Origin: an uncultured Clostridia bacterium
GTDB taxonomy: Bacteria > Bacillota > Clostridia > Oscillospirales > Acutalibacteraceae
Reading direction: 5' to 3'
Assembly: GCA_947644325.1 (NCBI GenBank)
Contig: CANRZD010000004.1
Location: 1 to 51,967, forward strand
Length of the DNA stretch: 51,967 bases
Of the stretch, positions 1-51,967 are shown in pieces. How positions within the stretch are numbered: the stretch's first letter is position 1; every line of letters begins with the position of its first letter. Both the position numbers and the translations under genes were made by a program. A model generated the notes under the pieces. It was not told where the DNA came from. It did not search any database and was given only the letters and a program-made list of their open reading frames with translations.

Positions 1-202
1 TCTTCTCCGCCGCCCTCTGGATCCGGGCGAACTCCTCTTTATCATAATCGGCGGGGAGACGGACCCAGCCCAAGAAATCGCTGCCCAGCCCCGTGCCGGC
101 GGAGAGCATGTTGTGCGCGTTCTCCACCTGCGGCGCAATGGCCTCGACCTCATGCTGGGCGATAAAGCCCTTCAGATACCCGTCTTGCAGTTTCAGCGGC
201 AT
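1..202 (-). CDS. pgi: Glucose-6-phosphate isomerase, N-terminal part (partial)
   Basis: This is the first 67 codons of a minus-strand gene that runs off the left edge. The reading begins [14 protein letters not shown] and contains [16 protein letters not shown] followed by [10 protein letters not shown], which is the conserved N-terminal block of Firmicute glucose-6-phosphate isomerases. The enzyme interconverts glucose-6-phosphate and fructose-6-phosphate in the cytoplasm. The ATG at 202 follows an AAAAGGGG ribosome site and a good promoter (259-287). The catalytic residues lie outside the window, so the call rests on the N-terminus only. Confidence 0.85.
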
Positions 203-258
203 TGTAAAAAACCCCTTTTCTTAGCCCTCAGTCGGGCGCGATTTTTCCTTGTGTCTCT

Positions 259-287
259 ATTCTACAATAAACCCGCGCGTTTTGCAA
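259..287 (-). promoter_or_regulatory. Sigma-A-type promoter of pgi
   Basis: On the minus strand the -35 TTGCAA (287-282) is followed by exactly 17 bases and the -10 TAGAAT (264-259). It lies about 57 bases upstream of the pgi start codon, between dacF and pgi. So pgi is probably transcribed separately from the operon to its right. I saw no convincing terminator between dacF and this promoter. Confidence 0.65.
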
Positions 288-316
288 GGCAGATTCGCCA
301 TTCTTCATAAAAAGTT

Positions 317-1450
317 TTACAGTGAGAAAAATCCCCCCAATAAATACCGGAACGCGGAGCCGAAGGTGATGGCCTCTATATCCTCCGCCGCGGTGATGGG
401 GGCCTGGGCCAGGGCCTTCCCCCCGGCCGTGTAGACTACCCGGCCCAGCACGTCGCCCTTCTTTATGGGGGCGGTGATGTCGGCCTGCAGCTCTACCTTC
501 GACTCGATCACAGCGGTGTCGGAGGCCTGCATAAGGAGTTTAGGGCTCTCCCCCACTGTAAGGCGCACGGTGGCCGTCATGCCCCCCAGCACCGGGGCGG
601 GGGAAAGCTCCGGGGCCTCGGGCACCTTCACGGCCCACCCGGCAAAGCCGTAGTCTAAGAGGGCCCGGGCGTCGGAAAAGCGGTCGTCGGTAGAGCCCGC
701 CCCCAGCACCACGGCGATAAGGGAAAGGCCGTCCCGCTCCGCCGTGGCGGTGATGCAGCTGCCCGCCTGGGAGGTGGTGCCCGTCTTCAGCCCCGTGATG
801 CCCTGGTAGCTGCGGATGAGCTTGTTGGTGTTCACCAGCTGGGTGGCCCCGCCCCGCACGTAGTCGATCCAGGTGAGGGTGTAGTCCTGTATTTTGGGGT
901 ACTTTAAGAGCTCCCGGCTCATAAGGGCCACGTCGTGGGCGCTGGTCACGTGGCCCTCTTCGTCCAGGCCGTTGCAGTTTTTGAAGACTGTGTCTTCCAT
1001 CCCTAAGGCCTGGGCCTTTTCGTTCATCCTCTGCACAAAGGCCTCCTCGCTGCCGGCGATGCTTTCGGCCAGCACCACGGCGGCGTCGTTAGCGCTCATG
1101 ATGACCGTGGCCTTTATCAGGTCGTCCACGGTCATCTGCTCCCCTTCTTTGAGCCAGATGTCAGACCCGCCCATAGAGGCCGCGTGGGCCGAGGCGGTGA
1201 GGGTGTCTGATAAACTCAGCTGCCCGCCCTCTATGGCCTCGAAGGTCAGACACAGGGTCATGACCTTCGTAATGGAGGCGCAGGGGCGCACGTTATGGCA
1301 GTCCTTCTCAAAGAGGACCTCTCCGGTGGAGGCTTCCATGAGCACCACAGAGGGGGCGGTGATCTCCGGTCCCTCCGCCCGGGCCCGGGGGGAGGCGGCG
1401 CACAAAAGCAGGCTCATCACGAGCGCGCAGCACAAAGCGTTTCGTTTCAT
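317..1450 (-). CDS. dacF: D-alanyl-D-alanine carboxypeptidase, DacF-type (PBP5 family)
   Basis: A secreted serine DD-carboxypeptidase (peptidase S11) that trims the terminal D-Ala from peptidoglycan pentapeptides. From the chosen start it begins MKRNALCCAL with a signal peptide ending near ARA. The active-site tetrad SITK is at about residues 59-62, a SAN motif (SANDAA) lies near residue 118, and the KTG box appears as LKTGTTSQAG. A C-terminal PBP5-like domain and a short hydrophobic end fit membrane anchoring. The reading frame is open 22 codons further, but the AAAGGA ribosome site sits 8 bases before the ATG at 1450. It is the last gene of the minus operon that starts near 8 kb. A second paralogue lies at 46566-47732. 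The exact dacF label is an inference from family and size. Confidence 0.85.
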   Translation of the reverse strand: MKRNALCCALVMSLLLCAASPRARAEGPEITAPSVVLMEASTGEVLFEKDCHNVRPCASITKVMTLCLTFEAIEGGQLSLSDTLTASAHAASMGGSDIWLKEGEQMTVDDLIKATVIMSANDAAVVLAESIAGSEEAFVQRMNEKAQALGMEDTVFKNCNGLDEEGHVTSAHDVALMSRELLKYPKIQDYTLTWIDYVRGGATQLVNTNKLIRSYQGITGLKTGTTSQAGSCITATAERDGLSLIAVVLGAGSTDDRFSDARALLDYGFAGWAVKVPEAPELSPAPVLGGMTATVRLTVGESPKLLMQASDTAVIESKVELQADITAPIKKGDVLGRVVYTAGGKALAQAPITAAEDIEAITFGSAFRYLLGGFFSL

Positions 1451-1509
1451 GGGGTCCATCCTTTCCTTTTGCGGATAGTAATGGATATGCCCCCCAGAGA
1501 AAAGGTATA

Positions 1510-1529
1510 CCCCCACCGGCCGGTGGGGG
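1510..1529 (-). terminator. Hairpin between the U32 gene and dacF
   Basis: A perfect palindrome with 10-base GC-rich arms (CCCCCACCGG and its complement) starts 11 bases after the U32 stop codon. On the minus strand it is followed by TATACCTTTTCT, only a weak U-tract. It could attenuate read-through into dacF or protect the upstream mRNA. Termination is not certain. Confidence 0.4.
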
Positions 1530-1540
1530 CAGCACTTTTA

Positions 1541-2758
1541 TCACGTTCTCTTTATGCGTAAGTAGGCCCCGGGGGAAACCTCCAGGGCTGTCTTCCAGTA
1601 GACGGCCATTTCCGCGTGGGGGGCGGCGTCTATGGGCTCCCGGTCTTCGTTAAAGATGTCTGTAAGGGGCGCTGTGACGCTGGGCTTTCCCGGCTGCAGG
1701 ATATCCGCCATGTCTCCCTTAAAGAAGCGGTTGCGCTGGGCAAGGCGCAGGAAGGGGCCCTCTCGGCCCAGGCACACGGCGGCCACCTCGTATTTGCGGG
1801 TGTACTGGCTGCGGTCGGTGGTCTGGCCGGGCTCGCCGCCGAAGTAGAACCCCGTGGAGTAGGCCCGGTGGCTGATCTTCTCCGTCTCCTCCAGGATCTC
1901 CGGGGGCAGGGGGGCATCGGGGTGCGCAGAAAAGAAGTCGATGGCCCGCCGGTAGGCTGCGGTGACGCAGGCCACATAGTAGGCGGACTTGGCCCGGCCC
2001 TCCAGCTTCAGGCTCTCCACCCCGGCCCGCACCATGGCGGGGATGTGCTCAATCATGCGCAGGTCGTTGGAATTAAACACATAGGCGCCTTTTTCCTCCT
2101 GCACCAGGGTGAATTCCTGTGTGGGGCGCTCCTTCTCGATAAGGGTGTACTCCCACCGGCAGGGCTGGGCGCAGGCCCCCCGGTTGGCGTCCCGGCCGGT
2201 CATGTAGTTGGAGAGCAGGCACCGGCCGGAAAAGGACACGCACATAGAGCCGTGGGCAAAGGCCTCTATAGTAAGGCCCCGGGGCGTGTTGTCCCGTATG
2301 CCCCGTATCTCGTTAAGGGGCACCTCCCGGGCCAGCACCACCCGGCTGGCCCCCAGGTCATAGCAGGCTTTGGCGGCGGCGTAGTTTACGATGCCCGTCT
2401 GGGTGGACACATGCCGCTGCACCCGGGGGGCGTGCTCCTTTGCTAAGGCCAGCACCCCCAGGTCTGAGATGATGAAGGCGTCTACCCCCGCCCTGTCACA
2501 GTGGCGGAGGAAGGGGACGATTTGTGAAAGCTCGTGGTTTCGGGGCAGGGTGTTGCAGGTGACGTAGACCTTCATCCCCCGGCCGTGGCAGAGCTTTACG
2601 GCCTTTACGATCTCCTCCTCGGTGAAGTTCTGGGGGGCCGAGCGCATGCCGAAGCTTTTGCCGGAAAGGTACACCGCGTCCGCGCCGTAGTCAACGGCGG
2701 CCAAGAGCCGCTCCCAGTCCCCGGCCGGGGACAGGAGCTCCGGTTTCTTCCATGCCAT
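1541..2758 (-). CDS. trhP: Peptidase U32 family protein, TrhP-like (tRNA uridine hydroxylation)
   Basis: A 405-residue protein of the U32 'collagenase-like' family. It opens with ELLSPAGDWERL and GADAVYLSGKSFGMR and carries the Cys-rich signature SNYMTGRDANRG followed by CAQPCRWEY, as in YegQ/TrhP and Bacillus YrrO. Those proteins are known to take part in prephenate-dependent hydroxylation of tRNA wobble uridine (ho5U), and the conserved cysteines probably hold an iron-sulfur cluster. The length matches single-domain members. It lies 10 bases downstream of mltG in the same operon, an association also seen in Bacillus (yrrL to yrrO). The peptidase name is historical; the tRNA role is inferred from the family. 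Confidence 0.8.
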   Translation of the reverse strand: MAWKKPELLSPAGDWERLLAAVDYGADAVYLSGKSFGMRSAPQNFTEEEIVKAVKLCHGRGMKVYVTCNTLPRNHELSQIVPFLRHCDRAGVDAFIISDLGVLALAKEHAPRVQRHVSTQTGIVNYAAAKACYDLGASRVVLAREVPLNEIRGIRDNTPRGLTIEAFAHGSMCVSFSGRCLLSNYMTGRDANRGACAQPCRWEYTLIEKERPTQEFTLVQEEKGAYVFNSNDLRMIEHIPAMVRAGVESLKLEGRAKSAYYVACVTAAYRRAIDFFSAHPDAPLPPEILEETEKISHRAYSTGFYFGGEPGQTTDRSQYTRKYEVAAVCLGREGPFLRLAQRNRFFKGDMADILQPGKPSVTAPLTDIFNEDREPIDAAPHAEMAVYWKTALEVSPGAYLRIKRT

Positions 2759-2768
2759 GGGGGCCTCC

Positions 2769-4073
2769 TTACCAGCTGGGCTCCATAAGGCCCGCCAGCA
2801 CCAGGTTCTCCTCGTGCTGCCAGGAGTTCTCGGCGTAGTAGGCCACGCCCTCGTCCGAGTGGCAGAAGTAGAGGTACTGGGTGTCGTTGGGCCGCACCGC
2901 CGCCAAGATAGCCTCGGCGCCAGGGTTGCAGATGGGCCCCGGGGGCAGGCCCTGGACGTTATAGGTGTTGTAGGCGCCGTAGTCCATGGCCCCGGTCTCC
3001 GGGATGGCCTGGGGGTTCTTATAGGGGTAGCACATGGTAGAGTCGCACTCTAAGAAGAAAATGTCGTTTTCCGCGCCGAAGTTCAGGCGGTTGTGCAGCA
3101 CGGAGGACACGTCGAACATATCCGTGGTGTTGGCGGCCTCCCCCTGGATGATGGAGGCCATGATGACCACCTGGTCCATGGTCATGCCCCGGCTTTCGGC
3201 CATCAGGTACACCTGCTCGGTCATGCGGTTCTGGAAGTTGTTGATCATCTTGCCGATGACGGACTCCAGCTCCTCGCCCTTATAGAAGTTGTAGGTGTCC
3301 GGGAAGAGATAGCCCTCCAGCTTGTAGTAGCGGCCCTCGCCGCTGCCCATGCTGGCTATGATGTCGTAGTTTGTAAAGTCCATGTTGTTGAGGGCGTCCA
3401 GGAACTCTGTGCGGGAGCAGACCTCGTTATCTTCCATGGTCTGGGCGATCTCCAAAGCGTTATAGCCCTCGGGGATGGTGACGGTGACCTCCTCCCCCCG
3501 CACCTGGTTGCCCCCCTGCAGGGTGTCGATGATGTCTTCGTAGTCCTTGTCGGTCTCCAGGCTGTATTCGCCGGGGGCGAAGGCGTCCATGCTCTCCTTC
3601 TTCACCTTGCAGTAAAGGGAGAAGAACTCCGGCTTGTCTATGGCCCCGCTGTCGGCGAGAATTTTCGCCAGGGCGTCCTCGTCCACGCCTGTTTCGGGGA
3701 TGGTGACGGTGGTGGTGCCCTCATTGCGCACGCCGAAGAAGTCGTTGGAGCCGCCGATCAAATAGCTTGCGATGGTGAAGGAGGTGAGCAGCACCATGCA
3801 CAGCCACATGAACTTGAAGATGCGCTTGTTCTTTCTGGCCTTGATGCGGTTGCGCTTGCGGTGGGCCTTTTTTTCCTGCTTGCGTTCCTCCTCGGTCAGG
3901 TGCGCCCGGTTAGAGGCCGGGGGCTCCCCGTAAAGCTCGGGGGGCTGGCGGCGGCGGGGGCCCTCTATGGGGCCCGTCATCAGGTCCCGCTCGTCGATGT
4001 TCACCTTGAAGCTGCCGGTGGCCCGGGGCTCTTCCCCGCCCACCCCTCGGTTCTGGTCTGGTCTCTCGTTCAT
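2769..4073 (-). CDS. mltG: Endolytic transglycosylase MltG (YceG-like)
   Basis: A 434-residue bitopic membrane protein. A basic cytoplasmic N-terminus of about 95 residues (KKAHRKRNRIKARKNKR) is followed by one membrane segment (FKFMWLCMVLLTSF) and an extracellular YceG domain. MltG cuts nascent glycan strands and sets their length. The active-site block reads VIMASIIQGEA, where E. coli MltG has ASIVEKE: the first Glu is Gln here while the second is kept. The C-terminal signature YNTYNVQGLPPGPICNPG is typical. The start overlaps the stop of the upstream cyclo-ligase gene (ATGA). Family identity is firm; which Glu is catalytic in this branch is not settled by the sequence. Confidence 0.88.
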   Translation of the reverse strand: MNERPDQNRGVGGEEPRATGSFKVNIDERDLMTGPIEGPRRRQPPELYGEPPASNRAHLTEEERKQEKKAHRKRNRIKARKNKRIFKFMWLCMVLLTSFTIASYLIGGSNDFFGVRNEGTTTVTIPETGVDEDALAKILADSGAIDKPEFFSLYCKVKKESMDAFAPGEYSLETDKDYEDIIDTLQGGNQVRGEEVTVTIPEGYNALEIAQTMEDNEVCSRTEFLDALNNMDFTNYDIIASMGSGEGRYYKLEGYLFPDTYNFYKGEELESVIGKMINNFQNRMTEQVYLMAESRGMTMDQVVIMASIIQGEAANTTDMFDVSSVLHNRLNFGAENDIFFLECDSTMCYPYKNPQAIPETGAMDYGAYNTYNVQGLPPGPICNPGAEAILAAVRPNDTQYLYFCHSDEGVAYYAENSWQHEENLVLAGLMEPSW

Positions 4074-4651
4074 AGCTTGCTCCCTTCCCGGGCGCAGGCA
4101 AAGACGCCTGCCTCTGTGGCCACCCGGCCAACCCTTTTATCATGCGTTCCGGTGGGCACACTGTGAAGCAGAAGCGCCTCGTAGCACAGGCCCACCGTGT
4201 CGGTCTCCCTTCCCGCCAGAAAGCGGTCGTAATAGCCCTTCCCCCAGCCAAGCCGGCCCCCCTGCCTGTCAAAGGCCAGGCCGGGCACCAGGCACAGGCC
4301 GGGGCCCTCTCCGGGCCCGCACAGCCCGGGGTCCGGCTCTAAAATGCCTCACCGGCCGGGGCGCAGCTGCCGGAAATCTGTAAAGGCGTAAAAGGCCATC
4401 TTCCCCGGCCCTGGCCCGCAGAGGGGGGCCAGCACCTCTTTGCCCGCAGCGAGGGCCGCCCGGGCCAGGGAGAAGGTGTCGGGCTCCCCCTTGGCGCTCA
4501 GGTACAGGTAGACCCGCTGGGCCTGTTCCCACTGGGCAAGGCCCGTCACGTGGCGGAAGATGGCCCGGTCTTTTTCCTCCCGGTGGGGTATCTCCCCCCG
4601 GATGCGCAGGCACGCCCGGCGCAGGGCGGCTTTTTCTTCTGCGAGGCCCAT
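4070..4651 (-). pseudogene. 5-formyltetrahydrofolate cyclo-ligase interrupted by an in-frame TGA
   Basis: This would be a normal-length (about 193-residue) MTHFS that converts 5-formyl-THF to methenyl-THF. The N-terminal part (MGLAEEKAALRRACLRIRGE onward, with VYLYLSAKGEPDT) runs to LRPGR, then a TGA at 4351-4349. The same frame continues as GILEPDPG, VPGLAFDRQG and the ATP-binding signature RLGWGKGYYDRFL to the true stop at 4070. There is no frameshift, only one stop, at a spot where relatives often have an aromatic residue before GIxEP. TGA is the normal stop of neighbouring genes. The first fragment lacks the catalytic signature, so it should be inactive unless the stop is read through or is a base-call error (TGG to TGA). 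A GTG at 4288 could give a 72-residue C-terminal fragment. The ATG overlaps the DJ-1 stop by one base. Confidence 0.8.
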
Positions 4652-5202
4652 CAGCCCCGGTCTGTCTGGATGGAGGTGCGGATGTCCTCGGCCTTTTCCG
4701 GGGAGGTGAGGGCTTCCGTCAGCTTTAAGCCGAACTCCAAAGACACGCCCATGCCCCGACCGGTGATGAAACGGCCGTCCTGGCACACGTATTTTTCGCT
4801 TAACCGGGCGCCGCCCTCCGTCAGGTCCTTCTGGAAATTGGGGAAGGCCGTGGCCTCTCTGCCCTTTAATAGGCCCTTGTGGGCCAGGATAGAGGGGGCG
4901 GCGCAGATGGCCCCGATGAGTTTGCCCTCTTTCACGCACCAGTCTATTATATCCTGCACGGCAGGGGACTTCTCCAGGTTCAAAGTGCCGGGCAGCCCCC
5001 CGGGCAGGACAATGGCCTCAAGCCCCTCCCGGCTCAGGTCCTCCGGGGCCAGGTCTGTCTTTACGGTGACGCCGTTGGAGGCCGGTACCTCCCGGCCCGT
5101 GACGCCTATGAGCTTTACATCAACCCCGGCCCGGCGCAGCACGTCCACCGGGGCCATGGCCTCTACCAACTCGAAGCCTTCGGCTAAAAACACAGCTACC
5201 AT
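4651..5202 (-). CDS. DJ-1/PfpI family protein (YajL/ThiJ-like)
   Basis: A 183-residue cytoplasmic protein of the DJ-1 superfamily. The start MVAVFLAEGFELVEA carries the conserved Glu (E14) that pairs with the nucleophilic Cys, which sits in GAICAAPSILA at C100. VLPGGLPG is the typical loop before it. Members act in protection from or repair of glyoxal-type damage, or as chaperones; the exact activity cannot be read from sequence. It sits between tmk and the cyclo-ligase gene in one operon, with an AAAGGAGAC ribosome site before the ATG. Confidence 0.85.
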   Translation of the reverse strand: MVAVFLAEGFELVEAMAPVDVLRRAGVDVKLIGVTGREVPASNGVTVKTDLAPEDLSREGLEAIVLPGGLPGTLNLEKSPAVQDIIDWCVKEGKLIGAICAAPSILAHKGLLKGREATAFPNFQKDLTEGGARLSEKYVCQDGRFITGRGMGVSLEFGLKLTEALTSPEKAEDIRTSIQTDRG

Positions 5203-5214
5203 ATTTGTCTCCTT

Positions 5215-5877
5215 TCACATTCCCAGCGCTTCCAGCGCCTTTGTGCGTACTTTTTCGTGTATGTCTTCTACGGGCAGGGGCTCGCCGTTTTCGGCGCAGG
5301 GGATGATCTCCCACCCCTGCCTTTCCCCCACGAACCGAGCGCTCCGGGCGCAGGCCCGCAGGAACTCCAGGTGGCTTTCGTGTATGTCCTTGTGCCCGCC
5401 GGCCCGGTAGCGCTGTGAAAGCAGCCGCTGGGAAACCTCCACGGGCATGTCCAGGTACAGCACCCGGTCCGGCCGGGGCAGGCCCAGCTTTCCGTATTCC
5501 AGGTCCTCGGCCCAGGCGATGAAGTCCTCCCAGCCCGCCCGGGGCACCTTTGTGAGCTGATAGATGAGGTTCGAGGTCACGTAGCGGTCGGCTAAGATGG
5601 GCACGCCCTTTTTATAGTCTTCCCCCCACACCCTATGGAAGCTTGCGAAGCGGTCCACCGCGTAGAAGGTGCTGGCGGCGTAGGCGTTCACGTCCCCGGG
5701 GTCGGTGCCGAACTGGCCGCCCAGATACATCTTCACAAGGGCCGAGGAGGGGGAATCGTAGTCGGGGAAATCCACCTTGCGCACGGGCCCCAGCCGCTTT
5801 TTAAGGGACGACAGGAGAAGCCCCGCCTGGGTGCCCTTGCCGCTGCCGTCCAGGCCCTCCAGCACCACTAGCCCCAT
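5215..5877 (-). CDS. tmk: Thymidylate kinase (dTMP kinase)
   Basis: A 220-residue kinase that phosphorylates dTMP to dTDP. It has the P-loop GLDGSGKGTQ at residues 8-17, the DRYVTSNLIYQ motif (the DR(Y/H) of TMP kinases) and a LID-like RYRAGGHKDIHE stretch. The gene overlaps the end of thyX by 10 bases, so dTMP synthesis and its phosphorylation are translationally coupled. The sequence is of the longer type that keeps the substrate as a C-terminally extended LID protein, common in Clostridia. Confidence 0.9.
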   Translation of the reverse strand: MGLVVLEGLDGSGKGTQAGLLLSSLKKRLGPVRKVDFPDYDSPSSALVKMYLGGQFGTDPGDVNAYAASTFYAVDRFASFHRVWGEDYKKGVPILADRYVTSNLIYQLTKVPRAGWEDFIAWAEDLEYGKLGLPRPDRVLYLDMPVEVSQRLLSQRYRAGGHKDIHESHLEFLRACARSARFVGERQGWEIIPCAENGEPLPVEDIHEKVRTKALEALGM

Positions 5878-6632
5878 AGTGCACCAAACCTCTCTCTGAC
5901 TTCCTCTGCCCTGCCGCAGCTCATTTTACCCTCGGGGCAGCTGCCCCGCAGGCAGGGGGGGCCCGCCTTCTCAAAGATATGGGGGGCCACGGCCCGCACT
6001 TCCTTTAGCATCTCTATGGCAAGGGCCCGAATCTCCCACTGGGCCCGGTTGCAGCAGCGGTGGGTGAAGAAATTTAAGAGCGACCGGGCGTTCATGGTGC
6101 AGATGAGCTTTGTGGCGCAGGCGTTGGGCAGCACGAAACGGGCGTCCTCTATGGCTTTCTTTTCGGCTTTGCGCCGGGCCTCCTTGGGCTCTATGCCCTC
6201 TTTTAAGAAGGCTTCATAATGCTTTTCCTGCAGAAGCTCCGTCAGGCGCAGGTAGTGCTCCGCGTCCTCCTCCATGGCCCGCAGGAATTCTTCCTTGGCT
6301 TCGGGCAGGGCCTCTATCTCCGGGGGCAGCACGAAGTCAAAGTGGCCCTCCTTCACATAGCGCTGGCTCTGCACGCTGTAGGAGGCAAGCCGGTGCCGGG
6401 TGATCTGGGCCAGCAGCGACCGGGACACCCCCTCGATGCCAAAGGTGAAGCTCACGTGCTCGATGGGGCTCTCGTGGCCGATTTCCCGCAGCATGTCCAC
6501 AAAGGACGCGGTCTTTTCTTCCGTCAGGCCCTCCCGCACCGTGTCAATGTCAGCGGCCGCGTAGCAGAGCTTGGCGGCGCAGGCCACGGTCTTCTCGGGC
6601 TCGGGCGTAAAGCAAAGCAGTTTCACCCGCAT
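5868..6632 (-). CDS. thyX: FAD-dependent thymidylate synthase ThyX
   Basis: This enzyme makes dTMP from dUMP using methylene-THF and reduced FAD. The ThyX signature RHRx7S is present as RHRLASYSVQS (R79 to S89), followed by QRYVKEGHFDF. SPIEHVSFTF and the C-terminal RSLLNFFTHRCC block are also typical. I chose the ATG at 6632, which overlaps the previous stop by one base (TGATG) and sits 7 bases after GGAGG; a GTG one codon earlier has a tighter spacing. No thyA is seen in the window. The folate partner gene downstream (4070-4651) is broken. Confidence 0.93.
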   Translation of the reverse strand: MRVKLLCFTPEPEKTVACAAKLCYAAADIDTVREGLTEEKTASFVDMLREIGHESPIEHVSFTFGIEGVSRSLLAQITRHRLASYSVQSQRYVKEGHFDFVLPPEIEALPEAKEEFLRAMEEDAEHYLRLTELLQEKHYEAFLKEGIEPKEARRKAEKKAIEDARFVLPNACATKLICTMNARSLLNFFTHRCCNRAQWEIRALAIEMLKEVRAVAPHIFEKAGPPCLRGSCPEGKMSCGRAEEVRERFGALWG

Positions 6633-8026
6633 CACGATCCCTCCTTCTTTTCCTTTTTCTTGGACCAGTTGTCCGGCTGGCTCTCATAGGCCTCCATCCA
6701 GAAAGCGTCAAGCTCCTCCAAAAGCGCCTCCTCGGTGCTTTCCCCTGAGAGGAACGCCCTGAGCCGCTGCTCGTAGAGGGCCGGGAAATCTTCGCTTGCC
6801 TGCACGTACATGTCCGGGCGGTTCACGTAATGGTACTCGGCACTTAACTGGGCCATGCGCATCTCCGGGGCCCTGTCCCCCTCTGAGAAGCCCGGCTCCA
6901 TAAGGAGGGCCTCCCGGTGCAGGGGCAGGGTGCCGGCGGTCTTTGCTATATGGGTGTTGTTGTCGGCGTTTGAGAGATAGGTGAGAAAGTGCGCCGCCGT
7001 CTCTTTATACTGGCTCTTCTGGCTGATGGCCCAGCCCCAGAAGTCCAGGCGGGTCACGCAGAGGTTGTTGTCCGTGCGGGTAAAGCCCTCTACCCCCAGG
7101 GCGCCTTCTGGCAGGGCCGCTTCCAGCTCCTTCTGGTAAGAGCTGTCCGCCAGCAGCATGCAGGCCTTGCCGGTCTTGAAGGCCTCCAAGGCTTCGTCTA
7201 TGGTCCAGTCCTCGCACCCGGGCAGGGCGGCTTCCTCCATGACCAGGGAGAAGCGGTGGGCCGCGTCTACCCCGGCGGGGGTGGCAAAGAGGGTGGCGAC
7301 CTCCTCGTCCTCCTCTGTAAAGTAGGCGGCACAGGGCCCCTTCATGGCGTCCCGGCTGGCCCGGCTCCAGAGGATGCAGTCGAAGTATTTCCCCAGGCGG
7401 CCCTTGCCAGCTAAGGCCAGGCGGCCCTTGTCCCCCAGCTTCTTAGCGGTCGCGCAAAGCTGGCCCCAGGTCTTAACGTTTGCTTCGTCCTCCTCGCTTT
7501 CCACCTGGCTGTTATATTCGTCTATCCAGTCGGCCCGGTAGAAAAGCACCTCCTGCCGGAAGTCGGCTGGCAGGATATAGGCCTGCTTCTCCCCCATGGA
7601 CTCTACCGCCTGCCGGGCGAAGCTATAGATGACGGGCTCTTCCCGCCAGGCCTTGAAGTAGGGGTGGAAGTTCCACAAAAGCCCCTCCTCTACAAGGGCC
7701 CCCTGGCGCTCCCCTTCTACCTCCACGATGTCCGCCCCGCCGGTGCGCAGAAGCTCTGTGAGTTCTTCTTCTGTGCAGTAGGGCTTGAGCTCTATCTGGG
7801 TGCCGGGGTAGTCGGCCCGGTATTTTTCTATGATCTCCGAAAGGGCTTTCACATAGGCGTCCCCGGGGTCCGAAAAGGCCAGGGTCAGGGCAGCCTCCTC
7901 CCCGGTGTTCGCAAGCTCGGGCAGCGAGCTTTCTTCCTCGTATTCCTCCTCTGTCGCGCACCCGGCGAAAAGCCCCAGAAGCAGCGCGCCCAAAAGCAGC
8001 AGCGCCAGACCTCGAATCCATTTCAT
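6632..8026 (-). CDS. Extracellular solute-binding lipoprotein (ABC sugar-type), orphan
   Basis: A 464-residue lipoprotein beginning MKWIRGLALLLLGALLLG with a lipobox FAGC (C23), then an acidic linker and a family-1 solute-binding fold (LTLAFSDPGDAYVKALSEI; GADIVEVEGERQGALVEEG). Such proteins deliver sugars or similar ligands to ABC permeases. No permease or ATPase gene is nearby: it is the first gene of an operon with thyX and tmk. Upstream in-frame Met codons exist (8068, 8038), but they precede or touch the AAGGA site and would spoil the signal peptide; the ATG at 8026 has AAGGA 12 bases upstream, a little far. The ligand cannot be told. Confidence 0.8.
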   Translation of the reverse strand: MKWIRGLALLLLGALLLGLFAGCATEEEYEEESSLPELANTGEEAALTLAFSDPGDAYVKALSEIIEKYRADYPGTQIELKPYCTEEELTELLRTGGADIVEVEGERQGALVEEGLLWNFHPYFKAWREEPVIYSFARQAVESMGEKQAYILPADFRQEVLFYRADWIDEYNSQVESEEDEANVKTWGQLCATAKKLGDKGRLALAGKGRLGKYFDCILWSRASRDAMKGPCAAYFTEEDEEVATLFATPAGVDAAHRFSLVMEEAALPGCEDWTIDEALEAFKTGKACMLLADSSYQKELEAALPEGALGVEGFTRTDNNLCVTRLDFWGWAISQKSQYKETAAHFLTYLSNADNNTHIAKTAGTLPLHREALLMEPGFSEGDRAPEMRMAQLSAEYHYVNRPDMYVQASEDFPALYEQRLRAFLSGESTEEALLEELDAFWMEAYESQPDNWSKKKEKKEGS

Positions 8027-8076
8027 GCGGCATACCATTCCTTCATTTTGATAGCGGCCCACGGCCATTCTGTTTT

Positions 8077-8105
8077 ATTATATCTGTTACTGCCAGAAAA
8101 TACAA
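8077..8105 (-). promoter_or_regulatory. Sigma-A-type promoter of the SBP-thyX-tmk operon
   Basis: On the minus strand TTGTAT (8105-8100) and a perfect TATAAT (8082-8077) are separated by 17 bases. The nearest downstream gene is the solute-binding lipoprotein at 8026. The operon behind it has short gaps or overlaps down to dacF. Confidence 0.75.
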
Positions 8106-8124
8106 GTATAAGTTGTAAACAATA

Positions 8125-8159
8125 GAGAAGCCGCCCGGGTTTTCCCCAGCGGCCCTCTC
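8125..8159 (-). terminator. Probable terminator of the fucosidase-transglutaminase-nitroreductase operon
   Basis: Just after the nitroreductase stop, the minus strand can form a long GC-rich stem (GAGAGGGCCGC against GCGGCTTCTC with an inner GGG/CCC) around a gaaaa loop. The U-tract that follows (TATTGTTT) is weak. Position between two operons supports a terminator. Confidence 0.5.
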
Positions 8160-8163
8160 GGTT

Positions 8164-8688
8164 TTATACCTTTACGATGTACCCTTCCTTGCGGGGCTTT
8201 GGCTGGGGCGCGGGGCCCTCCCCGTAGCCCAGGGCCAGAGAGCCCACGCCTGAGAGCGTCTCGGGCAGGCCCCATTTTTTCAAGAGGGCCTTGCCCTCGG
8301 GCAGCTCGAACATCTGCCTCTCCCCGTGTATCCAGCAGGTGGAGGCCCCCAGGGCGTGGGCGGCCTGCATCATGGTACTGAGCACGCAGGCGCCGTCCTC
8401 CACCCAGGTGTTGGAGTTGGTGGGGTCGGCCAGCACCAGAAGGATGGCGGGGGCCCCATAGTAGGGGTCGCCGGTGCCGCCCCTTGCCTTGCAGTTGAGG
8501 GCCTGCACGGCGGCCCGGTCCTCCGGGCTCTGCACGGCGATGATCACCGGGGTCTGCTTATTCATGCCCGTGGGCGCGTAGGTGCCCGCTTCTAAGATGG
8601 CATCCAGCTTCTCCGCCTCTACGGGCTCTGGGCGGTACTGGCGCACGCTGCGCCGGGTCTTCAGTAATGTGAGCATTTCATTTTCCAT
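8164..8688 (-). CDS. Nitroreductase family FMN-dependent oxidoreductase
   Basis: A 174-residue flavoprotein. The N-terminal MLTLLKTRRSVRQYRPEPV contains the Arg-rich FMN phosphate-binding motif, followed by AGTYAPTGMNKQTP, and GYGEGP near the C-terminus. Family members use NAD(P)H to reduce nitro compounds, quinones or enones; the substrate is unknown. The length is that of the short clostridial type. It overlaps the end of the transglutaminase-like gene by 11 bases, has GGAGG 9 bases before the ATG, and is the last gene of its operon. Confidence 0.85.
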   Translation of the reverse strand: MENEMLTLLKTRRSVRQYRPEPVEAEKLDAILEAGTYAPTGMNKQTPVIIAVQSPEDRAAVQALNCKARGGTGDPYYGAPAILLVLADPTNSNTWVEDGACVLSTMMQAAHALGASTCWIHGERQMFELPEGKALLKKWGLPETLSGVGSLALGYGEGPAPQPKPRKEGYIVKV

Positions 8689-10861
8689 TTTCTGGTTCCT
8701 CCTGTGTGGTTTTTTCCTCTGCGGCCTGCAGAAGCTGCAGCAATAGGGCCCCCGTGCCCACGTTGTACCCGCTGCAGGCGTAGAGTCCCCGGCCGCTCTT
8801 ATGGGCCAAAAGCACCAGGGGCAGGCGCTCCGGCTCTACGAAAAGTTGGCGCGAAAGGGCGGAAAGGCCGCTATAATCTGTGTCTTTTGGGGTAAAGAGG
8901 CGCACTGCGCACCTGTCCCCCCAGGCGCGAAAGCCCGCCTGCTCTTTTTTCAGCTCCCCTAAAAGGTGCTCCGTGGGCTCCCGGCCGGGCTCCAGCCAGC
9001 AGAACAGGGTGTAGGGCTTGTCCCCCAAATGCTCCCGGCCCGGAAAGGGCGGCAGGGGCAGGCTCTGCAGAAGCTGGCCGCTGCGGGGCCGGGGGAAACG
9101 CAGGGGGATCACCCGGGGCTCGCCCGCTTGTAAATCGAAGTCTTCCTGCCAAAAGAGCTGGTCGCCGCCGGGCAGGCGTACCGCCGTCAGCAGACGGAAG
9201 GCCCCCGCCGGCAGGGAGAGCGCCCGGGCCTCCCCGGCCTTCAGATGACCGGTGGAGAGGTGCTTCCAGGCCCCGTTTTTCAGGCGGGAAAGGGTGTAGT
9301 CCTGCCAGCAGGCGGCCCCGCGGTCTGCGGGGGCCAGAAGGGAGAGGGAGGCCGCGGCCGGGTCCCCGGGCCGCAGGAAGACGCCGTCCTTCTGGTATTC
9401 CGGCGCGCCGTCTAGTGGCGAGAGCCGGGCCGGGACGCCCGCCCTGCGGCACAGGGCGCAGAAAAGCACGTCCTTTGCGCCCTCCCCCGCCGCCCCCAGG
9501 GCCAGGGCGGAAAGGGGGCTCTGGGGCAGGTCCTTATAGCCGGGAAGGGCGGGCAGGGCCCGCACCCATTTCCAGATTTCCTCCGGGTCCCGGCCCAGGT
9601 CCGGGGAGGACCAGAAGCGCAGGGGCTCAAGGCCCACCCGGGGGCTCACAAGCTCCGGGGGCTTCTCAGGGTCGTAGCCCTCTAAGACGCGGGGGTCTAT
9701 ATCCTCCGAGCGGTCTTTTTCGCTGAGAAGGGCCCAGGGCCCTTGGGCGGGCCGCAGGGGGCGCTCCCGGCGCAGGGACGCCGCTTCCTCCAGCACGGCG
9801 GCCCGGCGGGCTTTCTGCTGGGCTGTCAAGGGGGGCGGGAACTGGTCGGGCGCCGCCGGGGCCCAAAAGGTGAACAGGCCCCCGGGGGCCGGGCCCGTGA
9901 GGGTCAGGCGGGCGCTGTGGAGGGTGTCCCACAAGGCCTCGGCCCGGCCCCCTGGCCACTGGGCGGTGACGAACACGCTGCCCAGCCCCAGGCGCAGGCG
10001 GGCCATGCCGGTTTCGTCCGCCACCCGCTGGGCGATGGGCCGGAAGGCCGCCATATTCAGCACGGAGAAGGTGACCCTGGCCCCCGCCGCCGGGGCCCCG
10101 TCGGGCTTATATACGGTGACGGCGCAGACCTTCGTGGGCGCGTACCGGGCGGTCAGCGTCTCGTAGAGAACGCCGTCCCGCAGGTCCAGGTCCACGGGGT
10201 CTGTGTGGGGGTAGAAGCGGGAGAAGTCCTCCCCCTCCCCCACAAACCACCGGGTGTGGATGAGCATGGCCCGCGCCGCCGCCCCGGTGAACCACCCCCG
10301 GTCCAGAAGGGGCTCGGGCTCGCAGGCGCCCAGGTACCGCCAGGACGAGCCGTCCCAGGCCTCCACCCAGGCGTGGTTATCGTCACAGTGGCTCCAGAAG
10401 GGGGCGTACACCTGCCGGGCGGCGATGCCTACGCTGCGCAGGGCGTTGACGGTAAAAGTGGATTCCTCCCCGCAGCGCCCCCATCCCCGGCGGTACACGG
10501 CCAGGGGCGAGGAGGTGCGGTCGTCTGTAGAGCGGTAGGTCACGTGCTGGGCGCACCAGCGGTTCACTTCCAATATGGCCTCCTCTAAGGAGAGCCCCCG
10601 CACCCGGGGGGCGAGCTCCTGATAAAAGAGGGGGCGGCAATCGCACAGCTCCTCGGTGTTCACCCGGGGGGCCAGCACGTCCCGCAGGAACAGGCCCTCG
10701 GGAAGGGCCCGGCACCAGGGGAATTCCCCCCGCACCAGACAGCCATGCCGGGCATAGGAGCGAAAGAGCTCTATGGGGTACTCCCCCAGGTCCGAGGGGG
10801 GCAGGGCCTTTAAGATGTGCTCTAAGAGCGCTTCCTCCCCGGCGTCTGACAGGCTCCTCAT
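8678..10861 (-). CDS. Large transglutaminase-like domain protein
   Basis: A 727-residue protein with no obvious signal peptide or membrane span. Residues about 85-185 form a transglutaminase/protease-like core: Cys in GRCGEES (C130), His in DNHAWVEAW (H163), and at the third position YLGACEPEP gives Glu (E181) where Asp is usual. A segment around PAAGARVTFSVLNMA with TGMARLRLGLGSVFVTAQW looks like an Ig/carboxypeptidase-regulatory-type domain. The remaining C-terminal half is not recognised. It may act as a protease or cross-linking enzyme on peptides or glycopeptides. It is coupled by ATGA to the alpha-fucosidase gene, which hints at a shared glycoprotein substrate. Confidence 0.75.
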   Translation of the reverse strand: MRSLSDAGEEALLEHILKALPPSDLGEYPIELFRSYARHGCLVRGEFPWCRALPEGLFLRDVLAPRVNTEELCDCRPLFYQELAPRVRGLSLEEAILEVNRWCAQHVTYRSTDDRTSSPLAVYRRGWGRCGEESTFTVNALRSVGIAARQVYAPFWSHCDDNHAWVEAWDGSSWRYLGACEPEPLLDRGWFTGAAARAMLIHTRWFVGEGEDFSRFYPHTDPVDLDLRDGVLYETLTARYAPTKVCAVTVYKPDGAPAAGARVTFSVLNMAAFRPIAQRVADETGMARLRLGLGSVFVTAQWPGGRAEALWDTLHSARLTLTGPAPGGLFTFWAPAAPDQFPPPLTAQQKARRAAVLEEAASLRRERPLRPAQGPWALLSEKDRSEDIDPRVLEGYDPEKPPELVSPRVGLEPLRFWSSPDLGRDPEEIWKWVRALPALPGYKDLPQSPLSALALGAAGEGAKDVLFCALCRRAGVPARLSPLDGAPEYQKDGVFLRPGDPAAASLSLLAPADRGAACWQDYTLSRLKNGAWKHLSTGHLKAGEARALSLPAGAFRLLTAVRLPGGDQLFWQEDFDLQAGEPRVIPLRFPRPRSGQLLQSLPLPPFPGREHLGDKPYTLFCWLEPGREPTEHLLGELKKEQAGFRAWGDRCAVRLFTPKDTDYSGLSALSRQLFVEPERLPLVLLAHKSGRGLYACSGYNVGTGALLLQLLQAAEEKTTQEEPENGK

Positions 10862-12174
10862 TTCAGCTGCACCTTTAAGACCGTGTCCACCGGGTCGGAC
10901 AGGATGGGGTCGGGGCCCAGGTCGGCGAAGACGATGTCGGGATAGGGGCCCTGCACCCAGCTGTTGGCTAAGGGGATCTCCGCCCCTGTAGCCAGCTCCC
11001 GGATATATTTCACCTGGTCCTTTGTGATGCCCGGCAGGGGCATGGGGCCCACGGTGTTTTCAAAGAGATGGTAGTAGAGGGTATCGCCCTTTCGGGTGAT
11101 GCGGCCGGTGTCGGGCTTGTCAATCCCCGCCTTGCCGCAGCCGTAGATGCTCTCGCTGTTTTTCTTCATCCAAGCGCCGATCTCAGACAGGATGTTCAGG
11201 GACTCCGGGGGGATGTTCCCCCGGGCGTCAGGGCCCACGTTCAGAAGGAGGTTGCCGCCCTTTGAGACACACTCCACCAGCTTCTTTATGAGCATGGAGG
11301 CGGGCTTAAAGAACCGGTCCTCCCGGCAGTAGCCCCAGTTGTTGTTCATGGTCACGCAGGCCTCCCAGGCGATGTCCTTGCCCTCTTTGTCCTGGATGCC
11401 GTTTGGGGGGATGATCTGCTCGGGGCTTATAAAGTCCCCGTGGTAGGGGGTGGGGTCGCACTCCCAAAGGGAGCCGAAGCCGTCGCCGCTTACCTCCAGG
11501 CGGTTGTCGATGATGACGTCGGGCTGCAGGGAGCGCACCATGTTCACAAGCTCTGTGGCCTTCCACTTCTCCCCGCGCATGACGTTATACTTGTCTTCGT
11601 AGGAGAAGTCAAACCACAGGATGTCGAGCTTCCCGTAGTTCGTGCACAGCTCCCGCACCTGGTTGTGCATGTAGGTAAGGTAGTTGTCGAAGTCCCGGCC
11701 CTCGTTGCCGTATTCGGGCTTAAAGCGCATGGGGTGGTTTCGGTCGCCGTAGTGGGGGTAGTCCTCGTGCACCCAGTCCAGAAGGGAGAAGTAGAGCCCC
11801 ACTTTCAGCCCCTCGGCCCTTCCGGCCTCCAAGAACTCCCGCACCAGGTCCCGGCCGCATTTGGTGTTGGTGGATTTGAAATCCGTGTACTGGCTGTCAA
11901 ACAGGCAGAAGCCGTCGTGGTGCTTGGATGTGAGCACCATGTACTGCATCCCCGCCTCTTTGGCGACCCTGGCCCACTTTCTGGGGTCGTAGTCCACGGG
12001 GTCGAACTCATCGAAGTAGGGCATGTAGTCCTCCTTCGTGATCTCCTCCACGCTGCGCACCCACTCCCCTCGGGCCGGGATGGCGTAGAGCCCCCAGTGG
12101 ATGAACATGCCAAAGCGCGCCTGGGTGTACCAGGCCATGCGCTTTTCGTACTCCGCTCGGTCAAATTTGTACAT
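10858..12174 (-). CDS. Alpha-L-fucosidase, glycoside hydrolase family 29
   Basis: A 438-residue GH29 enzyme that releases alpha-linked L-fucose with retention. The family block ARFGMFIHWGLYAIPARGEW is near residue 18, QYMVLTSKHHDGFCLFDS follows, and the likely nucleophile Asp sits in KLDILWFDFSYED. LLLNVGPDARGNIPPES is also characteristic. It has no signal peptide, so it probably works in the cytoplasm on imported oligosaccharides. I chose the ATG at 12174, 8 bases after AAGGAGG; an in-frame start exists 34 codons upstream but would span the promoter. It is the first gene of a three-gene operon ending with a nitroreductase. Confidence 0.9.
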   Translation of the reverse strand: MYKFDRAEYEKRMAWYTQARFGMFIHWGLYAIPARGEWVRSVEEITKEDYMPYFDEFDPVDYDPRKWARVAKEAGMQYMVLTSKHHDGFCLFDSQYTDFKSTNTKCGRDLVREFLEAGRAEGLKVGLYFSLLDWVHEDYPHYGDRNHPMRFKPEYGNEGRDFDNYLTYMHNQVRELCTNYGKLDILWFDFSYEDKYNVMRGEKWKATELVNMVRSLQPDVIIDNRLEVSGDGFGSLWECDPTPYHGDFISPEQIIPPNGIQDKEGKDIAWEACVTMNNNWGYCREDRFFKPASMLIKKLVECVSKGGNLLLNVGPDARGNIPPESLNILSEIGAWMKKNSESIYGCGKAGIDKPDTGRITRKGDTLYYHLFENTVGPMPLPGITKDQVKYIRELATGAEIPLANSWVQGPYPDIVFADLGPDPILSDPVDTVLKVQLK

Positions 12175-12211
12175 AAAGCCTGCCTCCTTTTCACGGTCTG
12201 CTTTTGATGCC

Positions 12212-12240
12212 AGTATAGCATAGCCGGGGCCGTTTGAAAA
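12212..12240 (-). promoter_or_regulatory. Promoter of the fucosidase operon
   Basis: On the minus strand TATACT (12217-12212) is preceded after 17 bases by TTTTCA (12240-12235). It lies about 40 bases upstream of the fucosidase start and directly downstream of the terminator of the phage-derived operon. Confidence 0.55.
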
Positions 12241-12249
12241 GGGGGCAAA

Positions 12250-12281
12250 GAAAAAAGCCCGCGGGGTTCTTCCCACAGGCT
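12250..12281 (-). terminator. Terminator of the phage-derived operon
   Basis: After the last baseplate gene (stop at 12290) the minus strand reads AGCCTGTGGG, a loop AAGAA, then CCCCGCGGGCT and a run of T (GGCTTTTTTC). This is a typical rho-independent terminator and marks the 3' border of the phage locus. Confidence 0.8.
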
Positions 12282-12289
12282 CTTTTCTC

Positions 12290-12745
12290 TTACTGCGCGA
12301 TACTCCAGCTTACGTGCAGGGGCATCAGGCGTTTCAGCTCCCCTTTGGCCTGGGCCTCTGGCAGCAGGTACTCCTCTGGGGTGATAAGGACCGCACCCCC
12401 CGCTTCCTCCGCCGTGCCCCGGATGCCCGCCGCCAGAAGCAGGCCGGGCATGTCTTCTAAGGAAACGGGCTCTGGCCGGGCCCGCAGCCGAGCTGAGAGC
12501 ATCTCCCTTCTGTCCTCCAGCGGGCAGCCCGCCGGGTGGGGCAGGAAAAGGGTCTCCCACTCCTTTAGGCGCTCCTCCCCGGTGGTGGCGGCAAAGCTGT
12601 CGGCGAAGGCCCTGAGAAGCTCCTCCTTCACCGCCGCGAACCCGGCCCCGTAGGCGGCAAGCTCCCACTTTAAGGGGGCGTTTTCTGTCAGGCGGTACGC
12701 GCCGCTCTCCCCCAGAATTTTTTCCATGTTTTCCAAAGCCGTCAC
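12290..12745 (-). CDS. Phage baseplate/tail-tip protein, YmfQ (DUF2313)/XkdU-like, gpI position
   Basis: A 151-residue protein starting VTALENMEKILGESGAYRL from a GTG. Its order directly after the gpJ-type gene, size and WETLFLPHPAG then DRREMLSARLRARP pattern match XkdU/YmfQ-type proteins (P2 gpI equivalents) that complete the baseplate wedge. The reading frame is open far upstream inside the gpJ gene, but the GTG at 12745 overlaps the previous stop (GTGA) and gives the usual family length. It is the last gene of the phage block; no tail fibre gene follows. Confidence 0.72.
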   Translation of the reverse strand: MTALENMEKILGESGAYRLTENAPLKWELAAYGAGFAAVKEELLRAFADSFAATTGEERLKEWETLFLPHPAGCPLEDRREMLSARLRARPEPVSLEDMPGLLLAAGIRGTAEEAGGAVLITPEEYLLPEAQAKGELKRLMPLHVSWSIAQ

Positions 12746-13806
12746 GAGAGCACCCCCAGAGAGAACCCGCCGGGGATGGGCTTCTCCCCCACGGCTGCCG
12801 TATAGTTCTGCATGCTGGCGGGCAGCTCTACCCGTATGGCCTCGGGCACCGCCTGCAGGGCCAGCCGCAGAAGCTCGGCGGCTGGCACGGCGTCCCCCAC
12901 TTGGCGGGCGCGCAGGTATTCCTGCATGACGGGCTCTGCCTGGGGCTTCACGTCGTCGTTTGTGACGCCCTCGGGCAGCTGGAAGCGCAGGAGCAGGTTT
13001 ATCTTCCGGGCCTTGGCCGCCTGCACGCTGAGAGTGGCCCCCAGGGCTTTTTTCTTTTCCAGGACCTCCTGGGCCTTTGCCAGCAGGGCTTCGTCCGGGG
13101 CGGCGTTTTCCCCCCACAGGTAGATGTTCACCTTGCCGGGGGTCTCCCCATCCGCCACCGCCTGGGCCGAGGTGATGCCCTCTATTTCCCGGGCTATGCT
13201 CTCGTAGTAGGCCGCGCTGCCTGTTACCAGGGGGCGCTTGTAGGCGTCCATCACCCGGGCCCGGTAGGCTTCCTCCGCCTCCTTGTCCCGGCCCCCGGTG
13301 AAGTCTGACCGGTTCGAGGCATACTGTATGCCCTCCACCGGCGTGACGAGGGTGTTGATGTACCCCTCGGCGGCGTTGCCCTTTTGGCCCGGCTCTACCG
13401 CCTGGGCGGGCGCCGCCACCGAAAGGGCACCCGCCGTGAGCACCGCCTCCGCTGTGGTCTCGTACTCCACGGCCTCTTCGCCGGAGGAGGCGCACAGGGT
13501 GCCCTTGGGGATGAGCAGATCAAAGCTCAGGGGCAGGTAGCGCACGAAGGTAATCTCCCCCACGGCCCTCTCTGCGGGCCTTCGCACGACGCCCCGCTGG
13601 GCCCCGTGCAGCTCCAGCTGGGCCCCGTCGGCCGTGCCGGGGAAGCTCTGCCTGCGTATCCACTGGGCCTCGCACTGGGCCCGGTAGAGCTCCCCGGCCA
13701 GCACCCGCAGCCGCAGCCCTATGTCCGACACCATTTCTGCCGGGCTGCCGCCGGCCTCCACATAGGCGTCCTCCATGGTCTTCAAGATGCCTGCGTAGCT
13801 TTCCAT
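12742..13806 (-). CDS. Phage baseplate J-like protein (XkdT/gpJ family)
   Basis: A 354-residue baseplate wedge protein. It has the typical layout: helical N-terminus with GGSPAEMVSDIGLRLRVLAGEL, a central domain with GTLCASSGEEAVEYETT (the 'conserved value' strand pattern), GNAAEGYINTLVTPVEGI and EAEEAYRARVMDAYKRP, then an alpha/beta C-terminus. Such proteins form the wedge arms of contractile-tail baseplates. The gene overlaps its upstream neighbour by 25 bases and the next by GTGA, so the block is translated as a coupled set. Confidence 0.85.
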   Translation of the reverse strand: MESYAGILKTMEDAYVEAGGSPAEMVSDIGLRLRVLAGELYRAQCEAQWIRRQSFPGTADGAQLELHGAQRGVVRRPAERAVGEITFVRYLPLSFDLLIPKGTLCASSGEEAVEYETTAEAVLTAGALSVAAPAQAVEPGQKGNAAEGYINTLVTPVEGIQYASNRSDFTGGRDKEAEEAYRARVMDAYKRPLVTGSAAYYESIAREIEGITSAQAVADGETPGKVNIYLWGENAAPDEALLAKAQEVLEKKKALGATLSVQAAKARKINLLLRFQLPEGVTNDDVKPQAEPVMQEYLRARQVGDAVPAAELLRLALQAVPEAIRVELPASMQNYTAAVGEKPIPGGFSLGVLS

Positions 13807-14126
13807 ACGGTTACCTCCCCCTCTCCCAAGGGCGTGCGCAGGGTGAATTTCACGCCCGATTCCGTTTCTTCGGCGCTTACAGCCTCCACGCCGGGCATAT
13901 CCAGCAGCGCCTCATTGGCAAGGGCCCGCGCCCGTTCCAGGGCGTGCTCCTCCTGGGGGTCCCACTGCCAAAGGCCGCTGCCCAGCCCCCGCCCGTAAGG
14001 GAAGGCCCCCCGGCGCAGGGACATGCGCAGGCAGGCGTTCTGCAGCAGCTCCTCCAGGCCCTCTGCCCGCTGCAGCACCCCTGTGGGCCCCCGGGCGTGG
14101 ACCCCTTCTGTGACCTTCATATCCAT
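13782..14126 (-). CDS. Baseplate wedge protein, gp25/W- or XkdS-like
   Basis: A 114-residue protein, MDMKVTEGVHARGPTGVLQRA at the start and LLQNACLRMSLRRGAFPYGRGLGS in the middle. The last part (VEAVSAEETESGVKFTLRTPLGEG) matches the gp25/DUF2634 group, which nucleates sheath assembly in contractile systems. The call uses size, these motifs and its position immediately before gpJ. An AAAGGAGG ribosome site precedes the ATG. Confidence 0.65.
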   Translation of the reverse strand: MDMKVTEGVHARGPTGVLQRAEGLEELLQNACLRMSLRRGAFPYGRGLGSGLWQWDPQEEHALERARALANEALLDMPGVEAVSAEETESGVKFTLRTPLGEGEVTVWKATQAS

Positions 14127-14138
14127 TTTGTGCCTCCT

Positions 14139-14456
14139 TTACTTTGAGAAGACCTGGCCGTTTATGACCACGTCCCCGTTATTCTTCAGCCGTATCTCCG
14201 CGCCCCCGGCGGAGTAGAGCCGCACTTCCCCGGCATCCAGGGTACTGTCCGTGTCTGTGACCACCCCGGCGCAGTAGCTTCCCAGCATCACGGCCTCCTT
14301 GCCGCTGTCCGCCCGGCTGATGAGCCCGTAGGGCGCCACCTGCTCCGGCGACTGGAACTTCTTCTCCCCCTGCACCAAAAGCTCCTCGCCGCTCTGCACC
14401 AGGCCGTTTCGCATGCGCAGGCCCTCGGGGGGCTGCAGCTTTCTTGTCAGCCACAT
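14139..14456 (-). CDS. Small baseplate spike-like protein (gpV/gp45 C-terminal type)
   Basis: A 105-residue protein. Its C-terminus DAGEVRLYSAGGAEIRLKNN followed by GDVVINGQ is the repeating strand pattern of phage spike tips such as gpV and Mu gp45. The N-terminal OB-fold of full-length spikes appears short or reduced. The frame is open upstream, but the ATG at 14456 overlaps the end of the hub gene and gives a compact protein. Membrane-piercing spikes sit at the centre of the baseplate under the hub. Confidence 0.6.
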   Translation of the reverse strand: MWLTRKLQPPEGLRMRNGLVQSGEELLVQGEKKFQSPEQVAPYGLISRADSGKEAVMLGSYCAGVVTDTDSTLDAGEVRLYSAGGAEIRLKNNGDVVINGQVFSK

Positions 14457-15346
14457 GCTGCCTGCCCCCCTTCCAGCGTCAGGCGGGTCCTGAGGCCCCT
14501 GCCGTCCCGGCAGCACCGGGCGCTTATGACCGGGCACTTTGTGAGCTTCCCCAGCTTTGGTAGCTCCACAGAGACTGTTTTGCCCCGCAATGGCCACAAG
14601 ATGCCCGCGCACTCCAGGGTGACGCTGCGGCTCTCCGCTTGGGACTTTTGCAGCAACTCCTTGGGGTTTGTGCCGCTGTCTATGCTCACATAGCGCCTGC
14701 GCTGTGCGATGGCCCCCGGCTGCCGGTAGGGGGTGTCGTACCCGCCGCCGAAGCTCTGCTTATACACCTCTGAGATCTCCCGGCAGGGCTTGTGGGAGAT
14801 TTCCGCCCATATCACGTCAGAAAGGACGACCTCCTCTTCTTTATACCCCTCACAGTGCAGCACCCCGTCGGGGTCTATATAGGGCACGGTGCCCAGCACC
14901 CCCGCACAGAATGCAGAGAGCACCTGCCAGCAGCTCATGCCCTTCTCGATTTCCAGCATCCCGGGGGCCGCTTTGTCCCCGCCCTCTATGCGGGTAAAGC
15001 CCAGGGGCTCCAGCAGGCGGGTGGAAAGGGCCTTGAGAGACGGGCTCCGGATGGGGTCGGGGCAGGCCTCGTTATCGAGAAGCAGGGCTTCCAGGCTCCT
15101 GCACACCAGCTCTATCCAAACGCCCTCCGGGCCCAGGCGGGTATTCTGCTCGTCTACAATGCCCCGAAACACCGCAAAGCCCCCCTCGTACACCACAATC
15201 TCCGAAAAGGTTTCCCACAGCCTCTCCGCCGGGAACACCGCCCGAAGCGCGTCGGCGGGGGCGTCCCGGTCAAAGGCCAGGGCCATTTCCTTTGGGTCCC
15301 CCAGAAGCATCTGCCCCCCGTCCTTCAAAATGCCCCAGCACGTCAC
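14447..15346 (-). CDS. Baseplate hub protein, gpD/XkdQ-like
   Basis: A 299-residue protein with an early beta-rich segment (VVYEGGFAVFRGIVDEQNTR), LVCRSLEALLLDNEA, a central MLEIEKGMSCWQVLSAFC and DPDGVLHCEGYKEEEVV. This is the order seen in XkdQ/late-control gpD hub proteins, which cap the tail tube. The GTG start at 15346 overlaps the LysM gene stop (GTGA). The neighbours (LysM before, spike after) agree with the PBSX order xkdP-xkdQ. Confidence 0.7.
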   Translation of the reverse strand: MTCWGILKDGGQMLLGDPKEMALAFDRDAPADALRAVFPAERLWETFSEIVVYEGGFAVFRGIVDEQNTRLGPEGVWIELVCRSLEALLLDNEACPDPIRSPSLKALSTRLLEPLGFTRIEGGDKAAPGMLEIEKGMSCWQVLSAFCAGVLGTVPYIDPDGVLHCEGYKEEEVVLSDVIWAEISHKPCREISEVYKQSFGGGYDTPYRQPGAIAQRRRYVSIDSGTNPKELLQKSQAESRSVTLECAGILWPLRGKTVSVELPKLGKLTKCPVISARCCRDGRGLRTRLTLEGGQAACG

Positions 15347-15858
15347 GGGATACGCACCTCCTCCCCCTGCTCCAGGCAGGCGATGTCCCGGATGTGCAGG
15401 TTTACCCGGTGCAGCTCCTCTATGGGTATCTCATAGCGGGCGGCGTAGTCCCACAGGCTCTCCCCGGCGCAGGCCCGGTGCGCCTTGCCCCCCTTATAGC
15501 CCGCGGGGCCCCTGTGCTCGGTAAAGAGGAAGCTGTAGTGTACATGGTCCCCTCCGGGCTCCCCCAAAAGCCGCAGCTCCTCCAGCACCGCCAGAAAGGG
15601 GGCCTGGCCCGGCAGCTGCAAAAATTTCGCCCCGCCCTCTGCGAAGACGGCGCTGAGCTCCTGCCAGCGCTTTAAGCGGTCAGGGCCCGTAAACCAGCCC
15701 TCGCCGCTTACCCGCCGTTTCTTTGCCCCCAAATCTTCCAGCCGGCTGCCCGCAAAGGGCAGCGCCGTCTCCCGCAGGGCGCGGCCCATCTGAAGCTTCA
15801 GGGCCGTGGGGTTTGCCTGCCAGGTGATGTCGCCGAAGCTCATAGTCATGTAGTTCAT
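15343..15858 (-). CDS. LysM-domain tail/baseplate adaptor (XkdP-like)
   Basis: A 171-residue protein. The first ~110 residues (MNYMTMSFGDITWQANPTAL, RVSGEGWFTGPDRLKRWQEL) resemble the tail-protein domain found with LysM in phage adaptors, and the C-terminus (ACAGESLWDYAARYEIPIEE, CLEQGEEVRIP) is one LysM repeat. In PBSX and contractile injection systems this protein joins tube to baseplate. The ATG at 15858 has AAGGAGG 7 bases upstream; a GTG at 15885 overlaps the stop of the 25-codon ORF. It comes directly after the site where the tail-shaft genes would be expected. Confidence 0.7.
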   Translation of the reverse strand: MNYMTMSFGDITWQANPTALKLQMGRALRETALPFAGSRLEDLGAKKRRVSGEGWFTGPDRLKRWQELSAVFAEGGAKFLQLPGQAPFLAVLEELRLLGEPGGDHVHYSFLFTEHRGPAGYKGGKAHRACAGESLWDYAARYEIPIEELHRVNLHIRDIACLEQGEEVRIP

Positions 15859-15881
15859 CCCATCCCCTCCTTTTTCACGTC

Positions 15882-15959
15882 TCACAGCTTTACCGGATAC
15901 CTCCGGCTGTCCCGCTCAAACTCCCGGGACATGGCCTCCGCCTGCTCCAAAGCTTCCAT
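15882..15959 (-). CDS. 25-residue ORF at the tail-cassette junction
   Basis: A tiny frame starting MEALEQAEAMSREFERDSRR, strongly charged and probably helical. Its ATG directly follows the TAG stop of the 221-residue upstream gene (TAGATG), and its TGA overlaps a GTG of the next frame, so it sits inside a coupled gene string. No function is recognised. It could be a real small assembly factor or the trimmed end of a lost gene such as a tape-measure chaperone. Confidence 0.45.
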   Translation of the reverse strand: MEALEQAEAMSREFERDSRRYPVKL

Positions 15960-16625
15960 CTACTCACCCCCCTCCCGCCGGTGGAAGGAGGTGAACACGG
16001 CGCTTTTCCCGGTCTCGTCCAGGCTCTTCCACCGGCACCGGGCATATTCCTGTCCGCCTATCTCCACGGTAAAGCCCGCCAGCCGCTCGAGGCCCCTGGT
16101 GTCCACGCCGCTTATCTCCACTGTGTAGCGTACCCCGCCCACCTGGGCGAAGGGCTCCTCCTCCCCTATGGCGGTAAGGGCCCGGCCCGGGTCTATCTGC
16201 ACGGCCCACCCGGCGGCCGGCCGCTCTACGCCGCCGATGACGGCCCGCACGCCGCCTTCTGCGCCGCTTTCTTCAAAGGAGACAAAGCACCCCGCCGCCA
16301 AGAGCCCCGAGGCCTTATCCGGCCCGAAGCCCTCCCGCCTGATCTCCGCCACTGTCGGGAAGGCTTCCCGCACGACGGCCCCCATGGCCTCCAGCAGCTC
16401 CTCCCCTGTTTTCAGGGCCGCCCCCCGGGGCAGGAACACCGTAAGGGAAAGCTTTGCGCTCCACTGGCCCCCTGCGTCCTTTTCGCCTGCCACCTGGCCC
16501 GTGACCACCGGCTTATCCGGCAGGCGCTCGGCCTTCCCGGGCCCCCAGCATTCCCGGAAGTCCGCCCCCGGTATCTTCTCCCGAAAGGCCTCCAGCAGCC
16601 CCGTCAAGCGCTCATAGGCCCGCAT
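15960..16625 (-). CDS. Phage tail-completion-like protein, possibly two-domain
   Basis: A 221-residue protein. The first half (MRAYERLTGLLEAFREKIPG; GQWSAKLSLTVFLPRGAAL; LEAMGAVVREAFPTV) has the pattern of tail-terminator proteins of the XkdJ position. The second half (GRALTAIGEEEPFAQVGGVR, VEISGVDTRGLERLAGFTVE) is predicted mainly beta and not recognised. It overlaps the preceding gene by 14 bases. In PBSX-type clusters sheath and tube genes follow here; in this locus only a 25-codon ORF does. The role is inferred from order more than similarity. Confidence 0.45.
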   Translation of the reverse strand: MRAYERLTGLLEAFREKIPGADFRECWGPGKAERLPDKPVVTGQVAGEKDAGGQWSAKLSLTVFLPRGAALKTGEELLEAMGAVVREAFPTVAEIRREGFGPDKASGLLAAGCFVSFEESGAEGGVRAVIGGVERPAAGWAVQIDPGRALTAIGEEEPFAQVGGVRYTVEISGVDTRGLERLAGFTVEIGGQEYARCRWKSLDETGKSAVFTSFHRREGGE

Positions 16626-16938
16626 CCTCGTCCCTCCTCTCCAGCACCGCCCGGGTGCACACCAGGGTGTCCCCCAGCATCACCCGCCTGCCCCACAGCA
16701 CCGTGTACCGCTCGCCGCCCTGCTCCAGCAGGTCCCCGGGGACAAGCTGGGGGAGGCTTCCCGTAAACACGTAAAGGGGCTCCTGCAGCCGCCCCAGCTC
16801 ATGGCCCAGGGCCCCCAGGGCGTCGCCGGAGGCGCTTTTGTGGCGGCACACCGCCCCCCGGCCCTCCCGCACCGTCCCGTCCGATGCCAGAAGCCTTACC
16901 CTGTCCATATGGCGGAAGACCCGGCCCGCAATTTCCTT
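16612..16938 (-). CDS. Small head-closure/connector-like protein
   Basis: A 108-residue protein starting from GTG as VKEIAGRVFRHMDRVRLLAS. The later part, PLYVFTGSLPQLVPGDLLEQ and ERYTVLWGRRVMLGDTLVCT, suggests a beta-barrel stopper of the head-completion type. The GTG at 16938 is preceded by AAGGAG at 10 bases; the longer frame from 16971 would need a TTG start that lies upstream of this site. Position between connector and tail-completion genes supports a neck role. Confidence 0.5.
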   Translation of the reverse strand, partial: KEIAGRVFRHMDRVRLLASDGTVREGRGAVCRHKSASGDALGALGHELGRLQEPLYVFTGSLPQLVPGDLLEQGGERYTVLWGRRVMLGDTLVCTRAVLERRDEDAGL

Positions 16939-16987
16939 CACGAGAGCTTCACTCCTTTCCAAAAGCCGCAAAGCGCGGCACCTATTC

Positions 16988-17359
16988 TTACGCTTGCACG
17001 CTGCCGAAATAGAACCCCTCTTCCCTGAGAAGCCCCCGGCACGCCCGCCTTTTTTCCTCCGCCAGGCCCAGGGCCTTTTCCCCGCGCCTGCCCATCTCCA
17101 GCTTTATCTCCGGGGCCGACACGCTCTCCGGGCACAGCGCCTCGTCTATGAGCGTCAGCTGGTAGAAGGCTTCGGCCGCGGCCAGGGCTTCTAAGGGCCC
17201 TAAGCTTTCCTCCGCGCCTTTTTCCACCAGACCCCCTATCCACTCCCGGCACTCCCGGCACAGGGCTTTGCACAGGGCCCACCGGGCCTCGTCCTCTTCT
17301 TTTTCCCCGCTATATAGGGAAAACTTCTCCAGCACCTTTTCTTCCCTCAGTTCAGCCAT
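16988..17359 (-). CDS. Helical head-tail connector-like protein
   Basis: A 123-residue, mostly helical protein, MAELREEKVLEKFSLYSGEK followed by ALCKALCRECREWI and LEALAAAEAFYQLTLIDEAL. Size, helical content and place right after the major capsid gene fit the gp6-type head-tail connector. I see no firm motif. A GGGAGGG ribosome site lies before the ATG. Six cysteines are present, unusual for this class. Confidence 0.5.
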   Translation of the reverse strand: MAELREEKVLEKFSLYSGEKEEDEARWALCKALCRECREWIGGLVEKGAEESLGPLEALAAAEAFYQLTLIDEALCPESVSAPEIKLEMGRRGEKALGLAEEKRRACRGLLREEGFYFGSVQA

Positions 17360-17371
17360 ACGTCCCTCCCT

Positions 17372-17404
17372 GAAAAAGCGGTCAGGGCGGGCCTGCGCCC
17401 GCCC
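17372..17404 (-). terminator. Hairpin after the major capsid gene
   Basis: The minus strand holds a perfect 8-bp stem GGGCGGGC/GCCCGCCC with a four-base loop (17404-17385), then TGACCGCTTTTTC. The stem lies about 37 bases beyond the capsid stop. Such hairpins often let the capsid gene be transcribed more than the genes after it. The U-run starts 7 bases from the stem, so termination may be partial. Confidence 0.45.
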
Positions 17405-17441
17405 CTTCCCCGCGCTGCTTTTTTCTGACTATCTGCCCCGC

Positions 17442-18449
17442 TTACTTGGAAGCAGAGTAGGAAATGCCCTGGGCCGCCCCCTCATAGATGCGGGCAAACC
17501 CGGCGGTGACGCTGATGGCCGCCCGCTCCAGCTGGCGGTCCATGAGCTTGTCGTAGTCGGTGACGATGTCCCCGGCCTGCACCAGCTCCAGGGCGCAGGT
17601 CTTGTCTAAGGCGATGATCTTCCCGGCCTCCATGGTGGGCACATGGATGAGTTTCGCGCCCAAGGGCGTCACCAGATTGCCGGTGCCCTGGAAGTTCATG
17701 CCCGCCTGGGCGTCCTTGAACTCGGAGATGTTCAGAAGCTTCTCCATGGCGTCGGTGCCCGCCAGCACGGTGTTGAGGGTGTAGGGGGCCAGCTTTCCCC
17801 ACAGGCCCACAAAGTCCCCGTAGTTGGGCGTGCCGGAGGCGAAGGTGATGCCCGGCTTGCCGCCGTCGCCGTTTATAAGGGTGTCCACGGCGTCCTGCAT
17901 CTGGGCGGCGCAGATATAGGCGCCGATCTGCCGCAGGGTCACGGTGAACAGCTCCAGCTTCTGGAAGCGCAGCGCTTCGTAAGAAGTCACCAGCATCCGG
18001 CCGCGCTTGTGGAGCTTCACAAGGCCCTCGCTGGTGCGGATGGTGGTGCTGGGCAGCTGGGCCCCCTCGGCCACAGGCTTTAAGGACTTGTCGTCCCCGG
18101 CCCCGGTGGTGATGGGCCGGTAGTCCAGCCCCTCGATGGTAGTCACCGCCGCGGCGATATCCGCGGGCTTTGTGACGCTCTCCATGCCCTGGCGCACCGC
18201 CCTTGCGATGAATTCGGGGAAAAGGGCCGCGCTGCCGGAGCTTCCGAAGAAGCTCTCCACCGTGCTGGACTGGGGCCCGCTCACCTTAATACCGTAGCGC
18301 ATGAGCTGGCGCTGGTAGGCGTCCAGGTCCTCCAGGGGCGTGTCCCGGTAGTTTTCCGAGCGGTCCAGCTCCTCCAGCACCTGGGTGAAGGTCTTGCCCG
18401 GCACGCCGTACATGCCCTTTTCCAGCGTAATGTTCTTAAAATAAGCCAT
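17442..18449 (-). CDS. Major capsid protein, HK97-fold type
   Basis: A 335-residue protein beginning MAYFKNITLEKGMYGVPGKT. An N-terminal helical part is followed by AALFPEFIARAVRQGM, ITTGAGDDKSLKPVAEGAQL and LVKLHKRGRMLVTSYEALR, the E-loop/spine pattern of HK97-like capsids, then DAVDTLINGDGG and the A-domain-like LGAKLIHVPTMEAG. It follows a protease and a small head protein and precedes connectors, the canonical order. It has a strong GGAGG site and a hairpin behind it. I consider the family assignment good although no search was run. Confidence 0.82.
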   Translation of the reverse strand: MAYFKNITLEKGMYGVPGKTFTQVLEELDRSENYRDTPLEDLDAYQRQLMRYGIKVSGPQSSTVESFFGSSGSAALFPEFIARAVRQGMESVTKPADIAAAVTTIEGLDYRPITTGAGDDKSLKPVAEGAQLPSTTIRTSEGLVKLHKRGRMLVTSYEALRFQKLELFTVTLRQIGAYICAAQMQDAVDTLINGDGGKPGITFASGTPNYGDFVGLWGKLAPYTLNTVLAGTDAMEKLLNISEFKDAQAGMNFQGTGNLVTPLGAKLIHVPTMEAGKIIALDKTCALELVQAGDIVTDYDKLMDRQLERAAISVTAGFARIYEGAAQGISYSASK

Positions 18450-18489
18450 AAATAAAAACCTCCATTAAAATGTATTCAGCTAAGTTTTT

Positions 18490-18828
18490 TCAGAACAGGA
18501 TGCCGCACACCCCTGCGGCGCTGTCCACATCCAGCACAAAGCCCGGCCGGCCGCTTGTGCCCTTTGCCAACTTCCCATCGGCCCCGCAGGCAAAGAGCCC
18601 GAAGCCCACCGTCACGCCAGAGGCGCAGGGCGCCCGCATGTACCCCTGGGTCTGCACCCCGCACAGGCCCTCGCGCACCCCGCGCGCAAGGCCCAGGGGC
18701 ACGTCGCCGCTGGCGGCGCAGGGGGCCACTGTGCCCTGCGCGCTCACCTTCACCAAGTCCCCGGCCTTTACGCCGTTCGCCTCAAAGGTCACCATGTTTT
18801 CCCCAATCCCGTCAAACGCTACCTTCAT
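18490..18828 (-). CDS. Small head protein, decoration/DUF2190-like
   Basis: A 112-residue beta-rich, glycine-rich protein starting MKVAFDGIGENMVTFEANGV, with VSAQGTVAPCAASGDVPLG and GFVLDVDSAAGVCGILF. Small proteins of this kind between protease and capsid genes decorate or stabilise HK97-type heads. AAGGAGGAG precedes the ATG. The function is from order, size and composition. Confidence 0.6.
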   Translation of the reverse strand: MKVAFDGIGENMVTFEANGVKAGDLVKVSAQGTVAPCAASGDVPLGLARGVREGLCGVQTQGYMRAPCASGVTVGFGLFACGADGKLAKGTSGRPGFVLDVDSAAGVCGILF

Positions 18829-18848
18829 AAAAAGCTCCTCCTTAAAAA

Positions 18849-19730
18849 TTAAATTTTATACGCACGGTTCCCCACAGAGGGCTCCGTTACGTCCTTCCCC
18901 CCAGAGAGCTGGGGCCGCAGGGGCAGGGCCTTCTGGGCCATCCGCTCATAGGTGCGGCCCATGGCCCGCAGCTCCCCCATGCTCAGCCCTTTCACCGCCG
19001 ACTTCATCACTTCCCTGGGCAGCTCCGGCTGCACCAGGGCGCTGTATTTCAGCACCTGGGCCGTCAGGCTCTCCCGGTACTTCCGGCCCCAGCGGGCTTC
19101 CTCCTCCAGGCGGCGCAGGCCCCTGCCAGGGCCCTGGCCGTACCTTTTGGTGACCCCCGCCCCCTTCTGGGCCGGCACCGCCACGAAGGAGCATTCATAA
19201 GCGTCCGTGGGCTCCAGCAGCAGCTGGTGCACGATCTCGCCGCCTATGTCCTCCCCGGGCAGGTGCTCGCAGTCCTCTTTTCCGCACAGGCTGCACACCC
19301 GCCTTGCCACCGCGCAGCTGACGCTCACTTCCTTGAGCATCCCGCTGTCTATGCGGGCGATGGTCTCTTCGTTGCCCTTTGTCCTTGGCAGGTACGCCCG
19401 GGCCGTGAGCTGGGTCAGGGGCTCGCCGCCCTCCGAAAGCTCCTCCGGGTCCTCCATCAGGGCCGTGTCGAAAATTCTGGCCGCCTGGTTCCCATTGGCC
19501 CTGTCATGCTCAAAGATGCACGTCTTGCCCAAAAACAGCTCCCTGAGCTTCTCCAGGGACGCTATTGGGAACCGCTCCCCGTCCCGGTCCACCCGGTTGT
19601 CGCACAGCACCATAGAGAACACATACACCTCCTCCGGCTCATAGGGCCGCCGGGTGTACTGGTTGATTTTCTCCATGTCCTCCGGGCTCACTTCCTGCCG
19701 GAGGTCCTCCGCCACATAGCCTTCCTTCAT
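18849..19730 (-). CDS. Phage prohead protease / scaffold-like protein
   Basis: A 293-residue protein beginning MKEGYVAEDLRQEVSPEDME. EVYVFSMVLCDNRVDRDGER, EHDRANGNQAARIFDTALME and KEVSVSCAVARRVCSLCGKE followed by AYECSFVAVPAQKGAGV fit capsid maturation proteases: an early His in EHD and Ser in SVS, both usual catalytic positions. The rest (RLEEEARWGRKYRESLTAQV) is charged helix, like a fused scaffold. The Cys pair CSLCGKEDC is unusual and might bind metal. The ATG at 19730 has GAAAGGAAGG upstream; the longer frame would use TTG. Confidence 0.68.
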   Translation of the reverse strand: MKEGYVAEDLRQEVSPEDMEKINQYTRRPYEPEEVYVFSMVLCDNRVDRDGERFPIASLEKLRELFLGKTCIFEHDRANGNQAARIFDTALMEDPEELSEGGEPLTQLTARAYLPRTKGNEETIARIDSGMLKEVSVSCAVARRVCSLCGKEDCEHLPGEDIGGEIVHQLLLEPTDAYECSFVAVPAQKGAGVTKRYGQGPGRGLRRLEEEARWGRKYRESLTAQVLKYSALVQPELPREVMKSAVKGLSMGELRAMGRTYERMAQKALPLRPQLSGGKDVTEPSVGNRAYKI

Positions 19731-19761
19731 ACGCGCCTTCCTTTCTCGCAAAAATTTTTTC

Positions 19762-20904
19762 CTACCGGATGCCCCATCTGGCGGTGTCGTCCGCCGCCCC
19801 CTGCTCCTTTTCCAGCTCTTTTTCCAGCTTCCTGGCCTTGGCCGTCAGATACCGGGCGTTGGCGTGGTCCACCTCGTCCTGCATGGTGATCTCATCCCAC
19901 ACGATCTCCGCCTCCGGCTCGTAGCCCTCAAGCGTCAGCCACGTCCGGCAGATCTTCTCCGCCACCGGCGTCAGCACCCGGCGGTAGGCGTCCAGCTCAC
20001 TTGTGAGCACGTCCGCCTGCTGGCTGGACATCCTCTCTGTAGAGGACCAGGAGAGCCCCAGCAGAAACGGCGGCAGCCCCAGCTTCGCCACGATCTGCTC
20101 CAGCATCTGCCTGACGGGCACGTCGCTTTCCATGGTCTGGCCGTCGGGCCCTATGGCCTTGATGGTCACGTCGCCCACCGCCACAAAGTCCCGGGTCTCA
20201 ACGCTTTTCATGGCCCGCTGCCACTCCTTTGCCACCTGCCTGGCCCGCTCCCCGGCCAGGGCCCCGGGGCCCTCGGGCTTGCAGGTCACCGCGAAGCGCA
20301 CGTTGCCCATGCGCTCCCAGTTGTCCCCCAGGGTGCGGTAGATCTTCAGCAGCACGTTGCTGACAAAGGGCAGCCCCCGCAAAAGGGACGTGCCCCAGGG
20401 GCTCCCCGCCGCCGGGTTCAATGCCGACACCAGAAGCAGCTGGGGGTAGGGCGCCTCCTCATACCCCCCGGGCCCCAGGGCGCTGACTTTGAGCCCCAAA
20501 GGCCCGTCGGCCTCCAGCCGCACCCCCTCCAGGCCCGCGTTGTAGAGGGCCCCGATCTGCCCGCCGGAAAGCACCATCTCCCCCACCGCGGTGCCGTAGG
20601 TCACCAGCTCCTCCAGGTAGATGCCCAGAAACTCGTGGACGCCCACCCCGGCGGCGTTTACCTTAACGTTTCTCAGGAACGCCCGCAGGCCCTTCTGGGC
20701 CTCCTCGTCCCGGCACGTGACGGTAAACTCCCCGATGAGCCGGCGCAGCTTATACACCGCCGCGTCGATAATGGGCACCGATTCCCGCAGCGCCCGGTAC
20801 AGGGCCCGCTCCCCGGCGGCCATGGGCAGGGGGCCGCCCCCGGGGCCCGGGGCCGTCTGCACTGTCAGGGCGGATGGCCGCTCCCGCCTTTTGAATCCCA
20901 GCAA
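19762..20904 (-). CDS. Phage portal protein
   Basis: A 380-residue portal protein that would form the dodecameric ring at the capsid vertex. PIIDAAVYKLRRLIGEFTVT at the N-terminus, LEELVTYGTAVGEMVLSGGQ, QMLEQIVAKLGLPPFLLGLS and SSTERMSSQQADVLTSELDA are typical of the family. The start is a TTG at 20904 with AAAGGAG 9 bases upstream; the nearby ATG is out of frame. This is the first gene of the phage-derived operon. In active phages terminase genes come before portal, but here only a promoter region and divergent host genes are found. Confidence 0.85.
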   Translation of the reverse strand: MLGFKRRERPSALTVQTAPGPGGGPLPMAAGERALYRALRESVPIIDAAVYKLRRLIGEFTVTCRDEEAQKGLRAFLRNVKVNAAGVGVHEFLGIYLEELVTYGTAVGEMVLSGGQIGALYNAGLEGVRLEADGPLGLKVSALGPGGYEEAPYPQLLLVSALNPAAGSPWGTSLLRGLPFVSNVLLKIYRTLGDNWERMGNVRFAVTCKPEGPGALAGERARQVAKEWQRAMKSVETRDFVAVGDVTIKAIGPDGQTMESDVPVRQMLEQIVAKLGLPPFLLGLSWSSTERMSSQQADVLTSELDAYRRVLTPVAEKICRTWLTLEGYEPEAEIVWDEITMQDEVDHANARYLTAKARKLEKELEKEQGAADDTARWGIR

Positions 20905-20978
20905 AACGCATCACTCCTTTCTTTCTGTTTTGAGGGGCTCTTTGAAAGCTCCCTCTATATACCCCGTAAAAAACAGGA

Positions 20979-21004
20979 AAAGTTGTCCTCCAGAGGACAA
21001 CTTT
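20979..21004. promoter_or_regulatory. 26-bp near-perfect palindrome, probable operator of the phage-derived operon
   Basis: Two perfect 12-base arms (AAAGTTGTCCTC and its complement) surround a 2-base centre CA. It lies in an AT-rich island between two divergent genes. On the minus strand it ends about 10-20 bases upstream of a TATATA (about 20956-20961), so it would overlap the -35 area of the portal promoter. No gene is transcribed toward it from either side, so a terminator role is less likely than a repressor site. The regulator is not visible in the window. Confidence 0.6.
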
Positions 21005-21065
21005 CGAAAAACTTTTTCAAATTTTTTTCCTTTTTTAATTTTACCTTACGAAACGCCCCCATCCC

Positions 21066-21094
21066 TTGCTTTCCGCAAAAGGGAGTGCTAAGAT
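21066..21094 (+). promoter_or_regulatory. Sigma-A-type promoter of the TM2 gene pair
   Basis: TTGCTT (21066-21071), a 17-base spacer and TAAGAT (21089-21094) lie about 50 bases before the first TM2 start. The upstream stretch (21005-21050) is rich in T and A tracts, which may curve the DNA. Confidence 0.65.
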
Positions 21095-21144
21095 AATACA
21101 AAGCAAAGGCGTAAATGCCTATGACACAGAAAGGAAGATGCGTT

Positions 21145-21513
21145 ATGGCAGACAATAATCAATATAACCATTCCTACAACACCTACTATAACCAGTCCCC
21201 CTACCAGCAGGAGGAGCAGCCCCCCATGTACAATCCCCCCCAGTACCAGCCCCAGGCCGGCATGGACCCCCCTCCCGGCTACATCCAGAAGAGCCGGGTG
21301 GCGGCGGGCATCCTGGCTATCCTACTGGGGGCCTACGGCATCCACAGCTTCTACCTGGGCAACACCTCCCGGGGGCTGGTGCAGCTTCTCGTGTCCTTCC
21401 TCACCTGCGGCGTGGGCGCCATCGTCATGGAGATCTGGGGCATCTTGGACGGCATCAAGCTCTTGGACGGCCGCATCAACACCGACGCAAACGGCGTATT
21501 CTTAAAAGACTAG
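21145..21513 (+). CDS. TM2-domain membrane protein 1
   Basis: A 122-residue protein. The first ~50 residues are rich in Tyr, Gln, Asn and Pro (MADNNQYNHSYNTYYNQSPY). The TM2 domain follows: QKSRVAAGILAILLGAYGIH, FYLGNTSRGLVQLLVSFLTC and MEIWGILDGIKLLDG, two membrane helices joined by a short turn. TM2 proteins have no settled function in bacteria. ATG at 21145 has AAAGGAAG upstream. It is paired with a longer paralogue 30 bases downstream. Confidence 0.85.
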   Translation: MADNNQYNHSYNTYYNQSPYQQEEQPPMYNPPQYQPQAGMDPPPGYIQKSRVAAGILAILLGAYGIHSFYLGNTSRGLVQLLVSFLTCGVGAIVMEIWGILDGIKLLDGRINTDANGVFLKD

Positions 21514-21543
21514 ACCCCTCATAAACGAAAGGAGCGAACGTAC

Positions 21544-22200
21544 ATGTCTGAACTTGAAAATAAAAACCTGGAGCAGACCCCCCAGGAGCCCCCGCAGGAG
21601 CCCCAGGAGCCCAAAGAAGCCCCCGCCGCCCCTACCCCGGAGCCTGCCTATGAAAAGCCCACTCCCCACCTGACTTTAGAGCCCGACCTGCCCCCCGAGC
21701 CCCCGGTCTATGAGGCCACAACTCCTCAGAACCCCGGCTCTGCCGCCGCCCCCTTCCATATGCCGGAGCCCCCCCGGGCCCCGGAACCCCAGCCCTACGA
21801 GCCCCAAAAGGCCCAGCCCCAGTCCAATTATAACGGCCAGTACCAGCAGGAGCCCCAGTACCAGCCTCCTCAGTACCAATATCAGCCGCCCCAGCCCCAG
21901 CAGCCCTACTATAACTACACCCCCCAGTACAATACCCCCCCGGCGGGCTACGTGCAGAAAAGCCGCCTGGCCGCGGGCCTGCTGGCCATCATGCTGGGCG
22001 TCTTCGGGGTGCACAACTTCTACCTGGGCTTCAACACCCGGGGCACCATCCAGCTGATCCTGTCCCTGGCAGGGGGCCTGCTCACCTGCGGCGTGGCCAC
22101 CATAGCCACCCTCATCTGGTCCTTTATCGAGGGCGTCATGATCCTCTCCGCCCAGCCCTCCCGCATGTACGACGGCAACGGCGTCATCCTGCGGGACTGA
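21544..22200 (+). CDS. TM2-domain membrane protein 2 with long Pro/Gln-rich N-terminus
   Basis: A 218-residue paralogue of the preceding gene. About 130 residues of low-complexity Pro, Glu, Gln and Tyr sequence (TPQEPPQEPQEPKEAP; YQPPQYQYQPPQPQQPYYNY) precede a TM2 domain (KSRLAAGLLAIMLGVFGVHN, FYLGFNTRGTIQLILSL). The long tail is likely disordered, and cytoplasmic or external side cannot be told. The pair looks like a tandem duplication followed by tail growth. A terminator lies 25 bases beyond its stop. Confidence 0.85.
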   Translation: MSELENKNLEQTPQEPPQEPQEPKEAPAAPTPEPAYEKPTPHLTLEPDLPPEPPVYEATTPQNPGSAAAPFHMPEPPRAPEPQPYEPQKAQPQSNYNGQYQQEPQYQPPQYQYQPPQPQQPYYNYTPQYNTPPAGYVQKSRLAAGLLAIMLGVFGVHNFYLGFNTRGTIQLILSLAGGLLTCGVATIATLIWSFIEGVMILSAQPSRMYDGNGVILRD

Positions 22201-22225
22201 CAGCAAACGATAACAGAGCATAAGA

Positions 22226-22266
22226 AAAACCCCCTGTGCCGCAAAGCACGGGGGCTCTTTTCTTTT
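22226..22266. terminator. Bidirectional terminator between the TM2 genes and nagB
   Basis: CCCCCTGTGC, a CGCAAA loop and GCACGGGGG form a stem with one bulged base. On the plus strand CTCTTTTCTTTT follows; on the minus strand TTTTTCTTA follows. It can end both the TM2 pair and the convergent nagB transcript, whose stop codon lies in the tail. Confidence 0.8.
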
Positions 22267-22969
22267 ATTTGCGGCTGAATATCACCGTCACATCCGGGTG
22301 CAGCTGCAGCACAGAGGCCGGCACCTGGGGCGTAATGGGCCCCTCCAGCGCCTCGTGGAGGATGGCTTCCTTGTCGGGCCCGGCAATGAGCAAAATCTTC
22401 TTCGCCTTCATGATGGTGCCGATGCCCATGGTCACCGCCTGGGTGGGCACGTCCTCCACCCGGGCAAAGAGCCGGGAGTTGGCCTTTATGGTGCTCTCTG
22501 CCAGGGCCACCCTGTGGACCTTCGACGGGAAATCCCCGGCGGGCTCGTTAAAGCCGATGTGCCCGTTATGGCCGATGCCCAAAAGCTGCAGGTCCACCCC
22601 CAGGCTGCTCACCAGCCGCTCATAGTGCGCGCATTCGGCCTCCATGTCGGCGGCGCAGCCGTCGGGCAGGTGGGTGTTTTCTTTTTTTATATTGATCTTC
22701 GAAAAGAGCTGCTCCTCCATAAAATACCGGTAGCTCTGGGGGTCCTCCCCAGAAAGGCCGCAGTATTCGTCCAGATTCACCGTGCGCACCCGGGAGAAGT
22801 CCAGAAGGCCCTCCTCCCCCTGCCGCACCAGGCGCTCATAGGCCCCAATGGGCGAAGAGCCCGTGGCAAGCCCCAGCACGCAGTCAGGCTTTATGAGCAC
22901 CTGGGCCCCCAGGATGCCCGCGCACAGGGCGCTCATTTCCTCATAGCTGTTTTTTTCAATGACCCTCAT
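22265..22969 (-). CDS. nagB: Glucosamine-6-phosphate deaminase
   Basis: A 234-residue enzyme turning glucosamine-6-phosphate into fructose-6-phosphate and ammonia. Motifs: LGLATGSSPIGAYERL near residue 32, TVNLDEYCGL with the catalytic Asp, and LLGIGHNGHIGFNEPAGDF with the active-site His. It is coupled by ATGA to the DMT-family transporter gene upstream. No nagA is next to it. This and the GH29 fucosidase suggest use of host- or mucin-type amino sugars, which is an inference. Confidence 0.95.
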   Translation of the reverse strand: MRVIEKNSYEEMSALCAGILGAQVLIKPDCVLGLATGSSPIGAYERLVRQGEEGLLDFSRVRTVNLDEYCGLSGEDPQSYRYFMEEQLFSKINIKKENTHLPDGCAADMEAECAHYERLVSSLGVDLQLLGIGHNGHIGFNEPAGDFPSKVHRVALAESTIKANSRLFARVEDVPTQAVTMGIGTIMKAKKILLIAGPDKEAILHEALEGPITPQVPASVLQLHPDVTVIFSRK

Positions 22970-23901
22970 GGAGAACCTTCCTTTCTTTTGTCAGGCAGCT
23001 GTGCCAGCACCACGGCGCAGAACACCAGGGCGCACCCTGCCATTTCCCTTGCGGACAGCGGCTGCCCCAGCACCACCCAGCCGGACAGCGCCGCGAACAC
23101 CGACTCCAGGCTCATGAGCAGCGAGGCTATGGTGGGGTCCACGTTCTGCTGGCCCACGATCTGCAGGGTGTACGCCACCCCGCTGGAGAGCACCCCCACG
23201 TATAAAAGCGAACCCCAGGCGGGCAGCAGGTCAAAAAGGGCCGGCTTCTCAAACACCAGCGCGAACACCAGCGACACCACCCCCGCCACAAAAAACTGCA
23301 CGCAGGAGAGCATCACCCCGTCTACATGGGGGGAAAACCGGTCTATGACCAGGATGTGCAGGGAGAAAAACAGGGCGCTGAGCAGGACCATCAGGTCCCC
23401 CCAGGCAATGGAGAAGCCCTCCCCGCTGACGCTGCCGCTCAAAAGGTACGCCCCCAGAAGGGCGATGGCCACCCCGGCCCAGACCTTCCCCCCGGCCCGC
23501 CGGCCCAAAAACACCCCCAGCACCGGCACGATGACGATGTAGAGGGACGTGAGAAACCCCGCCTTGCCCGCGCTGGTGGCCGTAAGCCCTATCTGCTGCA
23601 GAAGGCTGCCCCCCGAGAGCATGAGCCCGCAGGCAGCACCCCCCATAAGCAGCGCCTTGTCCCGCAGCCAGAATGTTTTCTTTTCTGTTTTATCCTCCGC
23701 CCCCCGGCCCTTTTTCTTGGAAAAGAACCAAATCACCGGCAGCAGCGCTATGCTGCCGATAAAGCTCCTAGCCGCGTTGAAGGTGCAGGGGCCGATGTGG
23801 TCCATGCCCATGCTCTGGGCCACGAAGGCCGTGCCCCAGATAAAGGCCGCCAGCACCAAAAGGAGGCTATACCGCCTTTCCCTTGCTCTATTGCGCTCCA
23901 T
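22966..23901 (-). CDS. EamA/DMT-superfamily transporter
   Basis: A 311-residue membrane protein with about ten hydrophobic segments in two repeats, as in EamA transporters (LLLVLAAFIWGTAFVAQSMG in the first; VGVLSSGVAYTLQIVGQQNV, ASLLMSLESVFAALSGWVVL in the second). The substrate is unknown; family members move metabolites or amino acids. The ATG at 23901 has AAGGG about 10 bases upstream; a GTG four codons earlier directly abuts that site. It overlaps the MATE gene by 14 bases and nagB by ATGA, so the three genes form one operon. Confidence 0.85.
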   Translation of the reverse strand: MERNRARERRYSLLLVLAAFIWGTAFVAQSMGMDHIGPCTFNAARSFIGSIALLPVIWFFSKKKGRGAEDKTEKKTFWLRDKALLMGGAACGLMLSGGSLLQQIGLTATSAGKAGFLTSLYIVIVPVLGVFLGRRAGGKVWAGVAIALLGAYLLSGSVSGEGFSIAWGDLMVLLSALFFSLHILVIDRFSPHVDGVMLSCVQFFVAGVVSLVFALVFEKPALFDLLPAWGSLLYVGVLSSGVAYTLQIVGQQNVDPTIASLLMSLESVFAALSGWVVLGQPLSAREMAGCALVFCAVVLAQLPDKRKEGSP

Positions 23902-25273
23902 CTGCCAACTCACCCTTACTGTTGTCTCTCGTCAGATTCTTCATCCAGTTATACCGGTTTATCTTTACCACCGCCACAAAGCACTTGAGGATCTGGTCGC
24001 ACTTGAGGCAGGCGAAGACCACCCAGGGCTCAGCGTTCAGCCACATGGCGATGAGCGCCGAGGGGATGACCACTAAGAATACGAAAATGGTGTCGTTCTT
24101 GAACACAAAGGAGATGTCCCCCCCGGACTTCACCAGCCCAAAGAGGCAGGCGGCCTGGTAGCAGGTGCCGATGATCGTCACGGAGATCACGTTGATGAAC
24201 TGGTAAGAGTAGGCCTGCGCCTCGGGGCTGGCGTTATAGAGGCCGATGAACCAGTCTCTGAACAGCAGCACCGTGCAGCCGGAGATGAGCCCCACAAAGA
24301 GGAAAATCACCTGCACGGTCTTGGCGTATTCCTTCATCTTCTCGTAGAGCCCGGCCCCCACGGTCTTGCCGGTGATGATGCCCACCGCCGAGGAGAGCCC
24401 GTTCATCCACACGTAGATAAGGTTGTGCAGCATGCCCGTGATGCTGGCCGCTGCAATGACCCCCGCCGAATAGAACCCCAGAATTTTCGTGTTGGCCAGC
24501 ATATTGATGGACCACACCACCTGCCCGCCGATAATGGGCAGCCCATACCGCACGAAGTCTTTTAAGAGCTGGCGGTCCGTGTGCAGCAGGTCCAAAAACT
24601 TGAGCTTTAATTTCTTATCCACAAAGAACACATACCCGGCGCTTACGCTCATCTCCAGTATGCGGGAAATAAGCGTGGCAATGGCCGCGCCCTTCACCCC
24701 CAGGGCCGGGAAGCCCAGCTTGCCGAAGATGAGGATGTAGTTTAAGGAGACGTTCACCACCAGCGCCATAATGGATATGTAAAGCCCTATCTTCGCCGTC
24801 TCCACGCTGCGCATAGAGGCGATCATCACCTGGGAAATGCAGAAGAACAGGTACGTAAAGCCCACGATCTGCAGATACACCGTGCCCTCCCCAATGACCC
24901 CGGCGTCCTTTGTAAAGAGCCCGATGATCACAGAGGGGAACAGCACCGCCACGGCGCTTGCCAAAAGGCCCACCCCCAGGGCGAACTTCACCCCCACAGA
25001 CACCACCTTCCGGATGCTGGGGGTGTCCTTTTTGCCCCAGTACTGGGCGGCTAGAATCAGGATGGCCCCCTCCACCCCGGCTGTGAACATCTGCACCACC
25101 GACTGCATCTGGTTGCCCACATACACCCCGGAAATGGCGTTATCGCCCAAAGACCCGATCATCAGGTTGTCTGCGAAGTTCACCGCGAAGGTGATGAGGT
25201 TCTGCAGCGAAATGGGGATAGCCAGGGTGATAAGCGTCTTGTAAAACGACTTGTCCTTTGTAAAAATACCCAC
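23888..25273 (-). CDS. MATE-family multidrug/cation efflux transporter
   Basis: A 461-residue protein with about twelve membrane segments. LAIPISLQNLITFAVNFADN and NLMIGSLGDNAISGVYVGNQ at the start are the MATE signature; VVNVSLNYILIFGKLGFPAL is the matching region of the first half. It should export cationic compounds using Na+ or H+. The start is GTG (25273), 8 bases after AGGAGG. The C-terminus (NRYNWMKNLTRDN) is cytoplasmic. It is first in an operon with the DMT transporter and nagB. Confidence 0.9.
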   Translation of the reverse strand: MGIFTKDKSFYKTLITLAIPISLQNLITFAVNFADNLMIGSLGDNAISGVYVGNQMQSVVQMFTAGVEGAILILAAQYWGKKDTPSIRKVVSVGVKFALGVGLLASAVAVLFPSVIIGLFTKDAGVIGEGTVYLQIVGFTYLFFCISQVMIASMRSVETAKIGLYISIMALVVNVSLNYILIFGKLGFPALGVKGAAIATLISRILEMSVSAGYVFFVDKKLKLKFLDLLHTDRQLLKDFVRYGLPIIGGQVVWSINMLANTKILGFYSAGVIAAASITGMLHNLIYVWMNGLSSAVGIITGKTVGAGLYEKMKEYAKTVQVIFLFVGLISGCTVLLFRDWFIGLYNASPEAQAYSYQFINVISVTIIGTCYQAACLFGLVKSGGDISFVFKNDTIFVFLVVIPSALIAMWLNAEPWVVFACLKCDQILKCFVAVVKINRYNWMKNLTRDNSKGELADGAQ

Positions 25274-25305
25274 GTCCTATTCCTCCTAGAAATCCATTCC
25301 ACCCG

Positions 25306-25334
25306 ATTATACACCACCGCCCAAAGGAAGTAAA
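25306..25334 (-). promoter_or_regulatory. Sigma-A-type promoter of the MATE-DMT-nagB operon
   Basis: On the minus strand TTTACT (25334-25329), 17 bases, then a perfect TATAAT (25311-25306), about 33 bases before the GTG start of the MATE gene. Confidence 0.7.
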
Positions 25335-25339
25335 GCCCT

Positions 25340-25374
25340 AAAAATAAAAAAGCCCCCGGGTCTCCCCAGAGGCT
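25340..25374 (-). terminator. Terminator of the Gfo/Idh/MocA gene
   Basis: The minus strand reads AGCCTCTGGG, loop GAGA, CCCGGGGGCT, then TTTTTTATTTTT. It begins about 16 bases after the dehydrogenase stop and separates it from the MATE promoter. The plus strand also carries a T-run (CTCTTTTTTCT). Confidence 0.85.
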
Positions 25375-25390
25375 CTCTTTTTTCTAAAGC

Positions 25391-26515
25391 TTACTCGAAA
25401 TTCACCGCCACGCCTTTGGCGTCAGACTCCAGCGCCGCTTCCATCAGCCGCAGCACACGCAGGGCCTCCTCGTTCTTGATGACAGGCTCCGCCTTGCCCA
25501 GCACCACGTCGCACATGTTGGAATAGAGCTCGTTGCGGTCATAGGCAATGTCCGGCAGGGGCAGGTCGTCCATGGTGTCGGCGCCCCTGGGGGCCATGGT
25601 CTTGGAAAGGCCCTCGCCCATGAGAATGGGGGTGGCGTCCTTATCCTCCCAACTGCGCAGGATGACCATGTGGCCCGGGTCCCGGAAGTCCTTGATTTCC
25701 GCGGTGCCCTGGGTGCCGCACATGTACCAGTGGGGCAGGGTGATGAAGTTGTGGGTGCCCACCTCTACCATGGCGGTGAGCCCGCTCTCAAAGACCATGT
25801 TCATAATGAACCCGTCGTCCACCTGGTCGTTTGTCACGTGGGTCATCTTGGCGTAGACGGTCTTGATTTTCTCCGGGATCATCATCACCAGCCTATCCAG
25901 CAGGTGCACGCCCCAGTCGAACATCATGCCGCCGCCCTGGGCCTTCACGCCCCGCCAGTCCCCGGGTATGCCCCGGCTGCCGTGGTAGCGGCTCTCGATG
26001 TGGAAGATGTCGCCTAAAGTCTTCTCCTCGTACAGCTTCTTCATGATGAGGTAGTCCTTGTCCCAGCGGCGGTTCTGCCGGGGGTAGAAGACCTTCCCGG
26101 TCTCCTTGGCCACTTCCAGCACATCCACCAGGTCCTGGCTGTTCATCATGACGGGCTTCTCGCACAGCACGTTCTTGCCTGCCCGCATAGAGCGGATGGA
26201 CAGGTCCTTATGGCTGTCGTTGGGGGTGGCCACCAGCACCACGTCCACCTGGGGGTCATCCAGAATCTCCTCGAAGCTGCCGTAGGTCTTGAAGCCCTGT
26301 TTGCGGGCCCACTCCTGGCGCTCCTCCTTGATGTCATAGGTGCCCGCCAGCACCATCTTTGTTTTCAGGTCCGTATCCCCCGGGGCCAGCTCCCGGCCCT
26401 TAGAGCCGTCGGTCATCCACATGGCCTGCCCGCTGCCGGTAGAGATCGCCACCGCGTGGCCGCCGCCCATGCCGCCGCATCCCACGACTGCCACCGCAAC
26501 CTTGCCGTCTATCAT
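25391..26515 (-). CDS. Gfo/Idh/MocA-family NAD(P)-dependent oxidoreductase
   Basis: A 374-residue sugar-type dehydrogenase. The Rossmann motif VAVAVVGCGGMGGGHA is at the N-terminus, DVVLVATPNDSHKDLSI follows, and the conserved CEKPVMMN contains the EKP catalytic Lys. GGGMMFDWGVHLLDRLVMM carries the C-terminal domain Asp/His. An insertion of about 30 residues after the first motif (GSGQAMWMTDGSKGRELAPG) is longer than usual. The substrate is not known. The ATG at 26515 has AAGGAGG upstream; an ATG six codons earlier lies before that site. The gene is transcribed alone, divergent from a solute-binding lipoprotein. Confidence 0.85.
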   Translation of the reverse strand: MIDGKVAVAVVGCGGMGGGHAVAISTGSGQAMWMTDGSKGRELAPGDTDLKTKMVLAGTYDIKEERQEWARKQGFKTYGSFEEILDDPQVDVVLVATPNDSHKDLSIRSMRAGKNVLCEKPVMMNSQDLVDVLEVAKETGKVFYPRQNRRWDKDYLIMKKLYEEKTLGDIFHIESRYHGSRGIPGDWRGVKAQGGGMMFDWGVHLLDRLVMMIPEKIKTVYAKMTHVTNDQVDDGFIMNMVFESGLTAMVEVGTHNFITLPHWYMCGTQGTAEIKDFRDPGHMVILRSWEDKDATPILMGEGLSKTMAPRGADTMDDLPLPDIAYDRNELYSNMCDVVLGKAEPVIKNEEALRVLRLMEAALESDAKGVAVNFE

Positions 26516-26569
26516 AAAAAAGTCCTCCTTCATTGAAATATGTAGGTCCTGTAAGGAACTCTTACCATC

Positions 26570-26598
26570 ATTTTACACGGTTTTTCCTGGATGCGCAA
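26570..26598 (-). promoter_or_regulatory. Promoter of the Gfo/Idh/MocA gene
   Basis: On the minus strand TTGCGC (26598-26593), 17 bases, TAAAAT (26575-26570). The rest of this 286-base divergent interval (26599-26801) is AT-rich toward the right and holds a TATATAGT element near 26760-26767 that may be the -10 of the plus-strand lipoprotein gene; no good -35 is seen for it. Confidence 0.55.
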
Positions 26599-26801
26599 GG
26601 GCTATTTTCTATTTTTTAGGAGGAAATCATCCTGGAAAAAACGCCGGCAATGGCATTCCAGAGGTCAGCCCCGCGTATCTCGGCGTGACTTTGCGCTAAG
26701 CGGCAAAAAATTTTCAAAATTTCTCAATTTCACCTAACCAACCGCCCCCCTCCCCCGTCTATATAGTAGAAGCCAAATCGTATCTCAAGGAGGATTTCCC
26801 C

Positions 26802-28181
26802 ATGAAAACCAGAGAATTTTTGTGCACCATGCTGAGCGCTTTGCTGCTTTTGGCCTGCGCCTCCTGCGCACGCAGCGAAGAAGACGCCATCTACGACCGG
26901 GTCGCCGCCGGCGCTCCGGCTTCGCAGGCGGAGGGGGAGCGGGCAGAGCTGCGGGGGGAGCTGACCCTTTCCCTGCCCCAGTCGGACAGCACCCTGCAGC
27001 TGTGGGCCACCCGGTTTCAGCGGGCGAACCCGGGGGTGAAGGTGCACATCGAAACGGTCTCCGCCAGCCCGGGCAGCGGCACGGGGGACTGGGTCACCGA
27101 CTACATACGGAAGACCGTGGTGGACCTGGGCAGCGGCTCGGTGGCGGATATTGTGGATTTGCGGCTGGTTTCCTTCTATAAATACGCCAAAAGCGGGCTT
27201 TTTGAGGACTTATACCCCTATATGGACGCAGACCCCGGCTTTGACCGGGGGTGCCTGTACGGAAACATTCTGGAGGCGGTGGAAGCGGACACCGGGGAAC
27301 TGTACGCCCTGCCGCCCTTCTTTGAGTACGATGCTTTTATACTCAACGACTTTATCCTCTACAAAATAGGCGTGGATGTAGACGAGGACTACCCGGAGGG
27401 CCTGGACTACCGAGACATTATAGACCTGTATTGGCGGGCCCGGGAGGCCGGGGCCATGGACGAGAGCTGCCTCTTTGCCAAGGGGCAGAACAAGCTGTTC
27501 TTCGATGACTTCGTGCTGCCCGGCTACCTGGACGACAAAGGGCTGCAGGCCCGCTTCGACACGCCGGAATACCAGCAGTATCTAACTATGATGGACGCGC
27601 TGCCCTTTGAAAAGAAGGTCACCGGAGAGGCTTCTTACGAGTTCAACTGGCCCCAGTTCGGCATGTCTGACTATTTCTGTCAGCGGTACCCGGTGAAGAT
27701 AGACTGCATCGGCACCATGGATTTCAGGGGCGGCTGCGGCGCTACCGGGGTGCAGTTTTATAAGGGAGAAGGGGGCAAGGTGCTCTTTTCCCCGCGCAAT
27801 CTGCTGGCTGTCACCAGCGGCTCTCAGAACAAGGAGCTGGCCTGGGCGTTTCTCAAGTTCATGGTGCAGGACCAGGATTTCCCGGAGAGCGTGAACTTTT
27901 CCGACACGGAGGAGGTGCAGGCCTACGGCGTGCCCTACGATATGTGCCTGCCGGTGAACCGCAACAACTTCCTACGGCTGAGCACCGCCGCGGCCGGGGC
28001 CGCCTACACGGAGAAATACGACGCCTATAACCAGACCCTGAACACCATCATGCCGGGAAACGCCGGGCTGATACGGAACATGAAGGACGTGCTGTCAGCT
28101 TTTTACGACAGCCACCTGATAAGCGCGGAGGAGTGCGCAAGGCAGCTGCAGGAGCGGGCGACTATCTACCTCAAGGAATGA
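26802..28181 (+). CDS. Extracellular solute-binding lipoprotein 2, orphan
   Basis: A 459-residue lipoprotein: MKTREFLCTMLSALLLLAC gives a lipobox LLAC with C19, then a linker and a family-1 solute-binding fold (TLSLPQSDSTLQLWATRFQR, NPGVKVHIETVSASPG, DIVDLRLVSFYKYAKSGLFE). KVLFSPRNLLAVTSGSQNKE and AWAFLKFMVQDQDF are typical of sugar-binding members. No permease or ATPase gene lies nearby. It is a separate type from the lipoprotein at 6632-8026. AAGGAGG precedes the ATG. The ligand is unknown. Confidence 0.82.
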   Translation: MKTREFLCTMLSALLLLACASCARSEEDAIYDRVAAGAPASQAEGERAELRGELTLSLPQSDSTLQLWATRFQRANPGVKVHIETVSASPGSGTGDWVTDYIRKTVVDLGSGSVADIVDLRLVSFYKYAKSGLFEDLYPYMDADPGFDRGCLYGNILEAVEADTGELYALPPFFEYDAFILNDFILYKIGVDVDEDYPEGLDYRDIIDLYWRAREAGAMDESCLFAKGQNKLFFDDFVLPGYLDDKGLQARFDTPEYQQYLTMMDALPFEKKVTGEASYEFNWPQFGMSDYFCQRYPVKIDCIGTMDFRGGCGATGVQFYKGEGGKVLFSPRNLLAVTSGSQNKELAWAFLKFMVQDQDFPESVNFSDTEEVQAYGVPYDMCLPVNRNNFLRLSTAAAGAAYTEKYDAYNQTLNTIMPGNAGLIRNMKDVLSAFYDSHLISAEECARQLQERATIYLKE

Positions 28182-28184
28182 AGC

Positions 28185-28218
28185 AAGGGGCCTCCCGAAC
28201 GGATTCGGAAGGCCCCTT
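28185..28218. terminator. Convergent terminator hairpin
   Basis: AAGGGGCCTCCCGAA, a CGGA loop and TTCGGAAGGCCCCTT form a 15-base stem with one mismatch, between the plus-strand lipoprotein gene and the minus-strand M50 gene, whose stop overlaps its right end. There is no clear U-run on either side, so it may act through stem strength or mRNA protection. Confidence 0.6.
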
Positions 28219-28793
28219 CAGCACCCGAGATCTTCCCCCAGCACCAGATAGAGCATCAGGTACACCGAGAGCGCCAGGAGGCTGTAATTATAGCGGGTGC
28301 GCAGCAGCACCCAGAAGCCCAGGGCCCCCAGGGGGATGAGAAACGCCGCCGACAGCCAGCGGCCCGCCCGGGGGCCCAAAAGCTTCTCCGCTATGAGCCC
28401 GCCGTCCAAAGGGGCCACGGGCAGAAGGTGCAGAAGCCCCAGGGCAAGGCTTGAGAGGGCGAAGGCCCCCTGGGGGCGGCCTGCCGCCCAGCACAGTAGA
28501 AAGCACAGAAGGTTCGCCCCCGGCCCCGCGGCGGACACCAGGGCCTCCTTTCCCTTAGTAAGGGGCGCGCCAGGGGGCAGCACCATGCGCACCCCCAGGG
28601 CGGAGATGATTACCCGCCGGGGCAGCGCCCTCAGGGCCCCCATGGCCCCCAGGTGCCCGGCCTCGTGCAGGGCCATGGAAAGAAGCAGCGCCGGGGTCTC
28701 CATGGGCAGAAACAGGCACGCAAAGGCCAAAAGCACGAAGCAGGAAAACCCCCATTCCACCTGGCAGGGGCCCAGCCGGAAGCGGAAGCTCAC
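28218..28793 (-). CDS. SpoIVFB-like M50 intramembrane metalloprotease
   Basis: A 191-residue integral membrane protein with about six hydrophobic segments. The zinc motif HExxH appears in SMALHEAGHLGAMGA, and the third ligand Asp in LLHLLPVAPLDGGLI; AAGPGANLLCFLLC is also typical of the family. SpoIVFB cleaves pro-sigma-K in the mother cell in known spore formers. I take the GTG at 28793, which overlaps the previous stop (GTGA); the longer frame runs through the neighbouring gene. Its operon with spoIVA and a sipL gene supports a sporulation role. A second, unrelated M50 gene is at 50146-50838. Confidence 0.72.
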   Translation of the reverse strand: MSFRFRLGPCQVEWGFSCFVLLAFACLFLPMETPALLLSMALHEAGHLGAMGALRALPRRVIISALGVRMVLPPGAPLTKGKEALVSAAGPGANLLCFLLCWAAGRPQGAFALSSLALGLLHLLPVAPLDGGLIAEKLLGPRAGRWLSAAFLIPLGALGFWVLLRTRYNYSLLALSVYLMLYLVLGEDLGC

Positions 28794-29119
28794 AGCCTTT
28801 GGGCCTGGGGCCCGGGCAGGGCCGCCGGGGTGGGCGACAAAGTGGGCCCGGGGCTGGGGGACGGGCTCACGCCCGCCGGCCGCTCCGGCAGCCGCCACTC
28901 CTGGGCGGCCTCTCTACGGTATATCTCTTTAATTTCCTCATAGGCCGGGCGGCCGCTTTCCCGCAGGTACAAGAGCCCCGCCAGCAGCAGCACACACAAA
29001 AGCGCCTGCAGTAAGGGCACGGTGCTCAGGCTCTCCCCGGCGTTTTTCGGGGGCGGCGGCTCCCAGGGGTCTTCTTCGCCCAGGGCCTCTATTTCTTCCA
29101 GCTCCTCCCAGCTCTGCAT
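28790..29119 (-). CDS. Single-TM protein, possible reduced SpoIVFA-type partner
   Basis: A 109-residue protein: acidic N-terminus (MQSWEELEEIEALGEEDPWE), one membrane helix (VPLLQALLCVLLLAGLLYLR), a charged helix (AYEEIKEIYRREAAQEW) and a Pro/Ser-rich tail (SPSPSPGPTLSPTPAALPGP). The membrane segment and following helix look like the start of clostridial SpoIVFA proteins, but the M23/LytM domain is absent. It is between spoIVA (3 bases upstream) and the SpoIVFB-like protease (GTGA overlap). A role as the protease's anchor or inhibitor is inference from this order. Confidence 0.6.
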   Translation of the reverse strand: MQSWEELEEIEALGEEDPWEPPPPKNAGESLSTVPLLQALLCVLLLAGLLYLRESGRPAYEEIKEIYRREAAQEWRLPERPAGVSPSPSPGPTLSPTPAALPGPQAQRL

Positions 29120-29122
29120 AAG

Positions 29123-30598
29123 CTACAGGATGATGCACAGAAGCCCGGAGCAGCCGTCGTTTATGATGCGCTCGATGGTCTCCCGCACCTTCTCCCGGGC
29201 GTCCATGGGCATACGGTAGAGTTTGTTGTGCATGCCTTCGTTCACTAAAGAGTGCAGGGACTTGCCGAAGATATTGGACTCCCAGATCTTCACCGGGTTC
29301 TCCTCGAACTCCTTTAAGAGGTACAGCACCAGCTCCTCCGACTGCTGCTCGCTGCCCACGATGGGGGTGATCTCCGTGTTGATCTGGGTCTTCAGCATGT
29401 GGATGCTGGGGGCTGTGGCCTTCAGGCGGATGCCGTACTTGCCGTTTTGCTTCAAGATCTGGGGCTCCTCCAGGGTCAGCTCCTCCACCTCGGGCATGAC
29501 GATGCCGTAGCCCGTCTCCAGCACGTCGTCGTAGGCCTGAGAGAGCTTCTGGAAGGTCTTCTTGATCTGGGTCATCTCCAGGAGCGTAGTGAGCAGCTGG
29601 GATTCGTCCCCAATGGTAAGCCCGGTCTTTTCGCTCAGCACCCGGTAGAAGAGCCCCGGGTCCAAATGGAGCTTGGCGGTGCTGCGGCCGCTTCCCAGGT
29701 CGATGCCCAGAATTTCCACCTGCCGCACGTACTCGCAGGCCCCTATGGCCTCTAAAAGCCCCTTCACTTCGCACATGCGGTGTATCTTGCTGACACCCCG
29801 CAAAGTCTCCGTCAGGGCGCTGTAGAGCCAGTGGGTGGGCTCCAGGGCCGTGACCCACCCGGGGGCCTCCAGCTCTATCTCCCGCACGGGGAACTGGTAA
29901 AGGAGGCTCCCCAAGATCTCCTTGATGCCCTGCTCGGTGATCTGGGCGCAGCTGACGGGCAGCACCGGCACCCCGTATTTTTCAGAGAGCCGCCCCGAAA
30001 GGCCCCGGGCCGAAAGGCTCTCAGGCTCCACGCAGTTTAAGAGCATCACGAAGGGCCTGCCCGTCTGCCGCAGCTCGTCGATGACCCGCTCCTCGGCTTC
30101 CTCGTACTCCTCCCGGGGGATGTCGCTGATGGAGCCGTCTGTGGTGATAACAAGGCCGATGGTGGAGTGCTCGGTAATGACCTTCTTGGTGCCCAGCTCC
30201 GCCGCCATGTTGAAGGGGATGGGCTCCTCGAACCAGGGGGTGCGCACCATGCGGGGCTGGTCCTCCTCGATGTAGCCGATGGCGCTGGGCACGATGTAGC
30301 CCACGCAGTCTATCATGCGCACATGGAAAAGGGCGTCTTCGTCAAGCTTTACTTCCACGGCCTGCTCGGGGATGAACTTGGGCTCGGTGGTCATGATGGT
30401 GCGCCCGGCCGCCGACTGGGGCAGCTCATCCACGGCCCTCTCCCGGGAAAGGCCGTCGGGGATGTTGGGGATGACCACCGTGTCCATGAATTTCTTGATG
30501 AAGGTGGATTTCCCCGTGCGCACGGGCCCCACCACCCCGATGTAGATCTCCCCGCCGGTGCGGTCCTGTATGTCCTTATATACATTGATTCCTTCCAT
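29123..30598 (-). CDS. spoIVA: Stage IV sporulation protein A, spore-coat ATPase
   Basis: A 491-residue ATPase that polymerises on the forespore surface as the base layer of the coat. It opens MEGINVYKDIQDRTGGEIYI, has a Walker A GPVRTGKST (residues 24-32), DCVGYIVPSAIGYIEEDQPR, and ends near SGLLCIIL as in other SpoIVA. The length is that of the family. The frame is open 60 codons upstream but the family start is the ATG at 30598. It lies 13 bases after the sipL-type gene, so both are probably made from the sigma-E-like promoter at 32181-32211. Confidence 0.96.
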   Translation of the reverse strand: MEGINVYKDIQDRTGGEIYIGVVGPVRTGKSTFIKKFMDTVVIPNIPDGLSRERAVDELPQSAAGRTIMTTEPKFIPEQAVEVKLDEDALFHVRMIDCVGYIVPSAIGYIEEDQPRMVRTPWFEEPIPFNMAAELGTKKVITEHSTIGLVITTDGSISDIPREEYEEAEERVIDELRQTGRPFVMLLNCVEPESLSARGLSGRLSEKYGVPVLPVSCAQITEQGIKEILGSLLYQFPVREIELEAPGWVTALEPTHWLYSALTETLRGVSKIHRMCEVKGLLEAIGACEYVRQVEILGIDLGSGRSTAKLHLDPGLFYRVLSEKTGLTIGDESQLLTTLLEMTQIKKTFQKLSQAYDDVLETGYGIVMPEVEELTLEEPQILKQNGKYGIRLKATAPSIHMLKTQINTEITPIVGSEQQSEELVLYLLKEFEENPVKIWESNIFGKSLHSLVNEGMHNKLYRMPMDAREKVRETIERIINDGCSGLLCIIL

Positions 30599-30611
30599 AT
30601 TGACCCTCTCG

Positions 30612-32150
30612 CTATGCTTTATTTGTAAGGAGCAGCGCCCGGTCCTCGGGCACCGTCTCCTCGTAGAGCTCGTTTTGCTCCCGTACATCAGTGAGGCGTA
30701 CCCGGTGGCCCTTGGCAATGTCCCAGAGCCTCTCCCCCGCCCGGGCGTAGTAAAGGAGGAACCGCGGCCGCCTCTCAAAGCCCGGGGCGCTGTCGTCGCA
30801 CCCGGCGCCGGTCAGGTATTTCACGGTGTTCACGCTGTAGAGCAGGGCGGTCACCGCGGTCTCGGCGGAGATCTCCACCGTGCTCTTGTCGGCGATGCGG
30901 TACTCCCACACGTCGGTGTGGGCGTCTATGCGGCACTTGCCGGGGGCGCCGTCGGGCAGTTCTGTAGTAAAGGTGTGGTCAAAGGCCTTTTCCGTGTAGA
31001 GGATGCGCCCCTGGCCGTTTACGTACAGCAGGCACATGCTGAGTTTCACCCGGTAGGTGAGCTTCCCCTTTTCGCACAGGGCCTGCACGCTGTCCTGCTG
31101 GCACCACAGGTCCAGCACCCGCTGTATCTCCTCGCCGGAGAGCGCAAGGCTGCACTTTTTCTTTAAGACCTCGCTGTGCACCCCGTGCACCAAGGTAAAG
31201 GCGCTCTGGCCGCTGCGCAGCTCCAGGGGGGCGTCTACCGAGAAGGCGTCGTCTACCACCTCCACCTCGCAGGCCTTGTAGAGGAAGGCCACCAGGAAGA
31301 CCTTCACCACGGCGCTTACCCCGGTGTTCTCCCCCACGTCGTCCTCCTTGGGGGTCAGGGCGCACTCCCCGGTGACGGCCTGGATGTCGCAGACGCAGCC
31401 CTCCTGTGCCCCGGCGCAGTCGATGGTCTGGGTGAAATCGATGGTGGCGGTCATCTTCTCCACCACCGTGGGGTCCATGGCCGAGGTGTACAGGAACCCC
31501 ACGTCCGCCACGCCGCTTACGGTCAGGCGCTCTTCGGTCAGGCGGCTCTCGGTGACGCGGCAGCACACGTCCCGGCGCAGGATGGTTTCAATAGGCGGCT
31601 TGCCGTTTTTCAGGGCCAGTTCGTCCTCTATGGTGAACTGGTGGCACAGGGCGTTCACCGCCTGGTGGGCCGGGAAGGACCGGCCCCGCTTCTCTAAGGA
31701 GGGCTCCTCCAGGTCGGCGGTGACCCGCTCGCTTCGCTGCACCACGGCCAGCACCTGCAAAGACACCGCCGCGTGCAGGTCCAGCCTTCTGGCACTGACG
31801 GCCCGGCAGGTCATATGGGGGATGCTGGCCCGCACGCAGGCCACGGCCTTTTCCTCCGCCGACTTCAGCTTCACGCTCTGGGTGAACTCCTTTGTGAACT
31901 CGCAGCAGCGCACGCAGTCCCCCTTGCTGTCCAGGTACAGGGCCCGCACGTCGGCCACGCCGTCTATGGTCAGCGTGTCCCCCGAGATGAGGGTGGAGGA
32001 CACCTCCGGCACCACCCGGCATTTTAAGAGCTTTTGTATATCGGGGCAGTAGTCCGGCAGGTTGTACTCGGTGTCCAGGGGGGTCTCACAGCTGCCGCTG
32101 TAAACGGGGTCGAAATAATCATAGGGCACAGTCTTGCTTTTAGCCTGCAT
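30612..32150 (-). CDS. sipL: SipL-like DUF3794 and LysM protein (SpoIVA partner)
   Basis: A 512-residue protein with repeated DUF3794-type segments (SGDTLTIDGVADVRALYLDS; LTEERLTVSGVADVGFLYTS) and a C-terminal LysM domain (YYARAGERLWDIAKGHRVRL). This is the architecture of C. difficile SipL, which binds SpoIVA through its LysM domain and is needed for coat encasement. It also replaces the role of SpoVID. The ATG at 32150 has AAAGGAGAGG upstream; a start 21 codons earlier would cover the promoter. Direct linkage to spoIVA supports the call; sipL and spoIVA are not always neighbours. Confidence 0.85.
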   Translation of the reverse strand: MQAKSKTVPYDYFDPVYSGSCETPLDTEYNLPDYCPDIQKLLKCRVVPEVSSTLISGDTLTIDGVADVRALYLDSKGDCVRCCEFTKEFTQSVKLKSAEEKAVACVRASIPHMTCRAVSARRLDLHAAVSLQVLAVVQRSERVTADLEEPSLEKRGRSFPAHQAVNALCHQFTIEDELALKNGKPPIETILRRDVCCRVTESRLTEERLTVSGVADVGFLYTSAMDPTVVEKMTATIDFTQTIDCAGAQEGCVCDIQAVTGECALTPKEDDVGENTGVSAVVKVFLVAFLYKACEVEVVDDAFSVDAPLELRSGQSAFTLVHGVHSEVLKKKCSLALSGEEIQRVLDLWCQQDSVQALCEKGKLTYRVKLSMCLLYVNGQGRILYTEKAFDHTFTTELPDGAPGKCRIDAHTDVWEYRIADKSTVEISAETAVTALLYSVNTVKYLTGAGCDDSAPGFERRPRFLLYYARAGERLWDIAKGHRVRLTDVREQNELYEETVPEDRALLLTNKA

Positions 32151-32180
32151 ACAGTATCCTCTCCTTTGCCTTTCTATTCC

Positions 32181-32211
32181 ATATGTATGCACGTCCCCCG
32201 GGAATATGCGC
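32181..32211 (-). promoter_or_regulatory. Sigma-E-like (mother-cell sporulation) promoter of sipL-spoIVA
   Basis: On the minus strand GCGCATATT (32211-32203) and CATACATAT (32189-32181) are separated by 13 bases. This closely follows the sigma-E consensus (ATATT at -35, CATACA at -10) known from Bacillus and C. difficile. It lies 31 bases before the sipL start and directly after the spoVM terminator. Confidence 0.7.
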
Positions 32212-32251
32212 AAAGAAAAAGCCCCCGCCGGGGCAAAGCCCAGGCAGGGGC
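32211..32251 (-). terminator. Strong terminator after spoVM
   Basis: GCCCCTGCCTGGGC, loop TTT, GCCCCGGCGGGGGC, then TTTTTCTTT on the minus strand: a 14-base stem with one wobble and one mismatch. It starts 26 bases after the spoVM stop and closes the yicC-to-spoVM transcription units. Confidence 0.88.
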
Positions 32252-32276
32252 GCAGAGAGGATATGTTCTTTTTTCC

Positions 32277-32366
32277 TTATGCTTCGGTCACTTTCCGTAT
32301 GCCGTAGAGCTTGCGCAGGAAGAAGCCCATAAAGCCCTTCCGCTTTTCCAATACCACTACCTTCAC
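32277..32366 (-). CDS. spoVM: SpoVM-like 29-residue amphipathic peptide
   Basis: A microgene starting GTG, reading MKVVVLEKRKGFMGFFLRKL and ending in RKVTEA. The size, MKxxx start and amphipathic basic helix fit SpoVM (26 residues in Bacillus), which marks the curved forespore membrane and anchors SpoIVA. The order rsgA-thiN-spoVM is also that of B. subtilis. The ribosome site AGGAGG lies 8 bases before the GTG and overlaps the stop of the Cys-rich gene. The Pro at position 9 of Bacillus SpoVM, important there for curvature sensing, is absent. Synteny carries much of the call. Confidence 0.75.
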   Translation of the reverse strand: MKVVVLEKRKGFMGFFLRKLYGIRKVTEA

Positions 32367-32378
32367 CGAAAACGCCTC

Positions 32379-32555
32379 CTATCCATGTTTAAGCAGCGAA
32401 ACGCCCAAGGCCACCAGGATCACCGCGCAGAAAAACAGCGCCAGCCCCGTGGGGCACAAGCACGACAGGGACATCCCCAGCCCAAAGCACACCGTGCACA
32501 TGCACCGGCACTGGTAGTTTTTGAGACAGGTGTTCTTAAAGTTCGGCCTTCCCAT
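32379..32555 (-). CDS. 58-residue Cys-rich membrane protein upstream of spoVM
   Basis: A small protein, MGRPNFKNTCLKNYQCRCMC at the start, with eight cysteines, most in its first 35 residues (CLKNYQCRCMCTVCFG), then a hydrophobic helix (LALFFCAVILVALGVSLL) and a short basic end. The cysteines could bind metal or form disulfides in the spore envelope. I do not recognise the family. GGAGG stands 6 bases before the ATG. Its stop codon overlaps the spoVM ribosome site, so translation of the two is probably coupled, and the pair has its own promoter. Confidence 0.65.
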   Translation of the reverse strand: MGRPNFKNTCLKNYQCRCMCTVCFGLGMSLSCLCPTGLALFFCAVILVALGVSLLKHG

Positions 32556-32612
32556 CCTATGCCTCCTCCCCTGGCCCGCGGGCCCGCCGGGGGAGACCCC
32601 CGACATTAACAG

Positions 32613-32641
32613 TATATACCGCGGGGGGAAAAGTGTGACAA
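32613..32641 (-). promoter_or_regulatory. Promoter of the Cys-rich gene and spoVM
   Basis: On the minus strand TTGTCA (32641-32636), 17 bases, TATATA (32618-32613), just after the thiN stop. A GGGGGTCTCCCCC hairpin and a GCGGGCCCGC palindrome follow in the leader before the ribosome site. It reads as a vegetative-type promoter, although a spore-stage sigma factor cannot be excluded. Confidence 0.55.
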
Positions 32642-32646
32642 GAGCC

Positions 32647-33267
32647 CTAGGCCGTATAGACCACCACTAAGGCCGTGCCCCTATGTACCCGTATCACGGC
32701 CCGGTCGGCGGTGATGGCGTTGCTGACCCCCATACTGAGGCCCCCGATGCTCAGGTCCTCCCGGCTCAAGGGGTACTGCAGGCCGGTGTAGCTTACGTTT
32801 GCGCTCAGGCACCCATAGGGGAACACGGACACCGTGGCCCCCTTCATGCCGGTGATGGTGAGCTTTTCGTCGGAGATCATGAAGACCTTGGTGTGCTCGT
32901 CCCCCAGGTACCCCCGGCCCCCGTGGTCCCGCAGAAAGCGCAGCACCTCCAGGCTTGCCAGGGTGTGGTCGAACCTGGGCCCCCCCAGGCACCCCAGAAG
33001 CACAAAGTCCCGGTAGCCCTTGGAGAGGCCCTTCATGGCCGCGAACATGGTGTCCGTCACGTCCTTCTCCACGGGCAGGGTCATGCACTTCACGTCTTTG
33101 GGGGGCGGGGTTTTGGCGGAGTCAAAGTCCCCCACCACCAGATCCGGCTTTATGCCCGCCTTCTGGGCCGTCTCAAAGCCCGCGTCCGCGCAGATGATAT
33201 AGTAGTTCTCCAGGTCAAATTCCCGAAAGGCCCTGCCGCCCCCTATGGGCGACGCGCCGATGATCAT
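32647..33267 (-). CDS. thiN: Thiamine pyrophosphokinase
   Basis: A 206-residue enzyme that makes thiamine pyrophosphate from thiamine and ATP. The Asp motifs are LVVGDFDSAKTPP, EKDVTDTMFAAMKGL and CLGGPRFDHTLASLEVL; the C-terminal beta domain carries GLQYPLSREDLSIGGLSMGV then SNAI. I chose the ATG at 33267: it overlaps the rsgA stop (ATGA) and has AAAAAAGGGA upstream. A start eight codons earlier has no ribosome site. B. subtilis has rpe between rsgA and thiN; that gene is absent here. Confidence 0.9.
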   Translation of the reverse strand: MIIGASPIGGGRAFREFDLENYYIICADAGFETAQKAGIKPDLVVGDFDSAKTPPPKDVKCMTLPVEKDVTDTMFAAMKGLSKGYRDFVLLGCLGGPRFDHTLASLEVLRFLRDHGGRGYLGDEHTKVFMISDEKLTITGMKGATVSVFPYGCLSANVSYTGLQYPLSREDLSIGGLSMGVSNAITADRAVIRVHRGTALVVVYTA

Positions 33268-34178
33268 ACATTCCCTTTTTTCTGCTGCCATGCTTTGACA
33301 TCCTTTATCTCTTGATACATTTGTACGTAGCTTTCAAAGCGGGTCTTCCCCACCACGCCGTTTCTTACCCCCTCCAGCACCGCGCAGCCCTTTTCGCAGG
33401 TGTGCGAGCAGGAGGAAAACTGACAGCCCTCCGCCAGGGGGGCCATTTCCCGAAACCCCTCTATGAGCCGCTCCTTGTCCGTCAGGCGGTAGCGTGAAAG
33501 CTCAAAGGTGGAGAACCCCGGGGTGTCCGCCACGTAGCAGCCCTCCCCGGTCTTGTAGAGCTCCACCTCCCGGGTGGTGTGGCGGCCCCGGCCCAGCTTC
33601 TGGCTGATCTCCCCAGTCCGGAGCGCAAGCCCGGGGAACAGGGCGTTTAGAAGCGTGGACTTGCCCACCCCCGAGTTGCCCGTAAAGGCCGATATGCCCC
33701 GGGTGAGAAGGGCCCGCACCTCTTCTACCCCCTCCCCCGTCACCGCAGATACCAGAAGGCACGAAAGCCCCGCCAGCCGGTAGCCCTCCCGCAGGGCCTC
33801 CAGGGGCCCGTGGGCCAGGTCGGCCTTTGTGAACACCACAATGGGCTCGATGCCGGAGAGCTCCGCCGCGGCCACGGTCTTGTCAAGGAGCAGGGGCACA
33901 GGGGCCGGGTCTCTCATGGAGGACACCACAAAGAGCCGGTCCAGGTTCGCTAAGGGCGGGCGCACCAGGGCGTTTTTGCGGGGGTGTATCAGGGTCAGGG
34001 CCCCGGTGCGGTCCTCGTCGGTGACGCTCACCCGCACCCGGTCCCCGGCGCAGGGGGAGACCCCCTCCTTGCGAAAGCGCCCCCTTGCCGTCACCGTGTA
34101 GAAGCCCTCTTCTGTCTCCACCGTGTAAAAGCCCCCCACGCACTTGCGCACCAGTCCCTCTGTTTCCCGGTAATCCAT
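33264..34178 (-). CDS. rsgA: Ribosome small-subunit assembly GTPase RsgA
   Basis: A 304-residue circularly permuted GTPase. An N-terminal OB domain (ETEGLVRKCVGGFYTVETEE) is followed by FTKADL (G4), SAVTGEGVEEV (G5), then the P-loop TGNSGVGKSTLLNALF (G1), and DTPGFSTF (G3). The zinc site is CQFSSCSHTCEKGCAV. It checks late 30S maturation. It lies directly downstream of prkC as in B. subtilis, where PrkC phosphorylates it. Confidence 0.95.
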   Translation of the reverse strand: MDYRETEGLVRKCVGGFYTVETEEGFYTVTARGRFRKEGVSPCAGDRVRVSVTDEDRTGALTLIHPRKNALVRPPLANLDRLFVVSSMRDPAPVPLLLDKTVAAAELSGIEPIVVFTKADLAHGPLEALREGYRLAGLSCLLVSAVTGEGVEEVRALLTRGISAFTGNSGVGKSTLLNALFPGLALRTGEISQKLGRGRHTTREVELYKTGEGCYVADTPGFSTFELSRYRLTDKERLIEGFREMAPLAEGCQFSSCSHTCEKGCAVLEGVRNGVVGKTRFESYVQMYQEIKDVKAWQQKKGNV

Positions 34179-34184
34179 GCCCGG

Positions 34185-36221
34185 CTACTCCTCTTCCCCG
34201 CCGTCCCCGGTGCCGCCGTCTTCATCGCCGGCGCCGCCGGTGCTGGGGATGTTCACCTCGTGGGTCTGCACCACTGTGGGCTCGCCCCCGTTCTTGAAAT
34301 CGAAGGAGAGCTCCATATAGGGCTGGTCGTTCAATGTGATTATCACCGTGTCCACGCTGGTGGTGCCGGTGAAGGCCACCCGGTAGGTGCCCGAGTAGGC
34401 CGGGTTCACGGTGGTGTTCTCCTCCAGGTTGCCGTTGCGGTAGACCTTGAGGGTCACGTCGGCGTGGATGCTCTGGGGCAGGCTGATGGTCTTTTCCAGC
34501 GTCTTCTCCGCGCCCATGCCGGAGCTGACTATAAGGTCCACCGTGGCCCCCTCTGAGACCTCCGTGCCCGACTCGGGATTTAAGCTCAGGACGATGTCCT
34601 TGCCCTCGGAGCTTTCGTCGTCATAGGTGATGCTGCCCACCGTCAGCCCCGCGTCCTCCAGGGTGGCGGTGACGTTATAGAGCAGCTGGCCCTTCAAGTT
34701 GTCGGGCACCTTCACCTTCTTTTTGGCCGGGCCCTTGCTCACCCGCAGAATGACGATGGATCCCGCGTCCACCTTGGAGAAGGCGGCCGGGTCGGTAGAG
34801 ACGATACGGCCCACGTCCACCTCGTCGTCGGCCACGTCCTCGCTCTTGTACTTCAGGTTCAACTGTTTTAAGAGGGCTATGGCGTCGGCCTGGGAGTAGT
34901 CCTTCATGTCGGGTATCTCCACCTGCTCTATCTGTCCGTTCACCATCAGCTCCACCTGCCGGCCCTTTTTCACCATGATGCCCGCGTTGGGGGTCTGCTT
35001 CAAGATCTCCCCGGGGCGCTTATCCGGGTCGTTGCCTTCTGTAGTGGTGAACTTGAAGTTTGCGTTATACTCCTCGTTGCCGATGACCTCCTCGTAGAGC
35101 ATCCCCACTAAAGGAGGCATCTCCAGCTGCTCGGTCTCGTCCCCCTCTAAAAGGGTCTCCCAGTTATTGAGAAGCCACACGGCCCCCACAGTCAGGCCCA
35201 CGATGATGAGGGCGGCCAAAATGCCCTTTATTGCCATGGCCCCCCGGGCCCCCCGGCGGGAGCGCACGAACTCCTCCTCGTACTCGTAGCTGTCATCGTA
35301 GGCGGGGGTGAAGCGGGAATTGTCGTAGGCGTTCATGCCCTGGGGGGCGTTGTAGCCGGGCTGGGCCTGATAGTCGTAGTGGAAGGTCATGGCGGGGCTG
35401 CGGCGGAAGCGGTCCAAATCGTCCAGCATCTCCCCGGCGCTCTGGAAGCGGTTCACGGGGTTTTTCTCCATGGCGTGCATGGTGATCTGCTCCAGGCCCC
35501 GGGGGATATTGGGGTTCAACTCCCTGGGCTGGGCGGGCTTTGCCTGCAGCTGCATCAGCGCCACCGACACGGCGTTTTCCGCCACAAAGGGCAGGCGGCC
35601 CGTGAGCATTTCATAGAGCACCACGCCCAAGGAGTAGATGTCCGCCTTATCGGTGATATAGTCCCCCCTGGCCTGCTCCGGCGCGATATAGTGCACAGAG
35701 CCGATGGCCTTGTCGGTCATGGTCTGGGTGTCGCTCTGGGAGAAGCGGGCGATGCCGAAGTCGGCCACCTTTATGGTGCCGTCCTGCAAGAGCATGATGT
35801 TCTGGGGCTTTATGTCCCGGTGGATGATGCCCTTGCTGTGGGCGTGCTCCAGGGCCAGCAATATCTGGGAAGTAAAGTGCACGGCCTCCTGCCAGCGGAT
35901 GGCGCCCTCCTGCTCGATATACTCTTTTAAGGAGATGCCGTCGATATACTCCATGACGATATACTGGAGCCTATCCCCGAAGCTCACGTCGAAGACCTCC
36001 ACGATATTGGGGTGGGAGAGAAGCGTGATGGCCTTGGCTTCGTTGCGGAAACGCCTGAGAAAGTCGCTGTTGTCCGAAAACTCTTCCTTTAATATCTTGA
36101 TGGCCACCCAGCGGTCCTCCACCCGGTCGTAGGCCCTATACACATAGGCCATGCCCCCCACGCCCAGAAGGTCGTGTATCTCATATTTCCCGTCAAGGCG
36201 CTTGCCGATGAATTTGTCCAT
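34185..36221 (-). CDS. prkC: PASTA-domain Ser/Thr protein kinase PrkC
   Basis: A 678-residue membrane kinase. The kinase domain (residues ~1-270) has the glycine loop LGVGGMAYVYRAYD, Lys in VAIKILK, HRDIKPQN, DFGIARFS and YIAPEQARG. A linker with many Tyr and Asp residues leads to one membrane helix (IKGILAALIIVGLTVGAVWL). Outside are three PASTA repeats (starting near MPPLVGMLYE, VEIPDMKDYS and VKVPDNLKGQ) and a C-terminal beta domain with an acidic Gly-rich tail (GDEDGGTGDGGEEE). PrkC senses muropeptides or lipid II and can trigger spore germination. It is paired with its phosphatase gene prpC. Confidence 0.95.
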   Translation of the reverse strand: MDKFIGKRLDGKYEIHDLLGVGGMAYVYRAYDRVEDRWVAIKILKEEFSDNSDFLRRFRNEAKAITLLSHPNIVEVFDVSFGDRLQYIVMEYIDGISLKEYIEQEGAIRWQEAVHFTSQILLALEHAHSKGIIHRDIKPQNIMLLQDGTIKVADFGIARFSQSDTQTMTDKAIGSVHYIAPEQARGDYITDKADIYSLGVVLYEMLTGRLPFVAENAVSVALMQLQAKPAQPRELNPNIPRGLEQITMHAMEKNPVNRFQSAGEMLDDLDRFRRSPAMTFHYDYQAQPGYNAPQGMNAYDNSRFTPAYDDSYEYEEEFVRSRRGARGAMAIKGILAALIIVGLTVGAVWLLNNWETLLEGDETEQLEMPPLVGMLYEEVIGNEEYNANFKFTTTEGNDPDKRPGEILKQTPNAGIMVKKGRQVELMVNGQIEQVEIPDMKDYSQADAIALLKQLNLKYKSEDVADDEVDVGRIVSTDPAAFSKVDAGSIVILRVSKGPAKKKVKVPDNLKGQLLYNVTATLEDAGLTVGSITYDDESSEGKDIVLSLNPESGTEVSEGATVDLIVSSGMGAEKTLEKTISLPQSIHADVTLKVYRNGNLEENTTVNPAYSGTYRVAFTGTTSVDTVIITLNDQPYMELSFDFKNGGEPTVVQTHEVNIPSTGGAGDEDGGTGDGGEEE

Positions 36222-36242
36222 ACTCCTTTACCAAACCTTTCT

Positions 36243-36977
36243 CTATACTGTAAAGATGAGCGCGGCTGAAATATTGTCAGAGCCCCCGCAGTCCAGCGCG
36301 TATTGTATGAGCTTCTCTATAAGGTCCCGGGGCTCCTTCTCCCCCTCCATGTATTCCTCCAAAAGGTCGTCGTCCGTGTAGTTGCTCAGCCCGTCCGAGC
36401 AGGCCAGGGCCTTATCTCCCGGCAGGAAGGGGCAGGCGGTGTAGTCCGGGCGCACGGTCTCGTGCACGCCCAGCACCCGGGTGATGATGTTCCGCCGGGG
36501 GTGGCGCCTGGCCTGCTCCCGGGTGATCTCCCCGAAGTTTACCAAATCCTGCACGTAAGAGTGGTCCTCGGTGATCTGGGTGAGACCGCACCGGTTGCAG
36601 ATATAGGCCCGGCTGTCCCCCACGTGCACCACGTGCAGGGTGCCCGGCTCCGCCACCATGACCACCGCCGTGGTGCCCATGCCCCGAAGCATGGGGTCCT
36701 CCAGGGACTTTTTATACACGGCGTCGTTGGCGGCCCGCACGGCGTTTAAGAGCAGGCTCTTCATGCTGCCCCCGCTCAGGCCCAGCTTATAGTGCCGGGT
36801 AATGTACTCCCGGATGCTTTCAAGCGCCAGGGCGCTTGCCACGCTGCCGCCGTTTGCGCCGCCCATGCCGTCGCACACAATGGCCCAGGCGCTTTCCCCT
36901 TCGAAGACGCCGCATTCCCCCGCGTCCTGGTTCGTCCTGCGGACGGCCCCGATGTGGGTGTCAAAGGCTACCCTCAT
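36243..36977 (-). CDS. prpC: PP2C-type Ser/Thr phosphatase PrpC
   Basis: A 244-residue cytoplasmic phosphatase. Metal-binding and catalytic motifs: GAVRRTNQDAGE, VCDGMGGANGG, VHVGDSRAYIC, ACSDGLSNYTDDD and GGSDNISAALI. It reverses PrkC phosphorylation. The gene overlaps rlmN by 17 bases and ends 21 bases before prkC. GGAGGGAAGGG precedes its ATG. Confidence 0.95.
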   Translation of the reverse strand: MRVAFDTHIGAVRRTNQDAGECGVFEGESAWAIVCDGMGGANGGSVASALALESIREYITRHYKLGLSGGSMKSLLLNAVRAANDAVYKKSLEDPMLRGMGTTAVVMVAEPGTLHVVHVGDSRAYICNRCGLTQITEDHSYVQDLVNFGEITREQARRHPRRNIITRVLGVHETVRPDYTACPFLPGDKALACSDGLSNYTDDDLLEEYMEGEKEPRDLIEKLIQYALDCGGSDNISAALIFTV

Positions 36978-38013
36978 GTCCCTTCCCTCCTTCAGTTTTC
37001 CGGCGCAGCTGCCCGCAGGAGGCCTCTATGTCCGCCCCCAGCGTGCGCCGCACCGTGGCGGTGACGCCATGCTCCTGCAAGATCTGCGCGAACCGCCTTT
37101 GGCGGCCGGCGTCGCTTTTTTTGTACCCGGCCCCCGTCACGTCGTTTACGGGGATCAGGTTCACGTGGGCCAGCATCCCCCTGAGCCGCCCGGCCAGCTC
37201 CCGGGCGCAGGCGTCGCTGTCGTTTACGCCCTGTATCATGGCGTACTCAAAGGATATGCGCCGCCCCGTCATTTTCGTGTAATACCGGCAGGCCTTCATC
37301 AGCTCCCCTATGGGCCATCGCTTGTTTACCGGCATGGTACGGCTTCGTATGCCGTCGTTGGGCGCGTGCAGCGATACGGACAAGGTAAGCTGCAGCTTTT
37401 TTTCCGCCAGGGCGTATATCTTATCCACCAGCCCGCAGGTGGAAAGGGAAATGGCCCGCATAGAAAGGTCCATCCCCTCTGGGCACGTGACAAGCTCTAA
37501 AAACCGCAGGACGTTTTCGAAATTATCCAAAGGCTCCCCCATGCCCATGAGCACGATGTGGGAAATCCTCTCCCCCACGTCTTTAGAAGCCGCCTGCACC
37601 TGGGAGAGCATCTCTGAGGGGAACAGGTCCCTTGCGAAGCCGCTTTTCCCCGTGGCGCAGAAGCTACAATTCATTTTACACCCAACCTGGGTAGAAATGC
37701 AAATAGAAATCCCATAATGATAGCGCATGAGCACAGATTCTACGCACTGGCCGTCAAAAAGACGGAAAAGAAACTTTATCGTCCCGTCAATTTGTGAAAC
37801 CTGCCGACGCACAATCTCCGCCCCCCGTATCTCATAGCGCTCTGCAAGCTCCCGGCGCAGGTCCTTGGAAAGGTCGGTCATCTCCTCGAACCCCATGGCC
37901 CCCCGGGAGAGCCACCGGAACACCTGCCCGGCCCGAAAGCGCGCAAGGCCCATCTGGGCGAATTCCCCTGTGAGCTCCACTAAGGTGCGGGACTTGATAT
38001 CCAGTTTTTCCAT
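36961..38013 (-). CDS. rlmN: Dual-specificity 23S rRNA/tRNA adenine-C2 methyltransferase RlmN
   Basis: A 350-residue radical-SAM enzyme that methylates A2503 of 23S rRNA and A37 of some tRNAs. The cluster motif is CKMNCSFCATG; HIVLMGMGEPLDNFENVLRF follows, and the methyl-carrying Cys lies in LGADIEASCGQLRRK near the C-terminus. The family length is normal. It sits between rsmB and prpC, the same order as in B. subtilis. Confidence 0.95.
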   Translation of the reverse strand: MEKLDIKSRTLVELTGEFAQMGLARFRAGQVFRWLSRGAMGFEEMTDLSKDLRRELAERYEIRGAEIVRRQVSQIDGTIKFLFRLFDGQCVESVLMRYHYGISICISTQVGCKMNCSFCATGKSGFARDLFPSEMLSQVQAASKDVGERISHIVLMGMGEPLDNFENVLRFLELVTCPEGMDLSMRAISLSTCGLVDKIYALAEKKLQLTLSVSLHAPNDGIRSRTMPVNKRWPIGELMKACRYYTKMTGRRISFEYAMIQGVNDSDACARELAGRLRGMLAHVNLIPVNDVTGAGYKKSDAGRQRRFAQILQEHGVTATVRRTLGADIEASCGQLRRKTEGGKGHEGSL

Positions 38014-38038
38014 GGGCGCGCCCCCTTTCGGAAAAAAG

Positions 38039-39364
38039 CTACGGTGTGCGTGTGAAGACAGCGGCGAAAAAGCCGTCGGACCCCCCGGAGAAGGGCAGCA
38101 GGGTCAGCATGTGCCCGGGCTCGGCAAAGGGCCGGGCAAGGCCCGGGGCCTCTATGGGAGAGGGGGAAAACTCCGGGTGGCGGGCAAGGAAGCTCTCGGC
38201 CACCTGGCTGTTCTCGGCGGGGTTCAAGGTGCAGGTGGAGTAGACCAGCCGCCCCCCCGGCGCCACGGCCCCGGCGGCCTTTTCCAAAATCGCCAGCTGC
38301 AGGGCCGGCAGCTCCTTGACGCCCGCAAGGCTCTTATAGCGTATCTCCGGCTTGCGGCGGATGACCCCGAAGCCCGAGCAGGGCACGTCGCACAGAACCC
38401 GGTGAAAGGCCGGGAAGCCCCCAAAGCCCGTCAAAGCGTCGTGGGGCCGGGCGTCGATGTTCGAAAGCCCCAGGCGCTCCCTCCCCTTTTCTATGAGCCC
38501 CACCCGGCTCTCGTACAGGTCCAGGGCATAGACGCGGCCCGCCGCCCCCACCTCCTGGGCCAGGGTGAAGCTTTTCCCCCCAGGCGCCGCGCAGCAGTCG
38601 CAGACCGTCTCCCCGGGCCGGGCCCCCAGCAGGCGGCACACCCACTGGGCCGATAAGTCCTGCACGTGAAACCGCCCCTCCTTAAAGGCCCTAAGCCCCG
38701 TGGGCGAGCCCTCCATGGTAAGCTTCGCGGCCCCGGCCAGCTCCGGCAGAAGCTCGCAGCCCACGCCCTCTTTTTCCAGCTCTTCTTTCAAGGCCCCGGG
38801 GGTGGTCCTTTCGGTGTTCACCCGGATATAGAGCCCGGCTTTTTTAAGGGACGCCTCCAATATTTTTTCCGTGACCCCCCGCCCGTATGCGGCCATCCAC
38901 AGGCGGATCAGGAGCTCCGGCACAGAATACCGCACCGCCCAGGCCCGGGGGGAGTCCCCCTGGGGCAGGGAGAGGGCCGGCTTCTTCCGCAGAAGCGCCC
39001 TGAGCACCCCGTTTACAAAGCCGGAGAGCTTCCCCTTGCCAAGGGCCTTCAGACACTCCACCGTCTCGTTTACGGCGGCGCTTTCGGGCACGCGGTCCAT
39101 GTAGAAGATCTGGTAGGCCCCGCAGCGCAGGGCCTCGAGGGCTATGGGGTCCGGGCGCTTTTTGGGGTCCCGCAGGCACCGGGCGATGTAGTAGTCCAAG
39201 GTCAGCCGCCGCTCCAGCACGCCGTAAAAGAGGGCGGAGGCCAGGGCCCTGTCCCGGGGCCCCAGGCCCTTTAGGGCCTTATCCAGCACCAGGTTCGAAT
39301 AGCCCGCGTCCTCCTCCACCTTCAAAAGGGCCTGCAGGGCCGCGGTACGGGCGGGGTCAGCCAT
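38039..39364 (-). CDS. rsmB: 16S rRNA m5C967 methyltransferase RsmB
   Basis: A 441-residue enzyme. The N-terminal NusB-like RNA-binding domain (AALQALLKVEEDAGYSNLVL) is followed by the SAM-binding VCDCCAAPGGKSFTLAQ, RVLCDVPCSGFGVIRRKPEI with the catalytic Cys pair PCSG, and LVYSTCTLNPAENSQV. It is immediately downstream of fmt (19-base gap). Confidence 0.93.
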   Translation of the reverse strand: MADPARTAALQALLKVEEDAGYSNLVLDKALKGLGPRDRALASALFYGVLERRLTLDYYIARCLRDPKKRPDPIALEALRCGAYQIFYMDRVPESAAVNETVECLKALGKGKLSGFVNGVLRALLRKKPALSLPQGDSPRAWAVRYSVPELLIRLWMAAYGRGVTEKILEASLKKAGLYIRVNTERTTPGALKEELEKEGVGCELLPELAGAAKLTMEGSPTGLRAFKEGRFHVQDLSAQWVCRLLGARPGETVCDCCAAPGGKSFTLAQEVGAAGRVYALDLYESRVGLIEKGRERLGLSNIDARPHDALTGFGGFPAFHRVLCDVPCSGFGVIRRKPEIRYKSLAGVKELPALQLAILEKAAGAVAPGGRLVYSTCTLNPAENSQVAESFLARHPEFSPSPIEAPGLARPFAEPGHMLTLLPFSGGSDGFFAAVFTRTP

Positions 39365-39383
39365 GAGATGCCTGCCTTTCCGG

Positions 39384-40286
39384 TCACCCCAGGGGGTGGC
39401 CTAAGAGATAGTTTTTCCCGGTCATGCGCTTGCCCTCGGGGCTTTGCAGCCCGGTGACGCGCAGGGCCCCCTGCCCGCAGAAGATCACGAGCTCCCCCTC
39501 TATGCAGCAGGCCGTGCCGGGCTCTCCTTCCCCTTCTGTGACCTGGGAGGAGAGCAGCTTGAGCCTGCGCCCGTTCACATGGCACACCGCCCCGGGCCAG
39601 GGGGTGAGGCCCCGTATCCAGTCGTGGACTTCCCCGGCCGGGCAGCTCCAGTCGATCTGGGACATTTCCTTTTTGAGCATGGGGGCCAGGGTGGCCTCCG
39701 CCTCGTTCTGGGGCTGGGGGGTAAGCTCCCCCTTTTTGAGCCCCTCTAGGGTCTCAATGAGAAGCTCTGCCCCCATGTCCTTCAGCCGGTCAAAGAGCTC
39801 CCCCGCCGTCTCCTCCGGGCCTATGGGCGTCTCCCGGCACAGGAGGATGTCCCCGGTGTCCATGCCCGCGTTCATGAACATGGTGGTGACCCCCGTCATC
39901 TTCTCGCCCTTTAACACCGCCCACTGGATGGGCGCGGCCCCCCGGTACTTGGGCAGCAGGGACCCGTGGACGTTTACGCAGCCCAGCCTTGGCATATCCA
40001 GCACCGCCTGGGGCAGTATCTTCCCGTAGGCCACCACTACGATCACATCGGCCCCCAGCCGGGCGATCTCCCCCTGGACGCCCTCGTCCTTCAGGGTGGC
40101 GGGCTGGAAGACGGGCAGGCCCCTTTCCAGGGCCAGCTCCTTTACCGGGGAGGGCGTGAGCCTGTGGCCCCGGCCCCGGGGCTTGTCGGGCTGGGTGAAG
40201 ACGGCGCAGACCTCATGGCCCTCCTCCAGCAGGGATAAAAGGGACGGCACGGCGAAATCCGGCGTACCCATAAAGATGACGCGCAT
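39384..40286 (-). CDS. fmt: Methionyl-tRNA formyltransferase
   Basis: A 300-residue enzyme that formylates initiator Met-tRNA with 10-formyl-THF. Start MRVIFMGTPDFAVPSL; catalytic region CVNVHGSLLPKYRGAAPIQW and MNAGMDTGDILL with the Asn, His and Asp triad; C-terminal tRNA domain VHDWIRGLTPWPGAVC. It follows def by 4 bases, the usual partner pair. It is slightly short relative to the E. coli enzyme. Confidence 0.95.
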   Translation of the reverse strand: MRVIFMGTPDFAVPSLLSLLEEGHEVCAVFTQPDKPRGRGHRLTPSPVKELALERGLPVFQPATLKDEGVQGEIARLGADVIVVVAYGKILPQAVLDMPRLGCVNVHGSLLPKYRGAAPIQWAVLKGEKMTGVTTMFMNAGMDTGDILLCRETPIGPEETAGELFDRLKDMGAELLIETLEGLKKGELTPQPQNEAEATLAPMLKKEMSQIDWSCPAGEVHDWIRGLTPWPGAVCHVNGRRLKLLSSQVTEGEGEPGTACCIEGELVIFCGQGALRVTGLQSPEGKRMTGKNYLLGHPLG

Positions 40287-40290
40287 AGGC

Positions 40291-40782
40291 TTATCCCTCC
40301 TTATAAGAGCCGCTTTCCAGCTCCTCCTGGGTGAGCATCCGCTGAGCCTTCGAGAGGAAAACGACCCCGTGCAGGTGGTCGATCTCGTGGCAGAAGCAGC
40401 GGGCGGTCAGGTCCTCGCCGGTGCGCTCAAACCAGTTGCCGAACCGGTCCTGGGCCCGCACGGTGACCTTCGTGGGGCGCTCCACCAGGGCCCACTGGTC
40501 CGGGAAGGAAAGGCAGCCCTCGGCGTCCGCCTGGGCCCCTTGTGCTGAAAGGATCTCGGGGTTTATGAGCTCCAGGGGCTCCTCCCCCTCTACGGCGTCG
40601 ATAATGCAGATCTGCCGCAGCACGCCCACCTGGGGCGCCGCCAGGCCCGCGCCCTCGGCGGCCTTCAGGGTCTCCTTCATGTCGTCGATGAGCGTGTGGA
40701 GCCGGGCGTCGAAGCGCTCTACCTTGCGGCAGGGCTTTGTGAGTATCTCGTCTTCTTCTGTCACGATGTTTCGGATTGCCAT
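40291..40782 (-). CDS. def: Peptide deformylase
   Basis: A 163-residue iron/zinc enzyme that removes the formyl group from new proteins. The three motifs are GLAAPQVG, EGCLSFP and CHEIDHLHG (usually QHEIDH; the Gln is Cys here, next to the metal-binding His). The frame is open 51 codons upstream into priA, but the ATG at 40782 has AAAGGAC upstream and gives the normal MAIRNIVTEEDEIL start. Confidence 0.93.
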   Translation of the reverse strand: MAIRNIVTEEDEILTKPCRKVERFDARLHTLIDDMKETLKAAEGAGLAAPQVGVLRQICIIDAVEGEEPLELINPEILSAQGAQADAEGCLSFPDQWALVERPTKVTVRAQDRFGNWFERTGEDLTARCFCHEIDHLHGVVFLSKAQRMLTQEELESGSYKEG

Positions 40783-40814
40783 GGGGTCTTCTGTCCTTTC
40801 TATGATGGGTTCTT

Positions 40815-43250
40815 CTACAGGATGGCGGTGGGGTCCGGGTCGGGGCAAAGGGATACGGCGCGGAATTCCCGCAGCCCCCCGAAGGCCGTAAGGGCCCGGG
40901 CGGTGAGCTCCCTGAGGCCGGGGCTCTGGCGGCACTTTACGATGACCTTGTACCGGTACCGGCCCCCCACCCGTGCCACCGCCGCCGGGGAGGGCCGCAG
41001 CACCCGCAGGGGCAGGGCGGGGTATTCTTTGGCCGCAAGCTCTGTGAAAAGCTTAAGGAAACGCCCGGCGGCCTCCCGCGTCAGGTCCTCCCGCTCCCCC
41101 ACAAAGCCTATGACCAGCAAGTCGGAAAAGGGCGGGTAGAGAAGGGCCTTGCGGTAGAGGAGCTCCCGCCTGAGAAAGCCGAAATAGTCCTGCTCTTTGG
41201 CAAGGTGCAGAACGGGGTTTTCCGGCATGTACGTCTGCACGATGGCCCGGCCCGGGTACTTGCCCCGGCCCGCCCGGCCCACCACCTGGGTCAAAAGGTC
41301 AAAGGTGCGCTCGGCGCTGCGAAAGTCGTCGCTGTATAAAGACTGGTCGGCCGAGAGCACCCCTACCAGGGTCACGTTCTCAAAGTCCAGGCCCTTTGCC
41401 ACCATCTGGGTGCCCACCATCACCTGGTAGTCCCCCCGGGCAAACTCCTCCAAACGGCGCTCCTGGGCGTAGCGGGCGGCCACGGTGTCCGTGTCCAACC
41501 GCAGGATGCGGGCCTCTGGCAGCAAGCCCGCCAGCTGTTCCTCCGCCCTCTGGGTGCCCGAGCCCCCGTAACGCAGGCCCTCCTTGCCGCAGGAGGGGCA
41601 GGCCCGGGGCATGGGCACGGAGTACCCGCAGTAGTGGCACATGAGACGGCCGTTGGCGCTGTGGAAGGTAAGGGAGATGCTGCAGTGGGGGCACTTTATC
41701 ACCTCGTGGCAGGAGGGGCAGGACACGAAGGTGTGATACCCCCGGCGGTTTAAGAGCACGATGGACTGCCTGCCCGCTTCAAAATTCTCCCGCAAAGCCC
41801 CCGCCAAAGTGGGCCCGATGGCCGTATCGGCCCCGGGCAGGGCCTCCCCGTTCATGTCCACCAGCTCCACCTTCGGTATCCGCGCCGCCCCGAAGCGGCC
41901 GTCCAGTGCAAAGAAGCCGTACCTGCCGCGTCTAGCCAGGTAGCAGGCCTCTACCGAAGGGGTGGCCGAGGCCAGCAGGCAGAGCCCGTGGTTCTGCCCG
42001 CAGCGGCAGCGGGCCACCTCCCGGGCGTCAAAACGGGGGGAGGCCTCCGACTTATAGGCCGGCTCCTGCTCCTCGTCCACGACGATGAGCCCCAGGTCCT
42101 TTACCGGCGCGAACACCGCCGACCGGGTGCCCACCACCACCCGGGCCTCCCCCCGGCGGATGCGCTTCCATTCGTCCATGCGCTCCCCCAGGGAGAGGCC
42201 GCTGTGCAGAAGGGCCGCCTGCCCGCCGAAATGCCCCCTGAGCTTCCCCAGGGCCTGGGCTGTCAGGGAGATTTCCGGCACCAGCACGATGGCCCCCCGG
42301 CCCTCCTTTACCACCTGGCGGATGAGCTCCAGGTACACGGCGGTCTTGCCGCTGCCGGTGACGCCGTAGAGCAGGGCGCACCTCTGCCCCTGCCGGTAGG
42401 CCGTCAGAAGCCCCGAAAGGGCCTTCTGCTGGCCCTGGGAGAGTTCCTCCGGCGGGGGCGGGGGCTCCTCCCCGGGGGGCTGGGGCCGCCGGTAGACTTC
42501 ATACTCGAAGACCTCCGCGGCGCCCTTCTGGGCCAGGGCCTTTACCACGGCGGGGGAAGCCCCCGTGAAGTAGCACAGCTCCTTAACCGAAGCCTCCCCC
42601 ACGTCCTCCAGCACCCGGTACACATCCCGCTGGCGGGGCGTCAGCTTCCCCCCAAAGTCCGGGATGAGCCGCACCATTTTGGCAACGTTATCCTTCATGC
42701 GGCTCATGGCAAGGTTCACCCGGCACAGGGCCCCTTTGTCCAGCAGGGCCTTAAAATCCGGGCAGCTTTCGGTGATGCCGAAGTCCTTCTGCAGCTTCTC
42801 GAAGGCCACCGCCCGGCCCGCCTTCTGCACCGCCTGCAGCACCTGCCAGGAAAGGTCCGTGTAAAGTTCCCGGTCAAAGTCCTTGAAATCCGGGGCCAGC
42901 ACGTAGCTGTTTTGCAGACGCATCTGCAGCCCCGCAGGTATCATGAGCTTCACCGCCTCAAAAAGCGTGCAGAAGGTGCGCTCCTTGAGCCAAAGGGCCA
43001 GCTCCAAAAGCTCCGGGGACAAAAGCGGCTCCTTGTCAAGCACCCGGTCAATGGGCTTTAAGCCCTCCGCCTCCTCCCCGCCTATAGCGAAGATCATCCC
43101 CACCCGCCGGCCGCTGCCCGTGCCGAAGGGCACCAGCACCCGGGCCCCGGGCACGGCGCTCTCCGAAAGGGCCTCTGGGGCGGTGTAGGTGTAGAGCCTG
43201 TCAAAGTGGTAGGCGGCCTTTTCCACCGCCACCTGCAGAAGAAGGCTCAT
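40815..43250 (-). CDS. priA: Primosomal protein N' (replication restart helicase PriA)
   Basis: An 811-residue helicase. N-terminal DNA-binding parts (SLLLQVAVEKAAYHFDRLYT; PGARVLVPFGTGSGRRVGMI) precede Walker A YGVTGSGKTAVYLELI, motif II VDEEQEPAYKSE (DEEH in E. coli, Gln here), and the zinc-binding strand CPSCHEVIKCPHC with CHYCGYSVPMPRACPSCG. GRAGRGKYPGRAIVQTYMPE is motif VI region. It reloads the replisome at stalled forks. Its ATG overlaps the rpoZ stop. In B. subtilis coaBC lies between rpoZ and priA; that gene is not present here. Confidence 0.95.
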   Translation of the reverse strand: MSLLLQVAVEKAAYHFDRLYTYTAPEALSESAVPGARVLVPFGTGSGRRVGMIFAIGGEEAEGLKPIDRVLDKEPLLSPELLELALWLKERTFCTLFEAVKLMIPAGLQMRLQNSYVLAPDFKDFDRELYTDLSWQVLQAVQKAGRAVAFEKLQKDFGITESCPDFKALLDKGALCRVNLAMSRMKDNVAKMVRLIPDFGGKLTPRQRDVYRVLEDVGEASVKELCYFTGASPAVVKALAQKGAAEVFEYEVYRRPQPPGEEPPPPPEELSQGQQKALSGLLTAYRQGQRCALLYGVTGSGKTAVYLELIRQVVKEGRGAIVLVPEISLTAQALGKLRGHFGGQAALLHSGLSLGERMDEWKRIRRGEARVVVGTRSAVFAPVKDLGLIVVDEEQEPAYKSEASPRFDAREVARCRCGQNHGLCLLASATPSVEACYLARRGRYGFFALDGRFGAARIPKVELVDMNGEALPGADTAIGPTLAGALRENFEAGRQSIVLLNRRGYHTFVSCPSCHEVIKCPHCSISLTFHSANGRLMCHYCGYSVPMPRACPSCGKEGLRYGGSGTQRAEEQLAGLLPEARILRLDTDTVAARYAQERRLEEFARGDYQVMVGTQMVAKGLDFENVTLVGVLSADQSLYSDDFRSAERTFDLLTQVVGRAGRGKYPGRAIVQTYMPENPVLHLAKEQDYFGFLRRELLYRKALLYPPFSDLLVIGFVGEREDLTREAAGRFLKLFTELAAKEYPALPLRVLRPSPAAVARVGGRYRYKVIVKCRQSPGLRELTARALTAFGGLREFRAVSLCPDPDPTAIL

Positions 43251-43453
43251 TCCTCGAAGCTGTCGGGCTCGATGATATGGTACTTATCCTGCACGAAGTC
43301 CTGCACGGCCAGGTCCACCGGCTTATCCGAGAGCATGGTCCCGTCCCGGTCGGCCTTCTCGGCGATCTCCCGGGCCCGCTTGGCCACGGCAATCACCAGG
43401 GAATAGGCGCTGGTGTGGGGGGTGGTGATGATGTTGGCGCTGGGTTTAAGCAT
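43247..43453 (-). CDS. rpoZ: RNA polymerase omega subunit
   Basis: A 68-residue protein, MLKPSANIITTPHTSAYSLV then VIAVAKRAREIAEKA, the conserved RpoZ helix pattern that clamps the beta' C-terminus. DKPVDLAVQDFVQDKYHIIE is a short C-terminal extension. It overlaps gmk by 8 bases and priA by 4, in the usual gmk-rpoZ-priA order. Confidence 0.9.
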   Translation of the reverse strand: MLKPSANIITTPHTSAYSLVIAVAKRAREIAEKADRDGTMLSDKPVDLAVQDFVQDKYHIIEPDSFEE

Positions 43454-44063
43454 GGGCGTTCATCCTTTCTGTAAAGTCGCGGTTTCTGCTGTATTTCCTC
43501 TTTTCCGCCCGCAGTATGGCCTGTATGTCCTCCACGGCGTCCTCCAGGCGGTCGTTATACACAATATAGTCGTATTCTGCGGCGTGGGGTATCTCGCCCC
43601 TGGCCGTCTCCAGGCGCTTTCGCACCAGGGCGTCCTCTTCGGTGCCCCGGCCCCGCAGGCGCTTTTCCAGCACCTCCATAGAGGGCGGCAGGATGAAGAC
43701 GGACACGCAGTCCGGGCACAGGGATTTAATTTGCTTGCCCCCCTGCACCTCTATCTCCAACACCACGTCCCGGCCTTCCGTGAGCCACTTTTCCACCGGG
43801 GCCCGGGGCGTGCCGTAGTAATTGCCCACATACTGGGCGTGCTCCAGCATCCGGCCCCCGGCAATCATGTCCTCGAATTCCTCCCGGCTCACAAAATAGT
43901 ACTGCTCCCCGTGGACCTCCCCGGGCCGGGGGGCCCGGGTGGTGGCCGATACGGAAAGCCGCAGGTTCTCCTCCTGGGCCAGAAGCTCCTTCATCACCGT
44001 GCCCTTGCCACCCCCCGAAGGGGCCGACAGCACCAGGAGCAGCCCTCTCTGTTTTCCTTCCAT
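43446..44063 (-). CDS. gmk: Guanylate kinase
   Basis: A 205-residue enzyme phosphorylating GMP to GDP. P-loop SAPSGGGKGTVMKEL, SVSATTRAPRPGEVHGEQYY for GMP binding, and FILPPSMEVLEKRLRGRGTE for the lid. It follows remA by 21 bases. The first Gly of the usual GPSG loop is Ala, a common variant. Confidence 0.95.
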   Translation of the reverse strand: MEGKQRGLLLVLSAPSGGGKGTVMKELLAQEENLRLSVSATTRAPRPGEVHGEQYYFVSREEFEDMIAGGRMLEHAQYVGNYYGTPRAPVEKWLTEGRDVVLEIEVQGGKQIKSLCPDCVSVFILPPSMEVLEKRLRGRGTEEDALVRKRLETARGEIPHAAEYDYIVYNDRLEDAVEDIQAILRAEKRKYSRNRDFTERMNAHA

Positions 44064-44084
44064 CCTGTCCTTCCTCCTGCCTTT

Positions 44085-44351
44085 TTACGATTCTTCCTCC
44101 GGGGCGGGCCCATCGTCCCTGCCGCCGAAGCGGGAGCTGATGGTCTCCGGCAGAAGCGCCGACAGCACCAGGGCCCCCGTGTCCAGAATGAGCACGGCCT
44201 TTGTGCGCCGCCCGAAGGTGGCGTCGATGGCGTCCCGGTTCTCCTTGGCCTCCTGCACCATGCGCTTGATGGGGGCCGACTCGGGGCTGACCACCGCCAC
44301 CACCCGCTCGGCCGAGACCATGTTGCCAAAGCCGATATTGATAAGCTTCAT
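44085..44351 (-). CDS. remA: RemA-like extracellular-matrix regulator (DUF370)
   Basis: An 88-residue protein, [20 protein letters not shown], then [20 protein letters not shown] and [20 protein letters not shown]. RemA is a DNA-binding regulator of biofilm and osmoprotection genes in Bacillus, and DUF370 proteins are widespread next to gmk in Firmicutes. GGAGGG precedes the ATG. Its targets in this organism are unknown. Confidence 0.88.
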
Positions 44352-44366
44352 GGGCCCTCCCTCCGG

Positions 44367-45245
44367 TCACTCCACGTTCTGCACCTGTTCCCGTATCTTC
44401 TCTATCTCCGACTTGATATCCACTACCAAGTGCGCGATCTCCGGGTTCACGGACTTGGAGCCGATGGTGTTTACCTCCCGGTTCATCTCCTGCACCAGGA
44501 AGTCGATCTTCCGCCCGGTGGGGCCCTGGGCCGCCAAAAGGCCCTCCAGCTGGCCGAAGTGGCTGCGCATGCGCACGGTCTCCTCGTCTATGGCCACTTT
44601 ATCGGCAAAGACCGCCACTTCCGTGAGCACCCGCTGCTCGTCAAAGCGGCTGTCCCCCAGAAGCTCCTGGATGCGCCCCTGCAGGCGCTCCTGATAAAGG
44701 CGCACCGTCTCGGGGCTGCGCTTTTCGATCTCTTCCAGAAGGCCCAGTATCACCCCGGCCTTTTCCCGGATGTCCTGCTCCAGCCGCTTCCCCTCCGTTT
44801 CCCGCATCTGCAAGAGGGAGGAGACCGCCGGCTCCGCCACCATGCGCACCGCCTGCCACAGGGCCTCCTCGTCCTCCGGGGCCTTGCGCACAGAGAAGAT
44901 GTCCGAGTACCGGGAAAGAAGCGCCAAATCTACCTGGCCCGGGAGCTCGTAGCGCTCCTTTACCTCCCGCAAAGCCTCATAGTAGGCCCCGGCCAGGGCG
45001 TGGTTTACTTCCACGATGGCGCCCGCGCCCTCCACGTTCTCCACCTGCAGGAACACGTCGAACTTCCCCCTGGACACCTTCTCCTGCAGGTACGCCTTCA
45101 GGCGCTCCTCCAGGAAGAGGCAGCCCCGGGTGATGCGGGCGCTGCACTCGAAATACTTATGGTTCACGCTCTTTACCTCGAACACAATGTGCCGCCCGCT
45201 GACGATGTCCTCATTGCGCCCGTAGCCCGTCATACTTTTCAGCAT
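44367..45245 (-). CDS. yicC: YicC-family protein (YloC type), putative endoribonuclease
   Basis: A 292-residue protein with the family opening MLKSMTGYGRNEDI and the C-terminal DUF1732-type segment GRKIDFLVQEMNREVNTIGS then KSVNPEIAHLVVDIKSEIEK. YicC proteins act on RNA in E. coli and Bacillus. The ribosome site (GGTTTTGGG) is weak for this genome. It is the first gene of the long housekeeping operon. Confidence 0.9.
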   Translation of the reverse strand: MLKSMTGYGRNEDIVSGRHIVFEVKSVNHKYFECSARITRGCLFLEERLKAYLQEKVSRGKFDVFLQVENVEGAGAIVEVNHALAGAYYEALREVKERYELPGQVDLALLSRYSDIFSVRKAPEDEEALWQAVRMVAEPAVSSLLQMRETEGKRLEQDIREKAGVILGLLEEIEKRSPETVRLYQERLQGRIQELLGDSRFDEQRVLTEVAVFADKVAIDEETVRMRSHFGQLEGLLAAQGPTGRKIDFLVQEMNREVNTIGSKSVNPEIAHLVVDIKSEIEKIREQVQNVE

Positions 45246-45333
45246 CCCAAAACCAACCCTGTCTTAAACAGCCCACGCCGTCTTTATTTTTCTTCCGGCG
45301 GGGCACAGCCCGCCATGATAAACTACCTTTAAG

Positions 45334-45362
45334 ATTTTACCATTTTCCCCCTTTCAATGCAA
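45334..45362 (-). promoter_or_regulatory. Sigma-A-type promoter of the yicC-to-thiN operon
   Basis: On the minus strand TTGCAT (45362-45357), 17 bases, TAAAAT (45339-45334). The leader of about 80 bases holds a GGCGGG/CCCGCC hairpin before yicC. Confidence 0.65.
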
Positions 45363-45392
45363 CCGCTTTTGCCTACTTTCATAGATTCTTCA

Positions 45393-45424
45393 TAAAAAAG
45401 CGGCCCCCACACAGGCAGCCGCTG
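45393..45424 (-). terminator. Terminator of the M50-scpA-to-GNAT operon
   Basis: The minus strand shows AGCGGC and GCCGCT arms (with an inner GCC/GGG pairing) followed directly by TTTTTTATG, 13 bases after the GNAT-like gene stop. It separates two long minus-strand operons. Confidence 0.82.
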
Positions 45425-45436
45425 GCGTTTTTCCCG

Positions 45437-45823
45437 CTATTCGTATTTGACGATAAGGCTCATGGGCCCGAAGGCGTGCTCCCCGTCCATCTCAAAGCCC
45501 CTGGCCTTAAAGAACCCGAAGAAATCCGGGAAGGCCGTTTCTATGGCCTGCGCCCCGAAGGTCTCCCCGTAAGAGGCCGCCGAGCGCAGCAGCGTGTCCA
45601 GGATAAACACCTGCTCCCCCTGGGGCTTCTCCCCGGGGTCGTATCCCGCCGCTTCCAGCTTCAATATACGCAGGGTCTCCCCCCGTAGCTCCACCGCCGC
45701 GAAGCCCAGCTCCTCCCCCCGGTCCTTCATGCATAAGACCCGGGGTGCGCCGCCGCCCAAATCAAGGCCCGAAAGCCGCTCCTTTTCCCTCTCCCTGTCC
45801 TCCATAGGCAATATCTCTATCAT
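45437..45823 (-). CDS. Small GNAT-like acetyltransferase
   Basis: A 128-residue protein, MIEILPMEDREREKERLSGL. The strand-helix pattern GFAAVELRGETLRILKLEA, then FILDTLLRSAASYGETFGAQ and FFGFFKARGFEMDG with FGPMSLIVKYE, matches a short GNAT fold. The substrate is unknown. The frame is open far upstream in the rluB gene, but the ATG at 45823 overlaps the rluB stop (ATGA) and gives a complete small domain. Confidence 0.65.
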   Translation of the reverse strand: MIEILPMEDREREKERLSGLDLGGGAPRVLCMKDRGEELGFAAVELRGETLRILKLEAAGYDPGEKPQGEQVFILDTLLRSAASYGETFGAQAIETAFPDFFGFFKARGFEMDGEHAFGPMSLIVKYE

Positions 45824-46563
45824 CTGCGCTTTCCTCCCTTTTTCGCTTCGGCCAGAAGGCCCTGCACTTCTTCGTGGGTCAGCTCCCGGTACCGGCCCTG
45901 CTGCAGCATACCCAGGCGCACGGGGCCCATGGCGGTGCGCCTGAGCCGGGCCACCTCCAGCCCCAAAGCCTCGCACATGCGCCGTATCTCCCGGTTGCGG
46001 CCCTCGTACAGCACCATCTCTATGACCGCCCGGCCCCGCTGCTCCTCCAGCACCTTTACTTTGGCCGGGGCGGTCATCCTGCCGTCCAGCTCGATGCCCG
46101 TGCTCAGGCGCGCCAGCTGCTCTTCGGTGACGCCCGGGCGCAGGGTGACCCGGTAGGTCTTGGCCACGTGGCCGCTGGGGTGGGCGCAGAGGTTCGCAAA
46201 CTCCCCGTCGTTTGTCAGCAGCAGAAGGCCCTCCGAGTCCTTGTCCAGCCTCCCCACCGGGTACACCCGGGCCCCCACGCCCTCCACAAGCTCCGCCACG
46301 CACCGGCGGCCCCGCTCGTCGGCCATGGTGGTCACAAAGCCCCGGGGCTTGTGCAGGGCCAGGTACACCCGCCCCTCCTTCTCCCGGGGCAGGCGCTCCC
46401 CGTCCACGGCGATCACGTCCTTCGCGGGCACGGCCCCGTCCCCCAGGCGGGTGGGCCTGCCGTTTACGGTGACGCGGCCCGCCGCGATCATCTCCTCGGC
46501 TTTCCTGCGGGAGCACACCCCCCGCTGGGCCAATATCTTCTGTATCCTGACCTTTTCCGCCAT
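45820..46563 (-). CDS. rluB: Pseudouridine synthase, RluB/RsuA family
   Basis: A 247-residue enzyme. An S4 RNA-binding domain (VRIQKILAQRGVCSRRKAEE; GRVTVNGRPTRLGDG) is followed by the catalytic block VYPVGRLDKDSEGLLLLTND with the active Asp in GRLDKDS, and RNREIRRMCEALGLEVARL. It modifies rRNA uridines near the peptidyl transferase centre or 16S rRNA. The ATG at 46563 lies 2 bases after the dacB stop. B. subtilis has rluB in the same neighbourhood (dacB-spmA-spmB-rluB); spmA and spmB are absent here. Confidence 0.9.
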   Translation of the reverse strand: MAEKVRIQKILAQRGVCSRRKAEEMIAAGRVTVNGRPTRLGDGAVPAKDVIAVDGERLPREKEGRVYLALHKPRGFVTTMADERGRRCVAELVEGVGARVYPVGRLDKDSEGLLLLTNDGEFANLCAHPSGHVAKTYRVTLRPGVTEEQLARLSTGIELDGRMTAPAKVKVLEEQRGRAVIEMVLYEGRNREIRRMCEALGLEVARLRRTAMGPVRLGMLQQGRYRELTHEEVQGLLAEAKKGGKRR

Positions 46564-46565
46564 TT

Positions 46566-47732
46566 TCAGTCCCTTCCGGGCCCATGGGCCCTGATCCATT
46601 CCCGTATCCGCTGCCAGAGGCCGGGAGGCGCGGGCTCCCCCCTGGGGGCGTCCTCCCCGGCCACGATGGGCACACTGTACACTTCCCGCTCCCCGATCAC
46701 ATACCGCACCCGGCCCACTGTCTCCCCGGCCCGCACCGGGGCGTAGAGGAACCGGGGCAGCTGAACTTCCCGCTCTATCTTCTCCACGTCCGCCCCCAGG
46801 AAAGAGGCCACGCCGCCCCCCTGCCCCTGCACGGGGACGGACTGGGCTTCTCCCCCCACTAAAGGCACGCGGCCCCGCACCTGGGCCCCATTAAAGGCCA
46901 CGAGCCGCAGGGTGGAGAAGCCGTAGTCTAAGAGGGCCGTGTGGTCGTTCCAGTCGTCGGGGGCGTTAAGGGTCACGGCGATGAGGGTCACGCCCTCCCT
47001 TGTTGCCGCCGACACCAGGCACCGCCCGGCCTTTTTGGTAAAGCCCGTCTTCACCCCCACGCAGCCCTCGTACTGCTGCAGGAGCTTGTTGTGGTTGGTG
47101 TAGGGCACCTTCCCTTCCGGTTCGATGAATTCCACCTGCCGGGTGAAGCTCCCGGCGATCTCCGCGAACCCCTCGTTTGCCAGGGCCTCCCGGGTAAGCA
47201 AAGCCATGTCGTAAGCCGTGGAGAAGTGCATCTCGTCGTCCAGCCCCGAGGGCGTCACGAAATTCGTGTCGTTCATGCCGATCTCCCGGGCCCGCTCATT
47301 CATCCTCTGGGCAAAGCCCTCCTGGGAGCCCGCTAAAAACAGGGCGATGGCGTTGGCCCCGTCGTTGCCGGAGGCCAGCATCATCCCCGCCGCAAGCTCG
47401 GAAAGCCGCAGCCGGTCCCCGGCTCTGAGGCCCATGGAGGAGCCCTCTACCGCCACCATCTCCTGGGTCACGTCCACCGCCGGGTCCCCGCTGCGCTCCA
47501 CTTCCTCCAGGGCCAGCAGGGCCGTCATGATCTTGGTGGTGCTGGCCATGGCCCGGCGCTCCCAGGCGTTTTTTTCATAGAGCACCGCCCCGCTCTGGGC
47601 CGAGACGAGCACCGCGCTTTCCGCCGACACCCCGGGCCCCTGGGCCCCCGCGGGCACAGAAAACCAGGGCAAAAGCAAAACCGCCATTGCCGCCCAAAGC
47701 AGCCGCCTGCCTGTTCTTTTCCTTTTGCTCAC
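46566..47732 (-). CDS. dacB: D-alanyl-D-alanine carboxypeptidase 2, DacB-like
   Basis: A 388-residue secreted S11 carboxypeptidase. The signal peptide (WAAMAVLLLPWFSVPAGA) is followed by STTK (S64-K67), SGN (121-123) and KTG (228-230). The C-terminal domain and a basic amphipathic end (LWQRIREWIRAHGPGRD) fit membrane association. The GTG start at 47732 is 8 bases after GGAGG. Its place with scpAB, gerW and rluB resembles the Bacillus dacB locus, where DacB shapes the spore cortex; a cortex role here is inferred. It is a clear paralogue of the 317-1450 gene. Confidence 0.85.
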   Translation of the reverse strand: MSKRKRTGRRLLWAAMAVLLLPWFSVPAGAQGPGVSAESAVLVSAQSGAVLYEKNAWERRAMASTTKIMTALLALEEVERSGDPAVDVTQEMVAVEGSSMGLRAGDRLRLSELAAGMMLASGNDGANAIALFLAGSQEGFAQRMNERAREIGMNDTNFVTPSGLDDEMHFSTAYDMALLTREALANEGFAEIAGSFTRQVEFIEPEGKVPYTNHNKLLQQYEGCVGVKTGFTKKAGRCLVSAATREGVTLIAVTLNAPDDWNDHTALLDYGFSTLRLVAFNGAQVRGRVPLVGGEAQSVPVQGQGGGVASFLGADVEKIEREVQLPRFLYAPVRAGETVGRVRYVIGEREVYSVPIVAGEDAPRGEPAPPGLWQRIREWIRAHGPGRD

Positions 47733-47795
47733 CGCGCTGTCCTCCCGTGTGCATATTCACTAGCATCCTATGCGGGCGGGGGGAAGACTATGCAG

Positions 47796-48215
47796 TCAAG
47801 CCTTTTCTTCCGTATCCCCGGCGGGCTCCTCCGGCTGCTCCTCGGGCTTTTTCTTAAAGAGCGCCGTGAGCTGGTCGATGACCTGGGGCACCTTCTCCAG
47901 GGCCCGGTCCACGGGGCTGAAGTAGGGCTCTATCTGCAAAATGCGCACGTTCCCGCCCGAGATGGACAAAAAGGCCACGGGGCTCACGGTGATGCCGGCC
48001 CCGCCGCCCCCGGCAAAGAGCCCGCTACTGGGCTGGGCCTTGGAGGGCAGGTCGGACCCGCCGGAGGCAAAGCCGTAGCTGATGCGGGAAATGGGCAGGA
48101 TAATGGTGCCGTCCGGGGTGGTCACCGGCGAGCCGATGACCGTGTCCGCGTCTACCATCTCCTTGATCTTGTCCATGGTAACGCCCATGAGGCGGTTTAC
48201 TTTCTCGTCGTTCAT
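47796..48215 (-). CDS. gerW: GerW-family sporulation protein (YtfJ)
   Basis: A 139-residue protein. VNRLMGVTMDKIKEMVDADT and the glycine-rich GTIILPISRISYGFASGGSD and GLFAGGGGAGITVSPVAFLS are the family core; the tail is charged and Pro-rich. In Bacillus YtfJ/GerW is needed for full spore germination. The gene follows a DUF2953 gene by 4 bases, the same pair as ytfI-ytfJ. Confidence 0.9.
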   Translation of the reverse strand: MNDEKVNRLMGVTMDKIKEMVDADTVIGSPVTTPDGTIILPISRISYGFASGGSDLPSKAQPSSGLFAGGGGAGITVSPVAFLSISGGNVRILQIEPYFSPVDRALEKVPQVIDQLTALFKKKPEEQPEEPAGDTEEKA

Positions 48216-48219
48216 ACGC

Positions 48220-48837
48220 TCACGTTCCTTTCTTTCGCATGAATAATTTGATCACAGGCACCCCGGCCCACAAAATCTTCAGCCCCGCCGTCAAGACAAA
48301 CAAAGGCCGGACCGACATCGTGCCCTCGAAATCTACCTTATTTTCGGCGGCGCTGTAGTCCAGGTCTACGGTGACGCCCTTTTTCCGGCAGGGCAATAGG
48401 GTAAACAACACCCCGCAGCCCCCGTAGACCCCGGCGCTTACCTGTCCGTACAACACAGCCGCCTGGGCCGCGTCATAGGCGCCCCCAAGGCACAGGTACA
48501 AGTCAAAATGCTTGAGCTTGAGGTGCCCTATGAGCCGCCCGGTAGCTTTGGCGGTCGCCCCGATGAAATCGGCCAAGGTCTGCAAAAAGCCCCAGAACCC
48601 TTTGCGCCGCAGGGCCATCTTAATCTGGCTGAGGCCCCTTTTCTCCTTTCTTGGGGAGTCCGGGGACGTTTCGTCCGACTCCTCCTCCTCTTCGCCCAGG
48701 GGGATGGGAAAGCGCAAGGGGCCGTAGCCAAGGGTCAGGGCGAACTCCTCCCGAAACGCCACTTCAATGCGCACAGGCAGCAGCGTCAGCAGGAACAAAA
48801 ACAGCAGAAGCCCCCCCAGAATGTACAGTACTGCCAC
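48220..48837 (-). CDS. DUF2953 membrane protein (YtfI-like)
   Basis: A 205-residue protein with an N-terminal membrane helix (VLYILGGLLLFLFLLTLLPV), a charged middle (EEEEESDETSPDSPRKEKRG) and a DUF2953 domain (AYDAAQAAVLYGQVSAGVYG; VDLDYSAAENKVDFEGTMSV). It is the regular upstream partner of ytfJ in spore formers, of unknown function. The start is GTG at 48837, 8 bases after GGAGG. Confidence 0.82.
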   Translation of the reverse strand: MAVLYILGGLLLFLFLLTLLPVRIEVAFREEFALTLGYGPLRFPIPLGEEEEESDETSPDSPRKEKRGLSQIKMALRRKGFWGFLQTLADFIGATAKATGRLIGHLKLKHFDLYLCLGGAYDAAQAAVLYGQVSAGVYGGCGVLFTLLPCRKKGVTVDLDYSAAENKVDFEGTMSVRPLFVLTAGLKILWAGVPVIKLFMRKKGT

Positions 48838-48858
48838 CGGCTCTCCCTCCTTCCCCCT

Positions 48859-49422
48859 TTATAACGAAAGCTGCTCCGGGTCCTCCGGGCCGGGCTCCTC
48901 CTCCTCGTCCCCCTCGCGCTCCGGCGGCGGCAGCTCGTCGATGGACCGCAGCTGGAAGCACCGCAGGAAATTTTCTGTGGTGCCGTAAAGCAGCGGCCGC
49001 CCCGGCAGTTCCAGGCGGCCCCGCTCCTCCAGAAGGCCCTTCTGCATGAGGCTCCCTATGACCCCCGAGCAGTCTACGCCCCGCACCTGCTCTACAAAGG
49101 CCTTTGTGACCGGCTGGTTATAGGCTACTACTGCCAGCACCTCCAGGGCCGCCTGGGAAAGGGGCGTGTTGCGCTTTAGGTCCAGCACGCCCCGCACGGG
49201 CTCAATAAAGGCGGGGTTCGAGACAAACTGGGCGCTCTCCCCCAGAAACAGCAGGTGGATGCCGCTTTCCGCTGTGTTGTACTTTTCCTGCAGCTTCTGC
49301 ACCGCTTCCTCTATGACATAGGTGCGCACCCCCAGCACCTGGGCTATGCGCGAAAGCTCCACGGCCTCTCCCCCCGCAAAGAGGATGGCCTCTATTTTTC
49401 CAAATAATTCCGCTTGGTTCAG
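48859..49422 (-). CDS. scpB: Segregation and condensation protein B, apparent CTG start
   Basis: A 187-residue winged-helix protein (ELFGKIEAILFAGGEAVELS; LSQAALEVLAVVAYNQPVTK; VDCSGVIGSLMQKGLLEERG) that joins ScpA and SMC in chromosome compaction. The family start corresponds to a CTG at 49422 in the overlap CTGA with the scpA stop, 7 bases after GGGAGGGG. No ATG, GTG or TTG gives the right length: the open frame upstream runs through scpA. Coupled translation from scpA would explain use of a rare start codon. The acidic tail (GDEEEEPGPEDPEQLSL) is normal. Confidence 0.88.
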   Translation of the reverse strand: MNQAELFGKIEAILFAGGEAVELSRIAQVLGVRTYVIEEAVQKLQEKYNTAESGIHLLFLGESAQFVSNPAFIEPVRGVLDLKRNTPLSQAALEVLAVVAYNQPVTKAFVEQVRGVDCSGVIGSLMQKGLLEERGRLELPGRPLLYGTTENFLRCFQLRSIDELPPPEREGDEEEEPGPEDPEQLSL

Positions 49423-50144
49423 GTTTCTTCCCCTCCCTGCTTTCTTTCCCGCAGAAGGCGCACCGGGCTGTCCTCCCGGTCCCCCTCTATGCGGATGCGG
49501 CGGCTCTTGATGAGCTCCAGCACCGCCAGAAACAACGCCACCCGCTCGCTGCGGTCGCCCTTGCCCGCGAAGAGCCCCCGGTAGGTGACCCGCTGGCCCT
49601 TCCACAGCCTTCTGAGTATGAACACCGCCTGGGACGCCACCGAAACGATTCTCCGGGACACAAGGGCCGAAAAGTTCTCGGGCTTGGGCGGCAGAAGGCT
49701 TCTCCCCTTACCCCAGGCCGCCTGCAGGGCCTGCAGCAGCTCCCGGGGGCTGTGTACGCGTTTATAGAGCTCGTCCGCCGGCAGGGGCTGGGGCGGGCGG
49801 GCGATGCTGTCAAAGCTCAGCCGCTCCCCCAGGCCCTGGGCCGCGGCCTTGCACTGCTGATACTCCAAAAGCTGGCCTGTAAGCTCAAGCCTTGGGTCTT
49901 CCTCCTCCTGGGGCTTCGGCAGGAGCGACACGGTTTTGATGTGCACAAGGCGCGCCGCCATCTCCAGAAACTCGCTGGCCACGTCTAAATTTTCCTCCCG
50001 CATCAGCTCGATCTGCTCCATGTACTGCTCCAAAAGCTCCGCGATGGGGATGTCGTAGATGTCGATCTTGTTTTTGGAGATGAGCAGAAGGAGAAGGTCC
50101 AAAGGCCCCTCGAAGCCCTCTAAACGGTACTGCAGCTTTTCCAT
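49419..50144 (-). CDS. scpA: Segregation and condensation protein A (kleisin)
   Basis: A 241-residue kleisin. N-terminal helix block YRLEGFEGPLDLLLLLISKN and IDIYDIPIAELLEQYMEQIE bind the SMC neck; the C-terminal winged helix (ERVALFLAVLELIKSRRIRI) binds the SMC head. It follows the M50 gene by one base and overlaps scpB. Confidence 0.95.
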   Translation of the reverse strand: MEKLQYRLEGFEGPLDLLLLLISKNKIDIYDIPIAELLEQYMEQIELMREENLDVASEFLEMAARLVHIKTVSLLPKPQEEEDPRLELTGQLLEYQQCKAAAQGLGERLSFDSIARPPQPLPADELYKRVHSPRELLQALQAAWGKGRSLLPPKPENFSALVSRRIVSVASQAVFILRRLWKGQRVTYRGLFAGKGDRSERVALFLAVLELIKSRRIRIEGDREDSPVRLLRERKQGGEET

Positions 50145-50145
50145 G

Positions 50146-50838
50146 TCACAAGACCCCCAAGAGCCCGAAGGGCCACCGGGCTATGGCAAAGAGGCCCCGG
50201 GCCACAAACTCCTGCACGGCGTACAGGGGCCCCGAGAGCTTGCCCGAATAGAGCAGCACCATCAGCAACACCATCCACATCTGCTGCCGCTGGTAGTAGG
50301 CCGCCAGGGCCTTGTCGCTTAAAAACATCCCCACGATGCGGGAGCCGTCCAGGGGCGGGATGGGCAGGAGGTTGAAGACCGCCAGGGAGATGTTCACCAT
50401 CACATAATAATAGGCCGCCTGGAACAGGAAATAGGCCACGGGGCCCCTGCCCATGGTCCCTGTCCACAGCACCACGAAGGCCCCCAGAAGCGCCGCCAGC
50501 AGGTTGGAAACAGGCCCGGCTAAGGCCGTGACGGCCATGCCGCGCTTGGGGTTTTTGAAGTACCGGGGGTCTACGGGCACGGGCTTTGCCCAGCCGAAGC
50601 CAAAGAGCAGGATGCCCAGGGCCCCCGCCGGGTCCAGGCTGCGGATGGGGTTTATGGTCAGGCGCCCGGCGTTCTTGGCGGTGGGGTCCCCCAGCTTATA
50701 GGCCACCCAGCCGTGGGCGAACTCGTGCAGAGGCAAAATGCACAGCAGGATAAAGGCCACCGAAAGCACCTGGGCCAGTATACCGAGCCAGTCTACTCCG
50801 TCGCCGTGGGCCAGGCTTTGAAATAAATCGATCAGCAT
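50146..50838 (-). CDS. Site-2-protease-like M50 metalloprotease (YwhC/YpuF-neighbour type)
   Basis: A 230-residue membrane protease. HExxH is in ILPLHEFAHGWVAYKLGD, the third ligand in NLLPIPPLDGSRIVG, and GPVSNLLAALLGAFVVLW is the conserved AGPxxN segment. This subgroup commonly lies before scpA in Firmicutes, but its substrate is unknown. The ATG at 50838 has AAGGAG upstream. It belongs to a different M50 branch from the SpoIVFB-like gene at 28218-28793. Confidence 0.87.
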   Translation of the reverse strand: MLIDLFQSLAHGDGVDWLGILAQVLSVAFILLCILPLHEFAHGWVAYKLGDPTAKNAGRLTINPIRSLDPAGALGILLFGFGWAKPVPVDPRYFKNPKRGMAVTALAGPVSNLLAALLGAFVVLWTGTMGRGPVAYFLFQAAYYYVMVNISLAVFNLLPIPPLDGSRIVGMFLSDKALAAYYQRQQMWMVLLMVLLYSGKLSGPLYAVQEFVARGLFAIARWPFGLLGVL

Positions 50839-50871
50839 GGTTTTTCTCCTTTTTGCGTTCTTCTGGCTTCT

Positions 50872-50900
50872 ATTATAATACAATTTGGGAAAAGCCGCAA
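50872..50900 (-). promoter_or_regulatory. Sigma-A-type promoter of the M50-scpAB operon
   Basis: On the minus strand TTGCGG (50900-50895), 17 bases, perfect TATAAT (50877-50872), 34 bases before the M50 start. Confidence 0.7.
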
Positions 50901-50945
50901 GGAGAAATCCGCCGGGGAGGGGGCAGCCGGAAAATTTTTCAAAAA

Positions 50946-50990
50946 TAAGAACGATTCTTACTTTACAAATGGAAAAACCTGTGCTATAAT
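50946..50990 (+). promoter_or_regulatory. Promoter and Fur/PerR-type operator of the perR gene
   Basis: TTTACA (50962-50967), 17 bases, and a perfect TATAAT (50985-50990) form the promoter. Just before it, TAAGAACGATTCTTA (50946-50960) is a 7-1-7 inverted repeat with one mismatch, the layout of Fur-family boxes. Its contact with the -35 suggests autorepression by the downstream regulator. Confidence 0.7.
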
Positions 50991-51014
50991 AGCTCTCGAA
51001 AGGCAGGGAGAGGG

Positions 51015-51419
51015 ATGGAGCGCAAAGAGCATTTCAGCCGCAAGCGCGCGGCGATTCTGGAGGCCCTGCGGGGCACGGCCTGCCACCCCACGGCCGACTG
51101 GGTCTACGGACAGCTCAAGCCCCGGTTCCCGGACCTGAGCCTTGGCACCGTGTACCGGAACCTGCACTATTTCTGCGAGACGGGCCAGGCCGTGAGCCTG
51201 GGGGTCGTTGCTGGGTACGAGCGGTTCGACGCCCGCACGGAGCCCCACCACCACCTGGTGTGCGCGGGCTGCGGCGGCGTGGTGGATGTGTTCGGAGATG
51301 TCATGGGGCCAAAGGTGCTGGAAGAACTTTCCAACGCCAGCGGGTGTAAAATTGAGGGCGCCAGCGTACACTTTTATGGACTGTGCCCGGAGTGCGCAAA
51401 ACAGCAAAAAAGCGAATAA
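51015..51419 (+). CDS. perR: Fur-family peroxide regulator, PerR-like
   Basis: A 134-residue repressor. The winged-helix part is [20 protein letters not shown] and [20 protein letters not shown]; the metal-binding parts are [20 protein letters not shown] and the C-terminal CPECAKQQ, giving two CxxC zinc pairs (CAGC, CPEC). The D in RFDART matches the PerR-diagnostic Asp. It senses peroxide by Fe-catalysed His oxidation in known members. A reverse rubrerythrin follows 40 bases downstream, a known PerR target in Clostridium. Confidence 0.85.
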
Positions 51420-51459
51420 GCTTTTTATAAATCTCTTAAAAAACAGGAGGAATTTCATC

Positions 51460-51967
51460 ATGAAGAAGTTTGTGTGCCAGATCTGCGGCTATGTGCACGA
51501 GGGCGACAGCGCCCCCGAGAAGTGCCCCGTCTGCGGCGCCGCCGCTGAGAAGTTCACCGAGCAGGCCGCCGAGATGACCTGGGCCGCCGAGCACGTGGTG
51601 GGCGTCGCCAAGGGCGTGGACGAGGAGATCCTGCAGGGGCTGCGGGAGAACTTCCAGGGCGAGTGCACAGAGGTTGGCATGTACCTGGCCATGGCCCGCG
51701 TGGCCCATCGCGAGGGCTACCCCGAGATCGGCCTGTACTGGGAGAAGGCCGCCTATGAGGAGGCCGAGCACGCCGCCAAGTTCGCCGAGCTGCTGGGCGA
51801 GGTGGTCACCGACTCCACCAAGAAGAACCTGGAGATGCGCGTCGAGGCCGAGAACGGCGCCACCGCCGGCAAGATGGCCATCGCCAAGAAGGCCAAGGAG
51901 CTGAATCTCGACGCCATCCACGACACCGTCCATGAGATGGCCCGCGATGAGGCCCGCCACGGCAAGG
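51460..51967 (+). CDS. Reverse rubrerythrin (N-terminal rubredoxin domain), partial
   Basis: The gene runs off the right edge after 169 codons. It begins [20 protein letters not shown] and KCPVCGA, a rubredoxin-like iron site (CxxCG and CPxCG) at the N-terminus, followed by a ferritin-like four-helix domain with di-iron ligands ([44 protein letters not shown]). In rubrerythrins the rubredoxin part is usually C-terminal, so this is the reverse type, which reduces peroxide and oxygen in anaerobes. AGGAGG precedes the ATG. Placement after perR suggests peroxide-controlled expression. Confidence 0.92.

Follow-up and report, generated by a model that had tools for sequence, protein, structure and literature searches.

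Which particle could be built from a block of phage-type genes that passes from a head to a baseplate with hardly any tail between them? The question is raised by an operon in the window, that is, the whole stretch of 51,967 nucleotides analysed here, from an uncultured Clostridia bacterium of the Acutalibacteraceae, in the order Oscillospirales in GTDB naming. The original prediction described a domesticated particle, a GTA-like head or an unusual short-tailed device, lacking the whole tail shaft and the DNA-packaging set. The domesticated interpretation is well supported, because the operon is conserved at the same site, is under purifying selection, is spread through the family and the order, and retains intact frames. 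It is probably one part of a GTA-like particle system that has been domesticated, is inherited vertically and is divided between two loci of the chromosome, A and B, and the best reading is that the tail has been whittled down and the motor swapped for one provided in trans.

Locus A, at positions 12290-20904, comprises 14 open frames on the minus strand, including an ORF of 25 codons, and has 0 internal stops, in agreement with the intact frames first described (Table 1). The operon spans 8615 bases (8.6 kb) for summed gene lengths of 8466, with six overlaps between genes, each of 4-25 bases. Family matches agree with the labels initially given to the frames, weakly for the spike, gp25-like and gpI-like proteins (E 0.04, 0.004 and 0.001). 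The second head gene, present in 20/20 loci of the first locus set, is a probable prohead protease, a function assigned from position alone, and the neck proteins nk1 and nk2, for which family profile searches gave no significant match, are found in most loci of the genus. The terminator anticipated after the block corresponds to a strong hairpin, which emerged from the folding-energy z score and was missed by a simple hairpin scan.

Table 1. Features of locus A and its flanks, with positions in the window.
Feature	Size (aa)	Positions	Strand	Evidence or remark
Portal protein	380	19762..20904	-	phrog_30703 E 4.6e-122; Phage_portal weak
Second head gene, probable prohead protease	300	18849..19751	-	phrog_16951 (function unknown) E 3e-83
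Small head/decoration (cement) protein	112	18490..18828	-	phrog_4588 virion structural protein E 1e-12
Major capsid protein	335	17442..18449	-	Phage_capsid_4 E 3e-11; phrog_3922 E 1e-82
Neck/head-completion protein nk1	123	16988..17359	-	named from position
Neck protein nk2	109	16612..16941	-	named from position
Predicted tail terminator (residues 1-120) and tail tube domain (about 118-221), fused	221	15960..16625	-	
Conserved microprotein	25	15882..15959	-	motif like EELSREIERDSRRYP; between terminator-tube fusion and LysM gene
LysM baseplate adaptor, XkdP-like	180	15343..15885	-	DNA_circ_N E 2e-4; LysM E 0.0015
Baseplate hub, XkdQ-like	299	14447..15346	-	phrog_177 baseplate hub E 8e-14
Spike, gp45-like	105	14139..14456	-	Phage_Mu_Gp45 E 0.04; phrog_25991 (unknown function) E 5e-6; position
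Baseplate wedge, gp25-like	114	13782..14126	-	phrog_120 baseplate wedge E 0.004
Baseplate wedge, gpJ-like	354	12742..13806	-	Baseplate_J E 4e-47
Tail protein, gpI/Gp48-like	151	12290..12745	-	Phage_Mu_Gp48 E 0.001
Terminator hairpin 3' of last gene		12245..12292	-	-30.5 kcal/mol, z -7.2
Palindrome/terminator-like hairpin in portal leader		20978..21005	-	in 13/20 loci without cis terminase
Two TM2-domain host genes, site marker outside the device		21115..22200	+	precede operon in genus

Neither a sheath nor a frame of tape-measure size occurs within the operon block, and to this extent the claim that the whole tail shaft is lacking stands; the tube, in contrast, is kept as a fused domain. The 221-residue 'neck' protein is predicted to combine a tail terminator with a tube domain, its modelled N-terminal part being recognised as gpU-like and its C-terminal part as tube/Hcp-like. 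Both predicted folds match the RcGTA particle structure 6tba. For the tube the resemblance is moderate, with a best Foldseek E of 8e-3, and with the whole 221-residue model the tube is not in the list of fold matches, which is filled by the terminator part. True absence of a tube is rejected, as the domain forms the C-terminal part of this ORF. The original prediction was to fall if a tube homologue were found among the unassigned proteins; one is found in part, within this protein, and it alters the anatomy, yet fits a GTA-like reading. The sheath profile has no match in the window's genome and matches 5/29 genomes of the genus (G002, G008, G011, G017 and G027), none adjoining the operon by coordinates, so that a conserved sheath in trans is rejected; at many loci from other families of the order the sheath is retained. 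With no sheath or tape measure and the tube present only as a fused domain, the block does not correspond to a PBSX-type contractile phage or tailocin.

The 25-residue peptide occupies the tape-measure position and may contribute to fixing tail length at about one ring. Inspection by eye places its motif, in exact or loose form, before the LysM gene in 35/38 loci. The tape-measure idea is weakened because four loci with a short neck-to-LysM gap (L054, L056, L057 and L063) have no detected tube, yet carry the peptide.

In the genus (Acutalibacter/Neglecta), 24/29 genomes have the portal gene, and all those with a readable flank have it at one and the same site, a result that answers the check in relatives suggested at the outset. 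TM2 genes precede the operon in 19 loci and TerS-TerL in 3 (flank being visible in 22/24 loci). The capsid gene occurs in 229/398 genomes of the family and in 71/394 of the order, nearly always as a single copy. As expected for a block among host genes, all 10 of the flanking proteins scanned belong to ordinary host families; no integrase or phage protein is found among these 10, and no tRNA in the window. Wherever dN/dS is defined, whatever the gene or pair, it remains below 1, showing purifying selection on the structural genes; values range from 0.16 to 0.32 in 13 genes between the window and its nearest relative, and from 0.04 to 0.68 over 13 species pairs. Operon frames are intact in most carriers and broken in two members of the genus (G017 and G011). 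Genetic distances of the portal correlate with those of TerL2 (r 0.84, 18 taxa) and of nagB, a host gene close by (r 0.60, 10 taxa); correlations among portal, capsid, nagB and TerL2 lie between 0.55 and 0.84, within the genus and with one linked host gene.

These data bear on two explanations that would make the block an ordinary phage element. A decaying prophage remnant could be suspected from a single genome, where integrase, replication, sheath and tape measure are missing, and from the two broken relatives; it is most improbable given the intact frames, the dN/dS values across the 13 species pairs, the common site in the genus and the spread through family and order. Simple decay, against which the original prediction had argued, is thus rejected by dN/dS and intact frames. 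An active mini-prophage or a satellite moved by helper phages, also very unlikely, would account for the small size of the structural cluster and for relatives in viral databases, but not for a fixed, single-copy site without an integrase among the 10 flanking proteins, nor for portal distances that follow those of nagB and TerL2. A stray prophage or recent mobile copy is rejected by the conserved position in the genus. Recently inserted copies dispersed next to complete prophages, named beforehand as an observation that would count against domestication, are not what is seen.

The claim that the DNA-packaging set is absent holds for the block and fails for the genome. A second conserved locus, locus B, located elsewhere in the same genome, carries an S24 repressor and a TerS2-TerL2-holin-lysin group, and true absence of a terminase is thereby rejected; the holin and repressor reported as not seen are also there. 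In the window's genome, the repressor, TerS2 and the start of TerL2 lie on one contig end and the end of TerL2 and the holin on another, the contig break falling within TerL2, whose middle is unassembled. A different TerS-TerL pair stands directly before the portal in 17/17 loci from 13 other genera. More widely, of 56 loci from named genomes that have sufficient flank, 53 have TerL directly before the portal; the other 3 all belong to this genus. Within the genus the two terminases are complementary: TerL1 is beside the portal in 3/29 genomes and TerL2 is found in 25/29, never both (Fisher p 0.001, uncorrected for relatedness). Each of the 21 genomes that carry the operon but no cis terminase has TerL2 (as two ends in the window's genome), and none of the three with a cis terminase does. 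Loci L198 and L204 also proved to have TerL2. A PHROG terminase search matched 29/29 genomes, but weak partial rows, such as that of the window's genome (E 2.5e-4), are not counted as terminases. In the portal tree, the cis-terminase genomes are nested with moderate support inside the TerL2 carriers, which suggests that the terminase swap was not one simple event.

TerL2 can also exist without locus A, since four genomes that carry it (G012, G019, G024 and G028) have no detectable portal; none has a clear gpJ (weak in G028, E 6e-6). The repressor is present in G019 and G024, with no holin or amidase match near TerL2, and in G028 TerL2 adjoins a frame that, by eye, resembles a portal of a different kind. 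TerL2 is found, moreover, in three other genera (G054, G066 and G146), none of which is among the capsid matches.

A shared repressor operator was searched for in the leaders of both loci and not found. The palindrome TTGAC-N5-GTCAA lies upstream of rep at the S24 locus in 14/16 genomes (at most 1 mismatch), with 2 mismatches in the window's own genome, and precedes locus A in 0/16 (up to 1 mismatch). At 9 bases, the two leaders share as many words as leaders compared across genomes; at 10 bases (7 words) and 11 bases (3 words) they share slightly more, these words coming from three and two genomes, respectively.

It could be argued that the particle of this genus has lost its motor and become a DNA-free device, either a wall-binding bacteriocin-like particle or a protein compartment, to which locus B would be foreign. 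Selection still acting on structural genes in a genus that has mostly lost the cis TerS-TerL, the four genomes with TerL2 in which no operon was detected, and the regulatory site not found in common at the two loci speak for this explanation. It is nevertheless unlikely, as TerL2 accompanies every operon without a cis terminase and is absent where one is present, the portal, through which DNA must pass, is conserved, and portal and TerL2 co-diversify. An encapsulin-like compartment, an HK97-fold shell without portal or terminase, likewise does not correspond, because a portal is encoded in the operon and terminase ends are found in the genome.

In the two-locus GTA-like system preferred here, locus A would provide the head (portal, probable protease, capsid and cement), the neck with a stub tail in which the terminator is fused to the tube, without sheath or tape measure, and a baseplate of contractile-phage type with a LysM adaptor, while locus B would supply the S24 (LexA/CI-type) repressor, TerS2, TerL2, holin and endolysin. 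Under stress, the repressor would be inactivated, and TerS2/TerL2 would load chromosomal DNA into heads in headful fashion; neck and baseplate would then be added to the filled heads, and holin and lysin would free the particles, whose LysM/baseplate end could dock on a neighbouring cell's wall. We infer that TerL2 serves the locus A capsids, that particles are produced, package DNA and deliver it, and that the loci are co-regulated.

In PMC9662315, GTAs are characterized by particle proteins of tailed-phage origin, packaging of mostly random host DNA, full endogenization, often over several loci, a genome of their own that cannot fit whole in the particle, mostly vertical inheritance with co-diversification with the host, and delivery of DNA to other cells. 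Here, tailed-phage origin is evident at the sequence level, through the family matches of portal, capsid, hub and gpJ. Endogenization over several loci is seen in the fixed genus site and the second locus, whose link to the first is proposed, and vertical inheritance within the genus in the same site and the distance correlations (one linked host gene). The two-locus layout would make packaging of the system in one piece unlikely.

PBSX of Bacillus subtilis has the gene order head-neck-LysM-hub-gp25-gpJ-gpI. Locus A displays this order, and locus B has a Terminase_3 match and a holin-amidase pair; unlike PBSX, locus A has no sheath, separate tube or tape measure, head genes and motor are at different loci, and one site is used across the genus. 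The terminase of RcGTA of Alphaproteobacteria lies in the main cluster. RcGTA is similarly domesticated and spread over several loci, but has a 49-nm tail, while BhGTA of Brachyspira, from another phylum and with a flexible 65-nm tail, provides an earlier example of a terL that is single-copy and lies away from the structural cluster, the role of that terL being likewise putative (PMC9662315). FpGTA of Faecalibacterium resembles the present system in its gut Clostridia host and its inherited phage-derived genes in two separate operons, terminase, holin and endolysin included, and its particles are reported without identifiable tails (PMC12946183, 2026). According to the same paper, FpGTA I unites TerS, TerL, portal, scaffold and capsid in one operon, called most likely podovirus-like, and operon II combines lysis genes and baseplate. 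Acutalibacter differs in having head, neck and baseplate in one locus and motor and lysis in the other, a contractile-type baseplate and no recognised scaffold gene. A literature search, with most subscription journals and preprints outside its coverage, retrieved no description of this two-locus system.

A broader reading is held tentatively, with slightly more room for doubt than for belief: an order-wide GTA lineage of gut Clostridia would have undergone stepwise tail reduction, from sheath and tube, to tube without sheath, to terminator-tube fusion, to no recognisable tube, with a peptide-set tail and, in Acutalibacter, a motor replaced by another terminase, whose gene shares a second locus with those for repressor, holin and lysin. 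If true, this would be a large, old GTA-like lineage in Gram-positive gut bacteria, spanning over half of the sampled family genomes (229/398) and several other families of the order. It would provide gene clusters to compare with the GTA-like DNA packaging reported in gut Clostridia that lack a known operon, as well as a natural series for the limits of phage-tail shrinkage and for motor replacement with the head retained. Named carriers, namely Acutalibacter sp. 1XD8-33, Caproicibacter fermentans and Caproiciproducens, make the system testable.

In viral databases, the best 80 of 332 relatives sit on contigs no longer than 28.1 kb, and the only long 'phage' record, of 46.7 kb, carries ribosomal-protein genes, recognised by eye, and is bacterial chromosome; both points favour the GTA-like interpretation. 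Counting against it, a related portal (29.5%) occurs in one genuine phage record, that of Microcystis phage MACPNOA1.

The minus-strand operon comprises 14 open frames, one of 25 codons and the other 13 larger; none is interrupted by a stop, neighbouring frames overlap at six places, and a strong terminator hairpin lies 3′ of the last gene. The intact, overlapping frames and the terminator of the original prediction are thus borne out. Its gene labels stand in part. Family matches are good for the portal, small head protein, major capsid, LysM/DNA_circ_N adaptor, hub and gpJ, and weaker for the spike, gp25 and gpI, while the label ‘protease’ derives from position, because the only hit of the gene following the portal is to a PHROG without an assigned function. 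The ten flanking proteins scanned all belong to host families (alpha-L-fucosidase, transglutaminase, NagB, EamA and others), as had been proposed, with no integrase, terminase or lysis protein among them, and no tRNA was found within the window. In many relatives, loci L050, L051, L053 and L054 among them, the gene after gpI is a fibre-like ORF; in the window this ORF is absent and the alpha-L-fucosidase gene follows gpI. A palindrome in the portal leader is present in 13 of the 20 genus loci without a terminase beside the portal; it shows apparent compensatory variants and is possibly an attenuator or operator.

Coordinates of the features discussed
Feature	Record	Position	Strand	Character
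Capsid-plus-baseplate operon	window	12290–20904	−	portal first, gpI last
Portal-leader hairpin	window	20978–21005	−	palindromic, terminator-like
TerL2 adjoining a portal-like frame	L191 (genome G028)	9897–14053		766-aa frame of a different kind, named by eye

The source genome is a draft of 1.99 Mb in 136 contigs, ∼90% complete, with one portal copy. Within the genus (Acutalibacter/Neglecta), a portal occurs in 24 of 29 genomes and in 17 of the 20 of good quality. Among the 24 genus loci read (the window and 23 fetched), 17 span portal to gpI within a single contig, with the cement gene or nk2, a neck gene named from position, below detection in some; four are cut by contig ends (G004, G014, G015 and G021), the operon state of G001 is not clear, and two are disrupted (G017 and G011). 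The operon recurs at the same site: moving out from the portal, the first marker reached is the TM2 genes in 19 loci, and in three the TM2 genes precede a TerS–TerL pair, giving 22 of 24, and this flank lies outside the visible DNA in G001 and G015. In G017 (L096), the portal start is fused in-frame to the neck gene nk1 in a 303-codon frame; the protease, cement and capsid genes are gone and the downstream genes are kept. In G011, the operon appears to have been split by rearrangement or insertion, because the capsid match is truncated (L088, contig C16) and gpJ sits elsewhere on that contig, at a distance of ∼130 kb. G008 has a second, divergent major-capsid-like gene (47–50% identity) away from the operon (L353, contig C72).

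Selection was assessed through dN/dS: wherever a gene and pair gave a defined value, it was below 1. Ratios are 0.16–0.32 for 13 genes between the window and its nearest relative and 0.04–0.68 over 13 species pairs (maximum in G022–G023), all of them rough because many synonymous distances are high. The capsid gene extends to 229 of 398 genomes of the family (190 of 288 of good quality; 82 of 135 genera) and to 71 of 394 in the order, five other families included. NCBI places Acutalibacter and Caproicibacter in Acutalibacteraceae and Neglectibacter in Oscillospiraceae.

In the rest of the family, sampled through 17 loci of 13 genera, TerS and TerL directly precede the portal every time. Of 579 named-genome loci found, 80 were kept and 56 had enough upstream DNA; TerL is upstream in 53, and the three exceptions are all from the genus. 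Only G013, G022 and G023 keep the pair at the portal site in the genus, and weaker TerL matches lie away from this site in six other genus genomes. A different terminase, TerL2, is present in 25 of the 29 genomes, the absences being exactly those three plus G020, which also lacks a portal. Profile search followed by fetching of the regions indicated orthology of TerL2 (59–98% identity among 17 of 20 frames compared); BLAST against the portal-adjacent TerL gave no match over 150 columns.

TerL2 belongs to a second locus, flanked in G003 by host genes and ordered there as a divergent S24-peptidase/HTH repressor, orf87, TerS2 (GP3_package), TerL2 (Terminase_3), holin (Phage_holin_4_1) and amidase (Amidase_2). 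Among 24 TerL2 loci, some of them short, 23 contain TerS2, 19 give a long repressor match and 12 have a holin of the G003 type; 10 give amidase matches, which in G008 and G025 are confined to the C-terminal end. Named by eye, a GH25-like lysin follows the holin in G025 and the window genome, and small holin-like frames occur in G016. In the window genome, contig C76 has the repressor, orf87 and TerS2 and ends 28 residues into TerL2; the closing 55 residues are on contig C68, together with the holin and a lysin-like stretch. The predicted lack of a DNA-packaging set therefore holds for the operon and not for the genome. The palindrome TTGAC-N5-GTCAA, probably the S24 repressor operator, lies upstream of the repressor gene in 14 of 16 genomes with up to one mismatch (e.g. 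L199, L195 and L221); it was not found before the portal. The arrangement in G028, where TerL2 adjoins the portal-like frame, may reflect the element that gave rise to TerL2.

These data are best explained by a split GTA-like particle system, in which the operon would supply head, neck, stub tail (with a moderately supported, predicted tube domain) and baseplate, with motor, lysis functions and an S24-type switch provided by the second locus. We infer that TerL2 fills the operon's heads from the complementary distribution of the terminases and from the co-divergence of portal and TerL2 (r = 0.84 in 18 genomes, a value that none of 2000 permutations reached); the distances of portal and repressor also correlate (r = 0.77, 16 genomes). 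Counting against this explanation, four genomes carry TerL2 and lack the operon, and the cis-terminase clade has a nested position in the tree. The test of verticality covered the genus. Of the domesticated GTA-like particle first proposed, domestication is strongly supported, and the GTA assignment, predicted from gene content, moderately so.

Packaging of random DNA was reported in 2026 in Ruminococcaceae, Oscillospiraceae and Christensenellaceae, with Faecalibacterium FpGTA encoded by two operons (PMC12946183); a term search of that text did not find Acutalibacter, and a search of one paper library found nothing naming both Acutalibacteraceae and gene transfer agent. GTA criteria are set out in the viriform paper, which also describes a terL that lies by itself outside the BhGTA cluster (PMC9662315). 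Among 50,697 phage records, the portal matched six, namely five unannotated faecal contigs and Microcystis phage MACPNOA1 (29.5% versus the query portal). The longest faecal record (L002, MT835508.1, 46.7 kb), filed as bacteriophage, is a mislabelled piece of bacterial chromosome, since genes recognised by eye as ribosomal-protein and Rnf-like ones surround its TerS–TerL–portal–capsid cluster. None of the best 80 of 332 IMG/VR relatives is on a contig longer than 28.1 kb.
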